Shown one piece after another: positions 1 to 33,321 of a stretch of DNA of 33,321 bases. The first letter of the stretch is position 1. Each line of letters starts with the position of its first letter. The translations under genes were made by a program, and so were the position numbers. This DNA is from Gemmatimonadota bacterium. Lineage in GTDB: Bacteria; Gemmatimonadota; Gemmatimonadetes; Gemmatimonadales; Gemmatimonadaceae. A model generated the notes under the pieces. The model was not told the DNA's origin. It saw only the letters and a program-made list of their open reading frames with translations, and searched no databases. The DNA lies in assembly GCA_028876525.1 (NCBI GenBank), contig JAGWRI010000103.1, positions 1 to 33,321 on the forward strand. Reading direction: 5' to 3'.

Positions 1-114
1 GCCGGGGCCGGCGCCGCTCACGCAGGCGGTGGCCGCCAGCGCCGCGGCCGCCGTCGCGAGCTGGCCGAGGAATTCGCGGCGAGGGGTAAGGGCGGGATTC
101 GAGGGTTCGAGCAC
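1..114 (-). CDS. Tat-exported lipoprotein, N-terminal fragment (runs off left edge)
   Basis: Reading leftward from a GTG at 114, an open frame of 38 codons reaches the window edge. It encodes a twin-arginine leader: a short polar start, PRREFLGQLA (residues 11-20), an alanine-rich hydrophobic stretch, and a lipobox-like TAC with the cysteine near residue 31. An AGGAG sits 5 bases before the GTG; a TTG at 117 is an alternative start. The RR-E-F-L-G pattern is typical of Tat substrates that fold in the cytoplasm, often with a cofactor, and are then exported. The mature domain lies outside the window, so its function is unknown. The gene is divergent from the M1 peptidase. The call rests only on the signal sequence and the ribosome binding site. 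Confidence 0.6.
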   Translation of the reverse strand, partial: MLEPSNPALTPRREFLGQLATAAAALAATACVSGAGPG

Positions 115-340
115 CAAGGCTCCTGGCAGGTGGGTGCGCGAAACTACGCCGGCAGCGAGCGGCCGTCCACCCGGAACTCCAACGCGGGCCGCGCGACGCT
201 CCGGGAGGTCCGCCGCGGCGGGCAAGGGAATTGTAAGGTCCCGACGCGCTGCGAATCCGCGAGCATGGGGTCGGCGTACATTCGCAGGCAGGTCCTCCTC
301 ATTGGCCGCGATCGCAACGCGCGGCGCGAGGCACGTACAC
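115..340. other. Divergent intergenic region between the Tat lipoprotein and the M1 peptidase
   Basis: This region must hold the promoters for both flanking genes. An AT-richer island, AATTGTAAGGT (around 229-239), is the only promoter-like stretch seen and has no convincing -35 partner. An open frame in the M1 phase extends up to 29, but its residues are low-complexity Arg/Ala/Ser and it has no signal peptide at its start, so it is treated as non-coding. The M1 gene's own Shine-Dalgarno is at 328-331. Confidence 0.4.
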
Positions 341-2905
341 ATGATGCCCACCGGCCAGGAACTCAAGTTCGACCACGCGAGGCGTCGCATCGCCCGCATC
401 GTCCAGCTTCTCATCGGGTTCTCGTGCGTGCCGCTGGCCGCGCGGGCGCAGGGCGGGAATGCGCCATTCGGCAACGCGGCCGTGTGGCATTGGGCTCCCA
501 GCCGCAGCTATCACGTCCTCAACTATCGCCTCGAGCTGCGTTTCGACGAGCCGCACGCGGAAGTGTTCGGAGACGAGATCGTCACGCTGCGTCCCTTCGC
601 CGCCGGCTTGCGGCGTTTCTACCTGAACAGCGCCGGCCTGACCATCGATTCGGTGTGGTTGAACGGCCCGGTGCGCACGGCCACCCCGCTGCGGCACGCC
701 GCCGACGGCTCGCGCCTCTGGATCACGCTCGATCGCGGCTACGGGCCCGAGTCCGTCCTCTCCATTCGCATCCGGTACCACGGCGCGCCGCGCACCGGCC
801 TCTTCTTCGTGAATCCGACGCCCGCGAACGCCGCCGCGGCGCCGGAGGTGTATTCGCAGGGGGAACCGGAACTCAATCACTACTGGTTTCCGTGCTGGGA
901 CTACCCCAACGACATGGCGACGAGCGAGACCATCACGACCGTGCCCGAAGGGCAACGCGTGGTCTCGAACGGCCGCCTGGCGCGGGTTACGCACGGGCCG
1001 GGCACCGTGACGTATGACTGGGTGGAAGGCGTGCCGCACAGCTCCTATCTGATCTCGATTGCCGTCGGACCGTGGCGCGAGATCTCCGACCATGCCGGGC
1101 CGCTCCCGGTGGACTACTACGTGCCCCGGGGCGTCAGCGAGGCCGCCGCGCGGCGATCGTTCCGCCTCACGCCCGACATGATCGGATTCTTCGGGCGGGC
1201 CACCGGGGTCCCGTACCCGTACGAGCAGTACGCGCAGACCACGGTGCACGACTACCTCTTCGGCGGCCAGGAGAACGTGAGCGCCACGACGCTCACCGAC
1301 CACACCCTGCACGACGCCCGCGCGGACGCCGACTTCCCGAGCACGGCTCTCGTGGCGCACGAGCTGGGCCAGGAGTGGTTCGGCGATTACGTGCAGGGAC
1401 GCGACTGGGCCGACATCTGGCTCAACGAGGGGTTCGCGACGTACATGGAGGCCCTGTACACGCAATATCACGACGGCAACGACGCTTTTCGCTACGAGAT
1501 GTCGCAGGATCAGGCCGCGGCGCGGGCGCAGGATCGCACCGATTATCTGCGTCCGATCGTCGACCGGCACTACGACGATCCGCTCGACATGTTCGACGCG
1601 ATCACCCACGAGAAGGGCGCGGCCGTGCTCGACATGCTGCGCTACGTCGTTGACGGCCCGGCCGCCTCCGCACACCCCGCGTCGCAGCGGGAGACATTGT
1701 TCCGCGCCCTGCGCCGGTACCTGACCCAGTATCACACGCACACCGTGGTCACGGGCGAGCTCGGCGACGCGCTGCGGGCATACACCGGCCTCGAGCTGGG
1801 GTGGTTCTTCCGCGAGTGGGTGTTCCGGGCCGGCACCCCGAGCTATCGGGTGTCGGCCCGCTACGACTCCACGCGGCACGTGGACGTGGTCCGGGTGGCG
1901 CAGGTCCAGACGGTGGATTCTCTCGTTCCGCTCTTCCGCATGCCGGTGGAGCTGGCGTTCCACGGGCCTGGCGGCGAGTCGGCCACCGTGCAGGTCGGCG
2001 ACTCGCTCGCCGCCCAGGAATTCGACGTCCCGCTCGCCTTCGCGCCCGCGTGGGTGGACTTCGATCCCGACGATTTCATCGACAAGACGCTCGACTTCCC
2101 ACAGCCCCTCGTCGCGGTCGCCGCGATGGCGGAACGCGACCCCGCGATGATGAGCCGGCGGCGCGCGGCCGAACAGCTGGGCGCCATGGACGGCGCCGCC
2201 GCGGATGCGCGAGTCCGGGTGCTCGCGCACGTCCTGCGCACCGACGGGTTCTACGGCGTCCGCGCCGCCGCCGCGGCCTCGCTCGCCCGGATCGGCTCGC
2301 CCGACGCGCGCACCACGCTGCTCGAGGCGTTGGGCGCTCAGCCCGACAGCCGTGTGCGCGTCGCGGCGGCGACCGCCCTCGCCCCGTTCGCGGCGGACGG
2401 CCCCGTTTACGCCGCCCTCGTGAACGCCCTGCGCGGGGATTCCAGCTACGCCGTCGAGGCCGCGGCCGCCCGCGGCCTCGGCCGATCGCGCGTGCCGGGC
2501 GCGGAGCCGGTGCTCGCAACAGACGCGCGCTCCCGACCGGACGTTCACGTATTGACGGCCGTGCTCGCGGCGCTGGCGGCGACCCGGGACCCGCGCGCGG
2601 CCGACGTGCTGCTGGACCATGCCCAACCCGGCGTGCCGGAGGTCGTTCGCGGAACCGCGCTCGAAGCGCTGGCCGCGATGAGGGACTCCGTGCCCCGTGA
2701 CGATTCCGCACGGGTGGCGGCGGCGGCGCGCGATGCCCTCGGCGCACAGGCTCTGACCGTGCGCCTGGCCGGCGAGGAGCTGGTGGGCGCCTTCGGCCTC
2801 GCGCAGTTTCGCGACGACGTGGCGCGAGACGCCCGCGCGCCGCTGGTCATTCAGCGCCGGGTCGCACAGGGAGTGCTGCACGATCTCGACGCCGCGCGTC
2901 ATTGA
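341..2905 (+). CDS. Secreted M1-family (aminopeptidase N-like) metallopeptidase with HEAT repeats and a changed zinc motif
   Basis: The protein is 854 aa from the ATG at 341, chosen because a GAGG lies 9 bases upstream and a signal peptide follows (hydrophobic IVQLLIGFSCVPLAARAQ). The N-terminal beta-sandwich and catalytic domain resemble M1 peptidases, which remove N-terminal amino acids from peptides using a zinc ion. The exopeptidase motif GxMEN reads GGQEN (residues 308-312). The zinc motif HExxH-x18-E reads HELGQ (340-344) with the downstream glutamate in WLNEGFATY (E363). The first His, the catalytic Glu and the third ligand are kept, but the second His is Gln (CAG at 1370-1372). From about residue 590 the C-terminus consists of alanine-rich HEAT-like helical repeats rather than the usual ERAP1-like domain. 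It may be inactive, have altered metal binding, or act as a binding protein. Family assignment is strong; activity is uncertain. Confidence 0.88.
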   Translation: MMPTGQELKFDHARRRIARIVQLLIGFSCVPLAARAQGGNAPFGNAAVWHWAPSRSYHVLNYRLELRFDEPHAEVFGDEIVTLRPFAAGLRRFYLNSAGLTIDSVWLNGPVRTATPLRHAADGSRLWITLDRGYGPESVLSIRIRYHGAPRTGLFFVNPTPANAAAAPEVYSQGEPELNHYWFPCWDYPNDMATSETITTVPEGQRVVSNGRLARVTHGPGTVTYDWVEGVPHSSYLISIAVGPWREISDHAGPLPVDYYVPRGVSEAAARRSFRLTPDMIGFFGRATGVPYPYEQYAQTTVHDYLFGGQENVSATTLTDHTLHDARADADFPSTALVAHELGQEWFGDYVQGRDWADIWLNEGFATYMEALYTQYHDGNDAFRYEMSQDQAAARAQDRTDYLRPIVDRHYDDPLDMFDAITHEKGAAVLDMLRYVVDGPAASAHPASQRETLFRALRRYLTQYHTHTVVTGELGDALRAYTGLELGWFFREWVFRAGTPSYRVSARYDSTRHVDVVRVAQVQTVDSLVPLFRMPVELAFHGPGGESATVQVGDSLAAQEFDVPLAFAPAWVDFDPDDFIDKTLDFPQPLVAVAAMAERDPAMMSRRRAAEQLGAMDGAAADARVRVLAHVLRTDGFYGVRAAAAASLARIGSPDARTTLLEALGAQPDSRVRVAAATALAPFAADGPVYAALVNALRGDSSYAVEAAAARGLGRSRVPGAEPVLATDARSRPDVHVLTAVLAALAATRDPRAADVLLDHAQPGVPEVVRGTALEALAAMRDSVPRDDSARVAAAARDALGAQALTVRLAGEELVGAFGLAQFRDDVARDARAPLVIQRRVAQGVLHDLDAARH

Positions 2906-3041
2906 GGGACACCCATCAGGGCCGGTTCACGGCGCGGGCGTGCGGACGATTCCGCATCCGCGCGCCCAACCAATCGGCGCCGTCCGTTGTCCAAGCGGTG
3001 GTGCAGGACCGCGCGCCGACCTCTCACTCCCCGCTCCCGGT

Positions 3042-5762
3042 ATGGATCGTTCTCTCTCCGCAGGTCTGCTGTTCGCCCTCGCGGCCCTGCCGCCCGCCCT
3101 CGGTGCGCAATCGGCCCGAACCTCCGGCGATTTCACGGCCCCGCCGGTTGCCGTCGCGGCATCCCTCACGGGAGCAATCGACATCGACGGCCGGCTGGCC
3201 GAGCCGGCCTGGCAGCACGCCACGCCCATCACGGAGTTCCGCCAGTACCAGCCAAACGAGGGGGCGCCGGCGTCGCTCGCCACCGAGGTGCGCGTGCTCT
3301 ACGGACCCGACGCGATCTACATCGGTGCCCGCATGAGCGAGCCGGAGGGCGTGGTGGCGCCGCTGGCGCGCCGAGACCAGCTGCTGGACGCGAACGGCAA
3401 CAACGGCTCGTTCAACTCGCTCACCACCGACAAGATCGTCATCGAGCTCGATCCCTATCACAACCACCTGGATGATGCCTGGTTCGAGGTGAATCCGGCG
3501 GGAGTGAAGGGCGATCAGTTCGACGGCGACCCGTCGTGGGATCCGGTCTGGGACGCGGCGACGCACGTGGACTCGGCGGGCTGGACGGCGGAGATCCGCA
3601 TTCCTTACAGCCAGCTCCGCTTCTCGCGCGACTCGACGCAAGTCTGGGGAATGCAGATCTGGCGGTACATCGACCGGCAGAACGAGCACGACATGTGGTC
3701 GTTCCGGCGCCAGAACCAGAGCGGCGGACCCGCCTTCTTCGGGACTCTCGAGGGGTTGCGGATCACCCAGCGGCCACGCCAGCTCGAGCTGCTGCCGTAC
3801 ACGCTCACCGGCGGCACCTTTCAGGCAGCCACGCCCGGCGATCCATACCAGAGCGGGCGCGCGATGCGCGCCAGCGCGGGCACCGACATCAAGGCGCTGC
3901 TCACCTCGAATCTGACGCTGAATGCCACGGTGAACCCCGATTTCGGGCAGGTCGAGGTCGACCCCGCCTCGCTCAACCTGACCGCGTTCGAGACGTATTA
4001 CGACGAGAAGCGGCCGTTCTTCATCGCCGGCGCCAACGCGTTCAGTTTCGGCGGCATGCGCTGTTTCTTCTGCAGCCACGCCTCTGGGCTGAGCGCGTTC
4101 TACTCGCGACGCATCGGCCGCCCTCCGCAGCTCGCGGGGTACGTGGACGACACCGCGGCCTACGCCGACATTCCCGACAACACCGCAATCCTCGGCGCCG
4201 CCAAGATCACCGGACGCACGCAGAACGGCTACACCGTGGGCGTGCTCGATGCGCTCACCAACCGGGAGACGGCGCGGTACGAGCCGGCGGCCGGCGGGCC
4301 CCAGCTCTCGCAGGCGGTCGAGCCGCTCACGAACTACTTCGTCGGCCGGTTGCAGAAGGAATTCCGCGACGGGGCGTCGACGTTCGGCGGCATCGTCACG
4401 TCGGTCGAGCGGCAGATCGGCGACTCCGTGGTCGGCGACCGGCTGCGCAGCCACGCCGAGGCCGCCGGACTCGACTGGAAGCACACGTGGCAGCGGCATG
4501 AATACTCGTGGATGGGCAGCATGCTCGTGTCGAGTGTCGAAGGCTCCCCCTCTGCGATCGCCGCCACCGAGGCGTCGAGCGCGCACTATTTTCAGCGGCC
4601 GGACCGAACGGTGACCAGCGACGGCATCTTCTCCACGCGGTACGACTCCGCGGCGACGGCCCTCCGCGGCTACGGGCTGTTCACCCGCGTGGCCAAGGAC
4701 AACGGCACACTCGAGTGGGAAGCGATGGCGAACGTCCGAAGCCCCGGGTTCGAGGTCAACGATCTGGCCTACCTCAATCAGGCCGACTACGCGTGGTTCA
4801 ACGGAAACGTGGTGGGCGTGTGGACCCACCCGACGCGCTGGTACCGCAACATCTTCGCCAGCGTCGGCGGCGCCACCCAGTACAACTACGACGGCAACCG
4901 TACCTGGTCGCAGCTGCAAGCGTTCTATGGCGAAGAACTCCCGAACTACTGGAACGTGCGCGTGATCGGGATCCGCGATCTCACCTCGCTGGACGATCAC
5001 CTGGCGCGCGGAGGCCCGCTCCTGGTGCGGAACGGGTACGACTTCGGCAGCGTGGAAGTATCCACCGATGCCCGCGGGCGGGCGGTCTTCGACTTCACGG
5101 TGGAGGGCTCGCGCGGACTCGACGCGCCGGTCCATTCGCTCACCTTCGGTCCCGGTCTCGCGCTCAAGCCGGCCGCCAACGTCTTCGTGCAGCTCTCGCC
5201 CACGTACGGCACCGACGAGGACCCGGCGCAGTACGTGACCGCCGTGCCGGACCCCACGGCGACGACGTTCTACGGAACGCGTTACGTGTTCGCGTTCATC
5301 AGGACGAGGACCGTCTCGCTGGATACGCGCCTCAACTGGACGTTCACGCCGAACCTGACCCTTCAACTCTACGCCCAACCGTTCATCGCCAGCGGCGCCT
5401 ACTCATCGTTTCGCGAGTTCGCCCGTCCCCGCTCGATCCGCAAGCTCGTGTTCGGCCGCGACACCGGAACGATTTCCTACGATGCCGCGTCGGCCGCCTA
5501 CACCGTGGATCCCGACGGCGCCGGGCCGGCGCATCCGTTCAGCTTCGCCAACCCCGATTTCACGAGCAGCTCGCTGCGAGGCACGGCGGTGCTGCGATGG
5601 GAGTACCGCCCCGGCTCCACGCTCTACTTCGTCTGGACGCAGGAGCGCTCGGGTACCGGCCCGTCGGGGACGTTCGACCTGTCGAGCGCACGCTCGGCGA
5701 TCCTCAGCCCCCTGCCCGTGAACGTCTTCCAGATCAAGGCCACCTACTGGATCGGGCGGTGA
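3042..5762 (+). CDS. CBM9-like / DUF5916 outer-membrane-type protein
   Basis: The protein is 906 aa from the ATG at 3042, which begins a clean signal peptide (MDRSLSAGLLFALAALPPALGAQ-type). The open frame extends further upstream, but that part has no signal features. Residues about 40-220 form a carbohydrate-binding-module-9-like domain, seen in IDIDGRLAEPAWQHA and the following strand pattern. The remaining ~680 residues match the DUF5916 layout: alternating aromatic/polar strands, a YDEKRPFFIAGANAF segment, FYSRRIGR, and a final strand ending in aromatic residues, as expected of an outer-membrane beta-barrel. A CFFC pair interrupts the region after the PFFIAGANAF segment. Such proteins are abundant in Gemmatimonadota and Bacteroidota. 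The substrate is unknown; glycan binding or transport is inferred from the CBM9 module. No clear Shine-Dalgarno precedes the start. It is co-directional with the M1 gene. Confidence 0.85.
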   Translation: MDRSLSAGLLFALAALPPALGAQSARTSGDFTAPPVAVAASLTGAIDIDGRLAEPAWQHATPITEFRQYQPNEGAPASLATEVRVLYGPDAIYIGARMSEPEGVVAPLARRDQLLDANGNNGSFNSLTTDKIVIELDPYHNHLDDAWFEVNPAGVKGDQFDGDPSWDPVWDAATHVDSAGWTAEIRIPYSQLRFSRDSTQVWGMQIWRYIDRQNEHDMWSFRRQNQSGGPAFFGTLEGLRITQRPRQLELLPYTLTGGTFQAATPGDPYQSGRAMRASAGTDIKALLTSNLTLNATVNPDFGQVEVDPASLNLTAFETYYDEKRPFFIAGANAFSFGGMRCFFCSHASGLSAFYSRRIGRPPQLAGYVDDTAAYADIPDNTAILGAAKITGRTQNGYTVGVLDALTNRETARYEPAAGGPQLSQAVEPLTNYFVGRLQKEFRDGASTFGGIVTSVERQIGDSVVGDRLRSHAEAAGLDWKHTWQRHEYSWMGSMLVSSVEGSPSAIAATEASSAHYFQRPDRTVTSDGIFSTRYDSAATALRGYGLFTRVAKDNGTLEWEAMANVRSPGFEVNDLAYLNQADYAWFNGNVVGVWTHPTRWYRNIFASVGGATQYNYDGNRTWSQLQAFYGEELPNYWNVRVIGIRDLTSLDDHLARGGPLLVRNGYDFGSVEVSTDARGRAVFDFTVEGSRGLDAPVHSLTFGPGLALKPAANVFVQLSPTYGTDEDPAQYVTAVPDPTATTFYGTRYVFAFIRTRTVSLDTRLNWTFTPNLTLQLYAQPFIASGAYSSFREFARPRSIRKLVFGRDTGTISYDAASAAYTVDPDGAGPAHPFSFANPDFTSSSLRGTAVLRWEYRPGSTLYFVWTQERSGTGPSGTFDLSSARSAILSPLPVNVFQIKATYWIGR

Positions 5763-5785
5763 TCGCGACGTGAAGGTGCCGCGGC

Positions 5786-5799
5786 GGGCTCGGGAGCCC
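5786..5799. terminator. Hairpin between convergent genes
   Basis: A perfect inverted repeat, GGGCTC-GG-GAGCCC, lies in the 37-base gap between the convergent DUF5916 and DUF5777-cupredoxin genes. There is no long T-run on either side, so it is at best a weak bidirectional terminator. Confidence 0.45.
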
Positions 5800-6912
5800 T
5801 CACTCCACGATCACCGTCCCGGTCATTCCGTCCTCTTCGTGCGGCGTGCAGAAGTAGCGATACACACCCGGCACGCGGAACACGTATTCGAACACCATCC
5901 CCGGCTTGAGATCGCCGGAGTCGAAGGGCATGGCGCCGGCGGGAAGCTCGGCATCTCCCGCGTGCGCGGCGTCGGCCGGAACGTCGGTCACGGTGTGCAC
6001 CAGGTTCGACCCGTTGATCCACAACACCGACTGGCCCGCTCGAATGCGCACCGTATCGGGGACATACCGCTCGTGGTCGGTCAGGTGCACCTCGGCGCCG
6101 ATGGGCGACCCGGCAGTCTCCGGGCTCGCGACCACGGCACTCGATCCGCGGTTCACGAACCGCGACAGACCGATCGGAATGGTGAATTCGAATCCCCACC
6201 GCTCGATGCCGGGAATCCCCACCGAGGCTCCCTCGAGCGTGGTCGTATTGGCATTCGACACGTTGATGGACAGGGTGTGCGGCGTGTACGGAATGGCGAG
6301 CTGCAGCCCCGCGCTCCAGGCGATGTCCTCGCCCGGCCCGCGCTGCACCAGGCTCACCGCGTCGGCGGCGAGCGCGACGAATGGTCCGAGCCGAAGCGTC
6401 GCGCCGCCTCCGGCGGCCGCGGCCGCGTCGCCCCGCCGGAACGCGCTGAACGCCCGGCCCACGCCGAACAGCTGCAAGCGACCCAGCCGGCGTTCGACGG
6501 TCGCCTCGCCGTCCCAGCTTCTCGATGCGTCGTTGTACGCGCCGTGGATCGCGACGTCCACCGGCGCACCCGACGACTCGGGCAGTGGCACCCATCGCAC
6601 GAAGTACTCCACGGCGTTGGGATGCCCGGTCACGAGCAATGAATTCGTGGCGTACCGCGCCCCCGCCATGAGGCGCCACGGCAGCGGCGCGCCGAGCAGG
6701 AACGTGGGAGAGTTCAGCACCTTGTTGGCCGACCCGCCGGTGGTCGTGAACCGGTGCGTGAGGTCGAAGATCAGCGTGCCCGGCGCCCCCGTCCACGTGC
6801 CGAGTATGTCCGGCGGATGGTCGAGCACGCTCTGAGCCACAGCGGGGGACGCGGCGAACCACAGGGCACCGAACGCCGCCACGCCCGTGACGGCGCGGAT
6901 CGAAGGGCGCAT
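5800..6912 (-). CDS. DUF5777-like beta-barrel protein fused to a C-terminal cupredoxin
   Basis: The protein is 370 aa with a signal peptide ending near AVAQ (residue 27). Residues ~30-260 have the features of DUF5777-type barrels: an early FDLTHRF segment and repeated amphipathic strands with aromatic girdles. Residues ~275-370 form a plastocyanin/azurin-like cupredoxin with all four type-1 copper ligands visible: H306 (LVHTV), C355, H358 and M363 (C-TP-H-EEDG-M). The protein would bind copper in the periplasm or at the outer membrane, possibly as an electron carrier or copper handler. The start lies 4 bases beyond the stop of the upstream cupredoxin lipoprotein, so the two form an operon. 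The barrel assignment is pattern-based and less certain than the cupredoxin part. Confidence 0.8.
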   Translation of the reverse strand: MRPSIRAVTGVAAFGALWFAASPAVAQSVLDHPPDILGTWTGAPGTLIFDLTHRFTTTGGSANKVLNSPTFLLGAPLPWRLMAGARYATNSLLVTGHPNAVEYFVRWVPLPESSGAPVDVAIHGAYNDASRSWDGEATVERRLGRLQLFGVGRAFSAFRRGDAAAAAGGGATLRLGPFVALAADAVSLVQRGPGEDIAWSAGLQLAIPYTPHTLSINVSNANTTTLEGASVGIPGIERWGFEFTIPIGLSRFVNRGSSAVVASPETAGSPIGAEVHLTDHERYVPDTVRIRAGQSVLWINGSNLVHTVTDVPADAAHAGDAELPAGAMPFDSGDLKPGMVFEYVFRVPGVYRYFCTPHEEDGMTGTVIVE

Positions 6913-6916
6913 GGTC

Positions 6917-7330
6917 CTATTTCACCACGATCACTCCGTACATCCCACTGCCGGCGGAGCCGTGGTACTTGCAGTGGTAGGCATACGTGCCGGCCTGACT
7001 GAACGTGTGGCTGAAGGTGGCTCCGCCCGCCATGTCGCCGCTGTCGAACCCGCCCGAGGCGTCGGCGGTGGCCGAGTGCGTCACCGCGTCCTTGTTGGTC
7101 CACGTCACCGTCGAGCCCACCGCGACGGTGTCGAACTTCGGAGAGAACGTGAGGTTCTGCTCGGCGATGTTGTTGCTGCTGCCGCCGGTGCTCGTGCCGC
7201 CGGTGTTGCCGGGACTCGTGGAGTACGGCGAACCGCCGGAGCTGCCGCCGCACGCGGCGAGCGCGAGGACGGACGCGAGCACAGCGGATAGCGCAATGGA
7301 AGTGCGGGGCGAGCGACGACTGGACATCAT
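6917..7330 (-). CDS. Plastocyanin-like cupredoxin lipoprotein
   Basis: The protein is 137 aa from the ATG at 7330, preceded by a strong GGAGGA 7-8 bases upstream; a second ATG follows immediately. The same frame is open much further upstream, but that extension looks non-coding. The N-terminus is a lipoprotein signal with lipobox LAAC followed by a Gly/Ser/Thr-rich linker. The remainder is one cupredoxin domain with copper ligands H85 (VTHSAT), C120, H123 and M130 (HCKYHGSAGSGM). It is expected to be a membrane-anchored periplasmic blue copper protein that carries electrons. It is the first gene of a two-gene operon with the DUF5777-cupredoxin fusion. The natural redox partner is not visible in the window. 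Confidence 0.88.
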   Translation of the reverse strand: MMSSRRSPRTSIALSAVLASVLALAACGGSSGGSPYSTSPGNTGGTSTGGSSNNIAEQNLTFSPKFDTVAVGSTVTWTNKDAVTHSATADASGGFDSGDMAGGATFSHTFSQAGTYAYHCKYHGSAGSGMYGVIVVK

Positions 7331-7766
7331 GGCGAGTTCCTCCGCGGGGGTGGATTCGGCACGGCGCATCGCCAGTTGAAGCCCCTCCCCCCGGAGTTGG
7401 TTCCCCGGCGTCCGCATCCATCCCGCGTGCCCTGAGCAAACGCCAAACGCCGCATCCCTCCTGTTTCCCCTACGCAATGCCCCGCATTCGCGCCGCAACG
7501 GCAGGAATGGCGGCGCCGGCATGTCCGACTGACGCACGAGAGCTGCGTCCGCTCCTGCGTCCGGTGCCTTCGTCACACGGCTGACGCGACGAACGCATGC
7601 ACGATCCTTACAATCTCCGCACGTCCGTTCGTGACTCCACCGTCGCCGTGTGCGGTTCTTGTGGTCACGACGTCGTGTTGCGGTATGGCGCGCGTCGGCG
7701 GTCGGTCGCGCGCTGCGCAACGCCGGCGACTTGCGGTGAACGCGACTCCCTTCGGTGGAGGAGTGA
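7331..7766. other. 436-base divergent intergenic region
   Basis: The region lies between the cupredoxin operon (minus) and the secreted orphan (plus) and must carry both promoters. An ATG-initiated frame at 7597 contains CGSCGH, but it runs far into the next gene and turns into Arg/Pro-rich shadow sequence. No RNA gene, repeat or convincing -35/-10 pair was seen. The minus-strand Shine-Dalgarno is at about 7338-7343 and the plus-strand one at 7757-7763. Confidence 0.4.
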
Positions 7767-8474
7767 ATGCAGAAATTGCTCCGCGCGGCACGAGTGGCGA
7801 CCACGACACTCGCGACGGCGCTCGGCGTTGCGCCCGCACTGCCGGCCCAGGCCCCCGCGCCGCAACCGCGCAGTGCGCCCATCGTGCAGTATCTCATGGC
7901 CAGTCGAGCCGCCGAGATCGCGCTGGCGCGAAGCGCGGCGCCGAAGGCGATCTCGGACGGAGCCACGATCATGGTGCTCGGCCGCGAGGGATACGAACGG
8001 GCCATCAGCGGACAGGACGGATTCGTCTGCCTGGTGGAGCGGTCGTGGGCGTCGCCGTTCGACAGCCCGGGATTCTGGAACCCGGCCATTCGAGGCCCGG
8101 CCTGTTACAATCCGGCCGGCGCGCGGTCCATTCTCCCAGGCATCTATATGAGAACGCAGCTAGCCCTGGCCGGGCTGTCGAAGAACCAGATTCTCGACAG
8201 CGTGCGGGTGGCCTTTGCCGCGCACCGGCTGGCCAGCCCGGAACCCGGCGCGATGGCGTACATGATGTCGAAGATGGGCCACGTGGGCGCCCAGGCCGTG
8301 CGCTGGCTGCCGCATCTCATGTTCGAGCTGCCCAGGGCGGCACACGCGGACTGGGGGGCGAACGTGGCGGGCTCCCCCATCCTGCTTCATCAGGACTCGC
8401 TCGACCCCGTCGTCACGGAATTTCTGATTCCCGTGGCCACCTGGTCGGACGGAACGCCCGCGCGGTCTCCCTGA
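7767..8474 (+). CDS. Secreted protein of unknown function
   Basis: The protein is 235 aa from an ATG with GGAGGAG 3 bases upstream. The first ~28 residues form a signal peptide ending in an AQA-type site. The mature part starts with a helical segment (IVQYLMASRAAEIALARSAAP), then a compact region with two cysteines (GFVCLVERSW and GPACYNP) that could form a disulfide, and ends in a beta-rich segment with DWGANVAGSPILLHQD and VVTEFLIPVATWSDG. I do not recognise the family. It stands alone between a divergent promoter region and the tRNA gene. A periplasmic location is inferred from the signal peptide. Confidence 0.75.
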   Translation: MQKLLRAARVATTTLATALGVAPALPAQAPAPQPRSAPIVQYLMASRAAEIALARSAAPKAISDGATIMVLGREGYERAISGQDGFVCLVERSWASPFDSPGFWNPAIRGPACYNPAGARSILPGIYMRTQLALAGLSKNQILDSVRVAFAAHRLASPEPGAMAYMMSKMGHVGAQAVRWLPHLMFELPRAAHADWGANVAGSPILLHQDSLDPVVTEFLIPVATWSDGTPARSP

Positions 8475-8509
8475 GCGGGGACGCTCTCGATAGGCGCAAT
8501 CGAATGAAG

Positions 8510-8581
8510 AGGCGCGGGCGGGAATCGAACCCGCGAATAGCGGTTTTGCAGACCGCCGCCTTACCACTTGGCTACCGCGCC
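8510..8581 (-). tRNA. tRNA-Cys (anticodon GCA)
   Basis: Read on the minus strand, this folds into a complete cloverleaf. The acceptor stem is GGCGCGG/CCGCGCC, the D stem GCC/GGC, the anticodon stem GCGGT/ACCGC with loop CTGCAAA (anticodon GCA), and the T stem GCGGG/CCCGC with loop TTCGATT. The discriminator base is U73, the identity element for cysteine tRNA. The length is 72 nt and CCA is not encoded. It overlaps the spurious upstream extension of the MFS frame, which supports the later MFS start. Confidence 0.95.
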
Positions 8582-8684
8582 GAAGCTCTGGGAACTTAGT
8601 CCGCTCTCCGAAGCCGCTCAAGCCGCCGCGCGCCGTGCCGCCGCTGTTCCCCGCGCCCGGCAAGCGTTAATCTCCGGCTCCCGC

Positions 8685-9977
8685 ATGCCCGACCCCACCC
8701 CCACCCCAGCGCCCCCGCCGGAGCCGCCGCCCGCGCCCACCCCACCGGCGCGCCACGACCCGTACGCATCGCTCCGCCACCGCAACTTCCGATGGTTCAT
8801 CGTCAGCACCTTCACGGTCACGATGGGCACGCAGATCCAGGGCATCGTGGTCGGCTGGCAGATCTACAGCATCACGCACGACCCGCTCTCCCTGGGGCTC
8901 ATCGGGCTGGCCGAGGCGCTCCCGTTCCTCAGCACGTCGCTGCCCGCCGGACACGCGGCCGATCGCTACGACCGGCGGTTCATCACGCTCGCCTCGCTGT
9001 TCGCGATGCTTGCCTGCTCGGTGAGCTTCGTGGCCTTCAGCCGCTCGCCGCGCATCCTCGGGCTGCCGGGCGCGTGGCCCTTCTTTGCCGTGATCTTCGC
9101 CAGCGGCATCGCCCGCGCGTTCTACAACCCCGCCCGCTCCGCCCTGCTCGCCGAGATCGTGCCCCGCTCGGCCTACGCCAACGCCTCCGCGTGGCGCAGC
9201 TCGGCCTGGCAGACGGCCGCTGTTATGGGCCCGGCCGTCGGCGGCCTTCTATACGGTATTGGCGATGCGACCACGGCGTACGTGACCGACGCCGTGTTCA
9301 TGCTCGTCGCCACCTCGGCGTTCGCCGCCATCCGCTACGTGCCCACAGTGGCTCGGCGCCACCATGAACCGCTCTGGCAGAGCCTGCGCATGGGCATCCA
9401 CTGGGTGATCCACCAGCCCGTGGTGTTCGGCGCCCTCACGCTGGACCTGTTCTCGGTGCTGCTTGGCGGCGCCGAAGCGCTGCTCCCGGTGTTCGCGCTG
9501 GACATCCTGCACGTCGGCCCGGAAGGGCTGGGAATCCTGCGCGCCGCACCCGCGTTGGGCGCGGTGATCATGTCGGTGTATCTGGCCCACCGGCAGCCGC
9601 TCGAGCGCGCGGGACGCGCCATGCTCATCGCCGTGGGCGCATTCGCCGCGTCCATCATCGGCTTCGGCCTCTCGCGCAGCGCCGAGCTGAGCTTCGTGCT
9701 CCTGGCAGTCAGCGGCATGGCCGACAACGTCAGCGTCGTAGTGCGTGCGACGCTCATTCAGATCATGTCGCCGCCCGAAATGCTGGGGCGGGTTTCTGCG
9801 GTCAACGCGATCTTCATCGGATCGTCGAACGAGTTGGGCGCATTCGAGTCCGGCATCACCGCCAAACTGCTGGGCGCGGTGCCCGCGGTGATCGCGGGCG
9901 GAGTAGCATCGCTGGGCGTAGTAGGGATCGTAGCCCGGACCATTCCGAAGCTGCGGCAACTGGGGCGACTTGAATGA
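8685..9977 (+). CDS. Major facilitator superfamily exporter (MFS_3 / EntS-like)
   Basis: The protein is 430 aa from the ATG at 8685. An earlier in-frame start at 8568 would lie inside the tRNA gene. A Pro/Thr-rich cytoplasmic N-terminus of ~25 residues precedes about 12 hydrophobic segments. The MFS loop motif between TM2 and TM3 is visible as GHAADRYDRRF, and TM5 contains the FYNPARSALLAEIVP segment typical of the EntS/MFS_3 branch, whose known members export siderophores or drugs. The substrate cannot be told from sequence. No clear Shine-Dalgarno is present. The gene is not obviously in an operon; the AT-rich promoter of the Lrp-like gene follows it. Confidence 0.88.
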   Translation: MPDPTPTPAPPPEPPPAPTPPARHDPYASLRHRNFRWFIVSTFTVTMGTQIQGIVVGWQIYSITHDPLSLGLIGLAEALPFLSTSLPAGHAADRYDRRFITLASLFAMLACSVSFVAFSRSPRILGLPGAWPFFAVIFASGIARAFYNPARSALLAEIVPRSAYANASAWRSSAWQTAAVMGPAVGGLLYGIGDATTAYVTDAVFMLVATSAFAAIRYVPTVARRHHEPLWQSLRMGIHWVIHQPVVFGALTLDLFSVLLGGAEALLPVFALDILHVGPEGLGILRAAPALGAVIMSVYLAHRQPLERAGRAMLIAVGAFAASIIGFGLSRSAELSFVLLAVSGMADNVSVVVRATLIQIMSPPEMLGRVSAVNAIFIGSSNELGAFESGITAKLLGAVPAVIAGGVASLGVVGIVARTIPKLRQLGRLE

Positions 9978-10040
9978 CGGGCGCCTGGGGTACTCCTCAA
10001 TTTCTAACCGGGTGCCGTGCCTAGTCAAATGTGTTCGTGT

Positions 10041-10058
10041 GTAGTAGTGCCACTCTAC
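10041..10058. promoter_or_regulatory. Imperfect palindrome upstream of the Lrp/AsnC gene
   Basis: GTAG-T-AGTG-C-CACT-CTAC forms an inverted repeat with one unpaired T, inside an AT-rich stretch that stands out from the GC-rich flanks. It lies ~40 bases before the regulator start, where Lrp-family autoregulation sites usually occur. Operator function is inferred. Confidence 0.4.
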
Positions 10059-10095
10059 TTGTGATTCTGTAGTGATATCGGCTAGATTGGCCAAT
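10059..10095 (+). promoter_or_regulatory. Candidate promoter and start-overlapping palindrome of the Lrp/AsnC gene
   Basis: TTGTGA (10059-10064) and TAGATT (10083-10088) are separated by 18 bases, which would place the transcription start at or next to the ATG at 10097. A perfect 10-base palindrome, ATTGGCCAAT (10086-10095), overlaps the -10 and ends one base before the start codon. There is no Shine-Dalgarno. A leaderless, autoregulated transcript is a plausible reading. Confidence 0.4.
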
Positions 10096-10096
10096 T

Positions 10097-10579
10097 ATGC
10101 CAAGTATTACAGTCGATGCCGTCGACTTTAAGGCGCTGTCCCGCCTTCAGCAGTTTGGCCGAGACAGCTGGAAACGCCTGGGCGATCTGCTCGGGCTGAC
10201 CCCGCAGGCGGCCGCGGATCGGGTCCGTCGGCTGGAGCAGAGCGGCGTGATCCAGGGATATGCCGCCGTTGTCGACCCTGACGCCGTCGGCATTCACATG
10301 TTGGCGTTCGTGGCGGTGTCGCTGGAGCGCCCGCGCAATCGGGAGCAGTTCCTGAGCCGGGTTGCGTCCCTCTCCGAAGTGCAGGAATGCCATCACATTT
10401 CGGGGGACTTCGACTATCTCCTCAAGATCCGTTGCCGCAACACCGTGGACCTGGAGCGGCTGATCGGTGAGGAGATCAAGGGGCTTGGTGGCGTCGGGGC
10501 CAGCCGCACGATCGTGGCACTCCGGACGGTCAAGGAAACCACCATTCTGCCTCTGGTTACCGGCCCTGTTCAAGGATAG
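10097..10579 (+). CDS. Lrp/AsnC-family transcriptional regulator
   Basis: The protein is 160 aa, the usual length for the family. Residues ~8-55 form the N-terminal winged helix-turn-helix (WKRLGDLLGLTPQAAADRVRRLEQSGVIQGYAAVVDPDAVG). Residues ~65-150 form the ligand-binding RAM domain with the characteristic HHISGDFDYLLKIRCRN strand. Lrp/AsnC proteins form dimers to octamers and sense amino acids. The gene lies directly upstream of and in the same direction as type III glutamine synthetase, and palindromes lie before both genes, so it probably controls itself and glnN. The ATG at 10097 has no Shine-Dalgarno. Confidence 0.9.
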   Translation: MPSITVDAVDFKALSRLQQFGRDSWKRLGDLLGLTPQAAADRVRRLEQSGVIQGYAAVVDPDAVGIHMLAFVAVSLERPRNREQFLSRVASLSEVQECHHISGDFDYLLKIRCRNTVDLERLIGEEIKGLGGVGASRTIVALRTVKETTILPLVTGPVQG

Positions 10580-10614
10580 GCGATCAGCGAACCGTGCATC
10601 ACTTGCATTTTTTG

Positions 10615-10639
10615 AGCGCGAAATGCTAGATTCCGCGCT
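10615..10639. promoter_or_regulatory. Inverted repeat upstream of glnN
   Basis: AGCGCG and CGCGCT are separated by 13 AT-rich bases in the 153-base gap between the Lrp-like gene and glnN. It could be an operator for the neighbouring regulator or a weak terminator hairpin for it. There is no T-run after the repeat, which favours the operator reading. Confidence 0.35.
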
Positions 10640-10667
10640 TTGATTTTGCGTTTTGATCGGTGGCTCC

Positions 10668-10680
10668 TGCAATTTTTGCA
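10668..10680. promoter_or_regulatory. Palindrome TGCAA-TTT-TTGCA upstream of glnN
   Basis: This 13-base near-perfect palindrome with an AT centre lies 53 bases before the glnN start and is immediately followed by TTGACA (10681-10686). Short dyads with an AT-rich centre are typical of Lrp/AsnC binding sites. No good -10 follows the TTGACA at the right distance, so the promoter itself is not fixed. Confidence 0.45.
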
Positions 10681-10732
10681 TTGACAGACGTCAGGCGCCA
10701 CTTTCGCCGCTTCCCCGACCCCGCCGCCCATC

Positions 10733-12946
10733 ATGCCCAGCTCATCGTCCTCCAGCCGCTCCGCAGCGCTCCGCGATGTGGTCGGCCGCACCCCGCTCCT
10801 TCCCAAGTCCCCCTATCCGGCACCCACCTCGTCGTATTTCGGCAGTAACACCTTTGGCGCGCGCCAGATGCGCGACAAGCTCCCGAAGTCGGTCTACGAG
10901 AAGCTCGTCGCCGCGATTCGCCTCGGGCACAAGCTCGATCTCGAAATCGCGCCCACGGTCGCCCAGGTCATCAAGGATTGGGCGATTTCGCGTGGCGTGA
11001 CCCACTTCACGCACTGGTTCCAGCCGCAGACCGGGCTCACCGCCGAGAAGCACGATGCGTTTCTCGCGTTCGACGACCACCGGCAGCCGATGGAGTCGTT
11101 CAGCGGCTCGCAGCTCATCCAGAGCGAGCCCGACGCGTCGAGCTTCCCCTCGGGCGGGCTCCGCGCCACGTGGGAGGCGCGAGGCTACACGGCGTGGAAC
11201 CCGGCCAGCCCGGTGTTCATCGTCGAGTCGGGCGGCGTGCGCACCCTCTGCATTCCGTCCGTCTTCATCGGCTACAACGGCGAGGCGCTGGACGAGATGA
11301 CGCCGCTGCTCCGCAGCTCCGACGTCCTCTCCGAACGGGCCATCGAGCTGCTCTCCCTGCTCGGCGACCGGGGCGTGCAGCGCGTGTACACGACCCTCGG
11401 CCCCGAACAGGAGTACTTCCTGATCGACCGTGGCTTCTTCTCGCTCCGCCCCGACCTCGTGATGTCGGGGCGCACGCTGGTCGGCGCGCCGCCGCCGCGC
11501 GGCCAGCAACTCGAGGACCACTATTTCGCGGGCATCCCGGAACGCATCCAGGCCTGCATCGCCGAGGTCGAGCACGAGTTGTACAAGCTGGGCGTGCCGA
11601 TCGTCACGCGGCACAACGAGGTCGCGCCGTCGCAGTTCGAGATGGCGCCGATGTATGAGGAAACCGACATTGCGGTGGACCACAACCAGCTCGTGATGGC
11701 CACCCTGCGCAAGGTGGCCCTGCGCCACGGCCTCCAGGCCCTGCTCCACGAGAAGCCCTTCGCCGGCATCAACGGCTCGGGCAAGCACTGCAACTGGTCC
11801 ATGTCGGTCACCTCCGACCGGCCGGAGCTCGACGGGTTCAACCTGCTCAAGCCGGGCGACACGCCGCACCAGAACGTGCGCTTCCTGCTCTTCCTCGCGG
11901 CCGTGCTGCAGGGCGTGCACCGGCACGCCGGCCTCCTGCGCGCCGGCATCGCGTCGTCGGGCAACGAGCACCGTCTCGGCGCCAACGAGGCGCCGCCGGC
12001 CATCATCAGCGTGTTCATGGGGCGCACGCTCACCCACGTCATCGAAAGCATTGCCAGCGACAAGACGGTGGGCAGCGCCGAGCAGGCCATGATCAAGCTC
12101 GGCGTGGCCAAGCTGCCCGACATCGCCCGCGACAACACCGACCGCAACCGCACGTCGCCGTTCGCGTTCACGGGCAACAAGTTCGAATTCCGCGCCGTGG
12201 GCTCGTCGGCGTCCATCGCGTTCCCGATCGTCCTGCTCAACGCGGCGGTGGCCGAGGCGCTGGGCGAGCTCACCGCCGCGCTCCGCGCCGAGTTGAAGAA
12301 GACCAGGAAGGTGGACGATGCCGTGCTCAAGGTGGTCCGCCCCGTGTTCCGGGCTACCAGGAACGTCCGGTTCGAGGGCAACAACTACTCCGAGGAGTGG
12401 GTGCAGGAGGCCGCGCGCCGCGGCCTGCCCAACCTGCGCCGCACCCCGGAAGCGCTGGCCCAGATGATGACCGCCAGGTCCCAGAAGCTGCTCACCGGGC
12501 TCGGCATCTTCACCAAGCAGGAGCTGGACTCCCGCTTCCACGTGCGCATGGAGCGGTACGTGAAGGACATGCTCATCGAAGCGCACACGATGCGCGAAAT
12601 GGTGGACACGATGGTCCTGCCGGCGGGCTATTCGCACGTCGGGGCGCTGGCCCGGATCGCGGCCGAGGCCAAGAGCGGCGGCATCGCCGCGGCGTCCATG
12701 GTCGCCGCCGGCAACGACGCGGCCAGGCTCGTGACCGCCGTCCAGAAGCAGCGCGACGCGCTGGACAAGGCCATCGCCAGAGCCGAGGGCATGCACGAGA
12801 AGCTCGAGGAGCAGGCGAAGTTCCTCACGTCCACGTGCGCCGACTCCATGCACGCGCTGCGCGAGGCCTGCGACGCGCTGGAACTGGCGGTGGGCGACCA
12901 GCAGTGGCCGCTGCCCAAGTACCGCGAGATGCTGTTCCCGGCCTGA
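10733..12946 (+). CDS. glnN: Glutamine synthetase type III
   Basis: The protein is 737 aa, matching the ~720-730 aa of the GSIII family, far longer than GSI or GSII. It makes glutamine from glutamate, ammonia and ATP. The GSIII-specific N-terminus is visible (FGSNTFGARQMRDKLPKSVYEKL, residues ~36-58), then THFTHWFQPQTGLTAEKHDAF, the catalytic GPEQEYFLID segment, the EVAPSQFEMAP block, NGSGKHCNWS and the FRAVGSSAS segment. The C-terminal ~170 residues form the helical GSIII extension. The start at 10733 fits the family N-terminus, although no Shine-Dalgarno is present. The Lrp/AsnC gene and palindromic sites lie upstream and a strong terminator follows, so it is probably monocistronic and nitrogen-regulated. 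Confidence 0.96.
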   Translation: MPSSSSSSRSAALRDVVGRTPLLPKSPYPAPTSSYFGSNTFGARQMRDKLPKSVYEKLVAAIRLGHKLDLEIAPTVAQVIKDWAISRGVTHFTHWFQPQTGLTAEKHDAFLAFDDHRQPMESFSGSQLIQSEPDASSFPSGGLRATWEARGYTAWNPASPVFIVESGGVRTLCIPSVFIGYNGEALDEMTPLLRSSDVLSERAIELLSLLGDRGVQRVYTTLGPEQEYFLIDRGFFSLRPDLVMSGRTLVGAPPPRGQQLEDHYFAGIPERIQACIAEVEHELYKLGVPIVTRHNEVAPSQFEMAPMYEETDIAVDHNQLVMATLRKVALRHGLQALLHEKPFAGINGSGKHCNWSMSVTSDRPELDGFNLLKPGDTPHQNVRFLLFLAAVLQGVHRHAGLLRAGIASSGNEHRLGANEAPPAIISVFMGRTLTHVIESIASDKTVGSAEQAMIKLGVAKLPDIARDNTDRNRTSPFAFTGNKFEFRAVGSSASIAFPIVLLNAAVAEALGELTAALRAELKKTRKVDDAVLKVVRPVFRATRNVRFEGNNYSEEWVQEAARRGLPNLRRTPEALAQMMTARSQKLLTGLGIFTKQELDSRFHVRMERYVKDMLIEAHTMREMVDTMVLPAGYSHVGALARIAAEAKSGGIAAASMVAAGNDAARLVTAVQKQRDALDKAIARAEGMHEKLEEQAKFLTSTCADSMHALREACDALELAVGDQQWPLPKYREMLFPA

Positions 12947-12964
12947 TCGCGACGCAGGCTCACG

Positions 12965-12998
12965 ACGGCCGTCGGCCCCTTGGGGTCGGCGGCCGTTT
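12965..12998 (+). terminator. Intrinsic terminator of glnN
   Basis: The arms at 12965-12979 and 12982-12996 pair along 15 positions with two G-U wobbles and a minimal CTTG-type loop, followed by TTT. It lies 19 bases after the glnN stop and before the M24 gene, so glnN should be transcribed on its own. Confidence 0.8.
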
Positions 12999-13101
12999 GC
13001 CGTCGCATCCGGCAGGGGGACCGGGGCATCGTGACTCGACTGGCGCCGGCCGGTCGCGGCGCGCATTCTTTGGGGGCTTCCTCTCCCCTCCGGAACTCCA
13101 G

Positions 13102-14409
13102 ATGAAACGCCGTCATTTCGTCGCGACCTCGGCCGGCGCCCTGGGTGCGCTGGCCATCGGCTGCAAACCGTCGGCGGGCGCGCCGGCCGCCGGTGCCGTG
13201 GCCGGCGCCTCGGACGACGGCCAGGAGATGCCGCCGGTGCCGGCATCCATCCGGGCGCTTCAGCCCCTCACGCCGGCCCCGGTGCCGATCGCGAACGGCG
13301 AGCGCGAAGCGCGCATCGAGAAGGCCCGCCAGCTCATGGCCGACAACCATCTCGACGCGGTATTTATGGAAGCAGGCACCAGCCTCTTCTACTACACCGG
13401 CGTGCGATGGGGGCTGAGCGAGCGGACATTCGGTATCGTGATCCCGCGCCGGGGCGAGATCGCGTGGGTCGCGCCGGCGTTCGAAGAAGCCCGAGCGCGC
13501 GAGCTGATCCGGTTTGGCACCGACATCCGCGTGTGGCAGGAAGACGAGAGTCCCTTCCGCCTCGTCGCGAACATCCTCCGCGACCGCGGCGCCGGCACCG
13601 GCCGCGTGGGCATGGAAGAGCGCGTGCGCTTCTTCGTTGCCGACGGCGTCCACCTCGAAGCCCCACACCTCGAGATCACGAGCGCCACGCCAGTCACCGC
13701 CGGCTGCCGCGTGATCAAGTCGCCGGCCGAGATCGCGCTCATGCAGCGCGCGAACGACATCACGATTGCCGCGTACAGGGCCGCGTGGCAGACGTTGCGC
13801 GAGGGCATGTCGCAGGGCGAGCTGGCGCGGAACATCACGACCGCCTACCGCAATCTGGGCGCCGATGGCGACGTGAGCGTGCAATTCGGCCAGTACACGG
13901 CCTACCCGCACGGCAGCGCCACGCCGCAGCACCTCAAGGAAGGCGACGTCGTGATGATCGACGACGGCGTCAAGGTCGAGGGGTACACGGCCGACATTAC
14001 GCGCACCGGCGTGTTCGGCGCGCCCACGCAGCGCCAGCGCGACGTATGGGAGCTGGAGCGGCGCGCCCAGGATGCCGCGTTCAGGGCGGCCCAGGTCGGC
14101 CGGCCGTGCGAGGACGTGGACGCCGCCGCGCGGAAGGTCATCACCGACGCCGGGTTCGGGCCCGGCTACAAGGTGCCCGGGCTGCCGCACCGCACCGGTC
14201 ACGGCATCGGCCTGGACGGCCACGAGTGGACCTACTTCGTGAAGGGGAACCGGACCCCGATCGCCCCCGGCATGTGCTTCAGCGACGAGCCCACCATCGC
14301 CATCTACGGCGAATTCGGCATCCGCCTGGAAGACTGCCTGCACATCACCGACCAGGGCCCGAAATTCTTCACGCCGCAGGCGCCGTCCATCGATCACCTG
14401 TTCGTCTGA
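13102..14409 (+). CDS. Exported M24-family (Xaa-Pro dipeptidase-like) metallopeptidase
   Basis: The protein is 435 aa from the ATG at 13102. MKRRHFVATSAGALGALAIGC combines a twin-arginine pattern with a lipobox cysteine at 21, so a Tat-exported lipoprotein is likely. Residues ~70-205 form the creatinase-like N-terminal domain. The C-terminal pita-bread fold keeps all five dinuclear metal ligands: D287, D298 (TADITRT), H367 (TGHGIG), E396 (DEPTI) and E410 (RLEDC). It should cleave X-Pro bonds in peptides outside the cytoplasm, with Mn or Co. The same frame stays open back through glnN and its terminator, but that part is a shadow of glnN. It is followed 28 bases later by the DUF4412 gene and may be co-transcribed with it. 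Confidence 0.92.
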   Translation: MKRRHFVATSAGALGALAIGCKPSAGAPAAGAVAGASDDGQEMPPVPASIRALQPLTPAPVPIANGEREARIEKARQLMADNHLDAVFMEAGTSLFYYTGVRWGLSERTFGIVIPRRGEIAWVAPAFEEARARELIRFGTDIRVWQEDESPFRLVANILRDRGAGTGRVGMEERVRFFVADGVHLEAPHLEITSATPVTAGCRVIKSPAEIALMQRANDITIAAYRAAWQTLREGMSQGELARNITTAYRNLGADGDVSVQFGQYTAYPHGSATPQHLKEGDVVMIDDGVKVEGYTADITRTGVFGAPTQRQRDVWELERRAQDAAFRAAQVGRPCEDVDAAARKVITDAGFGPGYKVPGLPHRTGHGIGLDGHEWTYFVKGNRTPIAPGMCFSDEPTIAIYGEFGIRLEDCLHITDQGPKFFTPQAPSIDHLFV

Positions 14410-14437
14410 ACACTTTCACAGCGGAGAGCGCATAGTT

Positions 14438-15112
14438 ATGAAAACACATATCGCCATGGCGTTGGCCCTCGCCGCCGCGGCCGGCGTGCCCGCCGCCGCG
14501 CGGGCCCAGGCCGCCTTCGAGGGCGTGGTGACGTTCAACCTGGAAAGCGGCCGCGGTCCGGCCACGATGCAGTACTCGATCAGGGGTCGGGACGTCCGCA
14601 TGGACATGTCGATGGGCGGGATGGAGGTCTACACCCTGTTCAACGGCGACACGAAGACCATGAACATGGTGATGCCCATGCGGCAGATGTACATGGAGTA
14701 CTCGGCGGCCGGCATGCAGGGGATGGCCGATTCCGCCGCCAGGCCCAAGATCACCTGGACCGGCCAGAAGGAGACGATTGCGGGTTACGCGTGCGAGCAC
14801 GCGACGATCACGGCCACCGACGGGACGACGACCGACGTCTGCCTGGCCAAGGGCCTCGGGACCTTCGTGCCGGCCGGCGGCGGCCGGGGCGGTCGCGGCC
14901 GGGGCGCGATGAGCGGCGGCTGGGAATCCGCCGTCGGCGACGCGTTCCCGCTCAAGGTGCAGCAGGGCGGCCGGGTCATCATGGAAGCGACCAAGATCGA
15001 GAAGAAGAGCCTCGACCCGTCGCTGTTCAAGATCCCCGACGGCTATCAGAAGATGGGAATGGGAATGGGCGGCATGGGCATGGGCCGCCGCGGCGGGGGC
15101 GGCGGCCGCTGA
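14438..15112 (+). CDS. Secreted Met-rich DUF4412 protein
   Basis: The protein is 224 aa with a signal peptide ending at ARAQ (~residue 24) and GGAGAG ~10 bases before the ATG. The body has the DUF4412 pattern: AFEGVVTFNLES, then a strand series, IAGYACEHATI and DVCLAKGLGTFVP, with two cysteines that could pair. It contains about 22 methionines, clustered in RMDMSMGGMEVYTLF, TMNMVMPMRQMYMEY and the C-terminal KMGMGMGGMGMGRR repeat. A Gly/Arg-rich loop (GGGRGGRGRG) lies in the middle. DUF4412 proteins are periplasmic and of unknown role. The methionine clusters resemble soft-metal (Cu(I)) binding sequences, which is an inference. The gene is convergent with glnA. Confidence 0.85.
   Translation: MKTHIAMALALAAAAGVPAAARAQAAFEGVVTFNLESGRGPATMQYSIRGRDVRMDMSMGGMEVYTLFNGDTKTMNMVMPMRQMYMEYSAAGMQGMADSAARPKITWTGQKETIAGYACEHATITATDGTTTDVCLAKGLGTFVPAGGGRGGRGRGAMSGGWESAVGDAFPLKVQQGGRVIMEATKIEKKSLDPSLFKIPDGYQKMGMGMGGMGMGRRGGGGGR
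15055..15084 (+). other. G-quadruplex-type repeat at the 3' end of the DUF4412 gene
   Basis: Five GGG runs (15055, 15061, 15067, 15076 and 15082) are separated by loops of 3, 3, 6 and 3 bases. They encode the MGMGMGGMGMG tail. The spacing meets the usual quadruplex rule on the plus strand and in the mRNA. It sits 25 bases before the stop codon, in a convergent gene pair. Confidence 0.55.
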
Positions 15113-15128
15113 TCCCGGCGCCGGTCAG
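15109..15128. terminator. Near-palindrome spanning both stop codons of convergent genes
   Basis: CTGA-TC-CCGGCGCCGG-TCAG covers the DUF4412 TGA (15110-15112) and the glnA TGA (complement of 15125-15127), leaving only 12 bases between them. The central 10 bases are a perfect palindrome. There is no T-run. A shared stop or termination element is an inference. Confidence 0.4.
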
Positions 15129-16486
15129 TACTTGGCGAGGTACTCGGTGATCTCCCACTGGCTCACCTGGGAGATGTAGTCGCGCCACTCCTGCCGCTTG
15201 GCGGCCAGGAAGTGCTCCGTGACGTGCTCTCCCAGGGCGGCCGTGATCACCGAGTCCTTCTCCAGCTCGTCGCACGCCTCGTTGAGGTCGTGCGGAAGGT
15301 CGTCGATGCGCAGCCGCCGCTTCTCGCGGTGCGACATCTCCCAGATGTTCTCGTTCACGGGCTCGCGCCAGTCGGCCCCGGTCTCGATGCCGTCGAGGCC
15401 CGCGGCCAGCATCGCGGCGAGCGCGAGATACGGATTCGCCGCCGGATCGGGCACCCGGTGCTCCACCCGCGTCCCGGCCCCGCGCCGCTCGGGAATGCGC
15501 AGCATCGGCGACCGGTTGCGCATGGACCACGCCACGTTCACCGGCGCCTCGTAGCCCGGCACCAGCCGCTTGTACGAGTTCACCAATGGGTTCGTGATCG
15601 CGCAGTACCCGCGCGCGTGCCGGAGCAGCCCGCCGATGTAATGCAGCGCCACGCGCGACAGCTCCCACTGCGCCTTGGGATCCCAGAAGGCGTTCTCCCC
15701 GCTCCGGAACAGCGACTGGTGCGCGTGCATTCCGCTGCCGTTCTGGCCGAAGATCGGCTTGGGCATGAACGACGCGAACAGCCCGAACTGCTGGGCCACG
15801 TACTTCACGACGAACCGGAAGGTGGCAATCGCGTCGGCCGTGGCCAGCGCGTCGGCATAGCGGAAGTCGATCTCGTGCTGGCCGTGCGCCACCTCGTGGT
15901 GCGCCGCCTCCACCTCGAACCCCATTCGCTCGAGCGTGTCCACGATCGCGCGCCGCGCGTCCTCCCCCAGGTCCACCGGCGCGAGATCGAAGTAGCTGCC
16001 CACGTCGTGCGTCCGCGTCGTCGCCTCGCCGTCGGGCCCGCGCTTGAACATGAAGAACTCGGCTTCCATCCCGGCGTTCATCGTGTAGCCCAGCGCGGCC
16101 GCCCGGGCGAGCTGCCGCTTGAGCACCCCACGCGGATCGCCCGGGAAGGGCGCCCCGTCGGGCCGGTTGATGTCGCAGATCACCCGGCACACGCGGCTCT
16201 CGGCATCGGTCCACGGAAACACCACGAACGTCGAGAGGTCCGGCGCCAGCAGCATGTCCGACTCCTCGATCCGCACGAACCCCTCGATGGACGACCCGTC
16301 GAACATGATGTCGCCCGCCAGCGCCTTCTCGAACTGCGACGCCGGGATCTCGACGTTCTTGTTCACTCCCAGGATGTCGGTGAACTGCAACCGCATGAAC
16401 CGGACGTTCAGCTTGGCGGTCAGGGCGAGGACGTCCCGGGCCGTGGCGCCGGTGAGGTCGGGGGTGAGCGATCGGGAACCTGGCAT
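15125..16486 (-). CDS. glnA: Glutamine synthetase type I (alpha subtype)
   Basis: The protein is 453 aa from the ATG at 16486 (a TTG at 16492 is an alternative). It makes glutamine from glutamate and ammonia as a dodecamer. GSI signatures are clear: MFDGSSIEGF, MEAEFFMF, HEVAHGQHEIDFRY, NGSGMHAHQSLF and NRSPMLRIPERRG with AANPYLALAAMLAAGLDGI. The ~450 aa length and the lack of the ~25-residue insertion mark it as GSI-alpha. The region that carries the adenylylated Tyr in GSI-beta reads NIWEMSHREKRRLRIDDLP, without the NLYDLPP motif, so control by adenylylation is not expected; feedback inhibition is usual for this subtype. It is convergent with the DUF4412 gene and divergent from the zinc-ribbon gene. 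Confidence 0.96.
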   Translation of the reverse strand: MPGSRSLTPDLTGATARDVLALTAKLNVRFMRLQFTDILGVNKNVEIPASQFEKALAGDIMFDGSSIEGFVRIEESDMLLAPDLSTFVVFPWTDAESRVCRVICDINRPDGAPFPGDPRGVLKRQLARAAALGYTMNAGMEAEFFMFKRGPDGEATTRTHDVGSYFDLAPVDLGEDARRAIVDTLERMGFEVEAAHHEVAHGQHEIDFRYADALATADAIATFRFVVKYVAQQFGLFASFMPKPIFGQNGSGMHAHQSLFRSGENAFWDPKAQWELSRVALHYIGGLLRHARGYCAITNPLVNSYKRLVPGYEAPVNVAWSMRNRSPMLRIPERRGAGTRVEHRVPDPAANPYLALAAMLAAGLDGIETGADWREPVNENIWEMSHREKRRLRIDDLPHDLNEACDELEKDSVITAALGEHVTEHFLAAKRQEWRDYISQVSQWEITEYLAKY

Positions 16487-16615
16487 GGGCAATGGCGGAT
16501 GATCCGGCGGAGGGGCGCCGGACCGCGTGCCCGGCGCGCTTCAACCTTCCCTGCGCACGCCGGAATGTCAAAGGGCCGGACGGTGCCCGCTACTCCCCGA
16601 CTGCGCCTCAACGGC

Positions 16616-16621
16616 TAAGTT
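16616..16621 (+). promoter_or_regulatory. -10-like hexamer directly before the zinc-ribbon gene
   Basis: TAAGTT ends 6 bases before the ATG at 16628, and no Shine-Dalgarno is present. This matches the TANNNT-then-ATG arrangement of leaderless genes. No -35 was recognised. Confidence 0.35.
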
Positions 16622-16627
16622 ACCGTC

Positions 16628-17443
16628 ATGCCAGATTCGCCCGTTTCCCCCTCCGCACCCTGCCCGAACTGCGGCCAGCCAGCCACGGGCAGGTTCTGTT
16701 CGTCGTGCGGGTCGCCCCTGGGCAAAGTCGCCTGCGGCGCCTGCGGCGCGGAGCTCGCCTCCGGCGCCAAGTTTTGCCACGCCTGCGGCACCCCGGTGGC
16801 GCTTCCGGGGGCATCCGCCCCGGCGCGCGAGCAGGCGCCGGCGGCGCCCAAGAGCTCCGGATCGTCCGACGCGATTCTCTGGTCCGTGATCGCGATCGCC
16901 CTCCTCGCCCTCATCGCCATGGTGGCCGGCCAGCGGTTCGCCCGCTCCGGACAGGCGGGGGGCGCCGGGACGGTCGCCGCCGCCGACACCGGAGCCCAGC
17001 CGATGGGCAGCGCCCCCGACATCAGCAGCATGACGCCGGACGAGCAGGCGCAGCGGCTCTACGCGCTGATGAGCGGGTTCTACGCGGCCGGGCACATGGA
17101 CTCGGTGCAGATGTTCGCCCCGATGGCCACCGGCGCCTACCAGATGCTGCCCTCGATGACCCTCGGCGAGCGCTACGAGTACGGGCGCCTCGAGCTCATG
17201 ACCGGCAATCCGCGCGAGGCCGCGGCCGAAGCCGACACGATCCTCAAGCAGCAGCCGAATCACCTGCTCGGGCTCGCGCTCGCCGCCGACGCCGCCAGGG
17301 CCAGCAAGGACCCGGCGGCCGAACGCCGGTATCTCGACCGGCTGGCCAAGGCCGCGCCCGCCGAGCAGGCCAAGAAGCTCCCGGAATACCGGGACCACGA
17401 CACGGACATCCAGGCCGCCCTCGCCGAAGCGCGCAAGCGCTGA
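16628..17443 (+). CDS. Double zinc-ribbon membrane protein with TPR-like C-terminus
   Basis: The protein is 271 aa. Two CxxC...CxxC zinc ribbons stand in tandem: C12/C15/C24/C27 and C36/C39/C50/C53. A Pro/Ala linker leads to one transmembrane helix (about residues 80-103, ILWSVIAIALLALIAMVAG). The rest is helical: a region starting MTPDEQAQRLYALMSGFYAAGHMDSVQMF and then TPR-like pairs (YEYGRLELMTGNPREAAAEADTILKQQPNHLLGLALAADAA). The topology suggests cytoplasmic zinc ribbons and an extracytoplasmic TPR domain, which usually means protein-protein contact. The exact role is unknown. It stands 28 bases before mqnD, so co-transcription is possible. Confidence 0.82.
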   Translation: MPDSPVSPSAPCPNCGQPATGRFCSSCGSPLGKVACGACGAELASGAKFCHACGTPVALPGASAPAREQAPAAPKSSGSSDAILWSVIAIALLALIAMVAGQRFARSGQAGGAGTVAAADTGAQPMGSAPDISSMTPDEQAQRLYALMSGFYAAGHMDSVQMFAPMATGAYQMLPSMTLGERYEYGRLELMTGNPREAAAEADTILKQQPNHLLGLALAADAARASKDPAAERRYLDRLAKAAPAEQAKKLPEYRDHDTDIQAALAEARKR

Positions 17444-17471
17444 GCCGGGGCGGCCCCATTCAGGTTCTGCC

Positions 17472-18308
17472 ATGACCCGCACCATCCACGTCGCCCACAG
17501 CCCGGACTCGGACGACGCGTTCATGTTCTACGCCCTCGCCGAGCACAAGATCGACACCGAGGGCCTGGCCTACGTCCACGAGCTGCAGGACATCGAGTCG
17601 CTCAACCAGCGCGCGCTGAAGGGCGAGCTCGAAGTCACCGCGGTGTCCATCCACGCCTACGCGTACCTGGCCGACCGGTACGCGCTGCTTCCGCACGGCG
17701 CTTCCATCGGCGACCGCTATGGCCCGCGCCTCGTCGCGCGCCGGCCGATGACTCGGGACGACTTGCGCGGTCAGCGCGTCGCGATTCCGGGCTACAAGAC
17801 CACCGCCTACCTGGCGCTGCGCCTCTACCAGCCGGACTTCGAGCCCATTCCCACGCCGTTCGACGAAATCGAGGACGCCGTCCTGACCGGCGTCGCCGAC
17901 GTCGGGCTGCTGATCCACGAAGGGCAACTCACCTACGCCGATCGCGGCCTTCACCTCATCGCCGACCTCGGCGAATGGTGGTTCCAGGAGACCGGACTGC
18001 CCCTGCCGTTAGGGGGCAACGTCGTAAGAAAGGACCTTGGAGCGCCATTAATTCAGAAGATTTCACGCCATCTTCGAGCCAGTATAGCGTATTCATTACA
18101 ACATCGTGCCAGCGCTCTCGATCACGCCATGAAGTTCGCCCGCGGCCTCGACCGCGCCAAGGCAGACACCTTCGTCGGCATGTACGTCAACGACTGGACG
18201 CTGGACTATGGCGTGCGGGGCCGGGAGGCGGTGCGGCTGCTGCTCGAGCGCGGGGCGCAGGCCGGCGTGATTCCGCACCGCGTCGACGTCGAGTTCGTCG
18301 AAGACTGA
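17472..18308 (+). CDS. mqnD: 1,4-dihydroxy-6-naphthoate synthase-like protein, futalosine menaquinone pathway
   Basis: The protein is 278 aa, the normal MqnD length. In the futalosine route MqnD cleaves cyclic dehypoxanthinylfutalosine to 1,4-dihydroxy-6-naphthoate. The fold is periplasmic-binding-protein-like: HSPDSDDAFMFYAL at the N-terminus, DIESLNQRAL, VSIHAYAYL, VAIPGYKTTAYLALRLY, then LLIHEGQLTY with the conserved His (H149), and TGLPLPLGGNVVRKDLG. An AGG lies ~7 bases before the ATG. Codons from about 18005 to 18115 are sharply different from the rest (TTA, AGA, ATA, TCA, CTT and GGA in a gene otherwise using GC-ending codons), although the protein sequence there stays family-like. No other mqn gene is in the window. 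Confidence 0.85.
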   Translation: MTRTIHVAHSPDSDDAFMFYALAEHKIDTEGLAYVHELQDIESLNQRALKGELEVTAVSIHAYAYLADRYALLPHGASIGDRYGPRLVARRPMTRDDLRGQRVAIPGYKTTAYLALRLYQPDFEPIPTPFDEIEDAVLTGVADVGLLIHEGQLTYADRGLHLIADLGEWWFQETGLPLPLGGNVVRKDLGAPLIQKISRHLRASIAYSLQHRASALDHAMKFARGLDRAKADTFVGMYVNDWTLDYGVRGREAVRLLLERGAQAGVIPHRVDVEFVED

Positions 18309-18414
18309 TAGCGCGATCGGCAGCGCAGGGCTCGGCGCGGAATCGACGCCGCCGCCCGGTGCACGGTCGTTGCTCGGGGAGCGCCTCCGCGCGGCCGGCG
18401 ATCGGGGCCGGCGC

Positions 18415-18443
18415 TTGACGGAACGGGTGCCGGATTGTACTAG
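18415..18443 (+). promoter_or_regulatory. Candidate promoter upstream of the H1-like gene
   Basis: TTGACG (18415-18420) is separated by 17 bases from TACTAG (18438-18443). The -35 matches consensus at five of six positions, while the -10 is weak. It would give a 5' untranslated region of ~130 bases. A second GTACTAG lies at about 18554-18560, close to the ribosome binding site. Confidence 0.35.
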
Positions 18444-18582
18444 GGAGTTGTCGTACGCGCATCGCGCGCGCGACCGGGTGCCGATCGACGGATTCAATCC
18501 GTGCACGACGGCGCGCGCCGATCCTGAGACCAAATACTGCGCACAGGCAGGACAGTACTAGACCAACACGAGGAGGCGGGCA

Positions 18583-19215
18583 ATGCCGCGGGGTGACGAG
18601 CTGCACGACGAGTTCCGATTCTCCGACCGCGACGACGACGCGGAGGATCTGGGCTACGGCGGAGGAGGGGGAGGGGGAGGAGGAGGAAGTTCGTTCGACG
18701 AAGAAGAGGAAGAGGACGGGGGGTGGATGACCCACAAGGACGACAGCGACGACCTGTGGGACAGCACCGACGACCTCGAGGAGGAAGAAGAGGAGGCCGA
18801 GGTGTTCGCCGAGTCCAGCGAGGACGAGGAAGATCTGTTCGGCGCGACGCCGGCCGCGGCCGCTCCGAGCAAGTCGGCGTCGTCGCCGCCGCCCGCGGCG
18901 AAGAAGCCGGCGGTTCCGGCCAAGCCCGCTTCGCCTCCGCCGCCGGCGGCGAAGAAGCCGGCGGCGGCGGTCAAGCCCGCGGTCGTTCCGGCCGCTCCGG
19001 CCAAGAAGCCGGAGGCGAAGAAGGCCGCCGCCAAGCCCGCCGCGAAGGCGGTCAAGAAGGCTGCCAAGAAGCCCGTCAAGAAAGTCGCGAAGAAGGTGAC
19101 CAGGAAGCCCGCCAAGAAGGCCGTCAAAAAGGCCGGGAAGAAGCCCGCCAAAAAGGTGGCGAAAAAGACGGTGAAGACGCCGGCGAAGAAGCCGGCCAAG
19201 AAGCGCCGCAAGTAG
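18583..19215 (+). CDS. Histone H1-like protein with acidic N-terminal region
   Basis: The protein is 210 aa with GGAGG ~8 bases before the ATG. Residues 1-85 are strongly acidic and low-complexity: a ten-glycine run (26-35), then EEEEE and DLEEEEEEAEVF blocks. Residues ~88-130 are Ala/Pro-rich. Residues ~130-210 consist of KKPAKK/AKKVAKK-type repeats ending KKRRK, like the C-terminal tail of eukaryotic histone H1 and bacterial HctB/AlgP-type proteins, which bind DNA non-specifically. The charge polarity suggests that the acidic part can shield or partner with the basic tail. It probably compacts the nucleoid. It is followed by a strong terminator. It could instead be an RNA- or membrane-associated disordered protein. 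Confidence 0.78.
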   Translation: MPRGDELHDEFRFSDRDDDAEDLGYGGGGGGGGGGSSFDEEEEEDGGWMTHKDDSDDLWDSTDDLEEEEEEAEVFAESSEDEEDLFGATPAAAAPSKSASSPPPAAKKPAVPAKPASPPPPAAKKPAAAVKPAVVPAAPAKKPEAKKAAAKPAAKAVKKAAKKPVKKVAKKVTRKPAKKAVKKAGKKPAKKVAKKTVKTPAKKPAKKRRK

Positions 19216-19245
19216 CCTCGCCGTTGTCGTTCGATCCTCGTGTGG

Positions 19246-19282
19246 GAGAGCAGGGACGCCCGTCGTCCCTGCTCTCTTTCTA
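19246..19282 (+). terminator. Strong intrinsic terminator after the H1-like gene
   Basis: A perfect 13-base-pair stem (19246-19258 with 19264-19276) closes a 5-base loop and is followed by TTTCT. It lies 31 bases after the stop codon and separates this gene from the MerR-SDR-Rep group. Confidence 0.9.
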
Positions 19283-19380
19283 TGCCGGACCGCGAGGTGG
19301 GCCGATCGGCCTCACGCGTCATCGTGGCACGGGTTATTGTTGTCGCATGCGCTCCCTCCCCGGCACCTGCGGCGAGACTC

Positions 19381-19926
19381 ATGGCTGACACGCCGGTCGA
19401 TCTGCTGCGCGCACATGCGCGGCACGCGCCGTGGAACGCCCGCGGACTGGCGGCACACGCAACGGCTCTCGTCGACGCCGCCGGCGTCCGGCCCACCAAC
19501 GCCTCCGCCCGGGCCGCGCCGAGCCCGCGGGCCATCCGGTTCTACGTCGCCAGCGGACTCCTCGATCACCCGCAGGGCGCCGGCACCTCGGCGACCTACG
19601 GCTACCGGCACCTCCTGCAGCTGCTGGCCATCAAGATCCGCCAGCGCGAAGGCGCCACGCTCGAGATCATCAAACAGGAAATGAGGGACGTCACGGGCGA
19701 CGCCCTGGAGCGGCGCGTCGCGGGGTCGCTCGCCCCGGCGCTGGCGGTCGGAGCCGACGCGGCTCCGCCGGATGCCGACGGCGAGGCGGCGCCGTGGCAC
19801 CGGGTCGTGGTCGGTGACGGTATCGAGCTGCACGTGCGGACCGATTCGCCGGCCGCGGACGCCGACGCGCTGATTGCGATGCGCGAGGCGGTGCGGGCGG
19901 CGCTGGGTCGAGAGGAGTTCCGGTAG
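19381..19926 (+). CDS. MerR-like helix-turn-helix regulator
   Basis: The protein is 181 aa from the ATG at 19381; the frame is open further upstream, but that part has no family similarity. After ~40 extra N-terminal residues (WNARGLAAHATALVDAAGV) comes the MerR hallmark APSPRAIRFYVASGLLDHPQG...ATYGYRHLLQLLAIKIRQREGATLEIIKQEM (about residues 40-100). The C-terminal ~80 residues are Ala/Asp-rich and end in a short amphipathic helix; no metal-binding cysteines are present. The effector is unknown. The stop codon is one base before the GTG of the SDR gene, so the two are translationally coupled. It may control the SDR-Rep group. Confidence 0.75.
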   Translation: MADTPVDLLRAHARHAPWNARGLAAHATALVDAAGVRPTNASARAAPSPRAIRFYVASGLLDHPQGAGTSATYGYRHLLQLLAIKIRQREGATLEIIKQEMRDVTGDALERRVAGSLAPALAVGADAAPPDADGEAAPWHRVVVGDGIELHVRTDSPAADADALIAMREAVRAALGREEFR

Positions 19927-19927
19927 C

Positions 19928-20632
19928 GTGCCGGGCGGCCTGGCCCTGATCACCGGCGTCGGCCGCGCGGGGCAGGTGGGCGAGACGGTCGCGCGGACGT
20001 TCGCCGAGCGGGGCGCCCGGGTGATTCTCGTGAGCCGGAGCCCGGACGAGATCGCGGCCCGCGTGGCCGACTTGCGGGCGGCGGGGCTCGACGCTACCGG
20101 ATACGCCTGCGACCTGGCCGAGCCGGCGGGGGTGGATGCGCTGGCCCGGCGTGTGGAGGTCGAGCACGGCGGTGCCCTGAACGCGCTGGTCAACCTGGCA
20201 GGCGGCTTCGCGACGTCGGGGCCGGTGGCCGAGTCGGATCCCGGCGTCTGGGAGCGCCTGACCCGCATCAACCTCCTCACCGCCTACGCCGCGACGCGCG
20301 CGTTCCTTCCGCAACTGCGGAAGGCGCGCGGCGCGATCGTCTACTTCGGCGCCGCCGCTGCGCTGCCGGGCGGATCGGTGTCCGGCCTGTGGGCCTACTC
20401 CGCCGCCAAGGGAGCCGTGCTCACGCTGATGCGCGCCGTGGCGGGCGAGGAGCGCGATGCCGGAGTCCGGGCCAACGCGGTGGCGCCCACCGCGATCCGC
20501 ACGGCGACGAATCTCGAGGCAATGGGCGACCAGGTCCGGTACGTCGAGCGGCAGGCCGTCGCCGACGCCGTCTGGTACCTGTGCTCCGAGGGCGCGCAGG
20601 GCGTGAACGGACAGGTGGTGCGCCTTGGCTAG
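19928..20632 (+). CDS. Short-chain dehydrogenase/reductase, atypical active site
   Basis: The protein is 234 aa from the GTG at 19928, one base after the MerR-like stop, with GAGAGGAG ~10 bases upstream. The Rossmann nucleotide loop reads ITGVGRAGQVG. NLAGG replaces the usual NNAG. The catalytic YxxxK is present as Y157-SAA-K161. The strand that normally carries the catalytic Ser (~13 residues before Tyr) reads VYFGAAAALPGG, with Ala at that position. It ends with VADAVWYLCSEGAQGVNGQVVRLG, the usual SDR C-terminus. It binds NAD(P); the missing Ser raises doubt about oxidoreductase activity. The substrate is unknown. Confidence 0.85.
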   Translation: MPGGLALITGVGRAGQVGETVARTFAERGARVILVSRSPDEIAARVADLRAAGLDATGYACDLAEPAGVDALARRVEVEHGGALNALVNLAGGFATSGPVAESDPGVWERLTRINLLTAYAATRAFLPQLRKARGAIVYFGAAAALPGGSVSGLWAYSAAKGAVLTLMRAVAGEERDAGVRANAVAPTAIRTATNLEAMGDQVRYVERQAVADAVWYLCSEGAQGVNGQVVRLG

Positions 20633-20653
20633 CGGCGCCGCGTCCGGATAGAC

Positions 20654-21553
20654 ATGCCCGCCGAACGGCGTCGCCGCGTCGCGCCGCGCCAGGTGGCGCT
20701 CGATCGCTCGCTCGAGGCGCTGCCGCTGTTTCGTCTGAGCGATTCCCCGGAAGATGCGCCGGTGGCGTACACGACCGACACCGGCGGACGGTGGCGCGTG
20801 CTGCCCGCCCCGGGCGACCGGCTGCCGGGAACCTTCGATCAGGACGTGTACGTCGAGCTCATGCGGCGGTTCCAGGAAGCCGGGAGTCCGCTGGACGGCG
20901 CCGTCTCGTTCACGCTGCACGCCTTTTTGCATTCCATGGACCGACAGGTCGACGGCCGGACGTACGAGCAGTTGCGCACGGCGCTCGTACGCCTGGAGCG
21001 CACCGTGCTGGAATCGGCGGGCGCATACCGGCTGGCCGGAGAGGACGTCAATCTGGACGGGCAGTTCACGGTGCTCAGCGCGGTGGCAATCGAGCGCCGG
21101 CGGGCGGTCGACCGGGGTCAGCTGGCGCTGTTCGACGCGACGATGGCGCCCGAGCCTGGCGCGGCACGGGCCGTGCTGGCGCCGATCATCCGCGCCAACC
21201 TCGTCGCCCGTCATCAGGTCACCCTGTCCGTGCCCCGCTACCGGGCGCTGGGCTCGCCGGTCGCCCGCCGGTTGTACCGGCTGCTCGAAGTGGCGCGAGC
21301 GGAAAACCGTCTGGCCTGGCGGGTGCCGCTGGAGCGCCTCAAGGAGATGCTCCCCCTGGGCCAGCGGTACCCGTCGCACCTCCAGCGGGTGCTGCAACCG
21401 GCGCACGAGCTGCTCCGCGCGGAGGGCATCCTCCGCAGCGCCGCGATCCGGCAGGAGCGCCGTCGCTGGTACGTGGATTACGTGCTCGGCAGCCGGACTC
21501 CGGGGCCGGCGGAGGGGGCGGAAGGGGCGGAGGGGGGCGGCCGGCAGGGGTGA
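20654..21553 (+). CDS. Plasmid-type replication initiator protein A (RepA/RPA family) homologue
   Basis: The protein is 299 aa. It opens with a basic tail (MPAERRRRVAPRQVALDRSLEALPLFRLSD). It then shows the RPA-family pattern: RWRVLPAPGDRLPGTFDQDVYVELMRRFQEAG, SFTLHAFLHSMDRQVDGRTYEQLRTALVRLERT, a central FTVLSAVAIERRR strand, and a second winged-helix-like half with SPVARRLYRLLEVARAEN and LPLGQRYPSHLQRVLQPAHELL. The two halves resemble the twin winged-helix layout of plasmid Rep proteins. The C-terminus is Gly/Glu-rich (PAEGAEGAEGGGRQG). No partition genes or iterons were seen nearby. It may be a relic of an integrated plasmid or a chromosomal DNA-binding protein of the same fold. Confidence 0.72.
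   Translation: MPAERRRRVAPRQVALDRSLEALPLFRLSDSPEDAPVAYTTDTGGRWRVLPAPGDRLPGTFDQDVYVELMRRFQEAGSPLDGAVSFTLHAFLHSMDRQVDGRTYEQLRTALVRLERTVLESAGAYRLAGEDVNLDGQFTVLSAVAIERRRAVDRGQLALFDATMAPEPGAARAVLAPIIRANLVARHQVTLSVPRYRALGSPVARRLYRLLEVARAENRLAWRVPLERLKEMLPLGQRYPSHLQRVLQPAHELLRAEGILRSAAIRQERRRWYVDYVLGSRTPGPAEGAEGAEGGGRQG
21514..21550 (+). other. G-run cluster at the end of the Rep-like gene
   Basis: Runs of five, four, six and four G (21514-21518, 21524-21527, 21532-21537 and 21547-21550) with loops of 5, 4 and 9 bases could form a quadruplex. They encode the Gly/Glu-rich C-terminus. Confidence 0.4.
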
Positions 21554-21597
21554 CTGGGGCCGGTGAACGCTTCCAGGGGACCGGAGTACAACACGGC

Positions 21598-21819
21598 ATG
21601 GCTACCAAGCTCACCCATGCGATCCGTCGCGAAATCATCATCAACGAGGAGCCGTTCACCGTCGTGATCTCCCCGGACGGGCTGCGCTTGTCGCGCAAGC
21701 GCTTCCGTTCCGGCCGCCAGCTGAGCTGGGAGGCGCTCTGGCGGCAGGGGGTCGGGGACGACGGGGAGGAGGCCTCGCGCGAGGCCGGGCCCGTGCCGGG
21801 AGGCGTGCGGACGGTGTAG
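21598..21819 (+). CDS. Small protein of unknown function (73 aa)
   Basis: The frame starts at ATG 21598 and codes MATKLTHAIRREIIINEEPFTVVISPDGLRLSRKRFRSGRQ-type sequence. It reads as a compact four-strand fold (REIIIN, FTVVISPDGLRLSRK) followed by SWEALWRQG. The second half (residues ~50-73) is Gly/Glu/Pro-rich and probably disordered. The regular hydrophobic pattern in the first 50 residues supports a real gene. I do not recognise the family. It lies between the Rep-like gene and the S41 protease. No strong Shine-Dalgarno is present. Confidence 0.6.
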   Translation: MATKLTHAIRREIIINEEPFTVVISPDGLRLSRKRFRSGRQLSWEALWRQGVGDDGEEASREAGPVPGGVRTV

Positions 21820-21851
21820 TTTTCGGGAATTCCGTTCCGGAAGTGGCCTTC

Positions 21852-23447
21852 ATGCGTCGTTCCCGAAAGTTCGCCGTCGCCCTCGCGCTCCTCGCCCCGA
21901 TCGTCGCGGGCGGGTTCATCCTCCAGGCCCAGAGCCCGAACGCGGGCTCGCTCCTGCTGGACCAGGTATTGTCCCTGGTCACCAACCGCTACGTAGACAC
22001 CCTGCCTGCGGGTGACGTCTACGAGAAGGCCGCGCGCGGATTGGTGGACCAGCTGAACGATCCCTACAGCCAGCTCTTCTCGCCCGAGGAGTTGAGCACG
22101 TTCAACAAGAACACCGGCGGGCAGTACGGCGGGATCGGGATGCAGATCGAGAGCCAGAACGGCGTCGTCACGATCAGCAAGGTGTTCCCGAACACTCCGG
22201 CCGAAGAGGCCGGCGTGATGGAAGGGGACCAGATCCTCTGGGTGGACTCGCTGTCCACGCGGGGTTGGTCGCTGAGCCGGACATCGGATTATCTGACGGG
22301 CACGCCCGGGACGAAGGTGAAGGTCAAGTTCGGCCGGCCCGGGGTGTCGCAGCTGATCACGGTGAACTTCACGCGGGCGGTGATCCACGTGCCGGCGGTG
22401 CCGTACGCGATCATGCTCCCGAACAAGATCGGGTACATCCCGCTGCTGCAGTTCAACGAGACGGCTGCCCAGGACGTCGAGACCGCGGCGAAGGCGCTGC
22501 AGGCGCAGGGAGCGCGCGGCCTGATCCTCGATGAGCGGGGAAATCCGGGCGGGATCCTGGATCAGAGCCTGGCGCTGAGCGGGCTCTTCCTGAAGCGGGG
22601 GGAGGAGATCGTCTCGGTGCGGACGCGGACCGGGCCACCGATGGTGGACTCGACGACCAGCGCTCCGGTGTTCGGCGCGATCCCGCTGGTGGTGCTGACC
22701 GACGGCGGGACGGCGTCGGCGGCCGAAATCGTGGCCGGCGCCCTGCAGGACCACGACCGCGCGCTGATCGTGGGCCAGACCTCGTTCGGGAAGGGGCTGG
22801 TGCAGTCGGTCTACGAACTCGATGGCGGTTACGCCCTCAAGCTCACGACCGGGAAGTGGTACACGCCCAGCGGCCGGTCCATCCAACGCGAGCGCAAGTT
22901 CGTGAACGGGCATTTCCTGCCGGTCGCGCCCGATTCGGCGGAGAGCGAGGAGTCGAAGAAGGACCGGCCGGTGTTCTACTCGGACGACCGCCGGCCGGTG
23001 TACGGCGGCGGCGGGATCACGCCCGACGTGATCGTGCCCGACGACACGCTCACCACGGCCGAGCAGTCGCTGGCCAAGGCGCTGGCGCCCAAGTCGCAGG
23101 AAGTGTACGTGACGCTGTACCGGTTCGCGCTCGATCTGTCGCACCGCGTGAAGCGCGGATTCAAGTACGACCCGGCCTGGCGCGGGGAATTCATTCGCCA
23201 GCTCGACAGCGCGGGCGTCGACGTCGAGCCGTCGCTCTACGCGCAGGCCCCGCAGTACCTGGACCAGCTCATCGAGGACCGGCTGTCGCGGTTCGTGGAG
23301 GGCGACTCCACGGCCAAGCGCCGCGAGTTGCCGTACGACGCGCCGCTCGCGCGCGCGCTTCAGCTGTTGAACGAGGCGAAGTCCCAGCAGAACCTGTTCG
23401 CGGTCGCCGGCGCGGCCCTGCCGGCGGCGTCCCCCAAGAAGCCCTGA
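21852..23447 (+). CDS. S41-family C-terminal processing protease with PDZ domain
   Basis: The protein is 531 aa from the ATG at 21852, with GGAAG 9 bases upstream (a GTG at 21843 is less likely). An N-terminal signal/anchor ([26 protein letters not shown]) exports it. A short helical domain is followed by a PDZ domain (~residues 85-170: [40 protein letters not shown]) and the S41 protease core. The Ser-Lys dyad is visible: S289 in GTASAAEI and K314 in SFGKGLVQ, 25 residues apart as in Prc/CtpA. It degrades or trims periplasmic proteins at their C-termini. The ~150-residue C-terminal extension is helical. It overlaps closely with the next gene (8 bases between stop and start). Confidence 0.94.
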
Positions 23448-23455
23448 GGTCGTTC

Positions 23456-24493
23456 ATGCGTCGAATCCCCCTTGCCGCCGCGCTCGCCGCGGCGGCCGTC
23501 GCGTGTGTCCGTCCGTCGCCGCCCCGGCTCGCGCCGTTCCCGGGCGAGCGCCACCTGGCCAACATCCGCCAGCTCACGTTCGGCGGCGAGAACGCCGAAG
23601 CGTATTTCAGCCGCGACGGCAAGCGGCTCATCTTCCAGTCCACGCGCGACGGCCGCGCCTGCGATCAGCAATTCGTGATGAACGTGGACGGCACCGGCCT
23701 GCGGCGAGTATCCACGGGCGCCGGAAAGACCACCTGCGGCTATTTCTTCGGCGACGACCGGAAGATCTTCTTCGCGTCGACGCACGCCGTGGACACGGCC
23801 TGCTCACCGAAACCCGATCCGTCCAAGGGATACGTCTGGCGGCTCGACCCGTACGACATCTACGCCGCCAATGCCGACGGGACGGACCTCGAGCGGCTCA
23901 CGCGCTACGGGGTCTACACCGCCGAGGGTACGCTGTCGCCCGACGGACAGACGATCGTGTTCACCTCGCTCAAGGACGGCGATCTCGACTTGTACACGAT
24001 GAAGATCGATGGAACCGACGTCCGGCGCCTCACGACGGCGCCGGGCTACGACGGCGGGGCCTTCTTCTCGCCCGACGGCTCGAAGATCGTCTACCGCGCC
24101 TGGCACCCCACCGACACGGCGCTGACCAACTACCAGGCGCTGCTTCGCGAGGGCCTCGTGCGCCCCAACCGGATGGAAATCTGGGTGATGAACGCCGACG
24201 GCTCCGACCAGCACCAGGTGACCTCGTTGGGCGGCGCCAACTTCGCGCCCTTCTTCACGCCCGACGGGAAGCGCATCATCTTCGCGTCGAACTACAAGAA
24301 TCCGCACAGTCGCAACTTCGACCTGTACCTCGTGAACCTCGACGGCTCGGGGCTCGAGCAGGTGACGACGCACCCCGAGTTCGACGGATTTCCGATGTTC
24401 AGTCCCGACGGCAAGGAACTCGTCTGGGCGTCCGACCGGCACGGGGAGAAGGTGGGCGAGACGGACATCTTCATCGCCGACTGGGTGCCCTGA
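23456..24493 (+). CDS. TolB/PD40-type beta-propeller lipoprotein
   Basis: The protein is 345 aa from the ATG at 23456, with TGAGGT 5 bases upstream and 8 bases after the S41 stop, so the two form an operon. A lipoprotein signal has a cysteine at about residue 17 (AAAVAC). The rest is made of repeated PD40/WD40-like blades: [79 protein letters not shown], and [17 protein letters not shown]. About six blades can be seen. It would be a periplasmic propeller used for protein or ligand binding. Proteins of this type often accompany proteases, which fits its neighbour. The ligand is unknown. Confidence 0.9.
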
Positions 24494-24498
24494 ACCAT

Positions 24499-24510
24499 GA
24501 CCGGCCGGTC
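24499..24510. other. 12-base perfect palindrome
   Basis: GACCGGCCGGTC lies in the 32-base gap between the propeller gene and the GDP-fucose synthase gene. It may be a weak hairpin or protein site, or chance in GC-rich DNA. Confidence 0.25.
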
Positions 24511-24525
24511 GAGCGCGGCGCGTCC

Positions 24526-25467
24526 ATGAATCGCGACAGCGTCGTCTACGTGGCGGGCCACCGCGGCCTCGTCGGGGCGGCCCTCGAGCGTGTCCTGCGG
24601 GCCCGTGGCTTCGCGCACCTCGTGCACCGCACCCACGCCGAACTCGACCTGGCCGACCGGAACGCGGTGAATGCGTTCTTCGCCGCCGAGCAGCCGGAAT
24701 ACGTGTTCCTGGCCGCGGCCCTCGTCGGCGGCATCGCCGCCAATGCGGCGTACCCCGCTGACTTCATCCGCAACAATCTCGAGGTGCAGCTCAGCGTCAT
24801 CGACGCCGCGTACCGCCACGGCGTCCGGAAGCTGATGTTCCTCGGCAGCGCGTGCATCTACCCCAAGCTCTGCCCGCAGCCGATCCGGGAAGAGTACCTG
24901 CTCACGGGCCCGCTGGAGCCCACGAACGCGCCGTACGCGATCGCCAAGATCGCCGGGATCTCGCTTTGCCAGTCGTACGACCGGCAGTACGGCGCCAATT
25001 TCGTCAGCGTGATGCCCACCAATCTCTACGGTCCGGGAGATCGGTTCGACCTCCAGAACAGCCACGTGCTCCCGGCCCTCCTCCGCCGCCTGCACGAAGC
25101 GAAGCGGGCCGGCGTCCCGTCCGTCACCATCTGGGGCACGGGAACCCCGCGCCGGGAATTCATGCACGTCGACGACATGGCCGGCGCCTGCGTGCATCTC
25201 ATGGAGCACTACGATTCGCCCGAGATCATCAACGTGGGCACGGGCGAAGACATCTCGATCGCCGATCTGGCCCGCAGGATTCAGGCGCTCGTCGGCTACG
25301 AGGGCCGGCTCGAATTCGACCCGTCCAAGCCCGACGGCACTCCGCTGCGCCGGCTCGACATCTCGCGCCTGCTCGCCACCGGATGGACCCCGTCCATCGG
25401 TCTCGATCAAGGTCTGGACCAGACCTACCGATGGTATCTGGAGAACGTCGGCCACCTGCGCAGCTGA
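24526..25467 (+). CDS. fcl: GDP-L-fucose synthase
   Basis: The protein is 313 aa, the family length. It converts GDP-4-keto-6-deoxy-mannose to GDP-L-fucose by epimerisation and NADPH reduction. The Rossmann motif is [14 protein letters not shown], followed by [59 protein letters not shown] (Ser/Tyr/Lys catalytic set), [35 protein letters not shown] and the terminal [18 protein letters not shown]. All are typical of Fcl/WcaG. GDP-mannose dehydratase, the preceding enzyme, is not in the window. It feeds surface polysaccharide synthesis, consistent with the WecA-like gene downstream. No good Shine-Dalgarno is visible before the ATG at 24526. Confidence 0.95.
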
Positions 25468-25500
25468 AGCCGGCAGTTAAAGCTCTCACGGCGCAGGCAA

Positions 25501-25524
25501 CGGACGTTTCGATCCGACCTTTTT
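25501..25524 (+). terminator. Probable terminator after fcl
   Basis: CGGACG pairs with CG(A)TCCG around a TTT loop (one bulged A), followed by ACC and TTTTT at 25520-25524. The stem is short, but the T-run is unusual in this GC-rich region. Confidence 0.45.
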
Positions 25525-25654
25525 CCCGTCCCTGTCGCGTTTCTGGTCGTTGCCTAGGAATTGGTCGAGCGTCAAGTTGAGGGCGCCGATCTGACGCGGC
25601 ATACGACCGGCTTTGTGCAGCGGGGCGCCGAGGCCATTTCATACGGTGAACGCG

Positions 25655-27172
25655 ATGGTTCTCGCCATCAGTCTGATTGCAGCGTTGACGGCACTCCTGG
25701 CCACGGCCTGGCTGGTGCGCGTCGCGCCTGCGCAACGTGAACCGAGCGTCGTTCCGATCACGTACCGCCCCGGCTCCGCCCCTCCGGTTCCTCGCGTCGG
25801 TGGAGCCGCCGTATTCATGGCCGTGGTGGTGGCGCTGGCAGTGGCCGCGCCCCTCAGCGTTCGCGGCATCAACAGCCTGCTAGGCCGAGGCGATCTGTAC
25901 GGCGGGGTCTTCGCCGGAGCGACCCTGCTCCTGGCCGTTGGGCTGGCCGACGACTTCCTTGACCTTTCGCCGGCGGTGAAGCTGCTCGCCCAGGTGTTCG
26001 CGGCGATGCTCGCCGCGTCGGGCGGCGTGTCGCTGCGCTATCTCTCGTTCGGCGCCGATCACGTGGTGACGCTCGGATGGATCGGCGTTCCGCTCGCGGT
26101 GCTCTGGATCGTCGCCGTCACCAATGCGTTCAACTTCATCGACGGGTTGGACGGACTGGCCTCGAGCATCGGCATCGTGGGGTTCGGCGCCGTGGCGGTT
26201 TCCGCGGCGCTCCTCGGGCGCCGCGACGTGCTGCTGCTGAGCGTGGCGATGATCGGGGCGCTCGTCGGCTTCCTGCGCTACAACTTCGCGCCGGCCCGCA
26301 TCTATCTCGGGGACGGCGGCAGTCTCTTCGTCGGGTATCTCCTGGCCGCGCTCTCGATCGAGGGCGCCACGTCGCCGAAGACGGGCGCGCTGGTCTATGT
26401 CCCGCTGTTCGCCCTGGCCCTTCCGCTGCTCGACGCGGCGGTCGCCATCGTGCGTCGCTGGCTCCGGCGGATGCCGGTCTGGAAGGGCGATCACCGCCAC
26501 ATCCATCACCGCGTGTTGGCGCTGGGGCTCTCGAAGCGCGGCAGCGTGGGTGTCCTGGCGGCGGTTGCCGGCCTGTTCGCCATGACCGGCCTGGCCGCGG
26601 CGTTCGCGGGACCGGACGCGCTCGCTGCGCGGCTCATCCTCGCCGCCGCGGTGAGCATCGCGGTGATCGCGGCCGGGATCCGGCGGCTCGATTACTACGA
26701 GTTCGCGGCGGTGCGGACGGCCGTCCGGCTCCGGGCTTCGGAATGGCGCCGGTTCGTCCGCGAGGAAATTCGCCTGCGCGACGCCGAGCGGGAGCTGGCC
26801 ACGTCGCACGACCTCAACGAGCTGCGGACGGGGCTGGACCGGTGCGCGCTGGCGTTCGGGCTCGACCGGATCGAGATTTCGCGGCAGCGCCCGCGGTTGC
26901 GGCGCGCATGGCATGGCGAGCATCTCGACGTGCCGGTATCCGACGTGGGCACGCCATCGAGCGATGACTGGTTCCTCCGTGTCTGGCATGGAGAATACGA
27001 TTCCCCGCGGCCCGAGTTGGTGCACCGGGTCGCGCAGGCCCTGTCGCGGTCGTGCGGTCACTGGCTGCGCGACTACGATCTGCTCGGCGCCGCACCGTGG
27101 ACCGTGGCCGCGCGGGAGGGGCCGCGGCGTTCGTCCTGGACGTCCAGCGCTCGCCATCTCGCCAAGGCATAG
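25655..27172 (+). CDS. WecA/MraY-family polyprenyl-phosphate sugar-1-phosphate transferase with extra C-terminal domain
   Basis: The protein is 505 aa from the ATG at 25655 (GGTGA ~5 bases upstream). Residues 1-345 hold about ten transmembrane helices and the family motifs: PRVGG, the Mg-binding D99-D100-x-x-D103 (LADDFLD), NAFNFIDGLDGLA, YLGDGGSLFVGYLL and HRHIHHR (280-286). It transfers a sugar-1-phosphate, probably GlcNAc-1-P, to undecaprenyl phosphate in the cytoplasmic membrane, starting glycan synthesis. Residues ~345-505 form a cytoplasmic extension not found in WecA or MraY (SEWRRFVREEIRLRDAERELATSHDLNELRTGLDRCALAFGLDRIEIS...). It is mixed alpha/beta and only loosely GAF-like. The next gene, lasso B1, starts 22 bases after the stop, so co-transcription with the lasso genes is possible. 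Confidence 0.88.
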   Translation: MVLAISLIAALTALLATAWLVRVAPAQREPSVVPITYRPGSAPPVPRVGGAAVFMAVVVALAVAAPLSVRGINSLLGRGDLYGGVFAGATLLLAVGLADDFLDLSPAVKLLAQVFAAMLAASGGVSLRYLSFGADHVVTLGWIGVPLAVLWIVAVTNAFNFIDGLDGLASSIGIVGFGAVAVSAALLGRRDVLLLSVAMIGALVGFLRYNFAPARIYLGDGGSLFVGYLLAALSIEGATSPKTGALVYVPLFALALPLLDAAVAIVRRWLRRMPVWKGDHRHIHHRVLALGLSKRGSVGVLAAVAGLFAMTGLAAAFAGPDALAARLILAAAVSIAVIAAGIRRLDYYEFAAVRTAVRLRASEWRRFVREEIRLRDAERELATSHDLNELRTGLDRCALAFGLDRIEISRQRPRLRRAWHGEHLDVPVSDVGTPSSDDWFLRVWHGEYDSPRPELVHRVAQALSRSCGHWLRDYDLLGAAPWTVAAREGPRRSSWTSSARHLAKA

Positions 27173-27193
27173 GCGCAGCCGGGGGAGCGCCGC

Positions 27194-27493
27194 GTGAGCG
27201 CGCCGCTCTCGCTCGACTCGCGGGTCATCGCCACCCCCGACCAGCTGTCCAGCGAGCTGGCCGGTGAGGTCGTGATCCTGAGCCTCGCCGACGGCGTCTA
27301 CTACGGCCTCGACGAGGTGGGCGCCTACATCTGGCAGCGGCTGCGCGAGCCGCGGGCCGTTCGGGACATCGTGGACGACGTCGTGAACCGCTACGCGGTG
27401 GACCGCGAGCGCTGCGAGCACGATCTGCTGGCGTTCCTCGAGGATCTCCGGGCCCATCGCCTCGCCGAGGTCGTCGCGAGCGAGTCCGCATGA
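27194..27493 (+). CDS. Lasso peptide B1 protein (PqqD-like RiPP recognition element)
   Basis: The protein is 99 aa from a GTG preceded by GGGGGAG. The PqqD/RRE winged-helix fold is readable: LSSELAGEVVILSLADGVYYGLDEVGAYIWQRLREPRAVRDIVDDVVNRYAVDRERCEHDLLAFLEDLRAHRLAEVV. In lasso systems, B1 binds the precursor leader around its YxxP segment and presents it to the B2 peptidase. Here B1 is a separate gene, directly followed (17 bases) by the cyclase gene; both start with GTGAGCGCG. This pairing with an asparagine-synthetase-like gene and two YxxP precursors makes the assignment secure. Confidence 0.92.
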   Translation: MSAPLSLDSRVIATPDQLSSELAGEVVILSLADGVYYGLDEVGAYIWQRLREPRAVRDIVDDVVNRYAVDRERCEHDLLAFLEDLRAHRLAEVVASESA

Positions 27494-27509
27494 CGGCAGC
27501 GCGCCGCGC

Positions 27510-29399
27510 GTGAGCGCGTTCGTCGGCGTGCGATCGCTGGACGGGCGGCCGGTCGATCCCGCGCTGATCCGGCGGCTCACCGCCGCGCTGGCCTACGCTG
27601 CCCCCGACGGGAGCGCGGCCCGCGTATCGCGCGAAGTGGGCCTCGGGTTCGCGCACCTGCGCCGCGCCCGCGGCGCGCCGGCCATTTCCGGGCGGTCGCC
27701 CATGCCGGCCACCGACGGGCGCGGCCTGCACCTCGTGGCCGACGCCGATCTGGACGACCGCGAGCGGCTCCGGGCGGAGCTGGCGGCCGCCGGGGCGCCA
27801 CAGCGACCGGAGGCCCAGGATGCGGCGCTCATCCTCGCCGCGTACCGGACGTGGGGCCCGCGGTGCGCCGGACGTCTGCACGGCGACTTCTCGTTCGCGG
27901 TGTGGGACGGACCCGGGCACATGCTGTTCCTGGCCCGCGACCGGTTCGGCGCGCGACCTCTCTATACGGCCCGGACGCCCGAAATATTTGCGTTTTCGAA
28001 TAGTCTGGACGTGCTGCGGACGGTGCCGGGCGTCGCCGGCGGGCTGGACGAGGGCGGCATCGGCGACCTCCTCCGCATCGGATACGACACCGACCCCGCC
28101 GGCACCGTCTTCTCGGCCGTGCGGTGCGTGCCGCCGGCGCACACGCTGACGGTCCATGACCGCGCCGCTGCGCCGGCCCGCTACTGGGATCTGCCCACCG
28201 AGGGCGCCGTCCGGCTGCCGACCGTCGAGGCCTACGCGGAGCGGTTCGCCGAGCTGCTGGGTACGGCAGTCGCCGACCGGATGCGAGGCGCCGACGCCGT
28301 CGCGCTTCTCCTCAGCGGCGGCCGTGACTCCACCGCCGTGGCCGCCATGGCGCGCGAGGCGGCCGATCGCTCCGGCCGCCCCGACCTCTACGCGGTGACC
28401 GGCGTCTACGACTACGCCATGCCCGACGAGGAGCGGCGGTACGCCGGTCTCGCCGCGGCCGCGCTGCGAATTCCGGCGGAGTTCCTGCCGCAGGACGAGT
28501 ACGGGTGGTACGAAGGCGACGATCGCCCCGGTCTCTGGCGCCCCGAGCCGGCCGAATCGCCGCTCCTCGCCGCCGACGTCGACCTCCACGCGCGTGCCGC
28601 CGCGCACGCGCGCGTCGCGCTCACCGGAGAGGGCGGCGACGCCGCGCTGCGCGAAACCGAGTCGCGGCTGGCACGCCTGCTGCTTGGCGGTCGCCTGTGG
28701 ACGGCGGCTGCGGAATCGGCGCGCTACGTCCGGCTCCACCGGCGCCTGCCGCGCCCCGGCTTCCGCCGGCTGCGGGAGCGCCGCCGCGGCGACCGCTCAC
28801 CCTACGCCGCGGTCCCGCCCTGGCTGCGCCCCGACTTCATCGCCCGAGCCGGACTTGGCGAGCGATGGGCAGCCCTCGAGGCCGAAGACCAACGGCAATG
28901 GGCTCGGCATCCCGTCCGCCCCGAAGCGTTCACCAAGCTCCGCTCGCTGTTCTGGGCGCGGTGTTCCGAAGAGGAGCATCCCACCGCGACCGGCCAGCCG
29001 CTGGTGCTGCGGCACCCGTTCCTGGACGAGCGGCTGGTGGAGTTCCTGCTCGCGCTCCCGGCGGAGCAGTGGTTGAACGACAAGGGAATCGTGGTGGCGG
29101 CCATGCGGCGGCGCTTGCCGCGCGAGGTCGTGTATCGTGAGAAGACGCCGCTGGTGGGAGAACCGTACGCGAATGCATTCCGCCACGGGGGCCGCCGGCC
29201 CGGCCGCGCCGACTTCTCGGTCCAAGCCCTCGAGTACGTGGATCCGGACGCGCTCCTCGCGCCGATACCGGGAGCGCGCGACGCCGACGCGTGGGACTGG
29301 GTGCGCGCCTACAGCCTCTCCCGATGGCTGGATCGGCTGGCCGCCGGACGCACGCTCCCGCGCAACGAGGCGGCGGTACAAATGGACGTTGAGGCGTGA
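27510..29399 (+). CDS. Lasso peptide macrolactam cyclase (asparagine synthetase-like C protein)
   Basis: The protein is 629 aa from a GTG. It is homologous to asparagine synthetase B. It adenylates the side chain of the ring Asp or Glu in the core peptide and joins it to the N-terminal amine. The N-terminal glutaminase-like domain (1-~220) begins MSAFVGVRS and lacks the Cys2 needed for glutamine hydrolysis, as expected for lasso cyclases. The pyrophosphatase loop is S269-G-G-R-D-S274. The later region ALTGEGGDAALRE and FLDERLVEFLLALPAEQWLNDKGIVVAAMRRRLPREVVYREKT are typical of the synthetase domain. It lies between B1 and the two precursor genes and is presumably transcribed with B1. Confidence 0.93.
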   Translation: MSAFVGVRSLDGRPVDPALIRRLTAALAYAAPDGSAARVSREVGLGFAHLRRARGAPAISGRSPMPATDGRGLHLVADADLDDRERLRAELAAAGAPQRPEAQDAALILAAYRTWGPRCAGRLHGDFSFAVWDGPGHMLFLARDRFGARPLYTARTPEIFAFSNSLDVLRTVPGVAGGLDEGGIGDLLRIGYDTDPAGTVFSAVRCVPPAHTLTVHDRAAAPARYWDLPTEGAVRLPTVEAYAERFAELLGTAVADRMRGADAVALLLSGGRDSTAVAAMAREAADRSGRPDLYAVTGVYDYAMPDEERRYAGLAAAALRIPAEFLPQDEYGWYEGDDRPGLWRPEPAESPLLAADVDLHARAAAHARVALTGEGGDAALRETESRLARLLLGGRLWTAAAESARYVRLHRRLPRPGFRRLRERRRGDRSPYAAVPPWLRPDFIARAGLGERWAALEAEDQRQWARHPVRPEAFTKLRSLFWARCSEEEHPTATGQPLVLRHPFLDERLVEFLLALPAEQWLNDKGIVVAAMRRRLPREVVYREKTPLVGEPYANAFRHGGRRPGRADFSVQALEYVDPDALLAPIPGARDADAWDWVRAYSLSRWLDRLAAGRTLPRNEAAVQMDVEA

Positions 29400-29462
29400 C
29401 TCGAGGCCTGCCCTGACCTCGGGATTGCGCCTGACGTGACGGAATCTGCCGGCAAGTAGACT

Positions 29463-29490
29463 TTGCTTATCGTATTGGGAAGCATATGAT
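29463..29490 (+). promoter_or_regulatory. Candidate promoter of the first lasso precursor
   Basis: TTGCTT (29463-29468) and TATGAT (29485-29490) are 16 bases apart in a markedly AT-richer stretch. The -10 differs from consensus at one position. It ends 5 bases before the ATG at 29496, so the transcript would be leaderless. GGGAAG at 29477-29482 is a distant (13-base) Shine-Dalgarno alternative if transcription starts further upstream. Confidence 0.5.
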
Positions 29491-29495
29491 CTGCC

Positions 29496-29708
29496 ATGCC
29501 GCGCGCGCATGAGAAGCAGACGGATTTCCGGCCACCGGTTGGTCCGAACGAATGCTTGCAAGTTGATATCGGACAAAAGGTTACCGGAAAGGCTGAGTAC
29601 CATCGGCCGCAGCTGACCGTCTATGGATCCGTGGGTGACATGACCCGCACCGTCGGCACCCGTGGCCGCCGCGATGCGAGGCGCAGCCGCCGGCGCACCG
29701 GCTACTAA
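29496..29708 (+). CDS. Lasso peptide precursor 1 (A1), arginine-rich core
   Basis: The precursor is 70 aa. The leader contains YHRPQLTVYGSVGDMTR (residues 35-51), matching the lasso pattern YxxPxLxxxGxxxxxT with Thr50 at position -2 of the predicted cleavage site. The predicted core is TVGTRGRRDARRSRRRTGY (52-70, 19 residues, bases 29649-29705). Asp9 is the only acidic residue, so an isopeptide ring T1-D9 of nine residues is expected, as in streptomonomicin-type cores that start with Ser-Leu-Gly. Eight of 19 residues are Arg. An alternative core starting at Gly3 would give a seven-residue ring and also leaves a Thr at -2 in this precursor. The leader is unusually long, with an extra N-terminal segment of ~34 residues containing one Cys. 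The end product is inferred. Confidence 0.88.
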   Translation: MPRAHEKQTDFRPPVGPNECLQVDIGQKVTGKAEYHRPQLTVYGSVGDMTRTVGTRGRRDARRSRRRTGY

Positions 29709-29719
29709 GTTCCGCCGAC

Positions 29720-29746
29720 GGACCGCCCTGGACAGCGGGCTCGTCC
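29720..29746 (+). promoter_or_regulatory. Hairpin between the two precursor genes
   Basis: GGAC/GTCC and GCCC/GGGC form an interrupted stem with an 8-base loop, starting 11 bases after the A1 stop. There is no T-run. It may stabilise the A1 transcript or reduce read-through into A2. Confidence 0.3.
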
Positions 29747-29763
29747 GAGGCTAGCAATTCCTG

Positions 29764-30012
29764 ATGGATTGGAATCAAAGGATTTCGGCGTCTGATGTTT
29801 CCGGGGCCGAGGTGATGCCACCTCGCCAGGGGCCAACCCAGCCGGACGCCGAGGGGCGCTCCGCCGGCCAGTCGCGGCGGGACGACGGCGGCGGCGACTC
29901 GTATCGCTCGCCCAAGTTGACCCGATTCGGGCCGCTTCGCGAGCTGACCGCGAACGGCGGCACGGTTGGCAAGACCGACCACGTGACCAAGTTCACGCGC
30001 ACGGGATACTGA
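29764..30012 (+). CDS. Lasso peptide precursor 2 (A2)
   Basis: The precursor is 82 aa from the ATG at 29764. An in-frame ATG at 29815 has a better-placed GGGG/GAGG upstream and would give a 65-residue precursor. The leader segment YRSPKLTRFGPLRELTA (47-63) has exactly the same YxxPxLxxxGxxxxxT spacing as A1, with Thr62 at -2. The predicted core is NGGTVGKTDHVTKFTRTGY (64-82, 19 residues, bases 29953-30009). Asp9 is again the only acidic residue, giving a nine-residue ring N1-D9. Compared with the A1 core it shares G3, T4, G6, D9 and the last four residues RTGY. Asn at position 1 is unusual; starts at Gly2 or Gly3 (rings of 8 or 7) are alternatives but move Thr away from -2. Confidence 0.88.
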   Translation: MDWNQRISASDVSGAEVMPPRQGPTQPDAEGRSAGQSRRDDGGGDSYRSPKLTRFGPLRELTANGGTVGKTDHVTKFTRTGY

Positions 30013-30098
30013 GCCGACTTCGTGCCGGCGTCGGCGAGGCAGCCGCAACGCGCGGGCTGTCGGGAGGGCAACGCCCGGCGTATCCTCCCCACACATCC

Positions 30099-31067
30099 AT
30101 GGCTCCCTTCTACGCGCGCGCCTTCGGGCTGACGCTTGCGGCGGACGTGCCCCTGCCCGGTCTGTCGCCGGCCGGTGCCGGCACACCGGACGTGCAGCTC
30201 CACCTGGACGGTTTTCCGGGCTGGTATCGAGAAGACACTCACCGCGGGGTGGAGATCTGGTCGTCCGACCATGCAGAGTCGGCGGCGGACGCGGCGGCGG
30301 TCCGATCAGTGCTGGACGGCCGATTCCTCGTCGTAGCCTACGGCGACGGCATGGAATTCCTGCTCAGCCGGCGCGGTGACGAGGTGTGGGTCCGGGGCCC
30401 CGAGGGTTTCTCGCCCGAGACCGCGGCGACGTATCTGCTCGGTCCGGTGATCGGGCTCCTGCTCCGCCTGCGCGGCGTGGTGTGTCTGCATGGCAGCGCG
30501 GTGGCGGTGGGTGGGAACCGCGCCATCGCGTTCGTCGGCGACGCCGGTGCCGGGAAATCCACCATTGCCGCCGCGTTCGCGCTGCGCGGGGAGCGGGTGC
30601 TGACCGACGACATCGCGGCGCTCTCGCGGCACGGGAGCGTGTGGGAGGTGGAGCCCGGAGTGCCGTCGGTGCGGCTGTGGGACGACTCGGTGGCGCTGCT
30701 GCTGGACACGCCGGAAGCGCTGCCCCTGATGGCAGCAGGGTGGGAGAAGCGGCACCTGGATCTGGCGTCGCGCGGGGCCGGCTTCTCCGCCGACCGGCCG
30801 CTCCCGCTGGCCGGCGTCTTCGTGCTCGTGCCGGGCCCCGACGGGTCCGGCGCCGGGCCCCGCCGGCTGCCACTGCGGGAGGCGCTGATCGCGCTCGTGC
30901 GCAACACCTATGCGAACGTGCTGCTCGACCGCGACCTGCGAGCCGCGGAATTCGAAGCCCTCTCCCGCCTCGTCTCGGCCGTGCCGGTCTGGAGCGTGCC
31001 CGCGCCGGCGTCGCGCGCCGAACTCGACGATTTCTGCGCCGCCATGACGCGCGGAGGGCCCGGGTGA
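30099..31067 (+). CDS. HPr-kinase-like protein of the lasso cluster
   Basis: The protein is 322 aa. The C-terminal half resembles the catalytic domain of HPr kinase/phosphorylase: H131 in CLHGSAV, Walker A G147-DAGAGKST (K153), and D170-D171 in LTDDIAAL. The N-terminal half (FYARAFGLTLAADVPLPGLSP) is the segment typical of HPrK-like proteins in RiPP clusters, not of true HPr kinases. In paeninodin-type lasso clusters, related kinases phosphorylate the C-terminal Ser of the precursor. Here both cores end in RTGY, so Thr17 or Tyr19 would be the available hydroxyls. This is an inference. The next gene begins 21 bases downstream. No Shine-Dalgarno is visible at the ATG. Confidence 0.82.
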   Translation: MAPFYARAFGLTLAADVPLPGLSPAGAGTPDVQLHLDGFPGWYREDTHRGVEIWSSDHAESAADAAAVRSVLDGRFLVVAYGDGMEFLLSRRGDEVWVRGPEGFSPETAATYLLGPVIGLLLRLRGVVCLHGSAVAVGGNRAIAFVGDAGAGKSTIAAAFALRGERVLTDDIAALSRHGSVWEVEPGVPSVRLWDDSVALLLDTPEALPLMAAGWEKRHLDLASRGAGFSADRPLPLAGVFVLVPGPDGSGAGPRRLPLREALIALVRNTYANVLLDRDLRAAEFEALSRLVSAVPVWSVPAPASRAELDDFCAAMTRGGPG

Positions 31068-31088
31068 GGCCGGCCATCGGGGCCGGGC

Positions 31089-32279
31089 GTGTCTGACGCC
31101 GCGCGGGCGTCCCCGAGCGCGCTCGAGCTCGCGTGCGCCGTGGCGCGGGCCCGCCTGGACGAGCGCGCGGCCGCGCGGCGGGACGCCGCGGTGGCGGGCG
31201 TCGCCGACTGGCGCGAGATGCCCCCGTTGCTCGCGCGGCACGGCCTCCTGGCGCTGGCGGCGGGGCATCTCGCGCCGGCGAGGGCGGACATACCTGAATC
31301 AGTATGGCTGGCCATCGAAGCCGAGGCCCGCGCCGCCCGCGCGCGCGCGCTCGCCGGCGCCGCGGAGCTCTACCGCCTCGCCCGGGCCTGCGAGGAGGCC
31401 GGCATCCCGATGCTCGCCATCAAGGGACCCGTGCTCGCCCAGCGCGCGTACGGAGACATCGGCGCCCGGGCGTTCACCGATCTCGACCTGCTCGTCGCGC
31501 CCGGTGCGGTTCCTGGCGCGCTGGCGCTGCTCGGCGAGCTCGGCTACGCGCCGGAGTACCGGTTCACGCCGCGGCGCGACGCCTGGTTCCGGCACGTCGA
31601 CGGGGATTACCCGCTGATTCACGGCCAAACGGGACAGCTCGTGGAGCTGCACGCGCGGCCGTTGTCGCGGCGGTTCGTCGGGATGGCGCCGTTCGAGGCG
31701 CTGTGGGAGCGCCGCATGCCGGTGACACTCGGCGACCGGCCGATTGCCGCGCTCGGCGACGACGACGCCTTCCTGCTGCAGGCCCTGCACGGCGGCAAGC
31801 ATCGGTGGGAGCGGCTGGAATGGGTCGCGGCCACGGGACAGCTGCTCCGTCGGCGCGGAGGCGACGCCCGGGCCGTGCTCGAGGCCGCGCCCGCCGCGAG
31901 ACGGGCGGTGCTCGTGGCCTGTCACGTCGCCGCGCAATGGGTAGAGGCGCCCCTGAGCGTGCCGATGCGCGACGCCTGTCGGCGCGATCCCGCGGTCGCG
32001 CGGCTCGCCGATCGCGCCTGGCGGCGGATCGCCTCCGGCGCCCGCGACGAAGGGAGCGGCGAGACCGCGGGCAAGCTACGCTTCAACTACCGGCTGCAGG
32101 GCGGCGTGGCCGCGCGTCTGCGGTTCGCGTACCGGTGGGCCTTCTGGCCGTCGCCCGAAGACTGGGGGGCTCTGTCGCTGCCCGATTGGCTGTTCGTCGC
32201 CTATCGCGTGGTGCGGCCGGTGCGTCTGCTGGCGCGCTACCTGCGGCCAGCACGCCCACGGGAGACGCCCGATGGCTGA
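31089..32279 (+). CDS. Nucleotidyltransferase-like protein of the lasso cluster (NTP_transf_5 family)
   Basis: The protein is 396 aa from a GTG. After an N-terminal helical region, the family motif appears: LAIKGPVLAQRAYGDIGARAFTDLDLLVAP, with K112-G113 and D131-L-D133 matching the nucleotidyltransferase-fold pattern of the uncharacterised NTP_transf_5 (PF14907-type) proteins. These often occur in RiPP and lasso clusters. It continues with LLGELGYAPEYRF and a LVELHARPLSRRF segment. The C-terminal half is helical. It might transfer a nucleotide or other group to the peptide, or to the kinase product, but no function has been shown for this protein. It overlaps the ABC gene by 8 bases, showing translational coupling. 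Confidence 0.78.
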   Translation: MSDAARASPSALELACAVARARLDERAAARRDAAVAGVADWREMPPLLARHGLLALAAGHLAPARADIPESVWLAIEAEARAARARALAGAAELYRLARACEEAGIPMLAIKGPVLAQRAYGDIGARAFTDLDLLVAPGAVPGALALLGELGYAPEYRFTPRRDAWFRHVDGDYPLIHGQTGQLVELHARPLSRRFVGMAPFEALWERRMPVTLGDRPIAALGDDDAFLLQALHGGKHRWERLEWVAATGQLLRRRGGDARAVLEAAPAARRAVLVACHVAAQWVEAPLSVPMRDACRRDPAVARLADRAWRRIASGARDEGSGETAGKLRFNYRLQGGVAARLRFAYRWAFWPSPEDWGALSLPDWLFVAYRVVRPVRLLARYLRPARPRETPDG

Positions 32280-33321
32280 TCGTCCCCTCGCGTCGGCCCG
32301 GCAGCTGGCGCGGGACGTGCTTCGCGGGCGCGCCGGCCGTGTGTGGCTCGTGGCGGTGCTGTCCGTCGTGAGCGGAGCCGCGCAGGGCGCGACGGTGATG
32401 CTGCTGGTGCCGCTCCTCGGCGCCGCCGGCGTTCCGATTCCCGGCAGCGGCGCGGTTGGCGCAATCCAGCGCGGAATCGCGCACGCGTTCGCGCTGGTGG
32501 GGCTCGCGCCCTCGCTTCCCGCGGTGCTCGCCGCGTTCGTCGCCGTGGCGTGGCTCCAGGCGGCGGTGCAGCGCCGCGAACTGGTGGAATCCATGCGTCT
32601 CGAGCAGGACGTGGAGCGCGACCTGCGGACGTCGCTGTACGCGGCGCTGCTCCAGGCCCGGTGGGAGTTCTTCACGGCGCGCCGGAGCAGCGACCTCGCG
32701 CACGTCATCACGCGCGATGCGGATCGCGCGGCGGTGGCGGTCTCGTTCCTTCTGCGCGGCCTGGGCCAGGCGATCTCGGCGGTGGTCTACCTCGGGTTCG
32801 CCGTCGCGGTGTCGGTGCCGGCCACGGTCGCGGCGCTGCTCGGCGGTTCATTGTTGGCCACAGCGCTCCGGCCCACGCTGCGCACGGCGCACCGCACCGG
32901 CGTGGCCCTGTCCGAAACGTCGGCGGAAACGCTCGCCATGGCGATGCAGCACGTCGAGAGCATCAAGCTGGTGAAAAGCTACGGCGCCGAGGACCGGACG
33001 CTGGCCGCGTTCGACGCCCTGGCCGGCCGCTCGGCGCGGGCTGCGGTGGACGCCACGCGCGCCCACGCCGGCGCGCACGTGGCAACCGCGGCGGGATCGG
33101 CGACGCTACTCGCCGCGGTGCTGCTCGCCACCCTCGCGTGGCTGCACCTGCCCGCGGCCGCCACGCTCGTGCTGGCGTTCCTGTTCTGGCGGCTGCTCCC
33201 CCGGCTGACGGACGTGCAGCACAGCCTCCGCGACGCCTTCCACGAGCTTCCCGGCTACGAGGCCCTGCAGCGCGTGCGCACCGCGGCCGTCACGGCGCGC
33301 GAGGCGGCGGCGCGGCCCGCC
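32272..33321 (+). CDS. ABC exporter, transmembrane part (lasso D-type transporter, partial)
   Basis: An open frame starts at ATG 32272, overlapping the previous gene by 8 bases, and runs 350 codons to the window edge without a stop. It has the layout of a type I ABC exporter membrane domain: a first helix (VWLVAVLSVVSGAAQGATVMLLVPLLGAA), further helices (LPAVLAAFVAVAWLQAAV, AISAVVYLGFAVAVSVPATVAALLGG, LLAAVLLATLAWLHLPAAATLVLAFLFWRLLP) and cytoplasmic loops with LRTSLYAALLQARWEFFTARRSSDLAHVITRDADRAAVAVS and ESIKLVKSYGAED, which are typical coupling segments. The ATPase domain lies beyond the edge. It is expected to export the mature lasso peptide and give self-immunity. Confidence 0.88.
   Translation, partial: MADRPLASARQLARDVLRGRAGRVWLVAVLSVVSGAAQGATVMLLVPLLGAAGVPIPGSGAVGAIQRGIAHAFALVGLAPSLPAVLAAFVAVAWLQAAVQRRELVESMRLEQDVERDLRTSLYAALLQARWEFFTARRSSDLAHVITRDADRAAVAVSFLLRGLGQAISAVVYLGFAVAVSVPATVAALLGGSLLATALRPTLRTAHRTGVALSETSAETLAMAMQHVESIKLVKSYGAEDRTLAAFDALAGRSARAAVDATRAHAGAHVATAAGSATLLAAVLLATLAWLHLPAAATLVLAFLFWRLLPRLTDVQHSLRDAFHELPGYEALQRVRTAAVTAREAAARPA

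Follow-up and report, generated by a model that had tools for sequence, protein, structure and literature searches.

Gene content of the locus

The window analysed here, 33,321 bases in full, is the whole of one contig (C22) from a 3.2-Mb genome assembled in 351 contigs. An initial annotation had suggested a Gemmatimonadota origin, which is supported, and the genome belongs to the same family as Gemmatimonas sp. PR.004. Positions 27194-33321 are a lasso peptide cluster in which every gene up to the contig end lies on the + strand at close spacing, and the coordinates together with Pfam and NCBIfam matches confirm the gene set proposed in that annotation, namely B1, C, two precursors (A1 and A2), a kinase (K), a nucleotidyltransferase-like protein (N) and an exporter (D).

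The cluster begins with B1 (27194-27493, 99 aa), a PqqD-like leader-binding protein (RRE) that scores 73 bits against Pfam PqqD and 74.9 bits against its best NCBIfam model, lasso_PqqD, slightly below the cut-off of 80; it is the sole PqqD match in the genome. C (27510-29399, 629 aa), the lasso macrolactam synthetase, carries GATase_7 and Asn_synthase domains in Pfam, and its best NCBIfam model is the lasso cyclase (277.6 bits, below the cut-off of 525). As previously proposed, this asparagine-synthetase-like protein is devoid of Cys2, since its N-terminus reads M-S-A-F, and it retains the SGGxDS motif (here SGGRDS). A tblastn search with C against plasmids returned partial, distant matches only.

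Downstream of the precursors, K (30099-31067) has no Pfam match and scores weakly against HprK_rel_A in NCBIfam. Its residues H131, P-loop K153, D170 and D171, the paeninodin-type His-Lys-Asp-Asp set, are invariant across 13 lasso-linked kinases, and a K profile retrieves HPr kinases as its best matches in PDB, in agreement with the earlier HPr-kinase-like assignment. The adjoining N (31089-32279), of PsmN/BsfN type, likewise matches NTP_transf_5 as described before (Pfam 148 bits) and keeps the KG...DxD residues K112, G113, D131 and D133, which are invariant in 12 homologues; an N profile search of PDB yielded no believable relative. The membrane domain of the ABC exporter D (32272-33321, Pfam ABC_membrane) is truncated at 33321 because the window spans the entire contig, and an intact 582-aa homologue with an ABC_tran domain is present in a congener locus.

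The precursor genes A1 (29496-29708, 70 aa; leader motif YHRPQLTVYGSVGDMT from 29598) and A2 (29764-30012, 82 aa; leader motif YRSPKLTRFGPLRELT from 29902) lie in tandem between C and K. They hold the only matches in all six frames of the window to the strict YxxPxLxxxGxxxxxT motif followed by a short tail, which upholds the description of two tandem precursors with canonical leaders; the same strict motif is absent from all 60 third-order Markov sequences. The best NCBIfam model for A1 is lasso_cyano (31.1, cut-off 33). Lasso leaders place YxxPxL at positions -17 to -12 and Thr at -2 (PMC10368454), and core starts were set from this spacing of Tyr -17, Pro -14, Leu -12 and Thr -2, together with alignment with kin. 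The predicted cores are TVGTRGRRDARRSRRRTGY for A1 (29649-29705), with a ring from T1 to D9, and NGGTVGKTDHVTKFTRTGY for A2 (29953-30009), with a ring from N1 to D9. Asp9 occurs in both cores under this spacing, and likewise in the congener core KVGPQGKKDHSGSRRTGY; it lies within the range of core positions 7-9 described for the lasso ring acid (PMC10368454). An alternative A1 start at G3, giving a 7-residue ring, ranks lower, since T1 agrees better with the leader spacing and with the kin alignment. The A1 core is strongly basic (8 of 19 residues are Arg). Both cores end in RTGY, with Thr third from the end. A first residue of Thr or Asn, as here, or of Lys, as in kin, is unusual among lasso cores, which counts against the reading we prefer. 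Applied to the related precursors of L037, L040, L084, L090 and similar loci, the Thr(-2) rule places the first ring acid at residue 10 or 11 of the core, outside the usual 7-9; these precursors would either form larger rings or be cleaved at a shifted site.

The last gene before B1 encodes a WecA/MraY-like glycosyl-1-phosphate transferase (25637-27172, + strand; Glycos_transf_4, Pfam 135 bits). Its counterparts also adjoin B1 in the loci L035 of genome G003 (71% identical) and L036 of G011 (44%). Positions 23503-27172 comprise a gene of the NAD-dependent sugar epimerase type and the WecA-like transferase, directly upstream of B1. These sugar genes, the match of C to the XrtA amidotransferase model in NCBIfam and the weak HprK_rel_A score of K could also be taken to indicate a PqqD/HprK-related polysaccharide locus or other RiPP locus, similar to XrtA/PEP-CTERM or HprK_rel_A systems. 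We regard such a non-lasso origin as highly improbable, given that lasso models are the best NCBIfam matches of B1, C and A1, that two strict leader motifs are each followed by an acid at position 9, and that most relatives carry a local B2 gene between B1 and C. The lasso-specific models and the strict leader motifs support the lasso cluster originally claimed.

Elsewhere on the contig, a Pfam RPA (replication initiator protein A) match of 58.6 bits lies at 20654-21553 (+ strand), and the contig looks chromosomal; two adjacent genes on the - strand (5800-6912 and 6917-8089) encode proteins roughly 370-390 aa long that both carry a plastocyanin/azurin domain at the C-terminus.

Related loci and an unlinked candidate B2 gene

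The complete locus L035 of the congener G003 has the order GT4-B1-C-A-K-N-D found in the window, with identities of 61% for C, 55% for K, 57% for N, 63% for D and 69% for B1. It holds a single precursor, ending in VTAKVGPQGKKDHSGSRRTGY, in whose core D9 and RTGY are kept while the remainder varies. Of two further congeners, G002 carries a B1 gene where one of its contigs ends, and G001 gave no match to C, K or B1.

A K profile run across 288 genomes of the order gave about 80 strong kinase matches, and 60 further loci were retrieved and annotated with profiles built in this analysis. About 70 K-containing lasso loci are found in the order, most of them with B1, B2, C, K, N and D, and B2 often directly follows B1. 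Since most K loci also carry N and the lasso genes, lasso clusters with K and N are common in the order and the window is no exception. A search with a narrower kinase alignment recovered relatives including some beyond the order; the same kind of search with the C protein alone found no loci. Lasso-type C, B1 and B2 genes with HprK-like kinases occur on the haloarchaeal contigs of L216 (Natronoglomus) and L225 (Halosimplex). The cyanobacterial L204, L205 and L207-L209 are lasso-like loci that include K and encode precursors in pairs, with YSEPELKAHGKISGLTxxVGGSGGFxTT in common. The tails of these precursors are variable and most do not end in [KR][ST], so that the kinases there may act at a different position.

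Profile annotation detected no B2 gene in the window or in the complete congener cluster. A B2 gene downstream of the exporter was considered and rejected, because the congener locus runs past the exporter and has none there. The genome of the window has a single Transglut_core3 gene above the cut-off, on contig C114 (6338-6865, - strand; L142). Orthologues lie in G001 (L143) and G003 (L144), so that three congeners share the site and its neighbouring genes. The C114 protein keeps the Cys and AHAW; it is divergent and, in a weak tree, does not group with the B2 proteins from clusters of the nearest relatives. A second Transglut_core3 match, on contig C191, was set aside (23 bits, in a 713-aa frame). 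The C114 gene is the best candidate for the B2 of the cluster. The lack of a B2 gene within the cluster, the divergence of the C114 protein and the occurrence of its gene in G001, which gave no match to lasso C, K or B1, count against the reading we prefer. The initial annotation had named the lack of a B2-type peptidase in the genome as an argument against a lasso cluster; a candidate B2-type gene is present, at an unlinked site.

The cluster might instead be decaying or non-functional in the genus through loss of B2, as B2 is missing beside B1 or C in both the window and L035 and present in most relatives, and G001 is without a C, K or B1 match. We consider decay quite unlikely: all frames are intact to the contig end, catalytic residues are kept, the precursors are conserved between two species, and a B2-like gene occupies the same site in three congeners. 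Moreover, pseudomycoidin reportedly still forms in vivo when the leader and its peptidase are lacking (Zyubko 2019, cited in PMC9266682). A functional cluster served by B2 in trans is the reading followed below.

Precursor tails and the kinase tree

To relate the kinase to its possible substrates, 80 unique precursors were split by leader type rather than by tail into 47 window-like precursors and 33 of the FGTFRELT type, the latter being mostly Ser-ended. The tail [KR][ST]x(0-2) is found at the end of 43 of the 47 window-like precursors, against a mean of 6.9 and a maximum of 15 in 2000 shuffles of the last ten residues. As a control, loci lacking any strong kinase match in their neighbourhood were selected from a B2 search, giving 8 lasso loci with 11 precursors. 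These end in GFGL, GFQL, AAN, GSGN or GIGG, and none of the 11 has the motif (Fisher p = 6e-9 for motif against kinase presence, ignoring relatedness). Counting the K-less L171 (G016), whose single, ambiguous candidate precursor on the opposite strand ends in KKT, changes this to p = 5e-8, with relatedness again ignored. The K-less controls are few and phylogenetically distinct, which weighs against our preferred reading.

In a tree of 74 kinases built with a quick method, those with mostly Ser-ended partners are separated from those with mostly Thr-ended partners (SH-aLRT 88 for the Thr side). When each kinase is labelled by the acceptor of its precursor and the distance of that residue from the end, the tree requires 25 changes, compared with 43.8 for shuffled labels and with 0 of 200 shuffles as low. 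The window and congener kinases form a starred pair labelled Thr+2. The kinases nearest by path are acidobacterial, with precursors ending in RTSV, KTHV, NKTSFG and KTLM; an RTHV tail also occurs among the precursors of the nearest Acidobacteriota kinases.

The tail motif and its clustering on the kinase tree point to Thr17 as the predicted phosphate acceptor in both cores. Tyr19 ranks below Thr17 as a target because kin without the Tyr keep [KR]T. The two positions described for other systems do not fit these cores: neither has the C-terminal Ser of the paeninodin type, and A1, A2 and the congener core all carry Gly at position 3, where the bsf type has Ser/Thr.

It is unlikely, in our assessment, that K acts in a lasso cluster on another site, be it the C-terminal Tyr, a ring Thr (T4, comparable to Ser3 for BsfK) or several sites at once. 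BsfK modifies Ser3 (PMC10368454), which shows that a lasso kinase need not act on the tail, and a terminal Tyr and Thr4 are indeed present in both cores. However, Ser/Thr is absent from position 3 in both, BsfK does not accept Tyr at its own site (PMC10368454), and position 4 of the congener core is Pro. When numbered from the C-terminal end, the three congeneric cores have no hydroxyl residues in common other than the tail Thr and Tyr, and kin with 0-1 residue after the Thr lack the Tyr and keep [KR]T. Phosphorylation of Thr17 accordingly remains our preferred reading of K.

Proposed pathway and comparison with known systems

Taken together, we think it probable that the locus is an operon for two cysteine-free lasso peptides (class II type), with K phosphorylating Thr17, B2 acting in trans and N decorating the phosphate. 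From the gene content and order, the leader and ring-acid positions, the catalytic residues, their conservation in kin and the kinase-tail correlation, we infer every reaction that follows, as well as the site of phosphorylation, the involvement of the C114 protease and the function of N. B1 would bind the YxxPxL leader and present the precursor, which K, aided by B1, would phosphorylate on Thr17 in the conserved R-T-G-Y tail. B2 from C114 would then cut in trans after the residue that follows Thr(-2), and C would join the new N-terminus to Asp9, closing a ring of nine residues through which the tail is threaded. N may add a sugar or nucleotide to the phosphate in a PsmN-like manner, and D would export the product.

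Enzyme precedents (PadeK, PsmK/PsmN and BsfK/BsfB1) count in favour of this scheme: the substrate of PadeK is the precursor rather than the threaded peptide (PMC9266682), BsfB1 speeds BsfK (PMC10368454), and PsmN decorates the phosphate in vivo. That the lasso kinases known so far act on a C-terminal Ser or on Ser3, and not on an internal tail Thr, counts against it. We are evenly poised on the broader proposal that a kinase clade of Gemmatimonadota and Acidobacteriota phosphorylates a Thr or Ser that is preceded by a basic residue and lies within three residues of the C-terminus, in a mode distinct from C-terminal Ser and Ser3, that N decorates that phosphate, and that in the window's genus the protease acts from an unlinked locus.

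A tail motif that tracks the kinase tree offers a simple, testable rule for lasso kinase sites and a means of predicting modified masses in genome mining, and it singles out Gemmatimonadota and Acidobacteriota as phyla in which lasso clusters with a kinase are plentiful. If B2 is unlinked, mining tools confined to clusters would label such clusters incomplete. A literature search, thin on subscription journals, found no report of lasso phosphorylation at an internal tail Thr and no characterised Gemmatimonadota lasso peptide.

The combination of K and N, which the initial annotation had held to be undescribed, has been published in the psm, bsf and Butyrivibrio clusters; what is unusual is the cluster's lack of a B2 gene, shared with a congener, and the predicted acceptor site. 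The bsf cluster of Bradymonas sediminis (PMC10368454) likewise has A, B1, C and D with a kinase and a nucleotidyltransferase, a YxxPxL leader and a B1-aided kinase; it differs in its linked B2, Ile(-2) and ring Ser3 target, compared with the unlinked B2, Thr(-2), absence of Ser/Thr3 and two precursors of the window. The psm cluster of Bacillus pseudomycoides, as relayed from Zyubko 2019 in PMC9266682 and PMC8498205, also has both K and N, and its product is phosphorylated and then hexosylated; there the acceptor is a C-terminal Ser and the system includes B2, whereas RTGY terminates the window cores and the candidate B2 gene lies outside the cluster. The paeninodin pade cluster and the related PadeK, ThcoK and SyanK share with the window an HPr-kinase-like K with the His-Lys-Asp-Asp set. 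C-terminal Ser is the published acceptor of PadeK, ThcoK, SyanK and PsmK (PMC9266682, PMC10368454), a feature that the Ser-ended FGTFRELT precursors of the order fit better than the window does. The Butyrivibrio lasso clusters (PMC7533575) also unite an HPr kinase and a nucleotidyltransferase in one cluster, in another phylum and with extra regulators and glycosyltransferases. Within the same family, the Gemmatimonas sp. PR.004 locus (PNKL01000001.1, L192) resembles the window in B1, C, K, N, D and the [KR]T tail, and differs from it in having B2 adjoining B1, Thr as the last residue and a core that starts with Lys. With its gene set already known, the cluster by itself is one more member of these systems, and it is the phosphate position predicted from the tails that would differ from those described so far.
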